DNA from: Verrucomicrobiaceae bacterium
GTDB lineage: Bacteria; Verrucomicrobiota; Verrucomicrobiia; Verrucomicrobiales; Akkermansiaceae
Direction: 5' to 3'
DNA: 64,000 bases
Assembly (NCBI GenBank): GCA_027487435.1
Contig: JAIYDP010000246.1
Location: forward strand, 1 to 64,000
This document shows, piece after piece, positions 1 through 64,000 of this stretch. Each line of letters begins with the position of its first letter. The first letter of the stretch is position 1. Position numbers and translations under genes: made by a program. The notes beneath the pieces were generated by a model. The model had not been told where the DNA came from and made no database searches. It was given only the letters and a program-made list of their open reading frames with translations.

Positions 1-628
1 AGCGGAGACTTTTCAAATCCTCCTCCAGAAAGCCGCGGCGCTGCAATCCTACTAGATTCAATCCGCGCACAGCGCCGGGATTGCCATCGACAATCATGAA
101 GGGCGGGATATCTTGAATGATCTTGGAGCAGCCGCCAATGATCGAATGTGCACCAATACGACAAAATTGATGAACTGCTGCTAGGCCTGAAATGATGGCA
201 TGGTCTGCAACTTCAACATGCCCAGCGAGAGTTCCGTTATTGGAGAGAATCACATGATTGCCGACCTGACAATCGTGAGCGACGTGTGAGTAGCAAAGCA
301 TTAAGTTATCGTCACCGATACGTGTTGGTATGGAGGCGTGCGTACCTCGATGCACGGTGGTGTTTTCACGGAATACATTGCGTGAACCAATTTCCAAATA
401 CGTCGGCTCACCCACATATTTCAAATCTTGGGTCTTACCACCAATGGCGGCAAATGGAAAAAACTCATTGTTCGATCCGATGCGGCAAGGGCCCTGGATC
501 ACAACATGGCTATGAAGCCGGCAATCATCACCGAGCTCGACATCAGCACCGACGATACAATAGGGGCCTATGCTGATTCGTTCGCCCAAGCGAGCTTGCG
601 GAGAAATGATGGCAGTGGAATGAATCAC
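1..628 (-). CDS. lpxA: Acyl-ACP--UDP-N-acetylglucosamine O-acyltransferase, C-terminus cut by window edge
   Basis: First step of lipid A synthesis: transfer of a 3-hydroxyacyl chain from ACP to UDP-GlcNAc in the cytoplasm. Reading the minus strand from a GTG at 628 gives 209 residues with no stop, running off the left edge; the family is about 260 aa, so the C-terminal part is missing. The N-terminus ([15 protein letters not shown]) is typical, and hexapeptide repeats of a left-handed beta-helix run throughout. The segment [12 protein letters not shown] holds the conserved His pair around the catalytic site, and the [20 protein letters not shown] stretch is an LpxA hallmark. GTG is chosen because an in-frame TGA lies four codons upstream with no ATG between. 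It lies 77 bp downstream of the phosphorylase gene on the same strand. Family identity is very sure. Confidence 0.95.
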
Positions 629-705
629 GTGATTATTATTTCAAACGGTTGTTTCTCTGAGACCATTAATGACAACGCGGTGAGGGGTCAAGTCAAAAGC
701 GGAAA

Positions 706-1950
706 TCAGACGGAGATTTGTATGGCAGCGAGAAGTTGACGGATTGCATTCGTAGCTTGCTCTGCGGTAGCCGCGTGGACACGCCCTAACAAGTCTCCTG
801 ACGATACGGATGTTGCAGATTTGATCAGTTGATCAAATCCAACTCGGTGGTCAACGGAATCTGATGCACGATTTCTCCCTGCGCCAAGAAGTAGTGCGGC
901 CTGGCCGATCATGCCAGCATCCACTTGGGTCACCTGGCCTGATCGCTGTGCCTTTACTTCTCGGATGATCGGAGCTTGCTGAAGTAGAGAAAGTTTCAAA
1001 AGGTCGTCGGGGTTTCCTCCTTGGGCGATAATGAGTTCGATAAATTTTTCCCAGCATTTTCCGGATTGCAGAAGATCCAGCAGTTCATTCTTTGAAGTAT
1101 GAGTGATGATTTCTGCTTGAGATACAATAAGTTCTACTAAATCTCGCGGACCGTCACCGCGCATGGTATTTATGGACTCAATGACTTCTAAGGCATTGCC
1201 CACGGCATGTCCAAGTGGTTCATCCATCGCATTGATTTGTGTGACCACTTCGACCCCCATTTGCTTGCCTACAGCGACCATGGAATCGGCGAGAGCAATT
1301 GCTTGCTCACGAGTTTTCATGAATGCGCCACTGCCGTATTTCACATCGAGCACAAGCCTCTGGAGCGATTCAGCAAGTTTTTTCGACATGATCGATGCGG
1401 TGATCAACGGTATCGAAGGCACGGTGGCGGTTACATCCCGTAGCGCATAAAGTTTTTTGTCAGCTGGGCAAAATCGCTCCGTTTGCCCCATCATCACGAC
1501 ACCGATCTCTGAAACTTGTTGCATCGCTTGCTGCATGGTAAGATCGATGCGAAAGCCCGGAATGGATTCCATTTTATCCAGTGTGCCACCAGTAATTCCC
1601 AAGCCCCGTCCAGAGACCATAGGAATCCAGCAACCAGTGCAAGCAACTAGAGGGGCTAGGACGAGGGAAACTTTATCGCCGATTCCGCCAGTGCTATGCT
1701 TATCAACGATGGGAGGATGACCCTCAGGAAAAGAAAAACAATCGCCGCTGTTCATCATCGCGCGCGTAAGGGCAGCGGTCTCCGCAGCGTTCATTCCACG
1801 GAAATAAACGGCCATGGCAAATGCCGACATTTGAGACTCCATGACGTCGCCTTTGGTAAAGCCGTCGATGAGAAACTGGATTTCCTTTTCCTCGAGCACT
1901 TCGCCTTCACGCTTGCGGGCGATGAGAGTGGGAACGTGATAGCACATCAT
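706..1950 (-). CDS. deoA: Thymidine/pyrimidine-nucleoside phosphorylase
   Basis: Phosphorolysis of thymidine (or uridine) to base plus deoxyribose-1-phosphate in pyrimidine salvage; cytoplasmic dimer. The 414-aa product has the N-terminal helical domain, the phosphate-binding KHSTGGIGDKVS (about 84-95) and the family signature SGRGLGITGGTLDKMES (about 113-129), followed by the conserved LYALRDVTATV region and DVKYGSGAFMKT. Its length is slightly short against the usual 430-440 aa, with a compact C-terminal domain. The first ATG overlaps the stop of the upstream SHD1 gene as ATGA (1950-1947), so translation is probably coupled; a second ATG follows immediately. Whether it prefers thymidine (deoA) or is broad (pdp) cannot be told from sequence alone. 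Confidence 0.93.
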   Translation of the reverse strand: MMCYHVPTLIARKREGEVLEEKEIQFLIDGFTKGDVMESQMSAFAMAVYFRGMNAAETAALTRAMMNSGDCFSFPEGHPPIVDKHSTGGIGDKVSLVLAPLVACTGCWIPMVSGRGLGITGGTLDKMESIPGFRIDLTMQQAMQQVSEIGVVMMGQTERFCPADKKLYALRDVTATVPSIPLITASIMSKKLAESLQRLVLDVKYGSGAFMKTREQAIALADSMVAVGKQMGVEVVTQINAMDEPLGHAVGNALEVIESINTMRGDGPRDLVELIVSQAEIITHTSKNELLDLLQSGKCWEKFIELIIAQGGNPDDLLKLSLLQQAPIIREVKAQRSGQVTQVDAGMIGQAALLLGAGRNRASDSVDHRVGFDQLIKSATSVSSGDLLGRVHAATAEQATNAIRQLLAAIQISV

Positions 1951-2555
1951 GGCTTGCCCGAAATTCCGTTCACATAATTTTGATCCTCTGTGGACAACTG
2001 TTCGAGAGGAAAAGATTTTTCCGTTTGATCTTTTTCACGGAACACAAAAACGGTTTTTACGTTATTGATTGTCTCCATGCGCAAAAAGCGAGCGCGTAAT
2101 TTTTTGCCATCGGCATTTGTCCATTCGCGCATTTCGTAATCGCCGGTCATTTTTTCTTTGGCCTTGGTTCCGGCTTCAACGAGGGATTTTTGAATTTCTT
2201 CCTGCTTTTTGGTAGCCATCTCGAGCCAGGATTTTGGCGGAGGACTGTAGAAAAACCAACCAAGCACCGCAGTGAGCAATAGTCCCCAAACCAACGGGGA
2301 AAACATCAGAAACTTGTGTGATCGTTCAAGGATGGTTTTTTCTCCTGTTTCCACATTCACGACCTCTGAAATTTTCGTCACGCCAAAAGACAACCCGAAA
2401 CACCAAACGAGAATCGTTCCTATGAGATGTCCCACCGTGACAATTTTATTGTCCGGGATCACACCAGGATTCATACGATCGACCACACTTACGATGACAA
2501 ATCCGAGAGCCCAGAGAATAGGGATCAAAAAACCGAAACGAGTCCACAAAGTCAT
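1947..2555 (-). CDS. Membrane protein with C-terminal SHD1-like domain
   Basis: 202-aa protein of unknown role. Three hydrophobic segments are visible: about 5-27, about 42-60 and about 86-104. Next comes a charged helical stretch (KKQEEIQKSLVEAGTKAKEK) and a C-terminal module of about 55 residues starting at REWTNADGKKLRARFL and ending in PLEQLSTEDQNYV. That ending matches the SLA1-homology-domain-1 pattern (REWT..DG..I.A.f......V.L....G....ipl..LS..D..yv), which is abundant in Planctomycetes and Verrucomicrobia. The stop overlaps the phosphorylase start by 4 bp. The membrane topology and SHD1 call are seen in the sequence; the function is unknown. Confidence 0.82.
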   Translation of the reverse strand: MTLWTRFGFLIPILWALGFVIVSVVDRMNPGVIPDNKIVTVGHLIGTILVWCFGLSFGVTKISEVVNVETGEKTILERSHKFLMFSPLVWGLLLTAVLGWFFYSPPPKSWLEMATKKQEEIQKSLVEAGTKAKEKMTGDYEMREWTNADGKKLRARFLRMETINNVKTVFVFREKDQTEKSFPLEQLSTEDQNYVNGISGKP

Positions 2556-2692
2556 GGATGGAGAGTAACGAAAAAAGGCTCTTTGTAAATCAAATTTCGC
2601 AGCCGATTGCTTGAACGCCTAGACCGCAACCGAGCATCGATTACGTATTTAACAAGCAATACCCAGGATAATCCGAATAAACCCTAGAAAAA

Positions 2693-2772
2693 TAGCGGCT
2701 GTGGGACTCGAACCCACACTCCGAAGAACTCGATTTTGAGTCGAGCGCGTCTACCAATTCCGCCAAGCCGCC
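2693..2772 (-). tRNA. tRNA-Leu(CAA)
   Basis: On the minus strand a class II tRNA can be folded. The acceptor GGCGGCT pairs with AGCCGCT (first pair G-U). The D-arm has the leucine-type TGGCGGAATTGGTAGACGC. The anticodon stem is CTCGA/TCGAG with loop CTCAAAA, giving anticodon CAA (reads UUG). A short variable arm follows, then the T-arm GTGGG-TTCGAGT-CCCAC. No CCA is encoded; a T-rich stretch follows the 3' end. Confidence 0.93.
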
Positions 2773-2810
2773 TTTGCTATCTTTCGTGCGGCGCACAATC
2801 AACCGCATGC

Positions 2811-2838
2811 GCGAGATTTTGGCAATCAAAAATCTCGC
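2811..2838. promoter_or_regulatory. Perfect 10-bp dyad between tRNA-Leu and efflux gene
   Basis: GCGAGATTTT (2811-2820) and its exact reverse complement AAAATCTCGC (2829-2838) are separated by 8 bp. It sits between the divergent tRNA-Leu and the outer-membrane efflux gene, about 105 bp before the preferred GTG start. No T-tract follows on either strand, so an operator for a dimeric repressor fits better than a terminator. The symmetry is seen directly; the role is inferred. Confidence 0.5.
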
Positions 2839-2944
2839 ATAAATGCAAATTACCAAGAAAAATCTTCGCTCAACCTCGATTTCGTTTCATTCTTTCGCTA
2901 GATTCCCGCTTGCTGAATCTCATTTCATCGACATACTTCTGCCT

Positions 2945-4339
2945 GTGCATCACCGCTTCTCCACCATCCTGCTCACCGCCTGCTGTATGCTGACGGGTTG
3001 CCAACCCTCTAGCCCACCCGATGCGGCCCCGTCGCTGAATCTGCCGGCTTCATTCCGCACGGGAAGCACCACATGGAAACGCACTAACGCACCAAAATTC
3101 GACGCAGAAACCCCATGGTGGCGCGTTTTCGGTGACGCCGAACTGAACGCTCTCGCCTCTCAGATATCGACGCAAAACCTCACACTACAAGCAGCTGCCG
3201 CACGTCTTGAAGAAGCAAGAGCCATTTCGCGATCCTCTCGAATGGCCTTGATTCCATCGCTCGATTTTTCCCCCTCGGGCGTTCGTAGCGAGGTGCGTAT
3301 TCCAGGAATGCCCACTTCGGTGAGCAACACGCAAATTACCCTACCCATCGATCTGTCTTACGAAGTGGACATGTGGGGACGGCTACGCAAGCAGATTGGC
3401 GCTGCTGAAGCGCGCAGCGATGCAGCTTATGCTTCCTTGTTCGCCAGCCGATTGGCTCTTACCGCAGATGCGGCGCAAAGTTATTGGTCATTGCGCGGAT
3501 TGGATGCGGATCAAGCCCTACTCAATGCCAGTGTGAAATTGCGTAAAGAAACACTTTCCTTGATCGAAAGCCGCTTTAAGGCAGGTACTGTTAGTGCTTT
3601 AGATGTGACTCGCGCGCAAACGGAAGTTGCCAGTGCAGAAGCAGAACTCGTAGGCCTGGCGCGCAATCGATCCGCTCTCGTCAATGCACTAGCTCTCGTC
3701 ACTGGACGTGCGGCTGGCACCATTTCGATCCCCGTTCGCACAGAACTTCCTGCTCCGCCGAAAATTCCTGCGGGGATTCCCTCCGATTTGTTGTTGCGAC
3801 GTCCCGACTTGCGCATTGCCGAGCGCAATGTGGCTGCCGCCAATGCCGATGTAGGAGCCAGCAAAGCGGCATTTTTTCCCGCATTGCGACTTCGCGCTGG
3901 CGGCGGAATCGACGATGCAAATTACGCTGATCTTCTCCGCGCCGAAACCTTAGTGTTTTCGATAGGCTATTCGATCACCTATCCGATCTTAGGCCAGCGC
4001 AACTTGATCGCACAAAAAGACGCCGCCGTAGCCCGCCACAAAGTCGCCAGTGCGGAATACAAGCAGACCGTTTTGCTATCTCTGCGTGAGGCCGAAGATG
4101 CACTTCAAGCGCTTGATTTTCTCGCACAGCAAGAAAGTGCACAAATCAAAGCCGTCACCGCAGCACAGCAATCGCTCGACTTATCCCAAGAGCGCTTCTC
4201 CGCAGGCTTGATCAGTTTTCTTGAGGTTGTCGAAACCGAGAGAACTTTATTGGCAAACAAACGCTTAGCGAACAACCTTAGAGCACAGCGCTTGGCTCTA
4301 TCCGTGAGCTTGATCAAAGCCTTAGGAGGCACTTGGTAA
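2945..4339 (+). CDS. TolC/NodT-family outer-membrane efflux lipoprotein
   Basis: Outer-membrane channel of a tripartite (RND or similar) efflux pump. From the GTG at 2945 the product starts with a lipoprotein signal peptide ending in the lipobox LTGC; Cys19 would be acylated. Reading from the earlier ATG at 2843 would put 34 unlikely residues before it. NodT hallmarks follow: PWWRVFGDAELNALASQ, then LSYEVDMWGRLR, then an internal duplication of the OEP coiled-coil repeat, with PSDLLLRRPDLRIAERNV at the repeat junction and SLREAEDALQ near the end. No inner-membrane pump or periplasmic adaptor gene is adjacent, so its partner must be encoded elsewhere. The dyad at 2811-2838 may control it. Confidence 0.88.
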   Translation: MHHRFSTILLTACCMLTGCQPSSPPDAAPSLNLPASFRTGSTTWKRTNAPKFDAETPWWRVFGDAELNALASQISTQNLTLQAAAARLEEARAISRSSRMALIPSLDFSPSGVRSEVRIPGMPTSVSNTQITLPIDLSYEVDMWGRLRKQIGAAEARSDAAYASLFASRLALTADAAQSYWSLRGLDADQALLNASVKLRKETLSLIESRFKAGTVSALDVTRAQTEVASAEAELVGLARNRSALVNALALVTGRAAGTISIPVRTELPAPPKIPAGIPSDLLLRRPDLRIAERNVAAANADVGASKAAFFPALRLRAGGGIDDANYADLLRAETLVFSIGYSITYPILGQRNLIAQKDAAVARHKVASAEYKQTVLLSLREAEDALQALDFLAQQESAQIKAVTAAQQSLDLSQERFSAGLISFLEVVETERTLLANKRLANNLRAQRLALSVSLIKALGGTW

Positions 4340-4360
4340 TGCCATAGGAAATTTTTCGAT

Positions 4361-5197
4361 ATGATAGGATCCAATCTTCAAATCGGCGAAGGCCGAGACC
4401 GCGAACTACTACACAACTCAGAAACATTCTGCTACAAGGAAACCTCGACAGGCCCACTGCTCGCTCACGTTTACGATGATAAGCTCAACGCTGCTCCCGC
4501 AAAGCCACTGCTCATCTTTTTCCATGGTGGTTTCTGGGACACACCTGCAATATCTCAATTCGCTACCCAAGCACTTCATTTCATGGCACGTGGATGCGTC
4601 AGCATCCTCGCGGAGACGCGTGTCAAAAGCAAACATCAATCGACCCCTCTTGATGCGGTGGAAGATGCCATGGAGTTGATCATCGGCACCAAGAAACATA
4701 CCGAGCTGTTAGGAGTGGATCCTAAAAAAATCATCTTAGTCGGCTCTGCTGGCGGGGCGTTTCTGGCACTCCAAGCAGCGATGAAAAAAATGCCTCCGAG
4801 CGATGATGGTTTCGATGCCGTTCCCGCTGCGGTTATTGCACTCAGTGCCCTCGTCAACACCTGCCCGGGCACGGAATACGCGGCAAAATTTCCCACATCC
4901 GCCGACGCAAAACATCACAGCCCCTCGAAGCTCATTCGCAAAAAACTTCCACCCATGCTGTTTCTCCACGGGAAAAACGACCACATCACTCCCCTCGCCC
5001 ACGTGCTTTCCTTCCGCCGATGGATGAAATGGAAAGGTAATCGCATTGATGTTATCGAATACGAAGCCGCAGACCATCGATTTTTCAACTTCAACGTTAG
5101 CCACGCCCACCACGACCGCGCGCTTGCAGCGATGGAGAATTTCCTGTTAGAACTCGATCTGCTCGATGCTCCAAAAAACGACTCCTTTGCTGATTGA
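4361..5197 (+). CDS. Alpha/beta hydrolase (esterase/lipase type)
   Basis: 278-aa serine hydrolase without a clear signal peptide. It has the oxyanion-hole motif HGGFW (55-59), the nucleophile elbow GSAGG (Ser129), an acid in HGKNDHITP (Asp207) and a candidate catalytic His in ADHRF (His239). This is the full triad in the right order and spacing for the fold. The HGG motif and dienelactone/BD-FAE-like layout suggest a carboxylesterase on small acyl esters; the substrate cannot be read from the sequence. It lies 21 bp after the efflux gene on the same strand and could be cotranscribed. It ends 15 bp before the converging Spx-like gene. Confidence 0.82.
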   Translation: MIGSNLQIGEGRDRELLHNSETFCYKETSTGPLLAHVYDDKLNAAPAKPLLIFFHGGFWDTPAISQFATQALHFMARGCVSILAETRVKSKHQSTPLDAVEDAMELIIGTKKHTELLGVDPKKIILVGSAGGAFLALQAAMKKMPPSDDGFDAVPAAVIALSALVNTCPGTEYAAKFPTSADAKHHSPSKLIRKKLPPMLFLHGKNDHITPLAHVLSFRRWMKWKGNRIDVIEYEAADHRFFNFNVSHAHHDRALAAMENFLLELDLLDAPKNDSFAD

Positions 5198-5212
5198 ACA
5201 GCGTCAAACCAC

Positions 5213-5569
5213 TCAGCCCAGTAGTTTGTCCTGCCACTGCTCAACTCGGAAGCCGGACAGCATCACTCCTTTGCTCTGATCGATCAAAAACGGACGCTTG
5301 CAGAGATTGCCATTCATTTGAATCAAGTCAAAAACCTCCGCCGCCGTCATGCCATCGAGAGTTTCTTTTAGGCCCATGGCGCGATAGTCCATGCCGGATG
5401 TATTGAGAAGTTTGCGGATATCGCCCAGCTCTTGCAGTGCATAAGCAAGCTCTTCTGGGTTCGGAGGTGTCTCACGAATCGGCAACACCTCCACGACTAT
5501 CCCCTGCTCTTCCAACCAGCGCATCGCATCGCGACAAGTCGAACACTTGGCATAAATGTAGCAGCGCAT
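5213..5569 (-). CDS. Spx/ArsC-like (YffB-type) thioredoxin-fold protein
   Basis: 118 aa with the thioredoxin-fold ArsC family layout. An N-terminal strand is followed by C9-S-T-C12, then ELGDIRKLLNTSG and the conserved NGNLCKRPFLI near the C-terminus, where arsenate reductases have the Arg that binds the oxyanion. The CXXC pair and short length match Spx/MgsR/YffB proteins, which act as redox-responsive regulators or reductases, more than true arsenate reductase. The start overlaps the stop of the upstream MFS gene (TGATG), so the two are probably translated together. Confidence 0.85.
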   Translation of the reverse strand: MRCYIYAKCSTCRDAMRWLEEQGIVVEVLPIRETPPNPEELAYALQELGDIRKLLNTSGMDYRAMGLKETLDGMTAAEVFDLIQMNGNLCKRPFLIDQSKGVMLSGFRVEQWQDKLLG

Positions 5570-6933
5570 CAGTCTTGAGGCAGGGGTTTGTCTTTTGTCT
5601 CAGGCAAGAAAGGCAGCACCAACACGCCGATCAGAAAGATCAAACACATCCATGAAGCCGCATCGCGAAATGCATCGATTTTCTCTTCCACGGATTTGGC
5701 ATTTTTTGCCATCTCAGAAGCCAAGTATCCCAAAGTGATCGGGCCTGCCGCAGCCAAATAGCGCCCGACGTTGTAACAGAAAGAAACTCCCGTGGAGCGT
5801 AGGCTCGTCGGAAACAACTCGGCCAAATAAATCGAAAAGCCAGCAAAAACAGAAAGTTGAAAGAATCCCATGATCGGAGCCATCCACAAAACATCCGTCG
5901 TGGACTTGAGATTCTGGAACACAAAAACCGTAACGATCGCCGCGCCAACAAAAAAGAACGCAAAAGCTTTTTTACGACCTGCCTTCACAGCAACTCGGGT
6001 AAATACCAACATTCCTGCAAACGCCCCAACGTTGAAGCATAACAAATTGATCGACATCCACAACGTTCGTCCAGACTTCACATCCTCAGCGGAAGCACCA
6101 TTCTGTTTCAAACTATTCTCGATCACATCGCCGACCATATCAGTGGAAAAAACACCAATGCCCCACAAGCCAATGACGCCAGCACATGACAAGATCATCC
6201 CCAAAAGCGCGTGCTTACGCCATGTCGGATGAAGAAACAACTCCTTGTAGGATCCTGTCTTCCGTCCTTGCGCAGCGGCTTTGTCCCTAGCTACCACCCA
6301 TGCGTCGGGTTCTTTCAGCTTCAACTGAATCGAAGCCGTCAACAACGCGGGCAAAGCCCCAATTAAAAAGAGCCATTTCCAAGTATTCTCGATGGTCGTC
6401 ATCGCTAAGCCAATGCCGATCAAGCCAGCCATGACATTTCCCACTGCGGAAAAGGACTGCAACACTCCCAAGGCTTTCGGACGACACTCATTGGGCAATG
6501 TGTCAGAAACTAACGCCACGGCTAGTCCAAAAACCCCACCGACGCCTAGGCCTGTGAGAAAGCGATAGATAGCAAAATCAGTCACGCCCGTCGATAACGC
6601 CGAAAGTCCTGTGGAAATCGAATACAACAAAACGGTCAATCCCAACATTTTTGCTCTGCCGTAGCGATCCCCCAAACTCCCGAAAATCATTCCACCTGTT
6701 GCCCAGCCAAGCACAAAGATGGAGGTCATGATGCCTGCCATTTTTTTTATGGCTGCCATATCCTGCCCTTTCATCAACGCCGTAAGAGCCGGCATTCGCG
6801 CCAAATTGAACAATTGCTGATCTAAGCAATCAAAAAGCCATGCCGCCGTCGCCACGATGAAAACAAATTTTTGGTAGCGGTTCAATTTCGACCACCAACC
6901 TGAAGTATTTTTCGTTACCGTCATATCTGCCAT
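5569..6933 (-). CDS. Major facilitator superfamily transporter
   Basis: About 454 aa with roughly 12 hydrophobic segments. The MFS signature between TM2 and TM3 is clear (GDRYGRAKMLGL), and the TM4-5 region reads FLTGLGVGGVFGLA. It resembles the sugar/metabolite:H+ symporter branch (SP/AAHS-like); the substrate is unknown. The start at Met 6933 (or 6924) is preferred over 6975, because the extra residues (RLSACHWFLMIAR) are not MFS-like. No strong Shine-Dalgarno is seen. It is cotranscribed with the downstream Spx-like gene by a 1-nt overlap. Confidence 0.87.
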   Translation of the reverse strand: MADMTVTKNTSGWWSKLNRYQKFVFIVATAAWLFDCLDQQLFNLARMPALTALMKGQDMAAIKKMAGIMTSIFVLGWATGGMIFGSLGDRYGRAKMLGLTVLLYSISTGLSALSTGVTDFAIYRFLTGLGVGGVFGLAVALVSDTLPNECRPKALGVLQSFSAVGNVMAGLIGIGLAMTTIENTWKWLFLIGALPALLTASIQLKLKEPDAWVVARDKAAAQGRKTGSYKELFLHPTWRKHALLGMILSCAGVIGLWGIGVFSTDMVGDVIENSLKQNGASAEDVKSGRTLWMSINLLCFNVGAFAGMLVFTRVAVKAGRKKAFAFFFVGAAIVTVFVFQNLKSTTDVLWMAPIMGFFQLSVFAGFSIYLAELFPTSLRSTGVSFCYNVGRYLAAAGPITLGYLASEMAKNAKSVEEKIDAFRDAASWMCLIFLIGVLVLPFLPETKDKPLPQD

Positions 6934-7038
6934 GCGCGCGATCATGAGGAACCAATGGCAGGCTGACAATCGCAAAAGAAAAATAGTCGAAAAATCGACA
7001 ACGGCGGTACATTCGGAACGAAGCCCAACGATTGCGTG

Positions 7039-8463
7039 TTACTTTTTTTCACGTTTGCCTTTGCCCTTGCTCTCGACTGGATCGTAATTGGGGTTCGGAG
7101 TCATCATCTGGGCATCCACTGACTGGCGCCAATCCTTGAGTTTCGCGAGAAGATCGGCCGCCCTTTGCGGTTGATCTTTGGCCAAATTCTTGCGCTCGCT
7201 GGGATCGGATTTGAGATCAAAGAGTTCGAGCTCTCCGTCTTCGAAAAATTCGATGAGCTTCCAATCACCATGCCGAATCGCACCGTATGGCTTGGTGCGA
7301 TGGTAATGTGGGTAGTGCCAGAACAGTGTGTCGCGGGCAGGAATACGACCCTTGCCGGTTAGCAAAGGAGCAAGGCTAATGCCGTCCATGTGCTCGTCAG
7401 GCCGCAGTTTCAGCCCTGCCAACTCTAAGAACGTGGGATAGAAATCCATGCCGATGACCATCTCCTCGCGGGTGGCTCCTTTGGTGATTTTGCCAGGCCA
7501 ATTTGCAATCATCGGTTCTCTTACTCCGCCTTCATGTGACCAGCCTTTGAAATCCCTAAGCCCACCGGTCGTTTCCCGATGATCACCGCCGTTGTCTCCG
7601 GTCAACACAATGAGTGTTTGATCCGCGATACCCATTTCCTCGAGCTTCGCTACTAGCCGCCCGACACTATTGTCCAAGCACTCTACCATTCCTGCCCGAA
7701 CCGGATTGAGCAACTCGTTCTTGGCATTTTCGAAACCATCGGCTTTCTGTTTGTACTTCTTCACCAGAGCTGAAGGAGCCATAAGGGGGCTGTGGAGGGT
7801 ATAATAGGAAAAATAGAGCAGAAACGGTTTTTTACCCGCATTGGCTTGAATGAATTCAACCGCCTTGTCGGTTAGTTTGTCGGTGAGGAAATCGCCCGGC
7901 TTTCCGTCATCGAGCCCAGGCATGCCAAAGGGCGAGAAATACAGCCCCGGCCCCTTAGGCTGCCCCCACTCGCGACCTCCGACATTGAGATCGAAGCCGT
8001 GGTCGGTAGGAAAATGCTTTTGCATGTCGGGTTGTCCGTTGGGCATCAAATGCCATTTACCGAAAAACCCCGTAGCATAGCCGCCATCTCGCAGTGCCTC
8101 CGGCATCAATAGGCGTTCGTGGTCGATCTTCATCTTCCAATTCGGGATCTTCAGCTTTGCCTTGGGCTGATTATGCCCAGCAATCCAATCTGTAAGATGC
8201 AACCTCGCCGGATATCTTCCCGCCAAAATCGCCGCTCGGCTTGGCGAGCAGACGGTGCAAGCGGCGTAGGCATTGGTAAATCGCATTCCTCCAGCGGCGA
8301 GCTTATCGATGTTCGGAGTCTCGTGAAACTTGGCACCATAACAGCCGAAATCTCCCCAGCCAAGGTCATCGACAAGCAGGAAAACAATGTTCGGCCTTGT
8401 CTCCTCAGCGCAAAGTGCATGAGCAACGACAAAGAACAGGATCATCATGGCTTTTTTGATCAT
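7039..8463 (-). CDS. Secreted sulfatase 1 (arylsulfatase A-like)
   Basis: Hydrolyses sulfate esters, likely on polysaccharides, in the periplasm or outside. The start at 8463 gives a signal peptide (MIKKAMMILFFVVAHALCA). Metal-binding Asp pair DD (32-33) sits in FLLVDDLGWGDFGCYG; the formylglycine motif is canonical CSPSR (Cys72); GKWHL and TGDNGG (Asp-Asn metal ligands) follow, with the C-terminal RHGDWKLIEF typical of S1 sulfatases. The tail is Lys-rich (KGKGKREKK). An earlier ATG at 8610 would add 49 non-signal residues and overlap the divergent prfA, so it is rejected. Its activity needs a formylglycine-generating enzyme, which is not in this window. Confidence 0.93.
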   Translation of the reverse strand: MIKKAMMILFFVVAHALCAEETRPNIVFLLVDDLGWGDFGCYGAKFHETPNIDKLAAGGMRFTNAYAACTVCSPSRAAILAGRYPARLHLTDWIAGHNQPKAKLKIPNWKMKIDHERLLMPEALRDGGYATGFFGKWHLMPNGQPDMQKHFPTDHGFDLNVGGREWGQPKGPGLYFSPFGMPGLDDGKPGDFLTDKLTDKAVEFIQANAGKKPFLLYFSYYTLHSPLMAPSALVKKYKQKADGFENAKNELLNPVRAGMVECLDNSVGRLVAKLEEMGIADQTLIVLTGDNGGDHRETTGGLRDFKGWSHEGGVREPMIANWPGKITKGATREEMVIGMDFYPTFLELAGLKLRPDEHMDGISLAPLLTGKGRIPARDTLFWHYPHYHRTKPYGAIRHGDWKLIEFFEDGELELFDLKSDPSERKNLAKDQPQRAADLLAKLKDWRQSVDAQMMTPNPNYDPVESKGKGKREKK

Positions 8464-8608
8464 CAGGGAAATAGGCTCCTCATCTTCCCGCAGCTTGTCA
8501 CGCGAAATCGTCATCCTTACGCACGACTTCATTTGTGGACGTAACAAATAGCCGTTTTTTTCGGTTTTCTTGTCAGCCATGACGTGGCATGGTGCGTCAC
8601 AGCTTCGC

Positions 8609-9682
8609 ATGGATTACTCAAACCTCATTAGACAACGTAACGAACGATTTCAAGAACTGGAGCATCGCATTTCAGACCCAGAGTTGTTTGCCGACCCCAA
8701 GCGGGCCACGGAGACCTTGCGCGAGCATCGACGTTTGAAGGAAACACTGGAAATTGCCAAACAATTGGAAGAATCTGAGCGACAGCTAGCGGACAATATC
8801 GAACTCGCAAAAAGCGACGATGAAGAATTTGCGGCGATGGCGGCAGCGGAAATTCCATTTCTCGAACAAGAAATTCCGCGCCTGCGCAATGACCTCCAAT
8901 ACGCGTTATTGCCCGCAGATCCGAATGAAGATCGCGATGCATTGATTGAAATCCGCGCCGGAGCTGGTGGAGATGAAGCCTCGCTTTTCGCTGCCGAACT
9001 CTTGCGCATGTACCAACGCTATGCCGAACGCCGCGAGTGGAAAACGGAGCACTTGGAGTCGTCGCCTTCGGAAGTTGGCGGCTTTAAGGAAGTCATCCTC
9101 CGCGTCACAGGCGAAGAAGTCTTTCGCTACCTCAAATACGAATCGGGGGTCCATCGCGTGCAGCGCGTGCCTGCGACCGAAGCCCAAGGCCGCGTTCATA
9201 CTTCGACCGTGACGGTGGCGGTCTTGCCCGAAGCCGAAGAAGTGGACGTTCAGCTCAATCCGAACGACTTGCGCATCGAAGTTTGCCGCTCGGGTGGCGC
9301 TGGTGGTCAGCACGTCAACCGAACCGAGTCCGCCGTTCAGGTTTTTCACTTGCCCACCGGCTTGTATGTGCGCTGCGAAGACGGCCGCTCTCAAGGAAAA
9401 AACAAAGAAAAAGCCTTACAAATCATGCGCACCAAGCTGTATGAAATGAAACAGCGCGAAGTCTCAGAACAATACTCCGAACATCGCCGCTCGCTCATCG
9501 GTTCGGGTGATCGCTCAGAAAAAATCCGCACCTACAATTTCCCGCAATCGCGTGTCACCGACCACCGCATCGGTTTTACCGCCCACAATCTCAGCGCGAT
9601 GATGGATGGCGATGTCTTTGAAGTGACCGCCGCTCTACAAAAAGAGGAAATGGCGGAACGACTCGCCGAAGCCTCGCGCTAA
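8609..9682 (+). CDS. prfA: Peptide chain release factor 1
   Basis: Terminates translation at UAA/UAG. The 357-aa product from the ATG at 8609 (MDYSNLIRQRNERF) has the RF1 coiled-coil N-terminus, then GAGGDEASLFA. It carries the tripeptide anticodon PAT within HRVQRVPATEAQGRVHTS (RF2 would have SPF). The catalytic GGQ loop is RSGGAGGQHVNRTESAV, and the C-terminal NFPQSRVTDHRIGFT is typical. There is no internal frameshift. It is divergent from sulfatase 1 with about 145 bp between, and converges on trmD with a 3-bp gap. The upstream in-frame ATG at 8570 is less likely by family comparison. Confidence 0.97.
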   Translation: MDYSNLIRQRNERFQELEHRISDPELFADPKRATETLREHRRLKETLEIAKQLEESERQLADNIELAKSDDEEFAAMAAAEIPFLEQEIPRLRNDLQYALLPADPNEDRDALIEIRAGAGGDEASLFAAELLRMYQRYAERREWKTEHLESSPSEVGGFKEVILRVTGEEVFRYLKYESGVHRVQRVPATEAQGRVHTSTVTVAVLPEAEEVDVQLNPNDLRIEVCRSGGAGGQHVNRTESAVQVFHLPTGLYVRCEDGRSQGKNKEKALQIMRTKLYEMKQREVSEQYSEHRRSLIGSGDRSEKIRTYNFPQSRVTDHRIGFTAHNLSAMMDGDVFEVTAALQKEEMAERLAEASR

Positions 9683-9685
9683 AGA

Positions 9686-10396
9686 TTATTCGCCTTTCTC
9701 TTGTTGAAATTTCTCTTGTTGAAATTTCTCCCATAAGTCAGGCCGATTGACCTTCGTCCGCTGCATCGCTTGTTCCTTCTGCCACGCCATGATTTTCGCA
9801 TGGTGTCCCGATAGCAAAACCTCTGGCACATGCAGACCACGAAACTCCGCGGGCTTGGTGTAAGCTGGTGCCTCTAACAAATGGGGATCACGAAACGACT
9901 CATCCACGCTCGACATTTCATCCCCCAGTGCTCCGGGCAACAAGCGCACGATGGCATCCGCCACTACAGCGGCGGCGATGGCTCCATTCGTCAGCACGTA
10001 GTCACCGATCGATAGCTCCACGTCGATCAATTCGTCAATCACCCGCTGATCCACCCCTTCATAATGCCCACACACCAGCAAAAGATGCCCCTCTTGCGAT
10101 AACTCACACGCCACACTCTGGCGAAACACCGTCCCTTGCGGTGTCATCAAAATCACCTTGGTATCCGGCCCGCGCAGCTCCTCAATCGCCGCAAAAAGAG
10201 GCTCCGGCTTGAGCAACATCCCAGGCCCGCCACCGCACAGCGTGTCGTCGGCCTTGCGATGTTTGCTCAGCGCCCAATCACGCAAATTGTGCGCGTAAAT
10301 TTCCACAATTCCCGCCGCCTGCGCGCGCTTGATGATGCTCTCGTTCAGCGGAGCCAGCGCGATTTCAGGAAATAACGTTAGAATATCGATACGCAT
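9686..10396 (-). CDS. trmD: tRNA (guanine-37-N1)-methyltransferase
   Basis: Methylates G37 of tRNAs using SAM bound in a trefoil knot. Seen: MRIDILTLFPE at the start, GGGPGMLLKPEPLF, LLVCGHYEGVDQRV, IGDYVLTNGAIAA (family usually TGGE), LLEAPAYTKPAEFRG, and VPEVLLSGHHAKI. An ATG two codons upstream (10402) overlaps the lipB stop as ATGA, so the coupled start may be used; the 10396 start fits the family. The C-terminus carries a perfect in-frame 15-bp duplication (FQQEK-FQQEK). It lies in a minus-strand run lipB-trmD after ruvC. Confidence 0.95.
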   Translation of the reverse strand: MRIDILTLFPEIALAPLNESIIKRAQAAGIVEIYAHNLRDWALSKHRKADDTLCGGGPGMLLKPEPLFAAIEELRGPDTKVILMTPQGTVFRQSVACELSQEGHLLLVCGHYEGVDQRVIDELIDVELSIGDYVLTNGAIAAAVVADAIVRLLPGALGDEMSSVDESFRDPHLLEAPAYTKPAEFRGLHVPEVLLSGHHAKIMAWQKEQAMQRTKVNRPDLWEKFQQEKFQQEKGE

Positions 10397-10398
10397 GA

Positions 10399-11013
10399 TC
10401 ATCGAGAAATGTAAGGTGCAAAGACCTCGTCCACCACCGCGGCGAACTCGGCTACGGAAATCTTTCGCCCAGCGGCATCACTCACACAAGTCATCACCAC
10501 GCCATCGATGCCACACGGCGTGATGTGCGCAAACGGACTGAGGCTTTCACCAGTAACGTTGATCGCAAATCCATGCATGCTAATCCACTTCCGCACCCCT
10601 ACCCCGATGGAGGCTAGTTTTTTTCCCGCAACCCAGACTCCGGTGAATCCTTCTCGCCGCTCCGCTGCAACGCCGAATCTTTCGCACGAGCGAATCAAGA
10701 CCTCTTCGATCATCCGCAAGTGCGCATGCAAATCTTGCCCTCGATGACGTAGGTCAAAAATCGGATACCCCACCAATTGCCCAGGCCCGTGATACGTAGC
10801 TTGCCCACCGCGATTCGTCTCCACCGCCGGATGTGGCAGGGTCTGCGGATCATGCAGCGACGACTGATCGCGCAAACGACCTATCGTATAGACAGGCTGA
10901 TGCTCTAACAAAAGCAACACATCGCCGCTATCACCGCGCAACAATGCATCCACGGCCTGTTGCTGGAGATCCAAGCCTTCTTCATAACTGACGCTGTGTG
11001 ATATCAAGGGCAT
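10399..11013 (-). CDS. lipB: Octanoyltransferase
   Basis: Transfers octanoate from octanoyl-ACP to lipoyl-domain lysines, the first step of lipoate synthesis. The 204-aa protein shows RGGQATYHGPGQLVGYPI (substrate pocket), the Lys of KKLASIGVGVRKW, HGFAINV, and the active-site Cys in ITPCGI. All are in the expected order and the length is normal. The stop overlaps the trmD start by 4 bp; ruvC ends 3 bp upstream of its start. These tight junctions imply one ruvC-lipB-trmD transcript, possibly starting at the helicase gene. Confidence 0.95.
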   Translation of the reverse strand: MPLISHSVSYEEGLDLQQQAVDALLRGDSGDVLLLLEHQPVYTIGRLRDQSSLHDPQTLPHPAVETNRGGQATYHGPGQLVGYPIFDLRHRGQDLHAHLRMIEEVLIRSCERFGVAAERREGFTGVWVAGKKLASIGVGVRKWISMHGFAINVTGESLSPFAHITPCGIDGVVMTCVSDAAGRKISVAEFAAVVDEVFAPYISR

Positions 11014-11016
11014 CGA

Positions 11017-11520
11017 CTAGACAATTCTACGATCTAACAATTTTGCGCGTATCGGATCCGATGCTTGCAAATGCGCCATGCCAATCGCCAGCGCGTCCGC
11101 TGCATCCGCCGGGGGCGTTTCGCGCAACTGCAACAAGGCCCGCACCATGAACGCCACCTGATCTTTATCCGCCGTGCCTTTGCCCACCACCGCCATCTTG
11201 ACCTTGCGCGGCGCATATTCATACACCGTCAGGCCGTGATCTGCCGCCGCAATCAATGCCGCCGCCCGCGCCGCGCCCATGGTGATCGCGGTCCTGTGCG
11301 ATTGCACATAAATGATCCCCTCCACCGCCACTTCCTCTGGCTCCCACTTGCGGATCAAGTGAAACAAATGACTCCGGATCGCCGATAGCGCTGCCGATTG
11401 CGCAGAACTCTGCGGAATGCTGATCACCCCAAAGTCGAGCACCTTCGGCGTACGTGCATCCCCTTCCAATACCGCATAGCCAGTATTGCGCACGGCGGGA
11501 TCTACAGCGAGCACGCGCAT
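11017..11520 (-). CDS. ruvC: Crossover junction endodeoxyribonuclease RuvC
   Basis: Resolves Holliday junctions by paired nicking as a Mg-dependent dimer. The 167-aa product has the RNase H-like acidic set: Asp7 in MRVLAVDPAVRNTGYAV, Glu in VAVEGIIY, and two Asp in PPADAADALAIGMAH. The GKGTADKDQVAFMV segment is typical. ruvA and ruvB are not in this window. The start follows the helicase stop by 12 bp on the same strand. Confidence 0.95.
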   Translation of the reverse strand: MRVLAVDPAVRNTGYAVLEGDARTPKVLDFGVISIPQSSAQSAALSAIRSHLFHLIRKWEPEEVAVEGIIYVQSHRTAITMGAARAAALIAAADHGLTVYEYAPRKVKMAVVGKGTADKDQVAFMVRALLQLRETPPADAADALAIGMAHLQASDPIRAKLLDRRIV

Positions 11521-11532
11521 GAACGGATCGAG

Positions 11533-12723
11533 TTAACGACGTTTCTTGCCCGCTGGTTTGCGACGCACCATCCGCGGCTTGTCGTCATCCAAAAGAGCGG
11601 TGTACATATAGTCAAAATTCTCCAACTTGCGCCGCGGAATCGTCTGGTTGGTGAAAACTTCTACCGACTTCGCGTAGTCCAGCTCATCCGCCGTCAACAA
11701 CGTAAACGCATCGCCCTCCGCCGCTGCCCGCCCGGTTCGTCCGATGCGATGCACATAGTCTTCGGCATTTTCGGGAACCCGATAATTGATCACGTGCGAA
11801 ACGCCACTGATATCGATCCCCCGCGCCGCCACATCCGTAGCTACCAGCACATCATACTTGCCATCGCGGAACCCTTGCAATGCCTCCATCCGCTCGCGCT
11901 GACCCACATCACTATGCATCGCCGCCACGTTCGGATGGCCACTCGATTTCAGCATCGCCGTCACCTCATCCGCCTCTTTTCGCGTGCGGGTAAAGATCAT
12001 CACACTATGCCACTCCGTTTGATCCAGCAGCGCGACGAGCAATTCATCGCGTTGATCCATCGCCACCGGATAAAACGCATGCGTCACCGAGCTCGCCACC
12101 GCCGCACGAGCAATTTCCACACTCACTGGATCCACCAAGCACCATTGCGCAAAGGTCTGAATGGCCGCTGGCATCGTGGCCGAAAACAACAAGGTCTGCC
12201 GCCCCTCCCACGGGCAAAGATTCACAATCCGCCGCACCTGCGGTAAAAATCCCATATCGAGCATGCGATCTACCTCATCGAGCACCAGAATCTTCAACGC
12301 GCCAAAACGCATCGTTGCACGATAAAAATGATCCACCAACCGACCCGGTGTGGCGACCACGATGTCCGCACCGGCTAGGAGCAATTTCGATTGCTCACCA
12401 TAACCCACGCCGCCGTAAAGCAACGCCGTTTTTAGTCCCGTGTGCTTGCTATATTTTTCAAACTGCTCCGCCACCTGATGTGCCAGCTCGCGCGTCGGCT
12501 CCAGCACCAAGATTTGAGGCTTGCCTAATGGCTCGATGCGCGAAAGTGCTGGCAAAGCAAACGCCGCCGTTTTTCCCGTGCCCGTCTGCGAAGCACCCAC
12601 CACATCTTTGCCCTCAAGAATGAGAGGAATCGCCTGCGCCTGGATCGAAGTAGGAGTCGTATATCCCGACTCTGCAACAGCCTGTTTGATAGGATCAGAT
12701 AACCCTAATTCGTCAAATGTCAT
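11533..12723 (-). CDS. DEAD-box ATP-dependent RNA helicase (RhlE-like) with DEVD motif II
   Basis: 396-aa helicase core with a short basic tail. In order: Q-motif (FDELGLSDPIKQAV...PTSIQAQAIP), Walker A SQTGTGKTAA, motif Ia PTRELAHQ, motif Ib TPGRL, motif II LVLDEVDRMLDMG, motif III SATMP, motif V ATDVAARGIDI, and motif VI HRIGRTGRAAAEG. Motif II reads DEVD instead of DEAD, a conservative change that keeps both catalytic acids. The C-terminus MVRRKPAGKKRR is a basic RNA-binding tail. Likely roles are RNA unwinding in ribosome assembly or mRNA decay, and cold adaptation. Alternative hairpins lie in its upstream DNA (12802-12836). Confidence 0.93.
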   Translation of the reverse strand: MTFDELGLSDPIKQAVAESGYTTPTSIQAQAIPLILEGKDVVGASQTGTGKTAAFALPALSRIEPLGKPQILVLEPTRELAHQVAEQFEKYSKHTGLKTALLYGGVGYGEQSKLLLAGADIVVATPGRLVDHFYRATMRFGALKILVLDEVDRMLDMGFLPQVRRIVNLCPWEGRQTLLFSATMPAAIQTFAQWCLVDPVSVEIARAAVASSVTHAFYPVAMDQRDELLVALLDQTEWHSVMIFTRTRKEADEVTAMLKSSGHPNVAAMHSDVGQRERMEALQGFRDGKYDVLVATDVAARGIDISGVSHVINYRVPENAEDYVHRIGRTGRAAAEGDAFTLLTADELDYAKSVEVFTNQTIPRRKLENFDYMYTALLDDDKPRMVRRKPAGKKRR

Positions 12724-12801
12724 GAACGTGCCTAGCTACCCCAGCCTGCAAGGTCAAGGGATTTACCAAGATAAATCATCCCTCGCGTCCCAACGGGCTG
12801 A

Positions 12802-12836
12802 GTCGCGTGAGGCAGAGCCTTTTACGCGACGCCTCA
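12802..12836 (-). promoter_or_regulatory. Overlapping alternative hairpins upstream of the helicase gene
   Basis: Read on the minus strand: TGAGGC, GTCGCGT, a 10-nt spacer, GCCTCA, ACGCGAC. The first and third segments pair, and the second and fourth pair, so two hairpins are possible but compete (the spacing looks too short for both in a pseudoknot). It lies about 80-115 nt upstream of the helicase start. It could be a leader switch, or a dispersed REP-like palindrome. No T-tract is present. Confidence 0.4.
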
Positions 12837-12864
12837 TCGTGAGCCTCCCTCAGCGGGTAATCGT

Positions 12865-13213
12865 ATCAAATCATCGTGCAACTCAAATCAAATCATCGCG
12901 TAACCCCTATCAAATCATCGCGTAACCCCTATCAAATCATCGTACAGCTCGACCAAATCATTGTGCAACTCGAATCAAATCATTGTGCAACCCAAATCAA
13001 ATCATTGTGCAATCCGAATCAAATCATCGTGCAACCCGAATCAAATCATTGTGCAACCAGCATCAAATCATCGTGCAATCCGAATCAAATCATTGTGTAA
13101 CCCGAATCAAATCATTGTGTAACCCGCATCAAATCATTGTACAGATCGATCATACCCCCGTGCTGCCCCAATCTCAACATTGTCCAGATCGACCAAATCA
13201 CTGCGCAAGTGGA
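12865..13213. repeat. Tandem array A: 22-bp units, about 13 good plus 3 degenerate
   Basis: The unit is ATCAAATCAT followed by TGTGCAACCCGA (variants cgcgTAACCCCT, GTACAGCTCGA), repeated head to tail without spacers. Units start at 12865, 12887, 12909, 12931, 12953 (one 21-bp unit), 12974 and so on every 22 bp to 13149, then decay. Because 22 is not a multiple of 3, the array is not a coding repeat. 22 bp is close to two DNA helical turns. It ends 164 bp upstream of the start of an unrecognised gene (13378) that has a paralogue behind array B. Confidence 0.9.
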
Positions 13214-13377
13214 CTGCACCGAGATACCGCCACAGTGTTTCACTCCATCTACCGAAAGTTACATGCCTCTACATTTTCCCCTTTCCAACTCATCGAAATT
13301 TGCTAAAACAACAGCAACAGCAAAATGGCATGTGACCCATGCCAATCGCTGTCGTTTCACCTCAAAACACCACCATC

Positions 13378-14082
13378 ATGAACGACCGTAATATCCTCCG
13401 CTTCGACCGTGTCCTCCGTGTGCAAACGTTTGGCCGTGATAACACAGAAGACTTTGCATCCGGCAGCAAAGCCCGAGTCTTGTTTCTGGAACTCAATCCG
13501 ATCATCAATGACCTAAAAAACGCCCGCGTCGATAAACTCCGACAACCCGTGGGCAAAAAAGCCTGCATTGATGCTCTCAACGAAGACTTCAAAGACATCG
13601 CCCGCACCGCCCGCGCCATTGTTATCGATGAACCAAACTTCCCCGTGGCAGTTTATCGCCGTCCCCGCACCCGCACGGAAACCCCCATCGCTACCCACGC
13701 CGATGCCCTGCTGCAACTCTTAGAGGATCAAGAACAAGACACCCCCGCCCAGCTCGCCGAGAAGCAGGCCTTGCGCGCCAAGTTCGTCGCCTATGAGCTT
13801 CCCGAAGACTTCGTCGAAGACCTCCGCGCCGACCGCGATGCCCTCACCGACTGCAACAAAAACAAACACAGCGACCTAAGCGAAAGCGTAGAAGCCACCG
13901 CCGCCATCGATGAGCTACTGAACCAAGCGCAAGCCGTTGTCACCCGCTTGGATGCTGCGGTAAAAAACAAATACGCCCGTGTCCCCGAAAAGCTCGCCGC
14001 CTGGAGAAGTGCCAGCCGCACCGCCCGCCCCAGCAAACCCGCCAAATCCACGCCGCCAGCCCCTACCCCACCCACGGCCTAA
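13378..14082 (+). CDS. Unrecognised helical protein, paralogue of the 44.8-kb gene, behind array A
   Basis: 234 aa from the ATG at 13378 (MNDRNILRFD). The family is not recognised. It is rich in Ala, Glu, Asp, Lys and Arg, is predicted mostly helical and has no signal or membrane segment. The C-terminal tail (about 25 residues) is Pro/Ser/Thr/Lys/Arg-rich and ends in a TPP-type repeat. It is clearly homologous to the 44757 gene. Shared features are an ALxED...DI.xTA.AI block, an E.V.ATA.I block, and the ending A-V-T-L-A...Y...LAAW..AS...R....K.TP..TPT; lengths are near equal (234/232). An A/C-rich leader (CACCTCAAAACACCACCATC) precedes the ATG and no Shine-Dalgarno is seen. A strong terminator follows, so this is a one-gene unit of array, gene and terminator. 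The basic tail suggests nucleic-acid or nucleoid contact, but this is only inference. Confidence 0.8.
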   Translation: MNDRNILRFDRVLRVQTFGRDNTEDFASGSKARVLFLELNPIINDLKNARVDKLRQPVGKKACIDALNEDFKDIARTARAIVIDEPNFPVAVYRRPRTRTETPIATHADALLQLLEDQEQDTPAQLAEKQALRAKFVAYELPEDFVEDLRADRDALTDCNKNKHSDLSESVEATAAIDELLNQAQAVVTRLDAAVKNKYARVPEKLAAWRSASRTARPSKPAKSTPPAPTPPTA

Positions 14083-14107
14083 GCGCTGTAAACCCATCCC
14101 CCTTCAC

Positions 14108-14143
14108 AATCCCGACCGATCCACCATCGGTCGGGATTTTTTT
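14108..14143 (+). terminator. Strong intrinsic terminator
   Basis: A perfect 13-bp stem (AATCCCGACCGAT, 14108-14120; ATCGGTCGGGATT, 14126-14138) with a 5-nt loop CCACC, followed by TTTTTC. It sits 26 bp after the stop of the array-A gene and is the clearest rho-independent terminator seen in the window. Confidence 0.93.
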
Positions 14144-14456
14144 CATTCGCGGGCATGAACATGAATCCCAAAAATCACCGTGGCGGCACTTTCCAAGTGC
14201 CATGCCAAAGAGAACGATGATGCCAAGCGCTGGGAAATTACCACCCCCGCACAGCAGACATTCCTATTTTTTTGCTTCCCAAATCTGTCTCTCACCGCTA
14301 GAGCATGTTCATAATCACAGCGCACATGACATATCACGCGAATCCTCTCCACCTACCGCTCATTTGCACACATGGTGAGTATGTTTGGATCTGACCCTGA
14401 TCACATTTTATTCGGTCTGCAACCGAATGAGGAAAAAATCAGTAATTCGTAAATCT
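14144..14456. other. Intergenic stretch without a supported gene
   Basis: Only a small 7-bp hairpin (GGCACTT/AAGTGCC, 14185-14201) is visible. A short minus-strand open frame here has no family features. The 3' part must hold the promoter of the following orphan gene. Confidence 0.5.
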
Positions 14457-15041
14457 ATGATCTCTTTAGAAGCCAGCTCCCTATTCGCCACAATCGTCGG
14501 ACTCATCTGTAACTGGAAGAGTGAACGTGCTTCCATAGCCACCGACCGCTACCAAGATTTCATGGTTTGGCTGGTGCAGCACAATTTCAACGACTTGAAC
14601 AACCGCATTTTTGCCTCGGAGGAATTGCAACACCATTTGTCATCATTGCTCAGCGAAGACATCTCCGTCATCAGCACCAAACTCGATACCATCGTCGGCA
14701 GTCTTTCCGCTGTGGCAGACAAGATTGATACTCTGTCACAACTCGGGCGAACTCTGGGCGCAGATACGGAAGCACTGTCTGAACAAGCTACTGAGATTCT
14801 TAAAATATTTGATCAAACACGTGCTTTCAGGATGATTCACTCATTGGATTTTCATGCCTGCGTTTTTGATAACACTCCCATCAGTTTTGATGATGTTCGC
14901 TTTCTGGCCTCGGATGTCGCATCGCTGGAAAAATTCGCTTTCATACGTTTAGTCGATCACAACAATAGCGGTGATCCAGTTTACGCCATTACGCGACAAG
15001 GCAGCGCCTTTGCCCAACAACTCCCTGAAATCCCCCTCTGA
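14457..15041 (+). CDS. Orphan protein with possible winged-helix-like C-terminus
   Basis: 194 aa from the ATG at 14457 (MISLEASSLFATIVGLICNW); the longer frame from 14385 adds an atypical stretch. The N-terminus has one moderately hydrophobic helix. The centre (about 65-115) is a heptad-like helical region (SVISTKLDTIVGSLSAVADKI) that could form a coiled coil. The last 55 residues (VRFLASDVASLEKFAFI... YAITRQGSAFAQQL) look like a winged-helix segment, with the TRQG turn seen in MarR/PadR-type or antitoxin-like proteins. The family is not recognised. It stands alone after the array-A unit and upstream of fabV, on the same strand. Confidence 0.65.
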   Translation: MISLEASSLFATIVGLICNWKSERASIATDRYQDFMVWLVQHNFNDLNNRIFASEELQHHLSSLLSEDISVISTKLDTIVGSLSAVADKIDTLSQLGRTLGADTEALSEQATEILKIFDQTRAFRMIHSLDFHACVFDNTPISFDDVRFLASDVASLEKFAFIRLVDHNNSGDPVYAITRQGSAFAQQLPEIPL

Positions 15042-15204
15042 ATCGCCATGGCTGAAAGAAAAACCAAAGTAGCCAGCCTGCCGCAGCTAGACTTAACACT
15101 GTGAGTTATTTCGGCATTTACAGAAATACCGCCGAAACACGTACGACATTCTGGTGAGAAACAATGATTGCCTTTGCTCGTAGCTTCGTTAGGATTTGCG
15201 CCCT

Positions 15205-16395
15205 ATGATCGTTGCTCCGAAAATTCGCGGATTCATTTGCACCACGGCTCACCCGGATGGTTGCGCCAAGCATGTTGCTGAACAAATTGCCGTCGTGACC
15301 CAACGCGGCCCGATGACCAATGGCCCGAAAAAAGTCCTCGTGATCGGCTCATCTACGGGCTATGGGCTATCGTCTCGCATCGCTACCGCATTCGGCTGCG
15401 GCGCTGCTACCATGGGGATCTTTTTCGAAAAACCTGGTGAAGCAGATCGCTGCGGCACGGCGGGTTGGTACAATACCGCCGCTTTTGAAAAACAAGCCCA
15501 CGCCGCTGGTCTTTATGCTCGTTCCTTCAATGGCGATGCTTTTTCCCAAGAAATGAAAGACCAGGTCATCGCTGCGATCAAAGAAGATCTCGGACAAGTC
15601 GATTGCGTCGTTTACAGCCTTGCTTCTCCTCGGCGCACTCACCCACAAACGGGCGAAGTCTTCAAATCTGTCCTCAAGCCCATCGGGCAGTCATTTACCA
15701 ACAAGAATCTCAACACCACCACGGGTGTGGTGGATGATGTCACATTACCAGCTGCGGAAGCTGACGACATCGCGCAAACCATCGCCGTCATGGGCGGTGA
15801 GGATTGGCAAATGTGGATCGATGCATTGCTGCAAGAAGGACTGCTCGCGGAAGGTGCCACCACCTTGGCGTATTCGTACATTGGACCAGAAGTCACTTGG
15901 CCGATTTACAAAAACGGCACCATCGGCAAGGCCAAAGAAGACCTCGAACGCTGCCAACGCGAACTGGATGAAAAACTTTCCCCACTCGGCGGCAAAGCCT
16001 GGGTTTCCGTGAATAAAGCTCTCGTGACCCAAGCAAGTTCCGCCATTCCTGTGGTGCCGCTTTACATTTCTCTGCTCTATCGGGTCATGAAACCTCTTGG
16101 CACTCATGAAGATACCATCGAGCAAATGGATCGCTTGTTCCGCGAGCGCTTATGCCCCGGCACACCGCAACCGGACGAAGCCGGAAGAATCCGTGTCGAT
16201 GACTGGGAAATGGCCGCCGATGTGCAAGCTGCAGTGGCAAGCGCATGGGAAAAAGTGGAAACGGCCAACTTGAGAGAGCTAGGTGACTTTGACGGCTACC
16301 AATCCAGCTTTTTGCGCTTGTTCGGCTTCGGCCTCGAAGGTGTCGATTACAGTGCTGATACCGACACCGCCACCGCGGTTCCGTCACTTGCTTGA
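15205..16395 (+). CDS. fabV: Enoyl-ACP reductase FabV
   Basis: NADH-dependent trans-2-enoyl-ACP reductase of fatty acid elongation, generally insensitive to triclosan. 396 aa from the ATG at 15205 (MIVAPKIRGFICTTAHP), the typical FabV start. Seen: GPKKVLVIGSSTGYGLSSRIA (Rossmann loop), FFEKPGEADRCGTAGWYN, VYSLASPRRTHPQTG, and the catalytic YSYIGPEVTWPIYKNGTIGKAK with the Y-X8-K type pair. Its 3' end overlaps the convergent rhodanese gene by 12 bp. The only other fatty-acid synthesis gene seen is fabG at 27.3 kb. Confidence 0.96.
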   Translation: MIVAPKIRGFICTTAHPDGCAKHVAEQIAVVTQRGPMTNGPKKVLVIGSSTGYGLSSRIATAFGCGAATMGIFFEKPGEADRCGTAGWYNTAAFEKQAHAAGLYARSFNGDAFSQEMKDQVIAAIKEDLGQVDCVVYSLASPRRTHPQTGEVFKSVLKPIGQSFTNKNLNTTTGVVDDVTLPAAEADDIAQTIAVMGGEDWQMWIDALLQEGLLAEGATTLAYSYIGPEVTWPIYKNGTIGKAKEDLERCQRELDEKLSPLGGKAWVSVNKALVTQASSAIPVVPLYISLLYRVMKPLGTHEDTIEQMDRLFRERLCPGTPQPDEAGRIRVDDWEMAADVQAAVASAWEKVETANLRELGDFDGYQSSFLRLFGFGLEGVDYSADTDTATAVPSLA

Positions 16396-16836
16396 TTTTG
16401 TCAGCCCTGCTTGGTGTAAGGCTTTCCAGCCGCCATGCAGGGCGTGCAATTCACTCGCCAAGTGAAACGATCTGATGCGATTCGCGACTTCCTTGCTCGT
16501 ATCACATCCGACTGCGCTGCAATAGACGATCACTGGCTTCCCATCTAACATCTTTGTGGCAGCATTGCCGAGTGATTCATCGAAGTTCTCATGGGAAATC
16601 CACACGGAGCCTGGGACACCATCGCGCTGCCAATCTTCTTTGGATCGAGCATCCACCCACAGCACATCGGACTGCCACTTTTCGACAACGGTAGCCAAAC
16701 AGATTTCGCCCGGCGTAAGGCTCGCCACATCACAGGGAACCGCCCGCTCGATCGGTCCAGAAATGTTTCGGCTCACCCATCCTGCGGCAGCGGAGAGCAA
16801 CAAAATGCCGAAAATTTGTAGGCCGATTCGCAACAT
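16384..16836 (-). CDS. Membrane-anchored rhodanese-like protein
   Basis: 150 aa: an N-terminal hydrophobic anchor (about 4-22, LQIFGILLLSAAAGWV) and a single rhodanese domain. The domain has VLWVDARSKEDWQRDGVPGS and the active-site loop VYCSAVGCDTS, in which the first Cys is the likely sulfur carrier. The rhodanese is probably periplasmic. It may act in sulfur transfer or thiosulfate/cyanide handling. The next gene upstream on this strand (DUF1573) starts 711 bp away and ends 12 bp upstream of this start, so the pair may be cotranscribed. Confidence 0.85.
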   Translation of the reverse strand: MLRIGLQIFGILLLSAAAGWVSRNISGPIERAVPCDVASLTPGEICLATVVEKWQSDVLWVDARSKEDWQRDGVPGSVWISHENFDESLGNAATKMLDGKPVIVYCSAVGCDTSKEVANRIRSFHLASELHALHGGWKALHQAGLTKSSK

Positions 16837-16848
16837 AAGAATTCAGTA

Positions 16849-17547
16849 TTATTTGACCGGCGCAGCTTCAGGCAGCGGGGCGCTGCGAATCACCGCAAAA
16901 GCCATCTGATTTTTTTGTTTGCTCACTTGGCAATCGGTTTCCACGCGAATCACGCCGATCCCTTGAACATTTTGGGCATTTGCTGCTGGAACGACAGCAA
17001 TTTCATATTCTTTGCCAGCTACCACTTCTTTCAAACTCACTTCAAAATTAGGGTTGGACGATGTCACTCCTAAAATGTGGACCGGCTTTTCGTCATGCAT
17101 GCTGACCTTGATGATTTTCGGCGTCTTTGTTTCCTCCGTCAACCACTCGATGGTTTTCGGTTCAAGTTTGACCAATTCGGGAATATCGATGGTGGCAGTG
17201 AGTGTGATGCTTGGTCGGTCTTCATGGTCACCTTTCATGGTAATCACGATCTGCTTGGCCACGGGGCCTGCAAGCGCGCCTAGGTCAAAAGTCGCCCGCA
17301 ACACGCCCTTTTCGCCAGGCTGATACACGAGCTTACCATCATTGGAGATCTGCGCTGTGATGCAACCGCAGTTTGGCACGTATGCGAGAATCTCCTGAAC
17401 TGTGGTGCCTTTGTTTTCGAAAGCGAAATCACAAATCAACTTCGAATCCTCTGGCTTCGCCGTCAATTGTTGATTGGGGGTTTCAAACTGAAGCTGGGCA
17501 CTTGCGAATGACAATAAAGCACAAAATATCCCAAAGATCCTTTTCAT
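16849..17547 (-). CDS. Secreted DUF1573-domain protein
   Basis: 232 aa from Met 17547 (MKRIFGIFCALLSFASA, signal peptide); the earlier ATG at 17610 adds a hydrophobic but atypical lead. The DUF1573 pattern is clear: CDFAFENKGTTVQEILAYVP followed by NCGCI, with a beta-sandwich (immunoglobulin-like) layout and a second similar half. These proteins are common in Bacteroidetes and Verrucomicrobia; the function is unknown. It lies directly upstream of the rhodanese gene on the same strand, 12 bp apart. Confidence 0.85.
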   Translation of the reverse strand: MKRIFGIFCALLSFASAQLQFETPNQQLTAKPEDSKLICDFAFENKGTTVQEILAYVPNCGCITAQISNDGKLVYQPGEKGVLRATFDLGALAGPVAKQIVITMKGDHEDRPSITLTATIDIPELVKLEPKTIEWLTEETKTPKIIKVSMHDEKPVHILGVTSSNPNFEVSLKEVVAGKEYEIAVVPAANAQNVQGIGVIRVETDCQVSKQKNQMAFAVIRSAPLPEAAPVK

Positions 17548-17686
17548 AGCGATCAGACTACTCGACAAGATGAAATAGGCAACAAAGAAATCGTCAAAAA
17601 TTCTGTACAAATGACTGTTGCAAGCTCATGAGAAATGAACATAATGCTTTATGCGATCACGGAATTTTATTTCATCCCGCTCACAC

Positions 17687-19990
17687 ATGATCCCTTCCCT
17701 CACCCATCGATTTGTTCTAGCTGTCGTACCTGCGTGTGTTGCCGCGCTTGGGACGATTTCGGCCATGCCTCCCGTGATCCCTGGACTTCATGGCAAGCAT
17801 ACCCTAGATCCATCACAAAGCGGCCAAGTATTGATCAGTGAACTTCGCTGTGCCTCTTGTCACGAGGGCATGAACAACTCCAACATGAAGGCAGCGCCCG
17901 ACTTATCGAATGCTGGGCAACGACTTACGGTCGATTACATGAAACGTTTCATCGCCGATCCAGCACAGACGCATCATCACACCACCATGCCCGACATGCT
18001 GGGAAGCCTCGATCCAAAGCAGCGCATTGCCGTTGCCGCAGACATCGCAGCCTATCTCTCTAGCCTCAAAAAAGGGCCAGATCTGGCCTTGCCCGAGGGT
18101 GAAATCGATCCATACGATGGCAAAGAATTGTTCCACTCCGTTGGTTGCGTCGCTTGTCACTCACCGCGCAACGAGGCACGTAGCGAAACACTCAAAAATG
18201 GCGTCATTTCCCTCAATCACCTGCCCGGCAAGCATCACAAAGCAGCTTTGGGAGAATTCCTTCATGCGCCGCTGTCGGTGCGACCTTCTGGACGCATGCC
18301 AGAAATGAAACTGAGCAAAATGGAAGCGCACTCCCTAGCTGCCTACCTCGAAGGCGAAAACACCACAACTCCCGATCCCGCAGCCGCTCCTGCGCAAATC
18401 GCAGCGGGTCGCCAAGCTTTTCAAACGCACAACTGCACCGCTTGCCATCAACCAGAGGCAAAGACTCTGCCCGTCAAGCTCGTGGCAAAACCTGTCGCTC
18501 AACTTGATCTCCAATCTGGATGTCTTTCCGCCAAACCTAGTGCTGCACCACAATTTCACCTCAGCGAAGATCAGCGCGCCGCCATCCGCAAGACGCTAGC
18601 TCCTGACGCCAAAGCCGCTACGCCTGCGGAACAAATCAAAGTGCAACTCACACGTCTCAACTGCATCGCCTGCCACCAGCGCGACGACTTCGGTGGCGTT
18701 TCCGAAAAAATCGATACCTTTTTTCACTCAACGCAAGAAGCTCTCGGCAATGAGTCGCGCATCCCGCCGCCACTTACCATTGTTGGCGCCAAGTTGAAAC
18801 CCGAATGGCTGCGCAAGGTTCTCTATGATGGGGCTACCGCTCGACCCTACATGACCACTCGCATGCCGCAGTATGGCACAGCAGGTCTGGCCAATCTTGC
18901 CGACCTGCTTGGCTCGGTGGACAAACTCGAACCCGTCATCACTCTCGATCCGCCGGACAAAGATACCCAACCGGAAATGCGCGATGCAGCACACGAAATG
19001 CTAGGCGACAAAGGACTCAACTGCATAGCCTGCCACAACTACAACGGCAAGGAATCTCCTGGAATGAAAGGCATCGACCTCATGACCAGCTACGAACGCC
19101 TCCAGCCCACGTGGTTCTATCAATACATGATCAATCCTGGTGCCTTCCGCACTGGCATCATCATGCCAAGCTACTGGCCGCAAAAACAAGCCGTGCGCAA
19201 GGATCTTCTCGATGGTGATACCGACCGACAACTCCGCGCCCTGTGGGATAATTTCTCGTTAGGACGTTCCGCCCGCGACCCATCGGGGTTAAAAAACGAA
19301 CCAGCAAAACTTCTCGTCACCGACAAAACGCGCACCTATCGCGGTCGAAGCACCGTTGCTGGCTATCGCGGAATTGCAGTCGGCTATCTAGGAAAAATGA
19401 ACTACGCCTTCAACGCAGAATACGGATCACTAACGACTCTCTGGCAAGGCGACTACATTCGCGTTAACTGGCAAGGACAGGGATCGGGGAACTTCGATCC
19501 GCTCACTACGACTGTGCCTCTCGCGCCTGATGTCGCATTTCTTCAAGGGGAAACACCTCCGACTGCATGGCCACTCTACCCTCGCATCACCAAGGAGCAA
19601 CCCGTTAATCCCGATCCTCTCTATCCAAAAAATCACGGCTACGCGTTCCTCGGCTATTCGTTAGACCCCGCAACCGACATCCCGACCTTACGCTATCGCT
19701 GTGGCGACGTGATCATTGAAGATCGCTCGACCAATGAAACAGCGAAAAAACTCAATCGTAGCTTCACATTCCAAAGCAAAACAGCACAAACCCTGTGGTT
19801 CAGACCTCTCGTCGGCGAGATTACATCTCCTCAGCCAGGTGTCTTTCGCACGAACAAGGTTCAGGTTTCCGCCCCATCTGCTCAATCTCAATTGCGCGAC
19901 GCTGGCAGCAACGGCAAAGAACTCTTGATCAAAATCTCCGTTCCTCAAGGCAACTCCACATTCACTCTGGACTATGAACTCCTTCCGTAA
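17687..19990 (+). CDS. Secreted pentaheme cytochrome c of Planctomycetes/Verrucomicrobia type
   Basis: 767 aa from the ATG at 17687, with a signal peptide (about 1-27). Five CXXCH heme sites are visible: CASCH (about 55), CVACH (about 160), CTACH, CIACH and CIACH (about 460). They sit in cytochrome-c modules spaced through the first two thirds. The C-terminal third (from about TYRGRSTVAGYRGIAVGYLG) is a beta-rich domain without heme sites. It is likely a periplasmic electron carrier that accepts electrons from the product of the next gene. That gene's start overlaps this stop by 17 bp (19974-19990), so the two are coupled. Start and heme count are seen; the redox partner is inferred from context. 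Confidence 0.88.
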   Translation: MIPSLTHRFVLAVVPACVAALGTISAMPPVIPGLHGKHTLDPSQSGQVLISELRCASCHEGMNNSNMKAAPDLSNAGQRLTVDYMKRFIADPAQTHHHTTMPDMLGSLDPKQRIAVAADIAAYLSSLKKGPDLALPEGEIDPYDGKELFHSVGCVACHSPRNEARSETLKNGVISLNHLPGKHHKAALGEFLHAPLSVRPSGRMPEMKLSKMEAHSLAAYLEGENTTTPDPAAAPAQIAAGRQAFQTHNCTACHQPEAKTLPVKLVAKPVAQLDLQSGCLSAKPSAAPQFHLSEDQRAAIRKTLAPDAKAATPAEQIKVQLTRLNCIACHQRDDFGGVSEKIDTFFHSTQEALGNESRIPPPLTIVGAKLKPEWLRKVLYDGATARPYMTTRMPQYGTAGLANLADLLGSVDKLEPVITLDPPDKDTQPEMRDAAHEMLGDKGLNCIACHNYNGKESPGMKGIDLMTSYERLQPTWFYQYMINPGAFRTGIIMPSYWPQKQAVRKDLLDGDTDRQLRALWDNFSLGRSARDPSGLKNEPAKLLVTDKTRTYRGRSTVAGYRGIAVGYLGKMNYAFNAEYGSLTTLWQGDYIRVNWQGQGSGNFDPLTTTVPLAPDVAFLQGETPPTAWPLYPRITKEQPVNPDPLYPKNHGYAFLGYSLDPATDIPTLRYRCGDVIIEDRSTNETAKKLNRSFTFQSKTAQTLWFRPLVGEITSPQPGVFRTNKVQVSAPSAQSQLRDAGSNGKELLIKISVPQGNSTFTLDYELLP

Positions 19991-21470
19991 TTCTCTGACA
20001 AAACAACTCGCATTTCTTGCCATCACTACTCTTCTTAGCAAAGCCGAGGAAGTCGGTGACCGCTGGGGCACTGCCGATAAAGAACGCGAGGCCTACCCCA
20101 TCGTCGAACTGCCCATCCCACGCGAAATCGTCCTCGAGGCGGGTGCATTTGAAACGCTGCCCGATGGTCGTATCGCTGTCGGCACGCGCCATGGCGATGT
20201 CTATTTGATTTCTGGCTATGACGATGCCAAGCCGCAGCCTCGCTATCATCTTTATGCCACGGGACTGGATGAAATTTTTGGCCTCGCTTGGAAAGATGGT
20301 TCGCTCTACGTCACACAAAGCTGTGAACTCACCCGACTTACCGACACCGATGGCAATGGCACCGCCGACAAGTTTGACGTTGTATCCGATGCATGGGGCT
20401 ACGGCACCTATCACGAATACGCCTTCGGTTCTAAGTTCGACCCGAAGGGCAACCTCTACGTCGCCCTTGGACTTTCCAGTTCCTACCACTCCCACCAACT
20501 CTTTCGCGGTTGGGCTTTCAAAGTCACACCCGATGGAAAAAGCATCCCCATCGCTAGCGGCTTGCGTAGCCCCGGTGGCATTGGTTTTAATGAAACGGGC
20601 GACCTCTTTTACATCGAAAGCCAAGGCCCATGGAATTCATCCTGCAGCCTAAAAGCAATCAAGGAAGGCGGCTTCACTGGCCACCCTGTCAGCTTCAATT
20701 GGTATGATTATGCCCCAGAAATGGGCAAAGCGCCGAACATGCCAAAATCAGGCTCCCGTATCATCATCGAGAAGGAAAAAGTTCCGCAGCTCGATCCTTA
20801 TGCCGTGATTTTTCCCTACATCCGCATGGGTCGCTCGATTTCCGGCTTCACCATCGACCGATCTGCGGGCAAGTTCGGCCCCTTCGCTAACCAAATTTTT
20901 GCCGGTGACTACACGCTATCGATCATCGTTCGCGCCACCACAGAAAAAGTCAACGGCGTCTGGCAAGGTGCCTGTTATCCATTCCGCGAAGGCCTTTCCA
21001 CCGGGCTTCTTAATTTGCATTTCACACCGCAAGGGCAACTGATCACAGGCGGCACGAACCGCGGTTGGCCCGTGCGTGGACTGAAACCATACTCTCTGGA
21101 GCGTCTGGCTTGGAATGGCAAAACTCCCTTTGAGATCGAACGCATCACGGTAACACCGGACGGCTTTGACATTCGCTTTACCAAACCGATTGCCACGCAA
21201 CAAGCGGCGAGCGTCGATTCCTACAAAATGGGCACCTTCACTCACATCTACATGCAAGGATACGGTGGGCCTGAAGTCGATCAAACCAAACCGCAGGTGA
21301 AATCAGCCGTACCGTCCGCCGATGGCATGTCGGCACGCATCGTTCTCAATACCATGACCAAAGGCCACGTCCATGAGTTTGATCTTGGGGCATTGCGCTC
21401 ACGCGACGGCGAAGAGCTCGTCCATCGCCACGCCTACTACACTCTCAATGAGGTGCCCACTACGAAGTGA
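19974..21470 (+). CDS. Secreted beta-propeller protein (PQQ/sorbosone-dehydrogenase-like)
   Basis: 498 aa with an N-terminal signal (MNSFRNSLTKQLAFLAITTLLSKA). Repeated propeller strands include LPDGRIAVGTRHGDVYLI, GLAWKDGSLYVTQ, LTRLTDTDGNGTADKF, FDPKGNLYVALG, and GLRSPGGIGFNETGDLFYI. This matches the soluble glucose/sorbosone dehydrogenase and NHL-like families that are often fused or paired with cytochrome c in this phylum. No heme motif is present here. With the overlapping pentaheme cytochrome upstream it probably forms a dehydrogenase-cytochrome pair oxidising a sugar or related alcohol in the periplasm. PQQ dependence is not shown by the sequence. Confidence 0.8.
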   Translation: MNSFRNSLTKQLAFLAITTLLSKAEEVGDRWGTADKEREAYPIVELPIPREIVLEAGAFETLPDGRIAVGTRHGDVYLISGYDDAKPQPRYHLYATGLDEIFGLAWKDGSLYVTQSCELTRLTDTDGNGTADKFDVVSDAWGYGTYHEYAFGSKFDPKGNLYVALGLSSSYHSHQLFRGWAFKVTPDGKSIPIASGLRSPGGIGFNETGDLFYIESQGPWNSSCSLKAIKEGGFTGHPVSFNWYDYAPEMGKAPNMPKSGSRIIIEKEKVPQLDPYAVIFPYIRMGRSISGFTIDRSAGKFGPFANQIFAGDYTLSIIVRATTEKVNGVWQGACYPFREGLSTGLLNLHFTPQGQLITGGTNRGWPVRGLKPYSLERLAWNGKTPFEIERITVTPDGFDIRFTKPIATQQAASVDSYKMGTFTHIYMQGYGGPEVDQTKPQVKSAVPSADGMSARIVLNTMTKGHVHEFDLGALRSRDGEELVHRHAYYTLNEVPTTK

Positions 21471-21506
21471 CAGAAGGCACTTTTGCCCATGGTTTGCTGA
21501 CAAGAA

Positions 21507-22271
21507 ATGCGCAAAGTACTTCTAACTATTTCTTTCGATGGCACCTGTTATCTTGGTTGGCAAGCCCAGCGCTCGGGGCGAGGTGTTGCCAATGTTCTTC
21601 AGCAAGCCTGCTTTGCACTGAGTAGTGAAACGCCCGAAATTGTGTCGTCCAGCAGAACCGATACCGGTGTCCACGCCCGTGCTCTCTGCGCTCACCTCGT
21701 AGTACCATCTTCGCTTCAACATCTTTCGGTGAGGCGTTTGCGAACCGCTCTCAATGCTCAACTGCCCAAGGACATTCGCATTACCGAAGTTGCAGAAGTA
21801 GCGCCAAGCTTCAACGCCCGCTTCGATGCACTGCGCAAAGAATACCATTACCACATCTGGAACCATGCGATTATGAATCCTTTGCTCCGACAGCAAGCAT
21901 GGCATGTACCTTTCTCGTTAGACGAATCGATCATGCGCCAAGCAGCAGAACGCTTTCTTGGCCGACACGACTTCCGCGCCTTCACCAGCCATCGCGATGG
22001 CGTGTTAGGCGATAGTTTGCGTGAGATAACGCGATGCGAAATCCACCGAGTTGACGAATTATGGACGATCAAAATTCAGGCGAGCGGTTTCCTCTACAAA
22101 ATGTGCCGCTGCATGGTTGGAACTCTGGTGCAAGTGGCACGACATCGAATGTCGTTAGAGGATCTATCTTCACTGCTACAAGGCGGCGAACGCCAAGCAT
22201 CAGGCATGAACGCCCCCGCTCATGGCCTTAGCCTGTGGCAAGTGGATTACCCACCGCATGTTTTTCTTTGA
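21507..22271 (+). CDS. truA: tRNA pseudouridine(38-40) synthase
   Basis: 254 aa. It isomerises uridines 38-40 in the tRNA anticodon arm. Seen: LLTISFDGTCYLGWQAQ at the start, the catalytic Asp in SSRTDTGVHA, YHYHIWNHAIMNP, the HDFRAFTSHRD motif, and GFLYKMCRCMVGTLVQVA near the end. The start is the ATG at 21507, 36 bp after the propeller gene on the same strand. Length is normal. Confidence 0.96.
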   Translation: MRKVLLTISFDGTCYLGWQAQRSGRGVANVLQQACFALSSETPEIVSSSRTDTGVHARALCAHLVVPSSLQHLSVRRLRTALNAQLPKDIRITEVAEVAPSFNARFDALRKEYHYHIWNHAIMNPLLRQQAWHVPFSLDESIMRQAAERFLGRHDFRAFTSHRDGVLGDSLREITRCEIHRVDELWTIKIQASGFLYKMCRCMVGTLVQVARHRMSLEDLSSLLQGGERQASGMNAPAHGLSLWQVDYPPHVFL

Positions 22272-22335
22272 AGGGGAAATTCTCAGCATTCTAGCATGAA
22301 AACATGGCTCTAGGCGCTTGCAACTTCACTACATT

Positions 22336-22665
22336 TCATGGTTTGCGCGGGCGGTTCACAATGCACCAACCGGTAGGGACGACTCTCCGATACATCGCTG
22401 TGCAAAGACCATCCGCTTCGCCTTTTTTCCCATTGTAAAGGAAGCAACCAGCACAGGTCTGGCCGAGTTGGTATTTGGCATATTTTTTGCGATCGACTTT
22501 CGTCGCATCTTCTTTGTAGCCCATCAGTATCGCGGAGCGTTCGGTCTCTACAAGTTTTGTGGTTGGTCTTGCCGTAGCCGGGCGTTCATCCGCAATCGCC
22601 GTGGTAGTGACCATAGCTGCGGTGCCTGTGCCTAAGCTAACAATGAATTTTCGACGTGTTTGCAT
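22336..22665 (-). CDS. High-potential iron-sulfur protein (HiPIP)
   Basis: 109-aa periplasmic [4Fe-4S] electron carrier. A Tat-like signal (RRKFIVS..GTAAMVTTTAIA) precedes the mature part. Four cysteines, Cys71, Cys74, Cys88 and Cys101, are spaced CX2C-X13-C-X12-C, as in HiPIPs, with a GWC near the end. HiPIPs carry electrons between cytochromes and terminal acceptors. It lies downstream of DUF1501/PSD1 pair 1 on the same strand, 169 bp away, and near the pentaheme cytochrome. Confidence 0.85.
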   Translation of the reverse strand: MQTRRKFIVSLGTGTAAMVTTTAIADERPATARPTTKLVETERSAILMGYKEDATKVDRKKYAKYQLGQTCAGCFLYNGKKGEADGLCTAMYRRVVPTGWCIVNRPRKP

Positions 22666-22834
22666 GCTCGTTGTTTCTTGTTCGAATTGTACGACTCTGG
22701 GGAAAGAAATGAAGCGCGAGATGACGAATCGATTGATAGGGACTTTCTGCTGGATGGTTATTTATGTTTACCAATTGATTCTGAGACGTAGCCATACCCT
22801 GATTCGATTTCAAGAAACACTCTTCGAAAAAACA

Positions 22835-24286
22835 CTACAAAAGCAGTTCTTTCACGACGCGGGATGGCTCTACCCCCGTGAGCTTGAGGTCGAGTCCTTG
22901 GGTGCGATAGGTCAAACGATCATGATCGATGCCGAGGCAATGTAGGATTGTCGCATGAAGGTCGTGAGCGGTGACGGGATTGCTGTTGATATTGTAGGAA
23001 AAATCATCGGTCTCGCCGTAGGAAATCCCGGGCTTCACGCCACCTCCCGCCATCCAGACGGTGAAACATCGCGGATGGTGATCCCTGCCATACTGCTTGG
23101 GCGTGAGTTCACCTTGGCAATAAACCGTGCGGCCAAATTCGCCGCCCCATAGCACCAAAGTCTCATCCAACAACCCGCGCTGGCGGAGATCTTTCAGAAG
23201 TGCAGCTTGCGCTTGATCGACATCCTGACACTGAAGCGGCAAATCTTTTACCACGCTGCCATGGTGATCCCAACCGCGATGGTAAAGCTGAATGAAGCGC
23301 ACATCGCGCTCTGCCATACGCCGCGCCATGAGGCAATTGTAAGCAAAGCTGCCTGGCTTTCTCACGTCTGGACCATACATATTGAGCACGGATTCTGGTT
23401 CATTTTTGAGATCGGACAGCTCCGGCACGCTGGTCTGCATGCGATACGCCATTTCATACTGGGCAATGCGCGCTAGCACGTCGGGATCGCCACTTTGCTC
23501 CGCTTGGCGGTGATTCAATTCAGCGATCATGTCGAGCACCTTGCGGCGGTCGTTGCGTGTCATTCCTTTCGGATCATTCAAAAAAAGCACAGGATTTGCA
23601 GCAGCACGAAATTGCACACCTTGGTGTTCACCCGGCAAAAATCCCGCTCCCCACAGGTGCGAAAACAAGGCCTGCATCTGTCCCCTTCCCTGACTGATCA
23701 TCACCACGAAGGCCGGCAAATTGGCGTTCGCTGAGCCGAGTCCGTAGGACAGCCACGCGCCCATGGAAGGGCGCCCCGGAATTTGAAATCCCGTTTGCAT
23801 GAAAGTCACTCCAGGGCCGTGATTGATCTGATCCGTTTTCATCGACTTGATCACACAAAGTTCGTGTGCCATGGCTCCCGTGTGTTTCAGCAAATCAGAA
23901 ACCCACAAGCCGTCTTGCAGGTTGCGATATTTCTGAAAAGGGAAAATGCTCGGCGCGATGGGGAGACCATTTTGTTTGGAGGTCATGCCCGTCAACCGCT
24001 GCGAACCACGAATCTCTGGCGGCAATTCTTTGCCAAACATCGATTGCAAATTCGGCTTGTAGTCAAATGTATCGAGCTGAGACGGAGCACCTTCTTGGTA
24101 GAGGTAGATTACGCGTTTGGCCTTCGGTGTAAAATGCGGTGTCGCAGCAGGAACTGTGGGCGCGGCATCGGCAGCAAACAGCTGTGACAAAGCTGTGCCA
24201 CCAAACATACCGATGCCACCTGCGGCGACACCTTTGAGCATTTGCCGGCGATTGATGTTAAAGAAATATTCGTGAACTGGATCCAT
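22835..24286 (-). CDS. DUF1501 family protein 1 (Tat-exported)
   Basis: 483 aa. The N-terminus has a twin-arginine signal ([18 protein letters not shown]), so it is exported folded. The family lies in the alkaline phosphatase/sulfatase superfamily: [57 protein letters not shown], and [13 protein letters not shown] near the end carry the usual metal-ligand-like His and Asp. No formylglycine motif is present. It sits 26 bp downstream of its PSD1 partner on the same strand. This gene pair recurs at 36-39.7 and 50.2-54 kb. The role is unknown. Confidence 0.92.
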
Positions 24287-24312
24287 GAGATGGTGACTCT
24301 AAGGGAGGAGGT

Positions 24313-26544
24313 TTAATGTTTGACGAGGGTTTCATCGAGATTCAGCAACACGCTCGCGATGACCGTCCATGCAGCTAACTCCGGAAGATCGATGTTCGCT
24401 GGTGCGGCTGTGGCTCCTTGCTTTAGGAACTCCGCAGCATCCTCGGGATGGGATTGGTAACGAGCAAAAAACGTCTCATAACCTTGAAGCAGAGAGGCTA
24501 GTTCCTTCGTTTCTGGTGAGCGATTGACCAAACGGCGAAACATCGAAGTCAGGCGATCTTTCGGACTCGTCGTTTCCTGGATCGTTCTCACGGCAATCCA
24601 TTTTGCTGATTCGAGAAATTGTTCATCGTTGAGCATCGCCAAAGCCTGAAGCGGAGTGTTTGTGGAAACTCGTCGCACTTGGCAGGAAGTGCGATCCGGA
24701 GCATCGAATATCCCCATCAATGCTGGTGGCGAAGTGCGTTTCCAAAACGTGTAGAGGCTGCGACGATACAAATCTTCATTTTTTCTGCGTGGGTACCGTC
24801 CCGTATTGGAACTGCCGTTCGACCGCTCTTCCCAAAGACCGGGAGGTTGGTAAGGGAAAACGGGGGGACCTCCAAGTTGCTCATTCATCAATCCCGTATG
24901 ATACAACGCTTGGTCACGGATTTGCTCTGCGGTCAGACGTTGACGGGGAAAACGTGAAAGCAAGCGATTGTCAAAATCGTTCTTTTTATGCTCGTCGCGA
25001 ATGTTTGATGATTGGCGGTAGGTGGCACTGCATACGATCGTGCGAATCATGTGTCGCTGGCTCCAAGGACGGCTCTGGCCATTTCCGTTGCGAAATTCTT
25101 CCGCCAACCAATCTAACAATTCGGGATGCGTTGGATAGTCACCCTGCAAACCAAAATCGTCGCTCGATTTGACCAAGCCGACGCCAAAAAACTGCTGCCA
25201 CAAGCGATTCATCGTCACGCGGGCAAGCAATGGATTTTCCGGTGAAACAATCCACCGAGCTAAGCTCAAACGGTTCTCCGTAGCACCGCCAATTCCAGAG
25301 CCTAAAGCCTTAGGCACATGCCTGGAGACGGGACGATTTTGATCGGGCAAATCATACTGGCCGCGTTGCAAAATGAAAGTAGGCCGCGGCGTTTCGGCCT
25401 CTTTCATCACCATCACCTGCACCTTCGGACCTGTCGGCATCAGAGGAGAGGCAATTTCCAGAAATGGCTCAAAGGCACGCGCTTTGTTGTTCTCTTCGTG
25501 TTTCTCTGTCGTCGAATTAAAGTAGGACTGCAAAGAATAAAAATCGTCCTGCGTCAGTGGGTCAAATTTATGGTCGTGGCAGCGGCAACAGTTCATCGTC
25601 ATTCCAAGAAATGTTGTGCCGATCGTCTGCACGCGATCCGCGGCGTACTCATTCAAGTATTCTTCGGCAATCGTCCCGCCTTCGGTGGTGATGAGGTGAT
25701 TGCGATTGAAAGACGTTGCCAAAATTTGTTCGGGTGTCGCGTTAGGAAGCAGATCACCGGCGATTTGTTCGATCACGAATTCATCGAAAGGCTTGTCATT
25801 TTGGAAAGACTGGATCACCCAATCCCGCCATGGCCAACCGGTGCGCATGTGGTCGTGCAAGTATCCATTGGTGTCACCGTAGCGCGCAAGATCGAGCCAT
25901 GCGACAGCCATTTGCTCGCCATGACGAGGCGAGGCTAACAATCGATCCACTTGGCGCTCGTAGGCACCGTCAGTTTTGTCATTGAGGAAGGCATATAATT
26001 CTTCGGGCGTAGGCGGCAACCCGGTGAGATCGAAGCTTAAACGCCGCAATAATGTCGCGCGATCGGCTTCAGGCGACAAGGTTAAACCGACCTTATTCAG
26101 TGATGTAGCAACGAGCGAATCGATAGCATTTTGCGGTGCCGCAGAGGAAATTTCCGGACGTTTGGCAGGGACAAATGCCCAGTGTTTTTCATAAACAGCA
26201 CCGCTTTCGATCCATCGCTTGATGATGGCTTTTTCTTCATCCGAGAGTTTTTTGTGAGATTTCGGCGGTGGCATAACCTCGGACTTATCGTCCGAAATGA
26301 TTCTTTGCCAAGCTTCACTGTCTTTGAGATTGCCTGGAACGATGATCGTTGCGCCACTTTCAGCCTTGCCATACGCACCTTCGGAAGTGTCCAAGCGCAT
26401 CTCCGCTTCGCGATGTTTGGCGTCAAAACCGTGACAAGAAAAACATTGATTTGATAGAATCGGGCGAACATCTCGATTGTAAGAAACGGGCTGAGCAACT
26501 GCCCATCCGTAGAAGAAAAAAATGATTCCTGCCAAACGCTTCAT
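24313..26544 (-). CDS. PSD1 family protein 1: cytochrome-c-like domain, DUF1549, DUF1553
   Basis: 743 aa from Met 26544 (MKRLAGIIFFFYGWAVAQ, signal peptide); the ATG at 26595 would place a second hydrophobic run before it. Order: PSCyt1-like domain with CFSCHGFDAKHR near residue 35; DUF1549 (IDSLVATSLNKVGLTLSPEA..., LPPTPEELYAFLND); an internal [13 protein letters not shown] motif; then DUF1553 (LARWIVSPENPLLARVTMNR to the C-terminus). It sits upstream of and on the same strand as DUF1501 gene 1. The family is widespread in Planctomycetes/Verrucomicrobia and its function is unknown. Confidence 0.92.
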   Translation of the reverse strand: MKRLAGIIFFFYGWAVAQPVSYNRDVRPILSNQCFSCHGFDAKHREAEMRLDTSEGAYGKAESGATIIVPGNLKDSEAWQRIISDDKSEVMPPPKSHKKLSDEEKAIIKRWIESGAVYEKHWAFVPAKRPEISSAAPQNAIDSLVATSLNKVGLTLSPEADRATLLRRLSFDLTGLPPTPEELYAFLNDKTDGAYERQVDRLLASPRHGEQMAVAWLDLARYGDTNGYLHDHMRTGWPWRDWVIQSFQNDKPFDEFVIEQIAGDLLPNATPEQILATSFNRNHLITTEGGTIAEEYLNEYAADRVQTIGTTFLGMTMNCCRCHDHKFDPLTQDDFYSLQSYFNSTTEKHEENNKARAFEPFLEIASPLMPTGPKVQVMVMKEAETPRPTFILQRGQYDLPDQNRPVSRHVPKALGSGIGGATENRLSLARWIVSPENPLLARVTMNRLWQQFFGVGLVKSSDDFGLQGDYPTHPELLDWLAEEFRNGNGQSRPWSQRHMIRTIVCSATYRQSSNIRDEHKKNDFDNRLLSRFPRQRLTAEQIRDQALYHTGLMNEQLGGPPVFPYQPPGLWEERSNGSSNTGRYPRRKNEDLYRRSLYTFWKRTSPPALMGIFDAPDRTSCQVRRVSTNTPLQALAMLNDEQFLESAKWIAVRTIQETTSPKDRLTSMFRRLVNRSPETKELASLLQGYETFFARYQSHPEDAAEFLKQGATAAPANIDLPELAAWTVIASVLLNLDETLVKH

Positions 26545-26663
26545 CGCCAGAAGTCTAGTGGAGAACATCAAAACTGCAAGACCGAGCTGCGCCAAACATC
26601 AAGCTTCCGAGCAGGATTCGTTTCATGAGATTCGCGTCAATCGACTGCTCAACCTGATCGATC

Positions 26664-27254
26664 TCAATATTCTTTGATTTGGCTATCTACAGTCAGCTTG
26701 GTCACCTCGTAATATTCTTGATAAACACGCTTCGCAGCGATTTCTAACAAGCGATCTAATTCTTTGTAAATGTATTCCAGGGCATCATACCATTGTTTCT
26801 CTGCAAACAGCGGTGCTGCTTTTTCCAAAAGTTCATCCAAGAGGGCTGTCGGAAGGTAATGAGCCAAGCCATAACCCACCGTGATACCTGCCTGCTTTTG
26901 AGAAAGATCCAACAACAACAAAATATCCCTATTTTCTGGCCCTTTATGCGCAGCTTCTGATAGACCAGCAGTATTGAATAGCCAAAAAAGATACAATTCT
27001 AAGGGATATTTTTCAGGCAGATTCCTTACAATCAAGTGATTGTTCACCTGCGGAAAGCGCTTTTTCATGCGGTTGAGAATCTTTTTGAGAGACTTCATTT
27101 CCCGCGGATTAAGGATCGACGCGACATCCCCCAGTCCGGGCAAAAGCCGTGGCACAGCACCAAGTAACGAGTTGACACGTTGGAGCGTCAGCATGCAGTT
27201 CGGGCATTCTGGAGTGTATTCACGCAAATTCACGCGACAGTAGGGGCAGCGCAT
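26664..27254 (-). CDS. Zinc-ribbon and TPM-domain protein
   Basis: 196 aa. The N-terminal zinc ribbon has Cys3, Cys6, Cys17 and Cys20 (CPYC..CPNC). A linker of about 30 residues is followed by a TPM-like domain (TLP18.3/Psb32/MOLO-1): ENRDILLLLDLSQKQAGITVGYGLAHYLP, then LLDELLEKAAPLFAEKQWYDALEYI. Soluble, no signal. Such proteins are sometimes linked to phosphatase or membrane-assembly functions, but nothing here fixes the role. It is divergent from fabG with 60 bp between the two starts. Confidence 0.75.
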   Translation of the reverse strand: MRCPYCRVNLREYTPECPNCMLTLQRVNSLLGAVPRLLPGLGDVASILNPREMKSLKKILNRMKKRFPQVNNHLIVRNLPEKYPLELYLFWLFNTAGLSEAAHKGPENRDILLLLDLSQKQAGITVGYGLAHYLPTALLDELLEKAAPLFAEKQWYDALEYIYKELDRLLEIAAKRVYQEYYEVTKLTVDSQIKEY

Positions 27255-27314
27255 GAATCAACAAAAGCACAGGTTTGCTTTGACTACGAGCGAAAAATTG
27301 ACACAAATATCCGC

Positions 27315-28061
27315 ATGTCATCACTTTCAGGAAAAGTAGCCGTCGTAACAGGAGCAGGAAGAGGCATTGGCCAAGCCATTGCCCACGCCCTAGCAGCACA
27401 GGGAGCAAAGGTCGCCGTGGTAAGCCGTAGCCTAAATAGCTGCGGAGCTGTAGCCGATGAACTCAATGCTCTGAACGAAGGATCTGCCAAAGCTTACGCT
27501 GTCGATGTCGCCGATCACATGGCCGTGCAAGAATTGGGCAAAGAGGTTATGACAGATTTCGGCCAAGTTGATATTGTGATCAACAATGCCGGTGTTACCC
27601 GCGATGGCTTGCTCATGCGAATGAAAGAAGAAGATTGGGATACGGTTCTCGATACCAACCTCAAGGGCGCTTTCAATACGGTAAAAGCATTCATGCGTCC
27701 CATCATGAAGTCGGATCAACCTCGCATCATCAATATCGCTTCTGTCATCGGATTGATCGGCAATGCTGGTCAAGCGAACTATTCTGCGAGCAAAGCCGGT
27801 CTGATCGGATTTACCAAAGCGGTGGCTCGTGAGCTTTCAGGACGCAAGGTGACCTGCAATGCCGTAGCTCCTGGCTTCATCACCACGGACATGACCGATG
27901 AGCTGCCCGAGAAAGTTCGTGAAGAAGTTTTAGCAAAAATCCCGCTCGGCAGTTTTGGCGAAACTTCAGATATCGCCGCCTGCGTTTTGTATCTTGCAAG
28001 CTCCTCCGCCCGATACATCACCGGACAAGTCATCGCAGTAGATGGTGGCATGACCATGTAA
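27315..28061 (+). CDS. fabG: 3-oxoacyl-ACP reductase FabG
   Basis: 248-aa short-chain dehydrogenase/reductase; reduces 3-oxoacyl-ACP with NADPH in fatty acid elongation. Start at 27315 (MSSLSGKVAVVTGAGRGIG). Seen: the TGAGRGIG cofactor loop, NNAGVTRD, catalytic Ser in NIASVIG, YSASK, and the C-terminal VDGGMTM of FabG proper. The longer frame from 27180 only adds a stretch overlapping the divergent TPM gene. SixA follows 25 bp later on the same strand. Confidence 0.95.
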   Translation: MSSLSGKVAVVTGAGRGIGQAIAHALAAQGAKVAVVSRSLNSCGAVADELNALNEGSAKAYAVDVADHMAVQELGKEVMTDFGQVDIVINNAGVTRDGLLMRMKEEDWDTVLDTNLKGAFNTVKAFMRPIMKSDQPRIINIASVIGLIGNAGQANYSASKAGLIGFTKAVARELSGRKVTCNAVAPGFITTDMTDELPEKVREEVLAKIPLGSFGETSDIAACVLYLASSSARYITGQVIAVDGGMTM

Positions 28062-28086
28062 GACTCATACGATCATTTGAAGCTCG

Positions 28087-28572
28087 ATGGAATTACTTCT
28101 CTTACGTCACGGAAAAGCAGCACCGCATGGTGAAGCTCGTGCCGATGCCGGACGTGAACTCGTCGCTAAAGGTATCCAACAATCACAAGCCTGCGGCAAA
28201 TACCTTCTCGCCACAGACCTGTTGCCAGAAATCGTATTAACTAGCCCATTACTACGTGCCCGCCAAACGGCTGACCATTTCTGCCAAAGCGCAAAACTTC
28301 CCGGCCCCGTGATTCAATCGTGGCTAGCGGCAGGCATGCATCCAGACCTAGCTTTGCGTGAATTGGCGAGTTTTTCCGATTTCAAGCGCATTTGTATCGT
28401 CGGCCATGAACCTGACTTTTCATCGCTGATTGCATGGGTCACTAGCAGTGAAGGTGGCGCGATAGAAATGAGAAAAGGAGCCATCGCACTTCTCGAACTG
28501 CGTCCGCCTTCGCGGCGTGGCACGCTCCGGTTTTTGATCCCACCACAAATGATGGGGCTTTCGCAGGAATAA
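28087..28572 (+). CDS. sixA: Phosphohistidine phosphatase SixA-like
   Basis: 161 aa of the histidine phosphatase superfamily: LLRHGKAAP (catalytic RHG), TSPLLRARQTA, and the second His in VGHEPDFSSLI. The length and the SixA-type VGHEPD motif suit removal of phosphate from phosphohistidine (for example on phosphotransfer proteins). It is 25 bp downstream of fabG, so it is probably cotranscribed. Substrate is inferred from family only. Confidence 0.88.
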   Translation: MELLLLRHGKAAPHGEARADAGRELVAKGIQQSQACGKYLLATDLLPEIVLTSPLLRARQTADHFCQSAKLPGPVIQSWLAAGMHPDLALRELASFSDFKRICIVGHEPDFSSLIAWVTSSEGGAIEMRKGAIALLELRPPSRRGTLRFLIPPQMMGLSQE

Positions 28573-28791
28573 TCTCGCAGCAGAGTTCGGCACCAGCTAC
28601 GATTACCTACGCCTTGCTTTCGCTGTGTCGCTTAACGCAGGACCACAGAGAATCGAGTGAGAAAAATGTCCCGTAAAACAAAAATTCGTAACATTTTGCT
28701 CCAGGGATCAGTATCGTGTCAGAGTCATTAACTCAAGCGAAGCCCTCAGCGGTTCAAGCGGGGTTGTGTTTCAAAAAAATAGTCCTCACGC

Positions 28792-30156
28792 ATGATCCGA
28801 TTTACCCTATCGCTGTATTTAAGTATCTTTTGCATTCTCGCAGCAGCCGAATCTCGACCCAACTTTATTTTTCTCATCGCCGATGATCACCGTTGGGACG
28901 CCATGGGCGCGGTACAAAAAGAACACGGTGAAAAAGGTCGTTACCCATGGTTCGAGACTCCTCAGCTCGACCGACTTGCCGCGGACGGTGTTCGGTTTCG
29001 CAACGCGTTCATCACCCACTCCATCTGCTCGCCAGGCCGCGCCGGATTTCTCACCGGTCAATACACCCATATCAATGGTGTGATGGATAATAACACCCCA
29101 TTCCCTAAAAACGCCATCACTCATGCTACTTTGCTGCGCGATGCTGGCTACGATACGAGCTATTTTGGCAAATGGCACATGGGAAATCAAAGAGAACGCC
29201 CTGGCTTCGCCTTCGCCGCAAGCTTTCTCGACCAAGGCATCTACCAAGATTGCCCTTTCTTGGTAAACGGAAGTATAACGCCTACGATCGGCTGGGTCGA
29301 TGATGTCAGCACCACCTACGCTATCGATTGGATCAAAGGGCACCACACCAAGCCATTTTCCCTCGTTCTCGGCTTCAAAAGCCCGCACAATCGTCGTGGC
29401 GGCGAAAACCTTCCTGAGCGGCTGCGAAGCCTTTACGAAGGAAAAACGACAAAACGCACCCCCAACTGCGACCTCGCTGCGGTCTATCACAAGCCCATCA
29501 CCGAGGCCGACAAGGGGAAAGAACGCGGTCTCTCTGCTAACTCTGTTCACCTCGACTACCTTCGACACATCAAAGGCATCGATGACAACGTCGGACGCAT
29601 TCTCGATACCCTTGATGAACTCAAACTCGCAGAAAACACTGTGGTGATTTATTCAAGTGATAACGGCTACTTTCTCGGCGAGCGAGGCCTTGGTGACAAA
29701 CGAGCTCTCTACGAAGAAGGCCTGCGCATACCATTCATCGTTCGCTATCCCCGTCTCTTCCCCAAGGGCAAAGTCATTGATGAACTCGTCATCAATCAAG
29801 ACCTCGCTCCGACATACCTCGACCTAGCCGGCTTACCTAAGCAATCCGGCATGCATGGAGCAAGCATCAAGGATCTTGCCTCTGGCAAAAAACCCAACAA
29901 CTGGCGCACCTCTTTTCTAGCCATTTATCGAAAAGAACTCGGAGACACTCCTACCTGTCACGGCATACGAACACAAAATGCTAAGCTGATCGTGTTTCCC
30001 AACCGGCCCGAATGGACAGAAGTCTTCGACCTCAAAAATGATCCTTACGAACTTAACAATCTTCCTGCCGACGGTCCCCTTGCGAAAGCTCTCCAAGCGG
30101 AACTTGACACCCAAATGAAAGCAGTGCAATTCACTCCTGCATCCAAACGCAAATAA
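28792..30156 (+). CDS. Secreted sulfatase 2
   Basis: 454 aa, signal peptide (MIRFTLSLYLSIFCILAAA). The metal-binding DD is in FLIADDHRWDAMG (31-32); the formylglycine motif is CSPGR (Cys79), within the canonical CXPXR pattern; GKWHMGNQ, FKSPHNRRG and SSDNGYFLGERG follow, the last carrying the second metal site. First gene of a likely operon with the next three genes (gaps 16, 28 and 135 bp). The 219-bp upstream region carries TCCCGTAAAA (28669-28678) and CTCAAGCGA (28732-28740), both also found upstream of sulfatase 3. Confidence 0.93.
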   Translation: MIRFTLSLYLSIFCILAAAESRPNFIFLIADDHRWDAMGAVQKEHGEKGRYPWFETPQLDRLAADGVRFRNAFITHSICSPGRAGFLTGQYTHINGVMDNNTPFPKNAITHATLLRDAGYDTSYFGKWHMGNQRERPGFAFAASFLDQGIYQDCPFLVNGSITPTIGWVDDVSTTYAIDWIKGHHTKPFSLVLGFKSPHNRRGGENLPERLRSLYEGKTTKRTPNCDLAAVYHKPITEADKGKERGLSANSVHLDYLRHIKGIDDNVGRILDTLDELKLAENTVVIYSSDNGYFLGERGLGDKRALYEEGLRIPFIVRYPRLFPKGKVIDELVINQDLAPTYLDLAGLPKQSGMHGASIKDLASGKKPNNWRTSFLAIYRKELGDTPTCHGIRTQNAKLIVFPNRPEWTEVFDLKNDPYELNNLPADGPLAKALQAELDTQMKAVQFTPASKRK

Positions 30157-30172
30157 CCCAAGCATTCTCGAA

Positions 30173-31558
30173 ATGAAATCGCTGCTACTACTTTTTCTTG
30201 CTTTGCCTGCCTTTTCACAGAGTGCAGTAACTCCCGCTGCGAAAAACCTACCCAAGGTGCTCGTCATTGGCGATTCCATCAGCATGAATTATCACGAGGC
30301 AGCCAAATCAGCTTTAGCAGGCGTCGTCGATTACAAACGCATTCCAACCAATGGCTCCTCGACTGTGTATGGGCTCCAGAACATCGATAAATGGCTCGGA
30401 CCGAAACCGACTTGGGATGTCATTCAGTTCAATCATGGCCTCCATGATCTGAAAACCCCTTACCTCCCCGAAAGTAAATCCTGGGGACCTCCTATGGTTT
30501 CTTTGGAGGACTACAAAACCAACCTCGAAAAGGAAATCTCCATCCTTAAAAAAACCGGCGCTCGCTTGATTTGGTGCACGACTACTCCCGTACCAAACGA
30601 CAATCAATCGGCAGCGAGTCGAAAAAAGGGCGCATGCCTCGACTACAACGCCGCAGCTCGCGAAGTCCTCCAACGCCACCCGCAAATCCTCATCACCGAT
30701 CTCCACGCCACCGTCACCCAATCGCCCGTTTTTGACAAATGGCGCACCGGAAATGACGTTCATTTCTACACCAAAGAAGAACAAGCCCTGCTGGGAGATG
30801 CCGTAGCCACAACCATTCGTAGAGCTCTCGCCAAACCTACAAAAAACCTTCCGCTTCCCGGTGAAGCATTCGACGTCGGAGGCCACACCGCGTTCGTCAT
30901 CATGCCTACCAAGCGCGATACCAGCAAGCCCACCCCTTGGATCTGGTATGCTCCCACTTTGACTGGGCTACCCGGAAGAGAGGAAACTTGGATGATTCAA
31001 AAATTTCTCGACGCAGGTATCGCCGTTGGTGGCATCGACGTTGGCGAGTCCATGGGCAATCCTGAAGGCCGCGCCGCTTTCACTGCATTCCATCAAGTCA
31101 TGAGCAAAACGCGAGGCATGTCCGCCAAACCATGCCTACTTTGCCGCAGTCGCGGCGGTCTGATGCATTACAACTGGGCCGCCGAACACACCGAATCTGT
31201 CGCCGCCATCGGGGGCATTTACCCCGTCGGAAATCTCGCCAGTTGGCCTAGCCTGGCTAACGCCCATCAAGCCTACGGCATCTCCGCTAAAGAACTCGAA
31301 AAGATCCTCCCACAACACAATCCCATCGACCGACTCGCCCCACTCGCCAAAGCAGGAATCCCTCTCATGCATCTCCACGGCGACAAAGACCGCCTCGTGC
31401 CACTCGAAAAAAACTCTGGCGTCATCAACGAACGCTACCGCGAACTCGGCGGCACCATGACTCTCAAAATCATCAAAAATGGCGGCCACGATATGGCAAA
31501 AGACTGGTTTCAAAGCCAAGATCTCACCGATTTCCTCATCAAACACGCAGCACCATAA
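30173..31558 (+). CDS. Secreted SGNH esterase fused to an alpha/beta hydrolase
   Basis: 461 aa with a signal peptide (MKSLLLLFLALPAFSQ). N-terminal half: SGNH/GDSL domain with GDSIS (Ser35), NHGLHD as the third block, and the C-terminal NDVHF (Asp195-x-His197). C-terminal half (about 235-461): a second, alpha/beta hydrolase domain with the nucleophile in CRSRGG (Ser326), an acid in HGDKDRLVP and a His in NGGHDM (His439). Both catalytic sets look complete, so it is a bifunctional esterase. De-acylation of glycans together with the adjacent sulfatase is a reasonable inference. 16 bp from the sulfatase. Confidence 0.85.
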   Translation: MKSLLLLFLALPAFSQSAVTPAAKNLPKVLVIGDSISMNYHEAAKSALAGVVDYKRIPTNGSSTVYGLQNIDKWLGPKPTWDVIQFNHGLHDLKTPYLPESKSWGPPMVSLEDYKTNLEKEISILKKTGARLIWCTTTPVPNDNQSAASRKKGACLDYNAAAREVLQRHPQILITDLHATVTQSPVFDKWRTGNDVHFYTKEEQALLGDAVATTIRRALAKPTKNLPLPGEAFDVGGHTAFVIMPTKRDTSKPTPWIWYAPTLTGLPGREETWMIQKFLDAGIAVGGIDVGESMGNPEGRAAFTAFHQVMSKTRGMSAKPCLLCRSRGGLMHYNWAAEHTESVAAIGGIYPVGNLASWPSLANAHQAYGISAKELEKILPQHNPIDRLAPLAKAGIPLMHLHGDKDRLVPLEKNSGVINERYRELGGTMTLKIIKNGGHDMAKDWFQSQDLTDFLIKHAAP

Positions 31559-31586
31559 TCACCAATAACCTCACCATCATCACCTC

Positions 31587-32447
31587 ATGAAATATAACTA
31601 CATCAGCCTCATCGCCGTCATCTCCGCCGTTCATATTCACGCGGCAGAAGACATGAGTCAACCTGTCATCACCAAAGAAATTCGTAAGGAAAACGGCAAA
31701 GACGTCCCTTACATGTTCATCGATGGCATCAAAGTCCACGAGACCGACACCAGCAAGCAGCCATTACCTCCGGTGGTCACCCCGGGAGAAGGAGCTGCCA
31801 TGACCGCCGCGCCGTCCGATGCAACCGTCCTCTTCGATGGCACGGAAGCTTCTTTGAATCGCAACTGGAGCGACCGCGCTGGTAATCCTACAAAATGGAA
31901 AATCGTTGACGGCGTGCTCGAATCTGTACGTGGGGCAGGCTACATCCACAGCAAACAAACTTTCGGCTCCTGCCAACTCCACGTCGAGTGGACATCCCCT
32001 ACCAAGGTCGAGGGTAAAGGGCAAGGAAGCGGCAACAGCGGAGTCTTTCTGATGAACAACTATGAAGTGCAAGTGCTCGATAGCTATGAAAATGTCACAT
32101 ACGCCGACGGCCAAGCTGGAGCGCTTTACGGACGTAGCAAACCACTCGTCAATGCCTGCCGCAAACCTGGCGAATGGCAAAGCTACGACATCATTTTCCA
32201 TCGCCCGCTCTTTGATGAGTCCGGAAAAGTGACCCGTCGCGCCACCATGACTGTGATTCACAACGGAGTTCTCATCCAAGACCATGTCGTCCTCAGCGGC
32301 GGCACCGGATGGGACGGTCCACACTCCGCAAGCGAATACGTGGCTCATGCCGATAAACTACCCTTCGCTCTGCAAGACCACGGTAACCCCGTGCGCTTCC
32401 GCAACATCTGGATCCGCGAGCTAAAAGACAAACCTGTCACCAAGTAG
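31587..32447 (+). CDS. Secreted DUF1080 (3-keto-disaccharide hydrolase-type) protein
   Basis: 286 aa. Signal peptide MKYNYISLIAVISAVHIHAA. The DUF1080 beta-sandwich begins at TVLFDGTEASLNRNW and shows WKIVDGVLESV, GSCQLHVEWTSP, GSGNSGVFL, YEVQVLDSYEN, KPGEWQSYDIIFH, and VRFRNIWIRELK. Members act on glycosides (3-keto-disaccharide hydrolases) or bind sugars. It is 28 bp after the fused esterase on the same strand. Confidence 0.9.
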   Translation: MKYNYISLIAVISAVHIHAAEDMSQPVITKEIRKENGKDVPYMFIDGIKVHETDTSKQPLPPVVTPGEGAAMTAAPSDATVLFDGTEASLNRNWSDRAGNPTKWKIVDGVLESVRGAGYIHSKQTFGSCQLHVEWTSPTKVEGKGQGSGNSGVFLMNNYEVQVLDSYENVTYADGQAGALYGRSKPLVNACRKPGEWQSYDIIFHRPLFDESGKVTRRATMTVIHNGVLIQDHVVLSGGTGWDGPHSASEYVAHADKLPFALQDHGNPVRFRNIWIRELKDKPVTK

Positions 32448-32461
32448 TCATCGGATGGCTT

Positions 32462-32504
32462 CTCGATGCGCCCCTATTTCGCCGATAGGGCTAAGCCCTT
32501 CGAG
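32462..32504 (+). other. Structured intergenic element between DUF1080 and ThuA genes
   Basis: CTCGA (32462-32466) can pair with TCGAG (32500-32504), and CCCTAT (32472-32477) with ATAGGG (32485-32490) inside it. No poly-T follows. It may be an attenuator or an mRNA-stability hairpin in the 135-bp gap. Low certainty. Confidence 0.3.
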
Positions 32505-32582
32505 GTTTCCGTGATTTATGAGAAAAGAAAACGACAAAATTGCATTGCAGGTTGGCTTACAAAGGTGAATCGTAACTACGTC

Positions 32583-33614
32583 ATGTATCGCAAACTCTTT
32601 GCCTTTGCTTGTGTTCTCTGTAGCAATCTTTCTATGGCAGCTCATCCCGTGCCAGATAGCCCCTTGTGGCTGAACTATCCCGCCGCAGAAGGCCCTGGCA
32701 AGGGCAAGCTCATCGTGCTCATTTCAGCCGACCAAGAATATCGTAGTGAGCAATCCCTCCCCATGCTCGCAGGAATTCTATCCAAGCGCTATGGCTTCGA
32801 TTGCACCGTCTTATTCGGCGTGAACGAAGAAGGATTGGTCGATCCCACTGCCCCCGTCTATCCCGAAAAAGGCAAAGAAAGCGAGTTCAAACCACATAAC
32901 ATCCCCGGCTTAGAACATTTGGCGAAGGCCGATCTGATGATTTTTGCGACTCGCCTCCAAACGTTGCCGGATGAACAAATGAAAGCGTTTGTCGCATATT
33001 TTGATTCGGGCAAGCCATTCATCTCGCTACGCACTGGCAACCATGGCTTTCGTAGCCCCTTGCCTTACATGATCGATGGCAAAAAAGTCACGCTAACGGA
33101 AATCCTCGGCGGCACTTTCCTCAGTCATCACGGCAATTGGTCTCAAGACTCCACGCGTGGCGACATCATACCCGAACAAAAAGATCACCCTATTCTCAAA
33201 GGCGTCAAAGACATCTGGGGCCTCACCGATGTTTATCGCACGTATCGCGAAGGGGAATCACTGCCCGCCGACTGCACGGCATTGGTCATGGGGCAACCAC
33301 TGATTGGTCGCGTGCAAGGCGGTGAGTCGAACCCCAAAAAAGAGCCTCTCCCTGTCGTATGGGTCAAGAATTGGAAAACTAGCCAAGGCAAATCTGCTCG
33401 GGTCATCCACTGCACGATGGGCAGTGCCAAAGATTTTGAAAATCCTGGACTGCGACGACTCGCGGTCAATGGTGCCTTTTGGAGCCTCTCCATGGAACAT
33501 CACATTTCCATCGATAGTTCCGTAGAACCAATCAGCGAATTCAAACCACTTTCTAGCGGTTTCAACTACGAAAAAATTGGAGTCCGCCCGCAGCCGCCAT
33601 CAGCCTACCGCTAA
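32583..33614 (+). CDS. Secreted ThuA-like protein
   Basis: 343 aa from the ATG at 32583 (MYRKLFAFACVLCSNLSMAA, signal peptide). The ThuA/GATase-like fold is suggested by KLIVLISADQEYRSEQSLPML, LEHLAKADLMIFATR, QMKAFVAYFDSGKPFISLRTGNHGF, and LGGTFLSHHGNW. ThuA-like proteins act in sugar (trehalose) metabolism; this secreted type is common next to DUF1080 and sulfatases in Verrucomicrobiota. It closes the four-gene cluster and overlaps the convergent methyltransferase gene by 15 bp. Confidence 0.82.
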   Translation: MYRKLFAFACVLCSNLSMAAHPVPDSPLWLNYPAAEGPGKGKLIVLISADQEYRSEQSLPMLAGILSKRYGFDCTVLFGVNEEGLVDPTAPVYPEKGKESEFKPHNIPGLEHLAKADLMIFATRLQTLPDEQMKAFVAYFDSGKPFISLRTGNHGFRSPLPYMIDGKKVTLTEILGGTFLSHHGNWSQDSTRGDIIPEQKDHPILKGVKDIWGLTDVYRTYREGESLPADCTALVMGQPLIGRVQGGESNPKKEPLPVVWVKNWKTSQGKSARVIHCTMGSAKDFENPGLRRLAVNGAFWSLSMEHHISIDSSVEPISEFKPLSSGFNYEKIGVRPQPPSAYR

Positions 33615-34457
33615 CCCGGCCCGATTTGCTTCACAAAGCACCAGATTCTCTCCACATAACGTTCTTCCCTGCTCGGCGGGATCGATGGCTTGTCGCAAGC
33701 AGAAACCCCTTTGCTGGAGAAATCCCTCCATCTCATCAGGGAAAATGGACCAGAGAAATGGCTCTCCACTCCAGTATAACCATGCATCAATGAGTCGGCT
33801 GTGTGGACGAAATCCAGATGATGACGCAGACCAAGATCGCATGTAAGTGAATAGCAATTGCCGTTTCTCGGTGCCACGAGCCAGCTCGCCGAGCAATCGA
33901 TCCACAGCAGATGCTTCTAGATACATCAGCACACCTTCGATGATCCAAAATGAAAACCTTGCCTCACCGACCACATCAGGCCGTGGCTCGGTAGTGAGAT
34001 CGACGGCAAAAATGGTCAGATTTGCAGGCAACTCATGCTTACGCGATAGTACCGCGCTCCACTTCGACTGACTGGTGGCAGGATGATCTACTTCGATGAA
34101 TGTGACGTGCCCGAATTCTTTCGCCAAACGCAGTGCCAAGGTGTCGAATCCAGCACCGATCACCACAACCTGATCACAACCATCGGCGATCGCTTCACGG
34201 CATCGTTTTTCGATCCAATTTTTACGCCATGCATAATGCTCTATGATCCCGGGTAAAGTGTATTTCTCTAACAAACGCCAACATCTTCTGGTGATAGGAT
34301 GTTTGGCACTGCGCGCGAGCAAGCGATCGCGTCGAGTGCCTGATAAGAACTCCGTGCACCACCTTGCCGCATCGGGCGCTTGGCCGTTCTCGCTGTGAAG
34401 CAAAATGGTAGCTGCGGCGATTACCTTCGCTGTACTACTGGCCTTGGTGTTGTTCAT
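33600..34457 (-). CDS. Class I SAM methyltransferase, leucine carboxyl methyltransferase type
   Basis: 285 aa from Met 34457 (MNNTKASSTAKVI). The SAM-binding site VVVIGAGFDTLALRLA and the following FIEVDHPATSQSK match the LCMT/TIGR00027 branch; FWIIEGVLMYL is typical too. It starts inside the end of the FAD oxidase gene (23-bp overlap), so the two are probably translated together. The substrate is unknown. Confidence 0.8.
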   Translation of the reverse strand: MNNTKASSTAKVIAAATILLHSENGQAPDAARWCTEFLSGTRRDRLLARSAKHPITRRCWRLLEKYTLPGIIEHYAWRKNWIEKRCREAIADGCDQVVVIGAGFDTLALRLAKEFGHVTFIEVDHPATSQSKWSAVLSRKHELPANLTIFAVDLTTEPRPDVVGEARFSFWIIEGVLMYLEASAVDRLLGELARGTEKRQLLFTYMRSWSASSSGFRPHSRLIDAWLYWSGEPFLWSIFPDEMEGFLQQRGFCLRQAIDPAEQGRTLCGENLVLCEANRAGLAVG

Positions 34458-35874
34458 GTGACGATGCTTGTTGTTCAAAAGCGTCGCGGTAATACGCGTA
34501 CCATTCACTCATGAATAACTCCGAGGGATCGTAGTGCTTCTTGAGTTCCAGCCATTCTCGAAATTGCGGATAGACTGCTTCCACCTGAGCTACTGTAGCA
34601 AAGCGATGATAGGTCAGAAAAAAACTACCTTTGAGCGCAATGGTGGCATCAATCAAAGCTCGGAAGGTGTTAGCGGTTTTTTCTAGGCCAGCAGGATTGT
34701 GTGGCGTGCGTAAGTTGAAGATCACACAAACATAATCCGCTTTGGCCCATGGCAAAAAACTCTCGGTATCGCGCTGAATGGCACGAATCGTGCCGTAGAT
34801 GACTTCTGTCCCATACTGTTGCAAAATCGCTCGCGCCGCACTCATGAAACCTAACAAATTGTCTTCTGGCAGATAGTGTTCGCCTATGATCAATGATTCT
34901 TTTTCGGTTGATGCATTCGTTGTTGTGCGGTGATTTTCCAGATAATCGGCATACGAAGGCAAATATGTGCTGAGTTGCATCGCATCGGACCAATACCGAC
35001 TCCCATTCGTGCTGAGATAATGCTCGGAATACAATTGAAATGCGCGAGCTTTGTCTTCGTGTGCCAGTCGCAATAGCTCTAACCAATGCTGTGGCGAGAG
35101 GTCGGAATGCGTAGCGGGGAAGTCCCTTTCATCGAACAATGGTTTGTAGCAAGCGAATACACCCCGATGCAAAAAACCATGATCGTGCGGATCTATGACA
35201 AACTGAAAATCACCATAGGTACAACCTTCCGCTGTGCGACGATATACCGCACTCATCGCATCATCGAGATCGATAACCTCCACCACACGCACCATGCACT
35301 GGCGTGGTGTGAGGCGTAAAGTCGCCGCATAAATGATGCCAAACATCCCGTAACCACCGATGACTAAGGAAAATAATCGCACATTGGTTGTTCGATCGCA
35401 GAACAAAACCTCACCCTCCGCGTTTACCATCGTTAGGTTTTCAATGTCTGCCACCAGAGGTTGTTGGAGCATACCTCGCCCGTGAGCATTGGCAGAAATC
35501 GATCCACCGAGACACACTGCATCAACTCCCGTTTGCTTCTGACGAATGCTCCACACCGAACCGTTGGGGCATTTCATGGCATTGCTTGCGGCAATGATCT
35601 GAGGCCAATGGGCACCAGCCTCGATCTCTAACAATCCTGCCTCGGCATCGCTACGTAACACACGCTGCAATCCTGCTGTATCAATGTGCCAAGAGTCGCG
35701 AAAAAACGGCTGACCTCCCATCGAATGTTTGCCGCCAGATTGGGAGATTTTCACACCATGATTTTTCGCGCTCTTCACCAACGCGACAAGCTCTTCGAGC
35801 GATCGAGGTTGATGCACCTGAACGACACGAGTGGCATTCAGCCGCGAATGGACATCATTGAGAATAATACTCAT
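34435..35874 (-). CDS. FAD-linked oxidoreductase (PCMH/ALO-like)
   Basis: 479 aa. The FAD-binding PCMH domain occupies about 15-205: QPRSLEELVALVKSAK, SQSGGKHSMGGQ (Gly-rich, His-Ser), LLEIEAGAHWPQII, and VCLGGSISANAHGRG. The C-terminal half resembles sugar-lactone oxidases (D-arabinono/L-gulono lactone type), ending in WYAYYRDAF. The electron acceptor and substrate cannot be read from the sequence. It overlaps the methyltransferase start. Confidence 0.82.
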   Translation of the reverse strand: MSIILNDVHSRLNATRVVQVHQPRSLEELVALVKSAKNHGVKISQSGGKHSMGGQPFFRDSWHIDTAGLQRVLRSDAEAGLLEIEAGAHWPQIIAASNAMKCPNGSVWSIRQKQTGVDAVCLGGSISANAHGRGMLQQPLVADIENLTMVNAEGEVLFCDRTTNVRLFSLVIGGYGMFGIIYAATLRLTPRQCMVRVVEVIDLDDAMSAVYRRTAEGCTYGDFQFVIDPHDHGFLHRGVFACYKPLFDERDFPATHSDLSPQHWLELLRLAHEDKARAFQLYSEHYLSTNGSRYWSDAMQLSTYLPSYADYLENHRTTTNASTEKESLIIGEHYLPEDNLLGFMSAARAILQQYGTEVIYGTIRAIQRDTESFLPWAKADYVCVIFNLRTPHNPAGLEKTANTFRALIDATIALKGSFFLTYHRFATVAQVEAVYPQFREWLELKKHYDPSELFMSEWYAYYRDAFEQQASSHEQHQGQ

Positions 35875-35989
35875 GCTTGCAGAAACAACCTATCACAGAT
35901 CGAATCGGCACGATAGAAAATTTACGCGTATGGGATAAGAGGAATGCTTTTCGAATCGAAATCCGAAGGGGAAGACCAGCGAAGGAGAT

Positions 35990-37411
35990 TCAGGCGATGA
36001 TATCATGCACGACATTTCCAAAAACATCGGTAAGCCGGAAATCGCGGCCCGAGTAGCGGTAGGTGAGTTTTTCGTGGTTGAGCCCGAGCAGATGAAGGAT
36101 CGTCGCATGGAGATCGTGTACGTGAACCGGATTTTCGACGGCCTTGAAGCCGAATTCGTCCGTTGATCCGTGGACATGACCGCCCTTCACTCCCCCACCG
36201 GCCATCCAGGTCGTGAAACCATAGTGGTTGTGGTCGCGGCCTTTCATGACACCTTGGTTTGAGCCGGCTTTGGGAAGCTCGACAACGGGCGTGCGACCAA
36301 ACTCACCGCCCCAAATGACTAGCGTTTCATCAAGCATACCACGCTGCTTGAGATCGGTGAGGAAAGCCCCGATGGCCTTGTCGCATTGGCGCGCTAGCTT
36401 ACGGTGATCCTCGATGTCGTCATGGCTGTCCCACGGTTGTCCTTTACCATGCCAAAGTTGGATGAAACGCACGCCTCGTTCTAAGAGGCGGCGCGCCATG
36501 ATGCACTGGCGGGCGAAGCCTCCTTCGCCATACATTTCGTGGATTTTCGGAGGTTCCTTGGAAATATCGAAGGCATCGGTGGCTTCGGTCTGCATGCGAT
36601 AGGCGAGTTCGAAGCTGCGGATGCGTGCTTCAAGTTGCGGATCGTGTCCGCCAGCAACGAGGTGCCGAGCGTTGAGCTTGCGGAGCAGGGAAAGCTGTTT
36701 CGCCTGCCTTGGTTTGCAGGCGGAAGGGTTGCGAAGGTTTTCGATCATGTCGTGGAGCTTCTCGATGGAGCTATCCACATAGGTACCTTGAAAGGCTCCG
36801 GGGAGAAACGACGAGCGCCAGTTTTCAGCGCGTTTGATCGGCATGCCGCCAGGGCAGAGAGAAACGTAGGCGGGCAAATTTTCGTTTTCACTGCCCAGTC
36901 CGTAGCTGACCCATGAACCCAGCGAGGGGCGGGACAGGTTGCTATCGCCGCAGTTCATTAGCATGAGCGATGGCTCGTGGTTGGGGACGTTTGCGGTCAT
37001 CGAGCGGATGACGCAAAGGTCGTCAGCGTGTTGCGCGGTGTGCTTGAAAAGCTCGCTGACCTCAAGCCCGCACTTGCCGTATCTATCGAAGGTAAAAGGC
37101 GTGCGCAAAACGCTTCCGGTAGGGCGCTCCGTCTGGATGCCTTGCATCTTAATCGGCTTGCCATGCTGCTCTTGAAGGAGTGGCTTGCGGTCAAAAGTGT
37201 CCACTTGGGAAGGACCTCCGTTCATGAACAGGTGGACGACGCGTTTCGCTTTCGGCGCGAAGTGCGGAATCGAGGGATCAAGCGGCGTCGCGGCGGACGC
37301 ATTTCCTTGGAAGAGGCCGCCAAGCGCAAGTCCACCAAAACCCATGCCACAACGGCGGAGGAAATCTCTGCGGTCGAGGATGATATCGTTTTCCGTGAGT
37401 CGGTGGGACAT
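35990..37411 (-). CDS. DUF1501 family protein 2 (Tat-exported)
   Basis: 473 aa. The Tat-like signal contains RRDFLRRCGMGFGGLALGG. Superfamily features are [58 protein letters not shown], and [17 protein letters not shown]. It is closer to a second DUF1501 branch than to copies 1 and 3 (more divergent central region, shorter spacer in front of FAPKAKRV). It starts 3 nt after the stop of its PSD1 partner. Confidence 0.92.
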   Translation of the reverse strand: MSHRLTENDIILDRRDFLRRCGMGFGGLALGGLFQGNASAATPLDPSIPHFAPKAKRVVHLFMNGGPSQVDTFDRKPLLQEQHGKPIKMQGIQTERPTGSVLRTPFTFDRYGKCGLEVSELFKHTAQHADDLCVIRSMTANVPNHEPSLMLMNCGDSNLSRPSLGSWVSYGLGSENENLPAYVSLCPGGMPIKRAENWRSSFLPGAFQGTYVDSSIEKLHDMIENLRNPSACKPRQAKQLSLLRKLNARHLVAGGHDPQLEARIRSFELAYRMQTEATDAFDISKEPPKIHEMYGEGGFARQCIMARRLLERGVRFIQLWHGKGQPWDSHDDIEDHRKLARQCDKAIGAFLTDLKQRGMLDETLVIWGGEFGRTPVVELPKAGSNQGVMKGRDHNHYGFTTWMAGGGVKGGHVHGSTDEFGFKAVENPVHVHDLHATILHLLGLNHEKLTYRYSGRDFRLTDVFGNVVHDIIA

Positions 37412-37414
37412 AGT

Positions 37415-39673
37415 TCAATCGATGAAATTGAATTCATTAGATGCCCAGAGCATCTGGATGAAATCGGCGTAGGGGCTGGCGGATTTTGCATCCGAGGAGT
37501 AATCGCTAGGGTCAATCGCCGCTAGCCATTCCAGCGCGTCAGTGGTCTCGGCTTGGGTAGGAGTGCGTTGGTGGATTTTCCCGTAGATCCAAGCAATGCG
37601 GGATGGGTCATCGGTCAGCTTTTGGAAAGCGGGATCATTCGCAAGACTCTCGGCGCGGCGGATCAGGAGTGGGCTGTTGAGCAGAAATAGAGCTTGCTGC
37701 GGAACAGTGGTTTCGATCCGCTTGGGGGCGTGGTGATCGGGATGCGGTACATCGAAGGAAACGAAGGTTGTGGCAAGATGATAGCGATCGATGAAACCGT
37801 AGATGCTGCGTCGGCTATCGGCGGACTTGTCGTCGAGAACCACGGATCTTCCACCGGTGTGGCGCGTATCGAGGATGCCGGAGGTGGCGAGGATCCGGTC
37901 GCGGGAGGATTCGAAATCGGTGCGGGTGCGATTCCACTTCCAGCAATAGGAATTCGCTTCATCGATGAGCTTGTTTTGCTCCGGCCCTTCGGCGGACAGG
38001 CGGAAAGTCCTCGATGTGAGAATGAGGCGGTGAAGATCTTTCACCGATCCCCCGCTCTCATGGAAGCGAAGAGCCAGAAAGTCGAGCAATGGGAGTAATA
38101 CTGGAGGGGCATGCTGAAGGCCGAAGTCTCCAGGGTCTGCGAGGTGTGAATGAAAATGCCATGCCCAGATGCGGTTGACCATAACGCGCGAGGTCAAGGG
38201 GTTAGAAGAATCGGCGATTTTTTCTGCCAAGGACAGGCGAGGGCTTTTGCCCTCTGCGAATGCCCCGCCTCCCAGGAATCCCAGCCATTGCCGCTCGATG
38301 GTATCGCCTCGGCTGTAGGGGTCTCCACGTTTGAAGATTTGGGCGGGTGACCATTTCCTACTGTCACTCAGGGACATGGCGCGTGGGGGCGAGCCAGGAT
38401 GTCGGATCTGAAGCGCTACGAGTTCGCCTCGGCGTTTCCGGTTGGCGTTGGTGTCTTCCTGGTCGAAAAAATCAGAAACGCGGGAGTTGTCGTAACTCAA
38501 AGGACAGTGTCTCGCGGCGGCTAGTTTCCTGAGATCGCTGCCTTCAGGCGCAGCCAACCATTCGTCGGCAAGCGCACGTGAGATCTTGATGCGATTCGAC
38601 GGGCTCGCCTTTTCCATCTCAGATGCCCATGCGGCGAGCCTCGGCATGGCATTCCCACCCCATGCTTTCGATTCCAGAAAACTCTTCCATTTCATCACAG
38701 CTTTAGCGCGGTAGCGGCCTTTCTTGAATGCTTCGCTAGTCACCTTGCCCTCGTCCCAGGCCTCCGTCTTCGCCTTCCACGCGAGTTCTAAGTAAGTGCC
38801 TAGTGATTCGGAGCCACGCAACTGATCGACGATTTTCTGGCGCGCCTTGGTATCCGCTTCCTCGAGCTTAGCGACCTCAGCCAGGTAGGAAACATAGTCG
38901 TTCTTGTCAGCAGGTTCACCAATCACTGGGTTAATGTCCGGTTCGGAGGTGTTTTCAAAAATCGAATAGAGCGAGTAGTAGTCGTCCATGGTGATAGGAT
39001 CGAACTTATGCTTGTGACATCGGGCACAGGAAACAGTAGAGGAAAGAAAGCCTCGGGTGACGACATCCACACGGTCGTCGATGGTTTCGATTTTTCCCGC
39101 GCGCGGCCCCACGGTCAGGAAGCCAAGAGCGGCGAGATCTGGATGATCCGGGCGGTTGGTTAAGTGATCAGCGGCGATCTGAAGCTTGATGAAATCGGAG
39201 TAAGGCAGGTCATTCGTGAAGGCCTTGATAAGCCAATCGCGGTAGGTGTAGGCGAAGGGATAGCGGTTGTCCTGATCGAAGTTGTAGCCGCGTGTATCGG
39301 CGTAACGAGCGACATCCATCCAGTGCCGCGCCCACCTTTCCCCGTAGGCCGGGCTTGCGAGAAATTCCTCGATCAATGCACGCCAGGTCGTATCATCAGG
39401 ATTGGATCGGATCCGTTCGATTTGAGCTGCCGTCGGGGGCAGTCCCGTCAGAGTGTAGGCAGCCCGCCGCACCCACTTTTCCGGCGGCGCCAATGGAGCC
39501 GTCTTGATTGCAGCGTTTTTTCTCGCTTGATCAAGAATCACATCAATCCGGTTCTCTCCGTTTTCAATTGCCACAGTTGCTTCTAAGGGCGGTAGATACG
39601 CCCAGTGATCTTCCGCTCCAGCAATTGGAACAAATAGATAAAAGAAAAATCGTGAGACAAAAAACCTCATCAT
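37415..39673 (-). CDS. PSD1 family protein 2 without the N-terminal heme domain
   Basis: 752 aa, signal (MMRFFVSRFFFYLFVPIAGA). No CXXCH occurs in the first 200 residues; it starts straight into DUF1549 (IDVILDQARKNAAIKTAPLAPPEKW, LPPTAAQIERIRS, RYADTRGYNFDQDNRYPFAYTYRD). The internal SCARCHKHKFDPIT motif is kept, and DUF1553 follows (EKIADSSNPLTSRVMVNRIWAWHF). Relative to pairs 1 and 3 it has lost the cytochrome-c module. It is the upstream gene of DUF1501 copy 2. Confidence 0.9.
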   Translation of the reverse strand: MMRFFVSRFFFYLFVPIAGAEDHWAYLPPLEATVAIENGENRIDVILDQARKNAAIKTAPLAPPEKWVRRAAYTLTGLPPTAAQIERIRSNPDDTTWRALIEEFLASPAYGERWARHWMDVARYADTRGYNFDQDNRYPFAYTYRDWLIKAFTNDLPYSDFIKLQIAADHLTNRPDHPDLAALGFLTVGPRAGKIETIDDRVDVVTRGFLSSTVSCARCHKHKFDPITMDDYYSLYSIFENTSEPDINPVIGEPADKNDYVSYLAEVAKLEEADTKARQKIVDQLRGSESLGTYLELAWKAKTEAWDEGKVTSEAFKKGRYRAKAVMKWKSFLESKAWGGNAMPRLAAWASEMEKASPSNRIKISRALADEWLAAPEGSDLRKLAAARHCPLSYDNSRVSDFFDQEDTNANRKRRGELVALQIRHPGSPPRAMSLSDSRKWSPAQIFKRGDPYSRGDTIERQWLGFLGGGAFAEGKSPRLSLAEKIADSSNPLTSRVMVNRIWAWHFHSHLADPGDFGLQHAPPVLLPLLDFLALRFHESGGSVKDLHRLILTSRTFRLSAEGPEQNKLIDEANSYCWKWNRTRTDFESSRDRILATSGILDTRHTGGRSVVLDDKSADSRRSIYGFIDRYHLATTFVSFDVPHPDHHAPKRIETTVPQQALFLLNSPLLIRRAESLANDPAFQKLTDDPSRIAWIYGKIHQRTPTQAETTDALEWLAAIDPSDYSSDAKSASPYADFIQMLWASNEFNFID

Positions 39674-40050
39674 CGGCCAAGCTACAGCCTACGAGACAGT
39701 TGATCGGATTCTATCATTGGACAAGTGAGTGTGATTATTTCGATGGCATTTCAAGCAATGAATGGTCTCCATCGATCGTTTCCTAGCAGTTGCCAGCAAT
39801 GCTTCGACCGGTCAAAATCATGCCCTTCCTTGTCAGTCTGATCCCCAGATCATTAAAGGCCCGCCAGTTCCGCAGTCCCATGATGGTTTCTTGCGGTCTT
39901 TGCATTAGCGGAATGATCCACAAAACGGCGGTAGTTCCATCGAATGATTGCCGAAAACCATTTCACATACAAATCAGCACAATCGGAAATTCACCCCATA
40001 TCTCATATTCAAAGATTCTCCTCCCACCACCTAAGCAGGAGGATCAGACC
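39674..40050. other. Intergenic stretch, no supported gene
   Basis: 377 bp between PSD1 protein 2 (start side) and the FMN reductase stop. Short open frames here have no recognisable motif. A weak inverted pair (CTCCTCC, about 40019-40025; GGAGGAT, about 40039-40045) may terminate the reductase transcript. A minus-strand open segment could be a gene remnant but I cannot name it. Confidence 0.35.
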
Positions 40051-40635
40051 TTACGCTAGCAGCTTTTGCAAATGCTTGGCTAATGAAGTGCCAAGGGCTT
40101 TGACTCGCTCGGCTTGAGAAGGATCGATGAGTTGGCCTTGTGCATCGAAGGCTTGGTAGGCAGAGCCGAGGGCCAGTTGGTCAGGCAAGACGGTGATGCC
40201 GATATTACCGAGAATGGCGCGTAAATGAACCAAGCCGCGCAGTCCACCAAATCCGCCAGGTGAAGCAGAGCAGATGACAGCGGTTTTTCCAGCTAAGGCG
40301 GAAAGAGGTTTTTCTTCCTTGCTGTCGGATCGGGAAACCCAATCGATCGCATTTTTTAATGCAGCAGTCAGACTGCTATTGTATTCGGGCGAAGCAATGA
40401 TGAGCCCATCGTGTGCAGCAAAGAGCTCCTTCAGCTTTTTCGCAGCTTCAGGTTTTCCCGAGGCGGCTTCAAGGTCTTCATCGAACAAAGGCAAGGGAAA
40501 ATCGCGCAGGGAAATAACGGTTATTTCGGCGCCGGCAGAAGCGGCCGCGGCGGCAACTTCTTTGGCTAACAATTGATTGTAGGATTCACGGCGCAAGCTG
40601 CCGCCAAGAGCAAGTATTTTGGGAGTTGTTGTCAT
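40051..40635 (-). CDS. NAD(P)H-dependent FMN reductase
   Basis: 194 aa from Met 40635 (MTTTPKILALGGSLRRESYN). The FMN-binding GGSLRRESYN and SPEYNSSLTAALKNAIDWVSR are the family signature, with SPGGFGGLRGLVHLR near the end. It is a flavodoxin-like reductase (quinone, azo or chromate type). The ORF upstream extension overlaps DoxX and is rejected. It follows DoxX by 10 bp in the pirin operon, which fits a role in quinone or electrophile stress. Confidence 0.88.
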   Translation of the reverse strand: MTTTPKILALGGSLRRESYNQLLAKEVAAAAASAGAEITVISLRDFPLPLFDEDLEAASGKPEAAKKLKELFAAHDGLIIASPEYNSSLTAALKNAIDWVSRSDSKEEKPLSALAGKTAVICSASPGGFGGLRGLVHLRAILGNIGITVLPDQLALGSAYQAFDAQGQLIDPSQAERVKALGTSLAKHLQKLLA

Positions 40636-40645
40636 AGGTGTCGTA

Positions 40646-41038
40646 TTAGTTGTGAATAAAAGTAGCAAAAGAGCGGCGTTCTGCCCAGAGCAAATACAGC
40701 CCGAGAAGAGAAATGATGAGCACAGATGGATCAGTGAGACCCGCACCTTTGGTAAAGAAAATGTGGAATGCGACGATATTGACGATGATCGGCCCGAGCA
40801 ATAGCAAGCCTAGGCGTCGCAGAGGCGGCACAGCAACGGCAATGCCACCGAGAATTTCTAACACTTTGACAAAAGTGAGAAATCCGGTCACATACATACC
40901 GCCGAGAAATCCAGCAGCGGGAGAGCCCTCAGGGGCGGGTGGAATGGGAATGAATTTCAGGAAAAAATTCAGTCCAAAGATCAGGAAGAGCAGTCCCAGA
41001 AGACCGGCGGCGATGTGGGTTATGATGGTTGATTTCAT
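40646..41038 (-). CDS. DoxX-family membrane protein
   Basis: 130 aa with about four membrane helices (6-28, 47-67, 74-96, 101-118). DoxX features are LIFGLNFFLKF, AAGFLGGMYVTGFLTFVKVLEILGG (written here in parts; about 41-65), and ERRSFATFI at the end. Quinone-linked or surfactant-like roles are proposed for the family; the function is not settled. It is the middle gene of the pirin-DoxX-FMN reductase operon. Confidence 0.82.
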   Translation of the reverse strand: MKSTIITHIAAGLLGLLFLIFGLNFFLKFIPIPPAPEGSPAAGFLGGMYVTGFLTFVKVLEILGGIAVAVPPLRRLGLLLLGPIIVNIVAFHIFFTKGAGLTDPSVLIISLLGLYLLWAERRSFATFIHN

Positions 41039-41068
41039 TTGATGTGTGGTTGTTGGTTGGTTGTATGA

Positions 41069-41770
41069 TTAGCGTAGATCAAAAAGCAGTGCTTCGCTGG
41101 CACGGATGGCGGTGATGTTCCAGGCTCCCACGTCTTCAGTGCTGATCGCATCGCCAGCAGCAACGGTGACGCCATCAACATCCAATTCGCCATGAAGGAC
41201 TTGTAGCCATAAGCCGCGCCCCTCTTGTGCGAGGTGAGTGCTTGACTGGCCAGCTTGCAGACGCAGGCGCCAGACATCGGCATCTTGATGAATGGTGGCT
41301 GATCCCTCTCGACCTTCTGCGGAAATGACTAATACTTTTGGATCATTCTCGCGCAGCGGATCGGGGTGCCACTCGGTGTAGCTTGGGATGAGCCCCATGC
41401 TGTGCGGTTGAATCCAGATTTGCAGAAAATGAGCTGGCGTGCTAGGACTAGGATTGAACTCGCTATGGGTCACGCCGGAACCTGCACTCATCAATTGGAT
41501 TTGTCCTGGAGACAGCGTTCGACCATTGCCCATACTATCCTTGTGTTCGAGTTGGCCTTCCAACACATAGCTGAATATTTCCATATTGCGATGAGGATGA
41601 GTGCCGAATCCTCCCCCCGGAGCAACGCGATCTTGATTGATCACGCGTAAGCTACGAAATCCCATCTGATGTGGATCATAGTAATCTCCAAAGCTAAAGG
41701 TGTGCCAAGAATCGAGCCAGCCATGATTGGCGTGGCCTCGATCGGTTGATTTTCTCAAGTATGTTTTCAT
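41069..41770 (-). CDS. Pirin (bicupin, quercetinase/iron-binding type)
   Basis: 233 aa, YhaK-like. N-terminal cupin: HTFSFGDYYDPHQMGFRSLRV, GGGFGTHPHRNMEIFSYVLEG with metal-ligand His pair and Glu, then HKDSMGNG and GSGVTHSEFN. The C-terminal cupin is degenerate, as in pirins. It is divergent from the LysR gene (about 100 bp), with DoxX and FMN reductase downstream on the same strand. This layout is typical of quinone/redox-stress operons controlled by the adjacent LysR. Confidence 0.92.
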   Translation of the reverse strand: MKTYLRKSTDRGHANHGWLDSWHTFSFGDYYDPHQMGFRSLRVINQDRVAPGGGFGTHPHRNMEIFSYVLEGQLEHKDSMGNGRTLSPGQIQLMSAGSGVTHSEFNPSPSTPAHFLQIWIQPHSMGLIPSYTEWHPDPLRENDPKVLVISAEGREGSATIHQDADVWRLRLQAGQSSTHLAQEGRGLWLQVLHGELDVDGVTVAAGDAISTEDVGAWNITAIRASEALLFDLR

Positions 41771-41871
41771 CTCGTGTTGTGGTTGACGTTTGAAAGCTAA
41801 TGCGGATCGCTGGAAAACGGAAATATCATTTTAGTTGTCTGAGCATACTTTTCAGGTATCCTTGCGACATC

Positions 41872-42759
41872 ATGGAATTAAGACATCTCCGCTATTTCAT
41901 TGCCGTAGCTGAAGAGGAAAACGTGACGCGAGCGGCCGAAAGACTGCATGTTTCGCAGCCACCCTTGAGTCGACAAATCCATGATCTCGAAGAGGAGCTC
42001 GGCGTGAAGTTGTTTGATCGCACTGGCAAATCGCTACAACTCAACGCAGCAGGCAAGGTTTTTTTGTTAGAAGCACGTGCGGTGTTAGATCGAGCAGAAG
42101 AAGCGAGGAGAACCGTGCAGGCGTTATCAGAAAGTCATGACCAAGTGATCCATGTTGGCTATGCGCCATCCCTCAGCGTGCAAATTTTGCCGCAAATCTT
42201 GCGATTGTTCGAGCAAGCTCAGCCAAAGGTGCGAGTGCAGTTATTTGATCTATCCACCGAGGAAATGCTGCTTGGCCTGCGCAATGGGAACTTGCAAGCG
42301 GCATTGATGGCGATTCATGCACAACGATTTCGCGGCGACATCTCATATCTAGAATTGCAAAGCCACGCAGTCTGCTTGGCGATGCCCAGCCATCATCCAC
42401 TGGCGAAGAAGCGTAAAATTTCACTGAACGAACTAAGCGGACATCGACTGGTTGGATATTCGCGACAGGACTATGCGGAGTATCATCAATGGCTAGAAAA
42501 CCTACCGAACACAGGAAAACAAAAAATTTCGCTCACGGAAGAATACGATAGCATGACGAGCTTGATCACCGCGATCGAAACGGGTCGAGGTGTGGCATTG
42601 GTTTCAAAAAGTCTTGCCTGTTTCAGCGGCCCGAGATTGCAATATCGCCCCATCAGCCCTACTCTGGAACCATTTCACGTGGGCATTGCATGGAGAGAAA
42701 AAGGGCTTAAAAAAACCACACGCGCCTTGATTAGTGCAGCGCAGCGTGCAGTGATGTAA
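41872..42759 (+). CDS. LysR-family transcriptional regulator
   Basis: 295 aa from the ATG at 41872 (MELRHLRYFIAVAEEENVTRAAERL). The N-terminal winged HTH (about 2-61) reads AAERLHVSQPPLSRQIHDLEEELGVKLFDR. The effector domain follows (HVGYAPSLSVQILPQIL ...). It probably controls the divergent pirin operon through the 101-bp intergenic region (41771-41871), which must hold both promoters. The effector is not identifiable. The upstream ATG at 41800 is not supported by the family. Confidence 0.93.
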   Translation: MELRHLRYFIAVAEEENVTRAAERLHVSQPPLSRQIHDLEEELGVKLFDRTGKSLQLNAAGKVFLLEARAVLDRAEEARRTVQALSESHDQVIHVGYAPSLSVQILPQILRLFEQAQPKVRVQLFDLSTEEMLLGLRNGNLQAALMAIHAQRFRGDISYLELQSHAVCLAMPSHHPLAKKRKISLNELSGHRLVGYSRQDYAEYHQWLENLPNTGKQKISLTEEYDSMTSLITAIETGRGVALVSKSLACFSGPRLQYRPISPTLEPFHVGIAWREKGLKKTTRALISAAQRAVM

Positions 42760-42885
42760 GCTGCGATGATGTCTCGAAGCCGATCTGTTACCAAATGCTT
42801 CTCTTCACCCAAGAGTAGAACCCTCCATATTTCCCGAATCAGTAGAATTCAAAAACTACTTCCATGATCTTCCAAGGAACATGGT

Positions 42886-44067
42886 TCAGACAGAATCGTG
42901 TTCTCGTCGCAGGGTTAGGTGAACGATTTCCGCCGGAGAGTTCACCCGAAGTGGGAACCAGTTCCCTGCCCCGTTGCTTACCACCAGAGCCTGTTTGCCT
43001 TTTTGATAGAGACCCGACCAATAGCGGAACATCGCAGGTCCAGCACCGATGTCTTGGTTCAGCATGAATTGTCCGCCGTGCGTGTGCCCCGCCAAGGTCA
43101 GTGGGAATCCAAGTTTTGCCGCCCAATCAAACACATGCGGGTGATGCGCCAATAAAATCGGAAATGCACTTGGATCGCGCAACAAGGCCATGGCCTCAAC
43201 ATCTTGAGCCATTTCATTTTCTCCATGTTTCCATACCACACCAAGAATTTGCACAGCAACTCCACGAATTTCGACAGTCGCAGCCTGATTGCGTAACAAA
43301 GCGATTCCGCCTTCGCGCACGCCCTGCTCAAAGGCAACAGCATCATCAAAAAGATCATGATTTCCTTCGATCATAAACAACTTCTGCTCAATCCCTTGCA
43401 GCATTCTTACTGCCTCAGGTAAATCGCGGATGGTATTATCGATCAAATCTCCTGTGAACAATACCAAGTCCGCCTTCAATCGATTCGTTGCCGCAACCAG
43501 TTCATCCAGCACCTTGCCTTTGGTAAATTTCCCGACATGCGTATCGGTCAAATGAGCAATTCTCATCCCGTCTAGTTCGGGTGGTAAATTGGCAATCGTC
43601 ACGGTCAATTCTCGAACTCGAAATCGAGTCATGAGTAGCAAACTCAGTGCTCCCGAGCCAAAAGCTGCCAAAGCAGGCATCACCACCGCAGTAGATTTCA
43701 GCCATTCTCGCCGCGTCCATGGCTTCGCGTCCGATTCCACGATCCTAGGAGATCTAACGAGAATCGCTTTAGCCAATTTCCAAAACGACCATCCTAGCAT
43801 CGAAGGCAATGCAAAAAACGGTAGGAAGATCAAACCCCAAATCAACACCAAGGCATAAAGCGGGGCCGGCACCGAAACCGTGACGATTTCCCGCCGCGCG
43901 AAAATCACCCAACAGTACGAAAGCAAAAGCACAACTACCGCGAAGCTCAAGCCAACTCGAAAGCAAGGTCCTGCTTTGCTATTGCGCAAACGCCGATCCG
44001 CCCACCACCACCAAACCAGAGTCAACAGCGGAATCCCCACAACAATCATTAGAACAAAAAACGACAT
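42886..44067 (-). CDS. Membrane-anchored calcineurin-like metallophosphoesterase (YaeI-like)
   Basis: 393 aa. N-terminal helices at about 3-20, 38-57 and 68-92, then a twin-arginine-like stretch (RREWLKSTAVVMPALAAFG) and a further hydrophobic segment. The catalytic half contains DTHVG, GDLID, GNHD, HHPH and GHTHGG, which complete the two-metal site. Its family members include lipid or UDP-linked phosphohydrolases. It is convergent with LysR (126-bp gap); array B and the paralogue gene lie upstream on the opposite strand. Confidence 0.88.
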   Translation of the reverse strand: MSFFVLMIVVGIPLLTLVWWWWADRRLRNSKAGPCFRVGLSFAVVVLLLSYCWVIFARREIVTVSVPAPLYALVLIWGLIFLPFFALPSMLGWSFWKLAKAILVRSPRIVESDAKPWTRREWLKSTAVVMPALAAFGSGALSLLLMTRFRVRELTVTIANLPPELDGMRIAHLTDTHVGKFTKGKVLDELVAATNRLKADLVLFTGDLIDNTIRDLPEAVRMLQGIEQKLFMIEGNHDLFDDAVAFEQGVREGGIALLRNQAATVEIRGVAVQILGVVWKHGENEMAQDVEAMALLRDPSAFPILLAHHPHVFDWAAKLGFPLTLAGHTHGGQFMLNQDIGAGPAMFRYWSGLYQKGKQALVVSNGAGNWFPLRVNSPAEIVHLTLRREHDSV

Positions 44068-44259
44068 AAAGGTTGAAGTGGTTTATGGTAAGCCGAATGA
44101 TGAGGCTGTCAATCTCCGCCCGATCGCTGAAAAATTGGGCGTTGGCAGATGCAATTTGCGTTTACCATTGATTCGGAATCCTATTTACCAAGTCTGCATC
44201 ATCCGTGTCAATCTGTGCAATCCGTGTCTCAATTTCTATTGATAGGTAAAGACGTATCT

Positions 44260-44574
44260 GCGACCGTGTCAGCATAATCTGCCAGCTTGTCAGTTTATTC
44301 CACGAGCGTGTTAGATCACTTTGCGAGCGTGTCAGATTTATTTACGAGCGTGTCAGATCGATCCGCGAGCGTGTCAGATCGATCCGCGAGCGTGTCAGAT
44401 TAATGCGCGAGCTTGTCAGATCAATTCGCGAGCGAGTCAGATTGATTCGCGAGCGTGTCAGATTAATCCGCGAGCGTGTCAGATTAATCCGCGAGCGTGT
44501 CAGATTGATTCGCGAGCGTGTCAAATTGATTCGCGAACGTGTCATTTCCATCTGCAAGTGAGTCAATCGCGATA
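44260..44574. repeat. Tandem array B: fifteen 21-bp units
   Basis: Fifteen consecutive 21-bp units without spacers, exact period throughout. The consensus is GCGAGCGTGTCAG followed by ATTAATCC, with variants GATCGATC and GATTGATTC in the second part and weaker edge units. 21 bp equals two helical turns, so every unit faces the same side of the DNA. Both strands stay open in one frame, but unit-to-unit changes include amino-acid changes, so no protein repeat is supported. The array ends 182 bp upstream of the paralogue gene at 44757. The rest of 44068-44756 holds no gene. Confidence 0.93.
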
Positions 44575-44756
44575 TTTCTCATGTAAAACGACTGGGGAAT
44601 CAATCATTTACGTCAAATTTTTACGAAACGCCCCCTGAGCCGCGTATGCGCTTATTTGTCGAACTTGTCACAAAGTCGAACTAGCCATCGGATTCGCACG
44701 AATGTTTTTATGAACAAGACTTTTGCAATAACACCTTCCCCGCAACACATAGAACC

Positions 44757-45455
44757 ATGAACCGCCGCCAACAGAACAAAGCGCAGGCATTCCTCCGCGC
44801 CGAGGAATATACCGAAACCCTGCTCGCCGACTTCACCCACCAGCCCCCCACCAAGGTGGACGTGAAATTCACCTCCGCCCGCACCCGCCTCGCTACCGCC
44901 ATCGAGACCCTAGGTGGCAAGCAAGCCATCCAAGCGGGTGGTGATTACGGCGAGCAAACCGAAAAACAACGCGCGCTCCGCGAAGACATCGAGGACGAAC
45001 TCGAAGACATCAATGCCACAGCTGATGCCATCGCTGCGGAGACAGCAAATCCTTCCATCATGGAACGCTTCCGTTTGCAAAGCAGCCGCAGCGACGTTCG
45101 CCTCATCGCCAAGGCTCGCGCCTTTGCCAAAGCCATCCGCGAGCTATCCCTAAACGACGAATTCGAGTCCCATGGTCACGGCGCCGATACCGCCACCGAT
45201 CTCGAAACCATGGCCGACGAACTGGAAGGCAGCGAAGGCAAACAAGGAGCCGCCCTCGGTGAGCGAGTAGGAGCAACCGCCACGATCCCGCAAACCATTC
45301 GCGACGGCACCGCCGCCGTCAAAACCCTCCGAGCCATCATACGCCGCGTTTACAAGAAAAACGCCGCCGTTCTCGCCGCCTGGGAAACCGCAAGCCACGT
45401 CCAACGCTCCCCGCGAGCCGTGAAGCCCACCCCATCCGTCACGCCTACCGTCTAG
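44757..45455 (+). CDS. Unrecognised helical protein, paralogue of the 13.4-kb gene, behind array B
   Basis: 232 aa (MNRRQQNKAQAFLRAEE). The family is not recognised. It is rich in Ala/Glu/Arg with likely coiled-coil helices (KQRALREDIEDELEDINAT) and no signal or membrane segment. The C-terminal tail is basic and Pro/Thr-rich (QRSPRAVKPTPSVTPTV). Alignment with the 13378 gene is plain, especially over the last 60 residues (ERVGATATI..., KTLRAIIRRVY..NAAVLAAWETAS). The start has an A/C-rich leader with no Shine-Dalgarno, like the paralogue. Unlike the paralogue, no strong terminator follows. The basic tail suggests DNA or RNA contact; this is inferred only. Confidence 0.8.
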   Translation: MNRRQQNKAQAFLRAEEYTETLLADFTHQPPTKVDVKFTSARTRLATAIETLGGKQAIQAGGDYGEQTEKQRALREDIEDELEDINATADAIAAETANPSIMERFRLQSSRSDVRLIAKARAFAKAIRELSLNDEFESHGHGADTATDLETMADELEGSEGKQGAALGERVGATATIPQTIRDGTAAVKTLRAIIRRVYKKNAAVLAAWETASHVQRSPRAVKPTPSVTPTV

Positions 45456-45783
45456 TCAAAATCGCTCACAAGGCACGCGCCATCCTCATCGACCTCACAT
45501 CCATTCCGCGCAATGTAACTCCTTGGCTACGTTTGCACGAACTGAGTATTCTGCGTGATTTTTCATGATCATTTCTCCGGAAATTCCGCCGATCCTGTTC
45601 GTGCTTCAAAAAATTCTGATACGTTAATCCCGAGATCCGAAGTGCAGCGGCAGAAAGCCGATGCTAGGCTTTGATGCGCAACGAGTTTCATCTCGCAGCG
45701 GACTGGTTTGACACTGCAATCATTGCATGCGTTACTCAAGAGGGAAGAGACGCTGAGTCAGGCTTATAAAAAACTCACAAATA
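45456..45783. other. Intergenic stretch, no supported gene
   Basis: 328 bp between the array-B paralogue and the stop of the large secreted gene. A small hairpin (AAAGCC/GGCTTT, 45654-45672) is the only visible structure. I see no coding frame I can support. Confidence 0.45.
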
Positions 45784-48700
45784 TCAAAGTTCTGTGATCT
45801 TGAGTCGCCCGAAAAGAGTGGAGCCATTACTAGGAAGGGTAATGGTAACTTGCCGAAGGCCTTGGGAAGTGGTGGGGCCGAGATGAACGCGAGAGTCGGA
45901 TACATGATTGAGATTGATGTCCTTCCAAGTATCGAGATTGGAAGAGTGTTGAAATACGAGGCTACTTTGCGTTAGGGAATCGACTCGCAGCATGAAGCGA
46001 TAGGTTAGATTGGCACCATCTATTTCTGCCTTCGGAAGGATTGCTTTTGAGTGAATGGTAGGGTCTCCACCAAGAGCTGATTCTATGAGATTTGATAAGC
46101 CATCATTGTCAGGATCAGCTAGCGGTGAGGCATTCGTTACTGTAGGATAGCGCGAAATCCAGAGGGCGTATTCACGGGTATTCGGCGGGGATGCCGCAGC
46201 AGCTATGACGGCGGTACGAGCATTGTTGGTATCGAGAGCCACGATGGCGCGCCCTGCTGGAATACCGGGTGTTAGAAAGAGCGTGGATGGACTATCGTTG
46301 GTCCATTTGACATAGGTGCCATCGGTACAAGTAACAAAGGTAAGTCCCAAATTTACTAGAATGGAAGCGATGGATTTTCCGGCGAGCGCTCCGGTAGAAG
46401 GGATGAGAACAGGCTGGTGACGATCAATTTTCGTGCCATCACCGAGCTGCCCAGTGAAGTTGTATCCCCAGCCAGCGAGTGTGCCATCGGAGCATAGGGC
46501 ATAGGCAATGCCACCTCCCGCTGCGATATGGACAATGGTTTTTCCGGCAAGTACACCCGAGGTATCGACAGGAGTAGGGACGGTGGCGTTTGCATTACCG
46601 CCATTGCCGAGCAGGCCAAGGTCATTCTGTCCCCATGAAGCGAGAGCCCCATCCGAGCATAGGGCGAAGCAGGCACCTTCTGAACGGGTCATTTGCACGA
46701 CAGTTCTTCCTGCGAGGAAGCCAGTCATATCGACGAGGACGGGCACGTTGGCCGTGGTAGTTGTGCCATTGCCAAGCTGACCACTATCGTTAACGCCCCA
46801 AGCGACAAGACTGCCATCGGTGCAGAGGGCTAGCGCCCCGTAAGAACTCGCCGCAATGGATAAAATCGATTTGCCCGCAAGTGCTCCGCTGGTGGATGGC
46901 GCGACTGCTATATTCGAAGAAGTTGTGGTGCCGTTACCGAATTGACCGACAGAATTCGACCCCCAACTAGCGAGAGTTCCATCAAGGCAAAGGGCATGGG
47001 TGTGACTGCCGCCAGTGCGGGTGGCAATAGGCAGTCCTGCGAGTGATGGCTGTGGAAGCACAGCGACGGGAACATTGCTGCCGGTATTGTTGCCGTTGCC
47101 GAGCTGAAACAATGAGTTTTGCCCCCAAGCGGCGAGAGTGCCGTCGGAAGTGTGGGCAACTGTGTGGGCTCCACTGATGGTGACACCGATGACGGATTTC
47201 CCTCGAAGGATGCCGGTAGTGACCACAGGAGTGGCACTGGTGGCGGTGCTAGAATTGCCAATGCCGAGCTGCCCCCCATCATTGGTTCCCCAGGCGAGGA
47301 GTTGACGGTCGGCGGGATGCAGAACGAGGTCGTTGCCGTCACCACCTGCGTAGTTGGCGATGAAAGGATGGGCGGTACCATTGTGGACAAGGGTGATGGG
47401 CTGACCGTGGGCAATGTTATCAAATCTTCCGCTAATGCGGGTCAAGCCAGTGATTCGAAGAACAGTAAGAGACGTGCCTGCGGGCGGCGTGAAACCTAGG
47501 CTAAGACTAGCATTAACACCGTTGGCATGAAATGCGGGAAATTCTGCGGCGGATTGATTGGCAGAAGTGAACTTGAACTCGATGCCCAAGGAACGAACAA
47601 TCCGAATCTCATACTGCGTGAAAACGCCACCTGAGCTGGTAGTACGTAGCCTGATTAAGTTGATACCGGGCGAGAGTGGGATGGATGGCAGCGCGGACCC
47701 GTTCGTAATCGCGTTGCCGTTCATGGTGAGTGAAGATCCTGGTAAAGTAGTCGGGGTAAGCAAAATCTCGCTGGTGTTATGCGGGACTGCGATATCATAA
47801 GCAGTTCGCGCAGGGTGGAAAAAGGGAGAAAGGGAGAATGTTTGCGCCGTTAGATTGACGAGTTGCGAAGTTGGTGGGTAAGCACGGAAAGCAATAATCG
47901 TGGTGACGCGAGCTGTTGTGCCATTTTGCGCCGTTACCCGTAAAATGATTCGGTTTTCGCCAAATGAGAGTGGGATCACTGCACTGGTGGCTCCCGAGGC
48001 TAGCGGCGTGCCATTCAGAGTGATGGTAGCGTTAGCATGGGTGGTGGTGGGAGTAAGAGAGAGTGAGGAAGTATTATCGGTAAGATTGATGCGGAAAGCG
48101 CCAGATTGACTGCTGAATGCGGGTGAAAGACTACCACTGCTGGGGATAAGCGAAGCTAGGCTGGCATCGCTGGACGGTTGTGAGCGGGTGACAAGCAGGC
48201 TGTAAGTGAGCGTTGACGTGCCATTGGCAGCGGTGACAACGATCGTGAGGTTGTTGCTGCCGAAAAATAATGGAATGGAGGCACTAGCGGATCCAGAATT
48301 GACTTGTGTGCCGTTGATACGAACAGTGGCAGAAGGGTGCGCCGTTCGAGGCGTGAAGGCGATCGAAGCTGTGGTTGGCGAGACCGAGATACTGTAGCTT
48401 GTATGGCCGGAAATGAAGGGGTCTAACCAATTGCCAGTGTTGCTGGTCAACGTGACGAGAGCTGCGTCGTCAGTTCGTGTAGTGACGTTTTGCGCTGCAA
48501 TGGCGATGCTGTGACTTTTTCCAGCGCCAATAGCAACTGGTGTTTTTCCAGATAGTGTGCCGGAGGTAGTGATGGCGACAGGAGCATTACTATTCGAGCT
48601 GCTGTTGTTACCGATTTGTCCGCTGCTGTTAGAACCCCAACCGACGAGTGTGCCGTCCGAGCAAAGAGCGAGGCTGTGATTCTCACCTGCATCGATATGT

Positions 48701-49968
48701 GTGATCGTTTTTCCTGAGAGAGCACCCGTGTTGGTGACGGGTACCCGCGATGAGGCGTTGGTAGTGGAAGAGTTGCCTAGCTGGCCTGATGTATTGAGCC
48801 CAAAGGATAGGGCGCTGCTCGAGCGTATTAGTGTGTGAGCCCCGCCTCCACTGGCGGCATCGCCATTAATCGCTGCTAGCAAAGAAGGAATAAGGACTGA
48901 ACCTCCGAACGTATCGTTACCTAGTTGGCCATTGCTATTTAGTCCCCAAGTGGCAATTCGTCTGTCAACAGTAACGGCAATGTTATGGGAATCGCCAGCA
49001 GCGATGCGGCTAACAGAATGGACACCAAGTCCGGTGGTTTGGATACCGACGGGGGTCAATGATTGTGATGAAGAGGAGCCAATGCCAAGCTGGCCATTCG
49101 AATTCGCACCCCATGCCGCGACTGTCCCATCGGAGCAAAGGACAAGGCTATGGCGTAGCCCAGCGGCAATAGCAGCGATTCTTTTTCCAGAGAGAACAGC
49201 AGTGCTTGTTATAGACCCAGGCAAACTGCGCTCAGTAGTGGAGTTGTTGCCAAGTTGTCCATTAGAATTTAACCCCCAAGTCGCTAACGTACCATCTGAG
49301 CAAAGAGCAAGGCTGTGCGATCCCCCAGCGGCAATAGCAATAACGGTTTTATTGATAAGTATTCCGTTAGAAGTGATGTCCAGAGGTATTGAACTATTAA
49401 CGAACGAGCCATTACCAAGCTCGCCGGCGGCATTTGACCCCCAAGCTGCGACAGTTCCATCGGCGCAAAGGACGAGGCTGTGCGACGTTCCGGCAGCGAT
49501 CGCAACAGGTGTTTTTCCGGCGAGGACACCAGAGTTCTGGACGGCGACTGGTATGCGGCGAAGGGTTGCGGAGTTGTCGCCAAGCTGACCGCGTTCGTTT
49601 GCGCCCCAAGCGTGAGTGCTGCGGAAGGCCCATTGCAAAACTAGGTCATTTCCATCACCACCATAGTAATCGGCGATAAATTGATAAATGACATTGTTAT
49701 GAATGAGGTGCACGCGATTGCCATGGCCGAGGTTACCGAAACGTCCAGAGATAAGGCTATTGCCTACGACATTGACCAGCGTAAGATTGGTACCCCGAGC
49801 AGGGACAAACGAAAGCGAAAGATCAACAGAGTTGCCCGTTGCCGTATAACTGAGTCCACTGATAGGAATCGTGTCGGCGGAGGTGAAAGAGGCGGGAATA
49901 ATGGCTGCATCGAGCGTAGTGATCGCAAACGCAAAAAAAACTAGCAGATATTTCAGTAAATGCATCAT
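45784..49968 (-). CDS. Giant secreted protein: two RCC1-like propellers joined by cadherin-like repeats
   Basis: 1394 aa from Met 49968, signal peptide. Module order: a GGDGNDLVL-ending beta module (about 20-115); RCC1-like propeller 1 with seven blades (AWGANERGQLGDN, AWGSNAAGELGNG, TWGLNSNGQLGNN, AWGANSNGQLGIG, TWGLNSNGQLGND, SFGLNTSGQLGNS, GWGSNSSGQIGNN). Next come three cadherin-like beta-sandwich repeats of about 95 aa (starting near DDAALVTLTS, SDASLASLIP, YPPTSQLVNL) and a second GGDGNDLVL module. Propeller 2 has six clear blades plus one degenerate (AWGTNDGGQLGIG to GWGYNFTGQLGDG, then a weak TYVKWTNDSP). The C-terminus has an Asp-rich motif (DPDNDGLSNLIE), then about 75 residues. Likely cell-surface or extracellular adhesion or scaffold; no enzymatic site is seen. 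Confidence 0.85.
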   Translation of the reverse strand: MMHLLKYLLVFFAFAITTLDAAIIPASFTSADTIPISGLSYTATGNSVDLSLSFVPARGTNLTLVNVVGNSLISGRFGNLGHGNRVHLIHNNVIYQFIADYYGGDGNDLVLQWAFRSTHAWGANERGQLGDNSATLRRIPVAVQNSGVLAGKTPVAIAAGTSHSLVLCADGTVAAWGSNAAGELGNGSFVNSSIPLDITSNGILINKTVIAIAAGGSHSLALCSDGTLATWGLNSNGQLGNNSTTERSLPGSITSTAVLSGKRIAAIAAGLRHSLVLCSDGTVAAWGANSNGQLGIGSSSSQSLTPVGIQTTGLGVHSVSRIAAGDSHNIAVTVDRRIATWGLNSNGQLGNDTFGGSVLIPSLLAAINGDAASGGGAHTLIRSSSALSFGLNTSGQLGNSSTTNASSRVPVTNTGALSGKTITHIDAGENHSLALCSDGTLVGWGSNSSGQIGNNSSSNSNAPVAITTSGTLSGKTPVAIGAGKSHSIAIAAQNVTTRTDDAALVTLTSNTGNWLDPFISGHTSYSISVSPTTASIAFTPRTAHPSATVRINGTQVNSGSASASIPLFFGSNNLTIVVTAANGTSTLTYSLLVTRSQPSSDASLASLIPSSGSLSPAFSSQSGAFRINLTDNTSSLSLTPTTTHANATITLNGTPLASGATSAVIPLSFGENRIILRVTAQNGTTARVTTIIAFRAYPPTSQLVNLTAQTFSLSPFFHPARTAYDIAVPHNTSEILLTPTTLPGSSLTMNGNAITNGSALPSIPLSPGINLIRLRTTSSGGVFTQYEIRIVRSLGIEFKFTSANQSAAEFPAFHANGVNASLSLGFTPPAGTSLTVLRITGLTRISGRFDNIAHGQPITLVHNGTAHPFIANYAGGDGNDLVLHPADRQLLAWGTNDGGQLGIGNSSTATSATPVVTTGILRGKSVIGVTISGAHTVAHTSDGTLAAWGQNSLFQLGNGNNTGSNVPVAVLPQPSLAGLPIATRTGGSHTHALCLDGTLASWGSNSVGQFGNGTTTSSNIAVAPSTSGALAGKSILSIAASSYGALALCTDGSLVAWGVNDSGQLGNGTTTTANVPVLVDMTGFLAGRTVVQMTRSEGACFALCSDGALASWGQNDLGLLGNGGNANATVPTPVDTSGVLAGKTIVHIAAGGGIAYALCSDGTLAGWGYNFTGQLGDGTKIDRHQPVLIPSTGALAGKSIASILVNLGLTFVTCTDGTYVKWTNDSPSTLFLTPGIPAGRAIVALDTNNARTAVIAAAASPPNTREYALWISRYPTVTNASPLADPDNDGLSNLIESALGGDPTIHSKAILPKAEIDGANLTYRFMLRVDSLTQSSLVFQHSSNLDTWKDINLNHVSDSRVHLGPTTSQGLRQVTITLPSNGSTLFGRLKITEL

Positions 49969-50214
49969 GTGATTTTTGATAGAAAACCAAGAAGAAATCA
50001 AATCTCTTGTCAGTTCGACTTTTTCAATTCCCAGTTACAAAAGAAACGATTTACATGGAGGAAATAACCATACAAGTAGGTGTTAGTATCCATGATTTTA
50101 CTTTCGTTATCTAGATTGATGATCCCGTCCATATTTACCGAGTTACGTGTAAGATAACACATTATTCATGTCAACCATATTGGAGAGATTTATTACGAAT
50201 CTCAACGCGAACAC

Positions 50215-51645
50215 TCATGCAAAGATCTGATGAACCACATGACCGTGAACATCTGTAAGACGGAAGTCTCTGCCTTGGAATCGATGCGTTAGACGAGTGT
50301 GATCGATGCCGAGAAGGTGCAGTGCCGTGGCATTCAGATCATGAATGTGCACAGGGTCTTTCGTGACGTTGTAGCTGAAATCATCTGTCTCACCAAACGT
50401 TAGCCCGCCTTTGATGCCTGCTCCTGCCATCCAAATACTGAAACAGCGCGGATGGTGGTCGCGACCATAATTGTCGGTTGTGAGTTTTCCTTGCGAAAAC
50501 ACAGTGCGACCAAATTCACCGCCCCAGATCACCAGCGTGTCTTCCAATAAACCCCGCTCCTTGAGTTCCATGATTAAGTTCGCCGAGGGTTGATCCACGT
50601 CGTAGCACTGGCTTTTGATCCCGCTTGGGAGGTTGTCGTGCTGATCCCAGCCGCGATGGTAGAGTTGGATGAATCGTACTCCCCGTTCCGCAAGCCGACG
50701 GGCGAGAATGCAATTTGCTGCGTAACTCCCGGGCTTTTTCGATTCTGGGCCGTAGCGTTCAAAAACGCTTTCTGGTTCATCCGCGAGATCGGCCAACTCT
50801 GGCACGCTGGCCTGCATGCGAAAGGCCATCTCAAACTGGTCGATGCGGTTCTGAATTTCGGGATCTTGATACTCGTTGAGAGTCGATTGATTGAGCTGCG
50901 CCAAATCATCTAGCATGGCGCGGCGGCGAGACGAATTGATGCCAGGAGGATTGCTAAGATACAGCACCGGATCTTTCGTAGGGGTGAAACGCACGCCCTG
51001 GTACTTTGCAGGCAGAAATCCAGAACCCCACATGCGTTCGTGAAGCGGCTGAGCATTGGTTTTCCCACTAGGCCGTGAAACCATGGCCACAAAAGTTGGC
51101 AGATTCTCATTCATCGTGCCGAGCCCATAAGAGACCCATGCGCCGAGCGATGGCCGACCGCCGATCTGATGTCCGGTCTGCAAGAAGGTCATCGCCGGAT
51201 CGTGATTGATCGCCTCGGTGTGCATCGAGCGGATCACGCAAATCTCATCGGCGATTTTTGCCGTGTGCGGCAGCAGTTCGCTGATCCACATGCCTGATTG
51301 GCCGTGTTGGGAAAATCCATACACTGACGGCGCAATGGGCAGCCTGCCTTGCCCTGAAGTAAATCCCGTTAGGCGTTGTTCGCCGCGCACGGAGGCTGGC
51401 ATGTCCTTATCGAACATCGCCTTGAGGTTCGGCTTATAATCGAAGGTCTCAAGTTGCGAAGGTGCACCGGCTTGTGTCAGCCAAATCACGCGTTTCGCTT
51501 TCGGCGCAAAGAGCGGAGCCGTGAATCCGCCGGCAGCAAACAAGCGAGGATTGAGCAGCGATGCAAGAGCTGCCGATCCGATACCAAGGCTCGCACGTCC
51601 GAGAAACTGACGACGAGTGACATGAAATGGATCAAACGGGTTCAT
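50215..51645 (-). CDS. DUF1501 family protein 3 (Tat-exported)
   Basis: 476 aa; twin-arginine signal [76 protein letters not shown] and [17 protein letters not shown] place it with copy 1 (closest match along the protein). Preceded by PSD1 protein 3, 5 nt upstream on the same strand. Function unknown; the superfamily resembles alkaline phosphatases and sulfatases without the formylglycine site. Confidence 0.92.
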
Positions 51646-51650
51646 TCGAA

Positions 51651-53996
51651 TTAGGGTTTAGTGATCGTTTCATCCATGCAGAGAATCGTGCTGGCGATGG
51701 AGGCAAAGGCGGCTAATTGCGCGGTGTCAAGCTGTGGATCGGCGGCTTTCATACCGAAACTCAGAAATCCTTTTGCTGCTGAGGGATCTTTGGTGAAATC
51801 GGCCAAAGCACGCTGGTAGGCACGTTCAAGAACGGCGAGTTCGGCGGCTTTCGGCGAGCGAATCAGCACCGTGCGGAAACCAAACGCCAGACGAGCGGAT
51901 ACTTCGGACGAAGATTTCATCATGCGTTCCGCAAGGAAACGGCTCGCTTCGATGTAGGTTTCATCGTTCATCAAGTTGAGAGCTTGCAGAGGTGTATTGC
52001 TGCGCGTGCGTTCCAAGCTACAAACCTCGCGGAAGGGAGTGCCGAAAGAGAGCATCGCAGGATGCGGCACTGAGCGTTTCCAATAGGTGTAGAGACTGCG
52101 TCGATAGAGATCGTCGCCGCTCCCCTTGATGTAGGTATTGACGCCACCTTGTGCTGTGACTTGTTCGTAGAGGCCAGCAGGATGATAGGGTCGAACGGAT
52201 GGGCCGCCGAGTTTGTTGACGAGCAGTCCACTGACAGCTAGAGCCTGATCGCGAATCAATTCACCCATCAAGCGAGTGCGTGCACCACGAGCGAGCAAGC
52301 GATTTTCTGGATCCATCTCCAGCAGTTCCGAGGTGAAGTGCGAGCGCTGGCGATACGTGGCACTGGTCACGATCATTTTCATCAATCGCTTTACATTCCA
52401 GCCATGGTCGATGAAATCTTTGGCCAACCAATCGAGCAACTCTGGATGCGACGGCACGTCCCCTTGCGTGCCAAAATTGTCACCCGTTTTCACTATTCCA
52501 TATCCAAAAATCTGTTGCCAATAACGATTCACTGCCACGCGCGCCGTCAGAGGATTTTTTGGATCGACGAGCCATTTTGCAAGCCCGAGGCGGTTGCGAG
52601 GGAGTTCCGCAGCCATAGGCGGCAGCACTTCGGGAGTTGTCGGTTCTACTTTCTCGCCAGGAGCATTGAAAGCACCGCGCATCAAGATAAAAGTGGGGCG
52701 GACTTCTTGCCTTTCTGCCATCACGAGAGTGGTCGGGATGCTTAGCTCGGCCTTTTCGATCTGCTTTTTGAGGCTAGCGATTTTTTCCGTAGCCTTGGCC
52801 GCCTCAGCCGCTGCAAGCTGTTGCCGAAGGTCGGCAATCTTTGCCTCGATTTCCGGAGCGGGGAGTTTGATCTGCGGCGGGGCATTGACTCGGATCGATG
52901 CTTTGTATTGCCCATCGCCGCGTTCGGGGACGTTGTTGAAAAAGGCCTTGAGCGAATAGAAATCTCGAGCCGTCAAGGGGTCGTATTTGTGATCGTGGCA
53001 GCGGCAGCAATTGAACGTCTGCGCCAACCACACGGAGGCCGTGGTTTCGGCTCGATCTGCGGCATACTCGGCAAGAAACTCTTCGGGGTCGATGGCACCT
53101 TCCTCGTTGAGCATGTTATTGCGATTGAAGCCTGTGGCGATAAGCTGATCGGTCGTCGGATTTGGCAAAAGATCTCCCGCAAGTTGCTCGATGGTGAACT
53201 GATCAAAAGCCAGGTTCCGATTGAAGGCATCGATCACCCATTCGCGCCAGCGCCAGATTTCGCGATCGCGATCCACCTGGTAACCGTTGGTGTCGGCATA
53301 GCGCGCTCCATCCAGCCAATCGATGGCCATACGTTCGCCATAATGTGGAGAGGCGAGTAGCCGATCTACGACTTTTTCATAAGCATCCGCGGAAGTATCG
53401 GCGAGAAAAGCATCCACCTCCGCCAAACTTGGTGGCAGCCCGGTAAGATCGAGCGTCACACTACGAATCAGCGATGGTTTATCGGCCTCTGGAGCAGGGC
53501 GCAGTTGCTTCCCTTCGAGGTTCGCGAGAATGAAATGGTCAACCGGGTTGCGCGGCCAATCGGTGTTCTTGACGACTGGCGGCTGCTGCGAGGCAACTGG
53601 CACATACGACCAATGTTTTTCATAAGGAGCCCCCTGCTCGATCCAGAGCTTGAGTTTCGCTTTTTGTTCAGGGGAAATGGTCTTATGCGTTTCCGGCGGC
53701 GGCATGACCTCCTCTGCATCGGTGCTAAGAATCCTTTGCCAAAGCGCGGATTGTTGGACATTTCCTGGAACAACCGCCAGGACACCATCGTTATTTGCCG
53801 TGGCACCCTCTCGCGTATCAAGGCGCAAGTCCGCTTTACGATTTTTCGGATCGAAGCCGTGACAAGCGAAGCAATTCTCCGAGAGTATGGGACGAATGTC
53901 GCGATTGAAGCTGATTTTCACCTCATCTGCTGTTACCAAGAAGAGCAACGGCATTGCACCAAATACGAGCAAGATGAAGCGAAAATAAAATGCCAT
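51651..53996 (-). CDS. PSD1 family protein 3: cytochrome-c-like domain, DUF1549, DUF1553
   Basis: 781 aa from Met 53996 ([23 protein letters not shown], signal peptide); the earlier ATG at 54134 adds an unlikely lead and overlaps the next gene. N-terminal heme domain: [23 protein letters not shown]1549: [37 protein letters not shown]. Internal [14 protein letters not shown] coiled-coil insert sits in the middle ([20 protein letters not shown]). DUF1553 follows ([22 protein letters not shown]). It has the same layout as protein 1, with this added coiled-coil segment. Confidence 0.92.
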
Positions 53997-54111
53997 AAAG
54001 CGCACTTCCCTACGGATCTTTGGCATCAATTCTTGCAAAATTCTTCGTCTAAAGAGCCATGCTGATGATGAGCAACAAAGACTCGATCTGACTCTTGACA
54101 CCTTACGGTGT

Positions 54112-54951
54112 TCAAGGCGTAGGCGCAGCGGCAACTGGAGAGAAAGCAGGAATGATTTCTGACTTATTGGGTGATTTTATAGAACTTGTGGCTTCTTTAT
54201 CGCCTTTTTTGCCCTTCATGAAGCTACCGTAACTCGTAACACCGCGCAGGCCAACGCACAGTTGTTTCTTCCCTTCCGGATCAAGTTTTGTGGCAGCATC
54301 CACGGCAACGCTCCAAGCCAAATCATTCAGACCATTTTTTGCTTCATCTGACTTGAAACTACGCAGCGATGGGACATGACAAAGGAAAACAATCGTGTCT
54401 GGCCCATCGTGGCAATAGGTCAAGAAATCGCCACCCGTCATGAGATTCTTTTTGCTGCCACCTGAAAATAGAGTTTCGACCATGAGTTTCATCGCAGAAG
54501 AAAATTCAGCCGCGGCTGCTTTGGCTTGCGTTGTGCTACCGTGACTGATGCCACTACTTTTCGCATCGATAAGGCCATCGGCTGTCGTGAATTCTTGATA
54601 ACCAGGCATGGCTTTCTGTTTCTTGTCCTCAGCCCCACCCATGATACCCAGTGCGAAGCCTGGAAGAGAAAGAATGGCAAAAATCCAAGTGTAAGCCTTT
54701 GCTGGAATGAAAAATAAACTATGTTTCGCAGATAGCAGCACTTGCTGTCCGGTAGCCGGATCAATCAACAGTTTTGGGCTTTTCGGATAAATCAGCTTAC
54801 AAAGAGCCCAATTGGCCAAAGCTGCAAACATGAGCCCAATTCCCATCCCTGCCGTTTCCAATCCCATCGCCGCAGAAATAAAAAATCCCACAACAATGCT
54901 AAATATCGCTACTAAAGGCACCAATATACCGAGTCCGCACCAAATAATCAT
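54112..54951 (-). CDS. Unknown membrane protein
   Basis: 279 aa; not recognised. Hydrophobic segments at about 5-27, 33-52 and 82-105 suggest three membrane helices. The following soluble part (from about 110) includes GLIDAKSSGISHGSTTQ, a region FLTYCHDGPDTIVFLCHVPSLR, and CVGLRGVTSYGSF. The C-terminus is Ser/Pro/Lys-rich (KGKKGDKEATSSIKSPNKS). It lies upstream of PSD1 protein 3 on the same strand with a 115-bp gap, and is divergent from sulfatase 3 over a 333-bp gap. Confidence 0.6.
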   Translation of the reverse strand: MIIWCGLGILVPLVAIFSIVVGFFISAAMGLETAGMGIGLMFAALANWALCKLIYPKSPKLLIDPATGQQVLLSAKHSLFFIPAKAYTWIFAILSLPGFALGIMGGAEDKKQKAMPGYQEFTTADGLIDAKSSGISHGSTTQAKAAAAEFSSAMKLMVETLFSGGSKKNLMTGGDFLTYCHDGPDTIVFLCHVPSLRSFKSDEAKNGLNDLAWSVAVDAATKLDPEGKKQLCVGLRGVTSYGSFMKGKKGDKEATSSIKSPNKSEIIPAFSPVAAAPTP

Positions 54952-55284
54952 GATCGTAAGATGAAATGCTAAAGATTCTTTTGCTATCGTTCGCTGGCCC
55001 TTACCTGCAAACGTTACGAAAAAATAAATACATTTCCTCGCGCTGTCGTAGCAAGTTTTTTCGCTGTAAAAAAGAAGGATGGCATGGGAGGCGGTGATGA
55101 TGTTGATCGAATTTAAGCGATTCTAAGCGCGGATCGCTCGACAACTCATCTCTCTAGCAGAAATCAAAAAATCACGAGAAGCTGATAAATCGCTACAATT
55201 TTCCCGTAAAATAATTTTCTCAAGCGACTGTTTGAGACTTCACCAATTCGTTGTGCGCTTGCACGACGATCAAAAATCCAATTC
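54952..55284. promoter_or_regulatory. Divergent intergenic region before sulfatase 3
   Basis: 333 bp holding the promoters of sulfatase 3 and the unknown membrane protein. Visible elements are TCCCGTAAAA (55202-55211) and CTCAAGCGA (55219-55227), shared with the sulfatase 2 upstream region. An inverted pair AGCGAT/ATCGCT lies near 55110-55134, and a hairpin (TCGTTGTGC/GCACGACGA, 55248-55269) ends 15 bp before the ATG. No other gene is seen here. Confidence 0.45.
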
Positions 55285-56652
55285 ATGCACATTTACCCAT
55301 TCATTTCCGCATTCTTTGTCGGGATCGCATTTCCCCTTTCGGCTGTCGAAAAACCCAATGTTCTGTTTATCGCCATCGACGACCTGCGTCCCGAAATCGG
55401 CTGCTACGGCGCACCGCAAGTCAAGACGCCCCACATCGACAAACTAGCAGCGCAGAGCATGCGTTTTGACCGCGCCTATTGCCAAGTGCCAATCTGTATG
55501 GGATCTCGCGCAAGCCTGTTGACGGGGATTCTCCCAACTTCGAAACGTTTCGTCGGCGAATGCCGCGCAGATGTGGACGCGCCTGACGCACCGACCTTGC
55601 CAGAGACCTTCAAGAAATCTGGCTATGCAACCATCTCCAACGGGAAAATTTACCATAATGTCGAAGATGCCGCGAAAAGGAGCTGGAGCGAACCAGCATG
55701 GAAGCCGGAGAACTCGATGAAAAGCGTCGATCCGAAGACCAACTTACGTCTTTCGAAATCGAAACAGCGTGGACTGATCTTCGAATCACCCGATGTGGCG
55801 GATGACGTTTATCCCGACGGTGAGATCGCGAAAAAAACCATCGCGGATCTTCAGCGTCTCAAAAAAGACGGCAAACCGTTTTTTCTCGCTTGCGGATTCT
55901 TCAAGCCCCACATGCCGTTCTATGCTCCGAAGAAATATTGGGATCTCTACGACCGCAATACTATCGAGATTGCGAAGAACCTTTCCCGCCCGACAAACGC
56001 ACCCGAGCAGTTGAAAGGCAGCGGTGAGTTTCGCTCCTACCATTTAGGAGATTACAAAGAAAACTCAGAAGATTTCCACCGCATGATGCGCCACGGCTAC
56101 CTCGCTTGCACCAGCTACACGGACAAACTTGTTGGCGATGTTCTCGCGGAACTGGAACGCCTTGGACTCGCAGAAAACACCATCGTTGTCATCTGGGGAG
56201 ATCACGGATGGCATCTTGGTGAGCATAATTTCTGGGGCAAACACAACACCATGCACCTTGCCACGCGTGTGCCGCTGATCGTGAAAGCACCGGGCAAGAA
56301 GGCGGGAAGCACGACTTCCCTCGTGGAATCTGCCGACATATTTCCTACGCTATGCAAACTCGCCGAACTCGAAATCCCCAAGACGGTGCAAGGCCGTGCT
56401 TTCGTGAATCTTTTCGACAAACCTGATGAACCGTTTCGCCAAGCCGCTTATAGCCGATTTGTCAACGCCGATGCGGTCATCACAGAGCATTTCACCTACA
56501 CTAGTTACAATAGTGGAAAATCCGAAATGCTTTACGACCTCAAGAAAGACCCGACGGAAAACACCAACGTCGCAAGCAAACCTGAGTATGCCGAAACTCG
56601 AACCAAAATGAAAAAGCTGTTAGCGCAGCGTTTGTCCGAAGCTAGCAAATAA
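55285..56652 (+). CDS. Secreted sulfatase 3 with CMGSR active-site motif (iduronate-2-sulfatase-like)
   Basis: 455 aa; signal peptide MHIYPFISAFFVGIAFPLSA. DD in FIAIDDLRPEIGCYG (32-33), GKIYHN in place of the GKWH block, WGDHGWHLGEHNFWGKH (metal site), and TNVASKPEYAETRTKMK at the end are like the iduronate-2-sulfatase branch. The motif around Cys71 is CMGSR, where the third position is Gly instead of the usual Pro or Ala in C-X-P/A-X-R. Formylglycine conversion is therefore uncertain. It is followed 24 bp later by a secreted esterase. The shared TCCCGTAAAA/CTCAAGCGA elements lie upstream, as at sulfatase 2. Confidence 0.9.
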   Translation: MHIYPFISAFFVGIAFPLSAVEKPNVLFIAIDDLRPEIGCYGAPQVKTPHIDKLAAQSMRFDRAYCQVPICMGSRASLLTGILPTSKRFVGECRADVDAPDAPTLPETFKKSGYATISNGKIYHNVEDAAKRSWSEPAWKPENSMKSVDPKTNLRLSKSKQRGLIFESPDVADDVYPDGEIAKKTIADLQRLKKDGKPFFLACGFFKPHMPFYAPKKYWDLYDRNTIEIAKNLSRPTNAPEQLKGSGEFRSYHLGDYKENSEDFHRMMRHGYLACTSYTDKLVGDVLAELERLGLAENTIVVIWGDHGWHLGEHNFWGKHNTMHLATRVPLIVKAPGKKAGSTTSLVESADIFPTLCKLAELEIPKTVQGRAFVNLFDKPDEPFRQAAYSRFVNADAVITEHFTYTSYNSGKSEMLYDLKKDPTENTNVASKPEYAETRTKMKKLLAQRLSEASK

Positions 56653-56676
56653 CCCATCACAACAACGGTTCATTCC

Positions 56677-57606
56677 ATGAAAACAATCCATCACATCCTC
56701 GCTCTTTCGATCGCAATGCAGTCTGTGCATGCTCAGAATCAAGGCTACGAATCAGGTGTCCCCAAACCCAGCCATTCCGAGGTGAGTTACGGGAAACACG
56801 AACGCAATGTCCTCGATTTCTGGCAAGCGAAATCGGAAAAGCCAACACCTCTGGTGCTTGTGATCCACGGCGGCGGTTGGACCAGTGGCAGCAAGGAACG
56901 AGTGGACCGCTTCGCAAACGTGCAGGCTTTTCTCGATGCGGGGATTTCTGTCGCGGCGAACAATTACCGTCTGATGGAACACGCCAAAGATGTCGTCCCG
57001 CCAGTAAAGGCTCCCATGCATGATTCTGCCCGCGCTTTGCAGTTCCTCCGCAGCAAAGCAAAAGATTGGAACATTGACCCCGCAAAAATCGCCGCCGCTG
57101 GAGGCTCGGCTGGTGCTTGTACTAGCCTCTGGCTTGCCTATCACGATGATATGGCCGACCCGAAAAGCGCGGATCCTATTTCCCGCCAGTCCACGCGACT
57201 TTCTTTTGTCGCCGTCATTGGGGCACAGACTACGCTTGATCCAAAGCAGATGAAGGAATGGATGCCCAACAGCAAATACGGCGGCCATGCCTTCGGCAAA
57301 AAAGACTTCGCCCAGTTCATCGCCGACCGTGAAAAAATCCTACCATGGATTGCTGAATATTCACCTTACGCACTGGCAAGCAAGGATGATCCTGCCGTCA
57401 CCATTTTCTACAACACCCCTCCCGCAATGGGAAAACACCAAAAAGACCCGACGCACTCCGCGAACTTCGGCATCGGCCTACAAGCGCATTGCAAGGAACT
57501 GGGCATTGGATGCGACGTGATCTATCCCGACAAAAAAAATCCCCAACCGGAAACACCTACGACCTTCCTGATCAAGAAGCTCTCGCAAAAAACCGACAAG
57601 CGGTGA
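56677..57606 (+). CDS. Secreted alpha/beta hydrolase (carboxylesterase, BD-FAE-like)
   Basis: 309 aa, signal peptide (MKTIHHILALSIAMQSVHAQ). Oxyanion-hole motif HGGGW (64-68), nucleophile in GGSAGA (Ser144), and DPAVTIFYNTPP as the acid-bearing loop. The catalytic His is not certain: HSANFG or a nearby His is a candidate, but the usual DHG motif is absent. It is 24 bp downstream of sulfatase 3, so a cotranscribed de-acylation partner is likely. Confidence 0.82.
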   Translation: MKTIHHILALSIAMQSVHAQNQGYESGVPKPSHSEVSYGKHERNVLDFWQAKSEKPTPLVLVIHGGGWTSGSKERVDRFANVQAFLDAGISVAANNYRLMEHAKDVVPPVKAPMHDSARALQFLRSKAKDWNIDPAKIAAAGGSAGACTSLWLAYHDDMADPKSADPISRQSTRLSFVAVIGAQTTLDPKQMKEWMPNSKYGGHAFGKKDFAQFIADREKILPWIAEYSPYALASKDDPAVTIFYNTPPAMGKHQKDPTHSANFGIGLQAHCKELGIGCDVIYPDKKNPQPETPTTFLIKKLSQKTDKR

Positions 57607-57626
57607 GATCTTTTTGCATGCTTTGA

Positions 57627-58622
57627 TTACTCCGAGAACAACTTTCCAAGCCCGCCAAGGGCTCCGCCTTGCTCTTGGGTGCCGCCCGCTGCGCCGACGA
57701 TGCGCGCTGCCATACGTCCGAAGGGGAGGCTTTGCAGCCAAACGGTGCCGTGGCCTTGCAGCGTCGCAAGGAACAAGCCTTCCCCGCCGAACACCATCGA
57801 TTTGAGATTGCCCGCACGTTCGATGGAGTAGTTGATTTGATTGGTAAAGGCGACTAGGCACCCGGTATCGACGAGGAGTTTTTCGCCTTTCAGCTCCTTG
57901 CGCACCACCATGCCGCCGGCGTGGATGAATGCCATGCCGTCACCGTTGAGGCGCTGAAGGATGAATCCTTCACCACCAAACAATCCAGCGCCCAATTTTT
58001 TGTTGAATGCCATACCGATTTTTGTGCCCAGAGCTGCACAAAGAAAGGCATCGCGCTGGCAAAGAAGCTCGCCATTCATTTGCGAGAGATCGATAGGAAT
58101 GATGGTGCCGGGATAGGGAGAAGCAAACGCCACGCGCTTCTTGCCCGCTCCACGATTGGTGAAATGCGTCATGAACAATGATTCTCCAGTCAGCGCTCGT
58201 TTGCCCACGGCCATCAATTTCCCCATGAATCCTTTATCCGGCTCGGAGCCGTCCCCCATTTTGGTTTCAAAGCCGATGCCGTCTTCCATGTAATTCATCG
58301 CACCCGCCTCAGCCACCACGGTTTCGCCGGGATCGAGCTCGATTTCAACCATCTGCATGCTTTCGCCAAGGATGGTGAAATCGATTTCGTGGGATCGTAT
58401 GCCACGCGTCTGAGAGGGGAAATTCGCAGGCAATGCGGGCGGCGCAACATTGGCAGCAAAGAAATTTGCCAAAGCTATTCCCGCAGGTTGCCAATCGGTC
58501 ATGCCAGGCGACCACACAAGAGTGTCCCGGGTGATGGTGCCGCTTAGCACCAATTCGTTAAGATTTTCTTCATCCGCACTGCCGTTGCTGCCCGAAGGTG
58601 TATGATACGTCCATTGTTTCAT
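57627..58622 (-). CDS. AIM24/TIGR00266-like protein with N-terminal GYF_2 domain
   Basis: 331 aa. N-terminal GYF_2-like domain (about 1-60; [27 protein letters not shown]), then a linker and the AIM24-like beta domain (about 80-331; [28 protein letters not shown] in parts, [26 protein letters not shown]). The C-terminus is Gly-rich. The function of this bacterial family is unknown. The 174 bp upstream, between it and the GRDP-like gene (divergent), must hold both promoters. Confidence 0.88.
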
Positions 58623-58796
58623 GGCGCGATCCTAATGCGAACCAAGAAATCCTGCAAACATAAATCCTGCCGAGATACGGCATTGATGGAATCACGATCA
58701 GTCGGCACCATAAACCCGAAATCCCATCGTGATGTGATGGGAAAACGGCTATGGTTTTCTCATTGATGAGGATAGAGTTCGCGATACGCTGGTCGC

Positions 58797-59285
58797 GTGA
58801 CTGACTTGTCTGGACTTTTGCAACGCGTGGAGAGTTTTTCGCTGGACGAAAAAGACGCAGTGCTGCCGTTCACCAGTCGTTTGGCACGGGAACAAGGCTG
58901 GTCGCATGCTTACGCAGCGCGTGTGGTGATGGAATACAAGCGATTCATGCTTTTGGCCGTGGCCGCAGGACATGCGGTTACCCCATCCGAGGCAGTAGAT
59001 CAGGTATGGCATCTGCATTTGCTCTACACGCGCGGCTATTGGCAGGAATTTTGTGGCAACGTTCTAGGCTGTGAAGTGCATCATGGCCCGACCATGGGTG
59101 GAAGCGATGAGACCGAAAAATTCACTCATTGGTATGAAATGACCTGCCAAAGTTATGCGAGAATTTTCGCCGAGCCACCTCCTGCCGACATCTGGCCATC
59201 GCCTGCCGAACGTTTTCGTTCGCTGCCTCGCATGCGCTGGGTGGATCTCTCGAAGTCTTGGGTCATCCCTCGCTGGTTTCTCTGA
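58797..59285 (+). CDS. GRDP-like (glycine-rich domain-containing protein-like) protein
   Basis: 162 aa from a GTG at 58797. The motif VDQVWHLHLLYTRGYWQEF with HHGPT downstream is the signature of the GRDP-like family (PF07173), which is often next to TIGR04222-type membrane proteins. No catalytic role is established. The TIGR04222-like gene begins 17 bp after this stop, so an operon is likely. The last codons of this gene lie inside the left copy of the 47-bp duplication (59277-59323). Confidence 0.75.
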   Translation: MTDLSGLLQRVESFSLDEKDAVLPFTSRLAREQGWSHAYAARVVMEYKRFMLLAVAAGHAVTPSEAVDQVWHLHLLYTRGYWQEFCGNVLGCEVHHGPTMGGSDETEKFTHWYEMTCQSYARIFAEPPPADIWPSPAERFRSLPRMRWVDLSKSWVIPRWFL

Positions 59286-59323
59286 CATTCTTTCCGCTGT
59301 CTATGTTATCTAACCGACAAACC
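59277..59323 (+). repeat. Duplicated 47-bp leader, copy 1
   Basis: Covers the end of the GRDP-like gene and the start of the TIGR04222-like gene. It aligns without gaps to 61826-61872 with 41 of 47 bases identical. The pair is 2549 bp apart. Confidence 0.92.
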
Positions 59324-60208
59324 CCTATGTTGATTCTCTTCATTTCGATTCTGGCTCTGATCGTCGCGCTGATCTTTAGCTGTTCCCTGCGCAGACACCA
59401 CCAAGCTCTGTGGCAAAGATTCGGCGCAAAGCTCTCCGATTTATCCCAATATGACCTAGCTTATCTGATGGGAGGGCCGGTGCGCGTGGTGCAGTTGCTC
59501 ATCGCGCAAATGGTAAAACTTGGCTACATCATACCGAAGAAACAGTTATTTGGCTTCTCTCTCGTGCTGACGAACAAGGCTTTTGCCGATCATGAGCTAG
59601 AGCCTAGCGAAAAACAGTTTCTGCAACATCTGGCACTCCGCAAATCCATCTCAGTGGACGACTGGAAGAAATGGCGTGCGGCGACGGCATCTCTGCTCCA
59701 GTCCAGCGAAGCTCGACTGGCCATTCTGGGTCTCAAGCCCACCAAGGAAGAGGTGAAAAGAGCGAGATCCTCAGTGGCTATGCCGTTTCGCTTATTGTTG
59801 GCTCTTGGGATCTTCTTCGCTTTTGTCCAATTCCAACAAGATGAATCCATGGTGTTTCCGACCCTTTTGATTGTGGCAACATGGATCTGTGGAAAGATCA
59901 TCATTGACCGAATGCCTATCATCACGTCGCACGGGAAACACCTCGGCGATCAAGCCTATCAGTATGCGAGAGAACGCCATGCGGAATTCCCCGTGCAATT
60001 CGCTTGCCTCGGTGTGGTTGCACTAGCGGGCGATGACGTTTGCAAATGCTTAGTCGAACCGTTTCGTACGATGACGCATCAAAAAAGCAAGCATGAAGCA
60101 GGAGACGGAGGCTGTGGCTCGAGCTGTGGATCGAGTTGTGGCTCAGATTCCGGCGGCGACTCAGGCTGCGGCAGCGGCTGTGGTGGCTGCGGCGGTGGAG
60201 GAGATTGA
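59303..60208 (+). CDS. TIGR04222-like membrane protein with Cys/Gly-rich tail
   Basis: 301 aa from the ATG at 59303 (MLSNRQTP; the ATG at 59327 gives MLILFISIL). N-terminal helix about 10-28 and a second hydrophobic stretch at about 168-200. A helical soluble part carries the family core (YLMGGPVRVVQLLIAQMVKLGYI). The tail is strikingly Cys/Gly-rich (GCGSSCGSSCGSDSGG, then GCGGCGGGGD), common in this family and possibly metal-binding or surface-exposed. The function is unknown. The start and the last 6 codons are duplicated at 61.8 and 62.4 kb. Confidence 0.75.
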   Translation: MLSNRQTPMLILFISILALIVALIFSCSLRRHHQALWQRFGAKLSDLSQYDLAYLMGGPVRVVQLLIAQMVKLGYIIPKKQLFGFSLVLTNKAFADHELEPSEKQFLQHLALRKSISVDDWKKWRAATASLLQSSEARLAILGLKPTKEEVKRARSSVAMPFRLLLALGIFFAFVQFQQDESMVFPTLLIVATWICGKIIIDRMPIITSHGKHLGDQAYQYARERHAEFPVQFACLGVVALAGDDVCKCLVEPFRTMTHQKSKHEAGDGGCGSSCGSSCGSDSGGDSGCGSGCGGCGGGGD

Positions 60209-60212
60209 TTTT
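60193..60212 (+). repeat. Duplicated 20-bp end, copy 1
   Basis: CGGTGGAGGAGATTGATTTT covers the last codons (GGGD and stop) of the TIGR04222-like gene. An exact copy is at 62436-62455. Confidence 0.92.
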
Positions 60213-60260
60213 ACGCCTTGCATGTGGATTTGCCACCTGATTCTTTTCTTTCAGCTCAAT

Positions 60261-61736
60261 ATGAAAATACAGTTTTTGCGTGTTGTTTTAGCCACTTTTG
60301 CCATCGCGCCTCTGGCTCTATGTGCCAATCCGGTATCAATGCCTAACATTGAGGAATTGCTGGAAAAGTCGAAACAATCGCAAATCCCCTACCCTCACCA
60401 AGGCAGATACATTTTCAATGTATTGCCGGATTCCCCCGCAGAAAAAAACGCCCTGAAAAATGGTAGCATTTTGAGTCCGAATTACGTTAATGAAATGCCA
60501 ACATTTCCTGATAAAAAAGGAACTATGACTCAATGGCTCAGTCCTACTGGTGAACAAAGAGAGATTCCGCACCCCGGAGGAATGTGGGGGTTTTATCAGG
60601 TGGCGTATCATAACATGGTGTATTGGTATCTCAACCACGGTCAGCGTAAGGACATTTGGGATAAAGAAGTGATGCGAGCAATTTATTCTCAATCTCTCGA
60701 TCCAAAAAATGTGCCAAATCTTTGGAAGCAGGCTTTAGCAAAAGGCTACAAAGAGGATTCGTTGTATCACTGGAGCTTGGCTTGTATGGCGGCTTATTCT
60801 CAAGACAAGGCATTGTTTTCGAAGCATCTTTTGGGCATTGATGATCTCGCGGCACCGAAGAAACCAAGCGATTTTTTTCACCGAGCTGAAGATTGGATTC
60901 ACATGGGGATGTTGTTAGGAGATATGGATCTTATCGATCTGACGTTAGAGACATTTTCTCGGAAAAATGATAGTAAAGAGTTGAAATGGAGCAATCAACT
61001 GCTGGCTTTATCAAGAAAATTTCCTTTACCTAAAGAGTCGCCAGTCGCTCAGGCGGAGCGTATGAAACGAATTCCGTTTCTCAAAGATGCGATTGCGAGT
61101 AAGAAGGGCAATCAACTTCAGGCCACGGCTGCAAAGGTAGAACACAAAAGCCCCTATCGCTTCAAACCTATAACGTATTCACCCCCAATCAAGCATGAAT
61201 ATTCCTTGTTGCTCATACCAGCGAGAGAAGCTGCTAATGTGGATGTTCAAATTGAATTCAAATTCACTAAAAATGCCATGCAATATCTATATTCACCACA
61301 AGATAGAGCCATCAAGTTCGGCCTTCTGGACACTAAGCCTAATAATAAAGAGTTATTGGAAAACCCCGAAGCAGCTAAGTTTACGGCTGGGCCTTTGGCG
61401 GAGTTGGGAGTCAGTGCCAACGCTTTACATCAAGGCATTGCATGCTCGGTCGCATTTCCCGGAAAAGATCTCATTAGTCCTGAAGGTGATGGCTACGTTC
61501 TTCCCAAAGATATAGGAATGAACCAATTTCGTTCCTTTCCCTATTTGTCGTTAGAGCCTGATCGCTACAGCACGCTACGTATCGTAAAAGTGGGGCAATG
61601 GGTAGAACTGCTCATGGACGGCAGGCGTATGGCACTGATTCCATGCGTGGAATCCGTTACTCTTCCTAGCATTTACCTCAAAATCAACAGTTGCGAAGTC
61701 GTGATTCAATCCTTGCGCGGCGAGATTTTGGAGTAA
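60261..61736 (+). CDS. Unknown secreted protein
   Basis: 491 aa from the ATG at 60261 (MKIQFLRVVLATFAIAPLALCANP, signal peptide). The frame from 60093 runs through the Cys/Gly tail of the previous gene and is not supported. The family is not recognised. Near residue 50 is a PDZ-like fragment (FNVLPDSPAEKNALKNGSIL) but no full PDZ domain. The middle part is helical with many Lys/Ser; the C-terminal third is beta-rich (VGQWVELLMDGRRMALIP). Base use is like the neighbours, so no transfer signal is seen here. Confidence 0.7.
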   Translation: MKIQFLRVVLATFAIAPLALCANPVSMPNIEELLEKSKQSQIPYPHQGRYIFNVLPDSPAEKNALKNGSILSPNYVNEMPTFPDKKGTMTQWLSPTGEQREIPHPGGMWGFYQVAYHNMVYWYLNHGQRKDIWDKEVMRAIYSQSLDPKNVPNLWKQALAKGYKEDSLYHWSLACMAAYSQDKALFSKHLLGIDDLAAPKKPSDFFHRAEDWIHMGMLLGDMDLIDLTLETFSRKNDSKELKWSNQLLALSRKFPLPKESPVAQAERMKRIPFLKDAIASKKGNQLQATAAKVEHKSPYRFKPITYSPPIKHEYSLLLIPAREAANVDVQIEFKFTKNAMQYLYSPQDRAIKFGLLDTKPNNKELLENPEAAKFTAGPLAELGVSANALHQGIACSVAFPGKDLISPEGDGYVLPKDIGMNQFRSFPYLSLEPDRYSTLRIVKVGQWVELLMDGRRMALIPCVESVTLPSIYLKINSCEVVIQSLRGEILE

Positions 61737-61825
61737 CCATTGCTGCCGATTTCATCCTGATCCGCACCAAATTTTGTGAATGGAGAGAAGGGGTTTTAAA
61801 GCCAAACGGGAGTTTTTTTCGCTAA

Positions 61826-61872
61826 TTTCTATGACATTCTTTCCGCGACCTATGTTATCAAACCTACAAACC
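61826..61872 (+). repeat. Duplicated 47-bp leader, copy 2
   Basis: 41 of 47 bases match 59277-59323 with no gaps. The equivalent of the TIGR04222 start codon is kept (ATG at 61851), but its short frame reads MLSNLQTF then a TAG stop. Confidence 0.92.
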
Positions 61873-61885
61873 TTCTAGTAATATT

Positions 61886-62389
61886 ATGATTAAATTAGCA
61901 ACCGCAATTATCCTTTTACTTATATTATTAATTTCGACTATTTTGATTAATAATTTAAGAGAATATGATAACGGATATAATGCAGCGGAATACAATTTCA
62001 ATACCTACGTTATTACTATAAAAAATGTTATTAGATTGACTTTATACTCAGTACCAGAGTGTTCATCAATTCGTGCAGAAAAATGGATGATCGATAATAA
62101 ACTTGATCATACATCCTTGCATGGAAGTGACGCAAAATCAATGTGGGTAAAATTACAAGATTATACGGATCTATCAGCAGATAATATGAATAAAAGAAGA
62201 ATAATTAACCAAGATTATCAGCTCGTTATGGAGGCAGATAATCACGTCAAAACTACGCTAATCATTACACAATGTAAGTATTCTAGCCAGACAGATGATG
62301 TTGTGTTATTTGCTATTAAAGAAGATCGTTTGTGTCAGATAATTCTTCAAAGACCTATTGCAATAAAATTAGGAATTAAAGGTCTCTGA
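61886..62389 (+). CDS. AT-rich orphan membrane protein
   Basis: 167 aa (MIKLATAIILLLILLISTILINN). An N-terminal membrane helix (about 3-22) is followed by a soluble part rich in Asn, Asp, Ile and Lys. No family is recognised. The base composition is clearly AT-rich against all neighbours, indicating recent acquisition. It lies between copy 2 of the 47-bp leader and copy 2 of the 20-bp end, where a TIGR04222-like gene would be expected. Confidence 0.65.
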   Translation: MIKLATAIILLLILLISTILINNLREYDNGYNAAEYNFNTYVITIKNVIRLTLYSVPECSSIRAEKWMIDNKLDHTSLHGSDAKSMWVKLQDYTDLSADNMNKRRIINQDYQLVMEADNHVKTTLIITQCKYSSQTDDVVLFAIKEDRLCQIILQRPIAIKLGIKGL

Positions 62390-62435
62390 AAACCCTCAAT
62401 GACTGATCTTCTGTTATGATACAATTCGCATGCCT

Positions 62436-62455
62436 CGGTGGAGGAGATTGATTTT
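62436..62455 (+). repeat. Duplicated 20-bp end, copy 2
   Basis: Exact copy of 60193-60212, the 3' end of the TIGR04222-like gene. It lies 46 bp after the stop of the AT-rich gene. Confidence 0.92.
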
Positions 62456-62496
62456 GCTGCTTGGCGATACTTGGTGAAAATTTCGCTATGGACCAC

Positions 62497-62706
62497 ACAC
62501 GTGTGCTGCCCTATTTCCAAAATCGGAAATGCCTCGGCACAGGCGTGTTGCCCTATTTCCGAAATCGGAAATGCCCCAGCACAGGTGTGCTGCCCTATTT
62601 CCAAAATCGGAAATGCCTCAGCACACGTGTGCTGCCCTATTTCCGAAATCGGAAATGCCTTAGCACACGTGTGTTGCCCTATTTCCGAAATCGGAAATGC
62701 CCCTCC
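62497..62706. repeat. Tandem array C: five 42-bp units with two palindromes
   Basis: Five exact-period 42-bp units. Each holds ATTTCCRA-AA-TCGGAAAT (8-bp arms) and, at the junctions, up to a perfect 14-bp palindrome AGCACACGTGTGCT. 42 bp is four helical turns. The repeat is read as 14-residue units in one frame, but no gene start is supported. No array-A/B paralogue follows; the next gene is on the opposite strand. It lies directly after the duplicated 20-bp end. Confidence 0.93.
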
Positions 62707-62848
62707 GAACGTTAGGTGGCTACTTGTCAAAACTTGCAATGCCTTGGCAAACGCTTGTTTGATATGCGAGCGGGTATGATGGTTTTTTGGTGGCTCGACT
62801 GGGAGGGAAGAATCATTTTCGCCATCGGATGCTTAGGGAGGGGAGAAA

Positions 62849-62891
62849 ACAGGCGGGACGCCTGTTTGCCGAGACAGGCGGGGACGCCTGT
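62849..62891. repeat. REP-like double hairpin
   Basis: Two nearly identical palindromes: ACAGGCGGGACGCCTGT (62849-62865) and ACAGGCGGGGACGCCTGT (62874-62891), 8 bp apart. REP/BIME-like elements look like this and may also end the transcript of the carboxynorspermidine synthase, which stops at 62914. Confidence 0.7.
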
Positions 62892-62913
62892 CCTCCTAGT
62901 GATGCAAGACAGC

Positions 62914-64000
62914 TTAGGCTACGGTGAAGCTTGCGGCTTGCTCGGGGGTGAGTTCGATGTATTGCCAGGGCAGGCCGTATTGGTTGAGGTCGGCCATGAA
63001 GGAGTCGGGATCGTATTGTTCGATGTTCCAGACTCCGGGTTTGTTCCAGTCGCCGGCGAGCATTTGTTTTGCCCCGATCATTGCGGGAACGCCAGTGGTG
63101 TAGGAAATGGCTTGGCTGCCTACCTCGCGGAAGCATTCTTCGTGGTCGCAGATGTTGTAAATGTAGATCGCTTTGGCTTTGCCGTCTTTGATGCCGGTGA
63201 TGACGTTGCCGATGCAGGTTCTGCCTTTGGTGGTAACGCCGAGGTCGCCAGGATTGGGCAGCACAGCTTTGAGGAACTGGAGGGGGATGATTTCTACGCC
63301 GTTGTAGGTGACAGGATCGATGCGGGTCATGCCGACGTTTTGCAGGACTTCGAGGTGCTTGAGGTAGTTTTGCGAGAAGCTCATCCAGAATTGCGCGCGG
63401 CGGATGGTGGGGATGTGCTTCACGAGGGACTCGAGTTCTTCGTGGTACATGCGGTAAATTTCGTATGTGCCGACTTCTTGCGGGCAGGTAAATGGCTGGT
63501 GCAAGGACATCGGAGACGTTTCGACAAATTCGCCGTTTTCCCAGTGTCGGCACGGGGCTGTGACCTCGCGGATGTTGATTTCGGGATTGAAATTGGTGGC
63601 AAAGGCGTGGCCGTGATTGCCGCCGTTGACGTCGATGATGTCGAGGGTGTGGATTTCATCGAAGTGATGCTTGAGCGCCCATGCGGTATAAACGTTCGTG
63701 ACACCGGGATCGAAGCCGGAGCCGAGCAACGCACTGAGACCCGCGGCGGTGAATTTTTCTTGGTAGGCCCATTGCCAGGAATACTCGAACTTTGCGACAT
63801 CGGGCGGCTCGTAGTTTGCGGTGTCGAGGTAATCGATGCCCGCAGCGAGGCAGGCATCCATGAGCGGCAGATCTTGGTACGGCAGAGCGACGTTGAGGAC
63901 GAGGTCGGGCTGGAGCGCGCGCAGGTATTCGGTGGTGGCGGCGACGTTATCGGCGTCGATGGCAGCGGTTTGGATTGTCACACCGAAGCGCTCTTTGACA
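62914..64000 (-). CDS. Carboxynorspermidine synthase (saccharopine dehydrogenase-like), N-terminus cut
   Basis: Reduces a Schiff base of polyamine precursors (aspartate semialdehyde with diaminopropane or putrescine) using NADPH, in norspermidine/spermidine synthesis by the carboxyaminopropyl route. The open frame continues to the right edge (...VKERFGVTIQTAAIDADN), so the GTG at 63981 is not the real start and the N-terminal Rossmann motif lies beyond. Seen: LQPDLVLNVALPYQDL, DTANYEPPD, GSGFDPGVTNVY, DVNGGNHGHAFATNFNPEIN, VGTYEIYRMYHEELESL, and VGSQAISYTTGVPAMIGAK. 362 residues visible against about 400 expected. Confidence 0.9.
   Translation of the reverse strand, partial: VKERFGVTIQTAAIDADNVAATTEYLRALQPDLVLNVALPYQDLPLMDACLAAGIDYLDTANYEPPDVAKFEYSWQWAYQEKFTAAGLSALLGSGFDPGVTNVYTAWALKHHFDEIHTLDIIDVNGGNHGHAFATNFNPEINIREVTAPCRHWENGEFVETSPMSLHQPFTCPQEVGTYEIYRMYHEELESLVKHIPTIRRAQFWMSFSQNYLKHLEVLQNVGMTRIDPVTYNGVEIIPLQFLKAVLPNPGDLGVTTKGRTCIGNVITGIKDGKAKAIYIYNICDHEECFREVGSQAISYTTGVPAMIGAKQMLAGDWNKPGVWNIEQYDPDSFMADLNQYGLPWQYIELTPEQAASFTVA

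Follow-up and report, generated by a model that had tools for sequence, protein, structure and literature searches.

Results

Two tandem arrays, each upstream of a paralogous gene

The 64,000-nucleotide stretch of Verrucomicrobiaceae DNA analysed here (the window) carries two copies of an array-protein module, in which a tandem array of units about two helical turns long stands 5' of a gene for a protein of about 230 aa. Array and gene are paired across the protein family (a 5' array of 21-22-bp period at 12 of the 14 assessable loci in the genus), the period is kept, the repeats of each window array are confined to that array, and the sequence of the units turns over between modules.

In module 1 (W1), array 1 (12866-13214, plus strand) consists of 16 tandem units with the consensus TCAAATCATTGTGCAACCCGAA, mostly of 22 bp with three steps of 21. 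Its last three units are degenerate and match the consensus at 14-15 of 22 positions, where the random 99th percentile is 12. TRF called 12.6 copies of 22 bp at 12865-13140, and the autocorrelation at the period reached z 18.3 against a maximum of 4.3 in 30 shuffles. Gene 1 (P0001, 13378-14082, plus strand) begins 163 bp after the array and encodes 234 aa of no known family, with a basic, proline-rich C-terminal tail; we preferred the start at 13378 over the ATG at 13339 because the N-terminus MND/MNN is conserved in the family. The leader between array and gene carries a promoter-like element (CCTTTCCAACTCATCGAAATTTGCTA, 13280-13305, plus strand) ending in AATTTGCTA, 72 bp before the start codon, and conserved in part in module 1, in a paralogous module on contig C505 and in G007C3. 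We infer that this conserved element is promoter-associated; a scan of the module 1 leader for the sigma-70 consensus on the gene strand gave no match. A hairpin or dyad (TGGCATG-N5-CATGCCA, 13326-13344, of no strand) follows in the leader; inspection by eye shows a dyad akin to it in the C505 paralogue and none in G007C3. Downstream, the strong terminator that a preliminary description of this DNA had placed at the close of gene 1 was found at 14108-14138 (plus strand), with a 13-pair stem, a loop of 5 and a T run.

In module 2 (W2), array 2 (44251-44565, plus strand) has 15 tandem 21-bp units with the consensus GATTAATCCGCGAGCGTGTCA; TRF called 13.8 copies of 21 bp at 44256-44544, and the autocorrelation reached z 20.0 against a maximum of 4.0 in 30 shuffles. 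Unit-by-unit counting thus bears out the two real arrays of 349 and 315 bp that had been described. Gene 2 (P0002, 44757-45455, plus strand, 232 aa) is a paralogue of gene 1: in the family alignment the two proteins share 25% identity, and their relation is detectable at E 3.6e-6. Its ATG lies 191 bp beyond the array, so that of the two spacings proposed earlier the 164 bp of module 1 was nearly exact and the 182 bp of module 2 needs correction. Probes of 30-31 bases, allowed up to three mismatches, were run over the 9,391,796-base draft genome: all nine matches of the array 1 probe lay inside array 1 and all 11 of the array 2 probe inside array 2, and control patterns gave 0. Adjoining module 2, the window also encodes (45784-50001) a 1405-aa protein in which Pfam recognises numerous RCC1 repeats together with cadherin-like domains, and the metallophosphatase adjoining array 2 occurs in one of ten genomes of the genus, its own.

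Neither P0001 nor P0002 matched a Pfam or NCBIfam family above cut-off, and no DNA-binding domain was recognised in them. The core of the protein is negatively charged or neutral in seven members, six of which have a basic tail, and a single-sequence structure model of P0001 was all helix, at low confidence (pLDDT 41). Defence, phage and PDB libraries held no convincing match for the family; a 'ParB-like' match of P0001 to phrog_6392 (E 0.011) was taken as noise. A search with P0001 found no relative among 72,556 plasmid records or in phages, and two queries found none in viral contigs.

The array accompanies the family gene across the genus

The window contig belongs to the genus by its fabV, which is 78-86% identical to that of nine congeners. 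Searching ten genomes of the genus, we found 16 loci of the P0001/P0002 family in five of them and none in the other five; the 16 are 15 rows of this search plus a fragment on C151 of the source genome, and two weak rows, G000:C241 (E 0.24) and G000:C1 (E 0.96), were excluded. Across the phylum, a profile search that covered 288 genomes detected the family in two, both of the source genus. G002:C33 and G005:C240, where the contig ends, were left out of the array count, which leaves the 14 assessable loci. TRF called 5' arrays in W1, W2, C505, G005C225, G008C22, G007C3, G005C62, G005C94, G007C5, G002C102 and G008C71 (3.5 copies in the last), and that of C403, which TRF did not call, was counted solely because a period scan with shuffle controls detected it (period 21, z 7.9 against a shuffle maximum of 4.2). 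The array is absent from G002C42, where the family gene is intact, and from the 5' side of the C151 gene fragment, whose 3' side carries an array of period 21 (z 11.5). That fragment (locus L015, 5500-6078 of G000 C151) is a truncated family gene keeping the N-terminal 40 aa, 70% identical to P0002; behind it come a degenerate 21-bp array and an ORF of 86 aa with no known function.

The earlier proposal of an array-protein module with a drifting repeat is therefore strongly supported, and the opposite outcome that it had named, homologues mostly lacking arrays, is not what the genus presents. The unit length near two helical turns, also proposed, is kept across the family, in which periods are 21, 22 or 43 (that is, 21 and 22 alternating); in G007C5 a period of 85 scores marginally above 43.

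As a control, over 400 kb of two congeners without a family gene there was no array of period 20-23 or 40-46 (TRF score at least 80), and around fabV in nine congeners (142 kb, TRF score at least 100) no TRF row at all; at the congener module loci themselves (109 kb), ten of ten such rows, at eight loci, were module arrays. The control total is thus 0 arrays of module period in about 540 kb of congener DNA, to be set against the 12 pairings in 14. A comparison aimed at an empty site found that the neighbours of fabV are not kept in the congeners.

Within the source genome, 416,543 sampled bases contained four orphan arrays; a 21-bp row in L061, which lies inside a long ORF, and a 1.9-copy row in L062 were left out of this count. 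One is a third array of the window (62496-62753), with 42-bp units that contain a strong dyad (CAGCACACGTGTGCTG, p 0.002) and no family gene adjoining. Another, on C151 (2923-3219, L055), has 14 copies of 21 bp and is flanked, by eye, by a phosphoketolase-like ORF and a large unknown ORF. The others lie at the end of C505 (42 bp) and at C151 72926-72996 (21 bp, 3.4 copies). Since orphan arrays exist and nearly all family genes have an array, the gene nearly always implies the array, and not the converse.

Ten modules have 83-239 bp between the TRF array edge and the ATG. In G005C62 the distance is 509 bp, an HTH-type gene (L038, 7007-7297) lies between array and family gene, and this gene is a close homologue of a 96-aa ArsR/HTH_20-type gene (Pfam) in the same position in C403 (L007, about 1221-1511). 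From its place, this 96-aa HTH protein is a possible DNA-binding partner at the two loci, and another protein than the family's own could therefore be the binder. Extended to all modules, the array would be the gene's control region read by some other factor (an HTH or nucleoid protein) and the family protein, in which no known DNA-binding domain was found, would be only its cargo. We consider this unlikely: the HTH gene cannot fit the gap in the ten other TRF-array modules, and a single factor serving all modules should have kept its site conserved, yet a comparison of ten consensus units, without those of G002C102 and C403, revealed no motif shared across arrays.

Period and place are kept while the sequence turns over

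Sequence comparison shows the C505 module to be a diverged copy of module 1. The genes are 85.6% identical in DNA and the proteins 81%, the leaders 79%, and the 3' side (14080-14159) 92%. The arrays are another matter: their global identity is 70.9%, where ten shuffles averaged 70.0% and reached 73.6% at most, and blastn left them unaligned. Homology starts at 13176, inside the last degenerate units of array 1, ends at 14159, and resumes in a 46-bp patch (14306-14351, plus strand). This patch has a 91% identical counterpart in the corresponding position past the C505 module and is apparently the right end of the duplicated unit. The consensus units of the two arrays retain some likeness (z 3.0). 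We read this pattern as that of two arrays with one ancestor, the core of which would have been re-homogenised to another unit with the leader-side units left behind. Between the two proteins the N-terminal half is less conserved (73.5% identical) than the C-terminal half (88%). The gene pair has dN 0.119 and dS 0.344 (dN/dS about 0.35), and the family genes are under purifying selection, with dN/dS of 0.19-0.37 in five pairs (0.37 for the P0002 gene and G005C225).

A sharply bounded unit shared by module 1 and C505 in unlike flanks would also be expected of a selfish unit, in which array and protein form a small mobile or gene-converting element, the array serves as an end or target, and regulation is secondary. 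The patchy, multicopy distribution with truncated copies fits such an element, and so do the gene neighbourhoods, which differ from locus to locus when their ORFs are compared by eye. Against it, none of the neighbouring genes of the window that were run through Pfam is a transposase or recombinase, and the plasmid, phage and viral searches described above yielded no relative; on this balance we regard a selfish unit as quite improbable.

The same turnover is seen in the wider set. Unit similarity was clear in 2 of 45 array pairs, G005C94-G007C5 (z 5.2) and W1-C505, both between related modules; it was weak (z 1.6) for W2 and G005C225, though their proteins are 62% identical, and over 21 pairs repeat similarity showed no rank correlation with protein identity (rho 0.09, p 0.68). 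Two unrelated pairs involving G005C62, with z 3.5-3.6 on the reverse strand, were taken as chance among 90 comparisons. Taken together, the loci show by comparison that the period and place of the array are kept and that its sequence turns over. The suggestion in the preliminary description that the repeat may be matched to each protein is compatible with these similarities. Because proteins 81% identical stand beside unlike repeats, any recognition of specific sequences would need to have changed fast.

Double-stranded DNA as the most likely nature of the array

Coding was rejected for both window arrays, in which 0 of 6 frames are open. Elsewhere open frames run through the arrays of G007C5 (3 of 6, p 0.02), G008C22 (4), G005C62 (2), G005C225 (1) and G002C102 (1); an ORF extends from the G005C225 array into its family gene. 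A structured RNA was also rejected, the signal being inconsistent over 10 arrays of the 21-22-bp family: the RNA-fold z is +1.45 for the sense strand of array 1, -0.85 for array 2 and -7.65 for C505, values are mixed for the others, and those below -2 belong to C505, G005C225 and G005C62. The array had no Rfam match. In our view it is in all likelihood an element of double-stranded DNA, neither coding nor structured RNA.

The idea that the repeat units contain dyads did not hold for this family (11 arrays, combined p 0.94). Clustering of mismatches inside the unit is seen for array 2 (p 0.015) and is weaker for array 1 (p 0.08), with a combined p of 0.07 over seven 21-22-bp arrays and of 0.002 over eight arrays of the second family described below; this clustering hints that the units may be made of a site plus a spacer. 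The units have no hypervariable spacers, since the mean mismatch to consensus is 6-14% per position in six of seven family arrays; the seventh, C505, gave 38% in this test, with units that stacked badly.

A second family, DUF6261, is paired with four-turn arrays

On C80 of the source genome, 41-bp arrays adjoin proteins that match Pfam DUF6261 (PF19775) with E values of 1.9e-19 and 1.8e-37. The genome has six DUF6261 genes and a 41-42-bp array at five of them, two 5' and three 3' (the latter at L087, L088 and L089, on C80, C24 and C408 of G000); L090 was not counted, as its z of 4.2 equals its shuffle maximum. Among 194 genomes drawn from the phylum, DUF6261 occurs in one, the source genome. 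This draft comprises 506 contigs, is 82% complete and has over twice the length of the congener genomes, and an ORF on C60 (L062, 16444-17355) reads by eye like a mitochondrial carrier protein, so that the draft may contain eukaryotic contigs and the DUF6261 contigs may not all be of one organism.

In Bacteroidota, DUF6261 was found in five of 24 hand-picked genomes (Bacteroides, Phocaeicola, Prevotella and relatives), at 12 loci. All 12, including L223, a short DUF6261 fragment, have a 41-43-bp array on the 5' side, two of them faint. TRF calls ten of these arrays; the remaining two, L217 and L222, come from the period scan (period 41, z 6.6 and 5.3 against shuffle maxima of 5.2 and 3.9). The array of L213 is about 550 bp away, and in L214 a later ATG was taken, since the first lies inside the array. 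The comparison set comes from the surroundings of rRNA genes in Bacteroidota (712 kb), where six loci have arrays of 20-23 or 40-44 bp. These are L108, L109, L131, L132, L188 and L197, with units of 22, 42 or 44 bp; by eye, no DUF6261-like gene was recognised beside the arrays of L108, L131, L132, L188 and L197.

DUF6261 thus resembles the P0001 family in being a protein of unknown function with an adjoining phased array of drifting sequence, and differs from it in having four-turn instead of two-turn units and, at three of the six source-genome loci, a 3' array. Dyads in DUF6261 units are weak (14 arrays, p 0.03), and in most of seven DUF6261 arrays the RNA-fold signal is stronger than in the 21-22-bp family. 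Neither P0001 nor P0002 matched the DUF6261 profile of Pfam. A profile-profile comparison of the families was not significant (P 0.11), its value being better than those of all seven controls (0.39-0.98 for six column shuffles and 0.37 for the reversed profile), and a very distant relation, judged from these profiles, is possible.

Since the pairing is found in two families, an accident of a single family is unlikely. The two-family comparison also bears on whether the arrays are neutral minisatellites, born of slippage in permissive intergenic DNA beside an incidental neighbour. Unit sequences unconstrained between modules, and orphan arrays of 21, 22, 42 or 44 bp in the source genome and in Bacteroidota, are what slippage would leave; it would not, however, account for pairing at 12 of 14 and 12 of 12 loci, against the control frequencies given above, or for a period that follows the gene family (21-22 or 41-43 bp), and we think a neutral origin very improbable.

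Discussion

The reading that we prefer, and hold tentatively as something close to an even proposition, is that the array-protein module duplicates and that its array is a DNA element next to the promoter, to which the module's own protein probably binds so as to tune its gene. The module would be self-contained and would occasionally duplicate, with the layout of a 21-22-bp two-turn array, a short leader with a likely promoter, a gene for a protein of about 230 aa and a terminator. The protein itself, or the small HTH partner in some loci, would occupy sites that stack up on a single face of the helix, and cooperative binding next to the promoter would tune expression of the module's own gene. 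Layout, period and confinement fit such cooperative one-face binding by the own protein; the position of the promoter, the binding of the array and the autoregulation are what we infer from them. Unequal exchange or slippage would keep the units alike within an array and replace their sequence quickly, and each module would therefore keep its period and position, not its sequence. Against this reading stand a protein with no recognised DNA-binding domain and a core that is not basic, units free of dyads and of a shared motif, the intact G002C42 gene with no array, the 3' arrays of the C151 fragment and of three DUF6261 genes, the orphan arrays, and the open frames or RNA-fold signal of some arrays outside the window.

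The own protein might instead bind the array for an architectural end (nucleoid, anchoring or centromere-like) and not for gene regulation. Up to 16 phased sites exceed the usual operators, orphan arrays stand without a family gene, and three DUF6261 arrays of the source genome lie 3' of their gene, all of which would suit that role. The missing family in half of the genus genomes, however, argues against an essential role in the chromosome, no partition NTPase was found among the window neighbours (Pfam), and the array lies 5' in Bacteroidota DUF6261 and in the 21-22-bp family, so an architectural purpose seems to us improbable.

Several known systems place repeats beside a protein gene. Iteron-Rep modules of plasmids (R6K, P1, F) combine direct repeats that are about 17-22 bp long and helically phased with an adjoining gene for a protein of about 230-300 aa. 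The modules described here likewise have helically phased direct repeats beside a gene, but Pfam and NCBIfam recognise no Rep initiator domain in the protein, each genome has several copies with unlike repeats, and P0001 is absent from the plasmid records searched. Centromere arrays (parC-ParR, tubC-TubR) are phased tandem sites 5' of the gene for their binder, often autoregulatory. Here too phased tandem sites lie 5' of a gene, with putative binding; Pfam found no partition NTPase among the neighbours in the window (elsewhere ORFs were viewed by eye), and the family was found in five of the ten genomes. CRISPR and TIGR-Tas also join a repeat array to an adjoining protein gene, whereas the present units have no hypervariable spacers, the proteins no Nop or Cas domain (Pfam/NCBIfam), and the array no Rfam match.

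The layout resembles that of plasmid iterons and centromere arrays, and on present evidence we rate the array-protein class as new in kind. In the portions of open-licence PMC text that were covered, no description links DUF6261 or the P0001 family to arrays, and DUF6261 is barely mentioned in the open-licence full text covered. It is conceivable, and on balance somewhat doubtful, that the modules represent a general, undescribed class: at least two unrelated-looking families, each welded to an adjoining two- or four-turn array whose sequence is replaced by concerted evolution, with each protein reading a private array and specificity and array co-evolving in cis. The class would rate as less new, a variant, if the proteins prove to be plain autoregulators. 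If the proteins do not read their own arrays, a near-constant two- or four-turn array beside the genes of two families would need explaining. If they do, the modules would offer a compact natural system for the change of specificity under a fixed layout, and the class, if true, would be a bacterial parallel to fast-evolving satellite DNA and would give the first testable handle on DUF6261.
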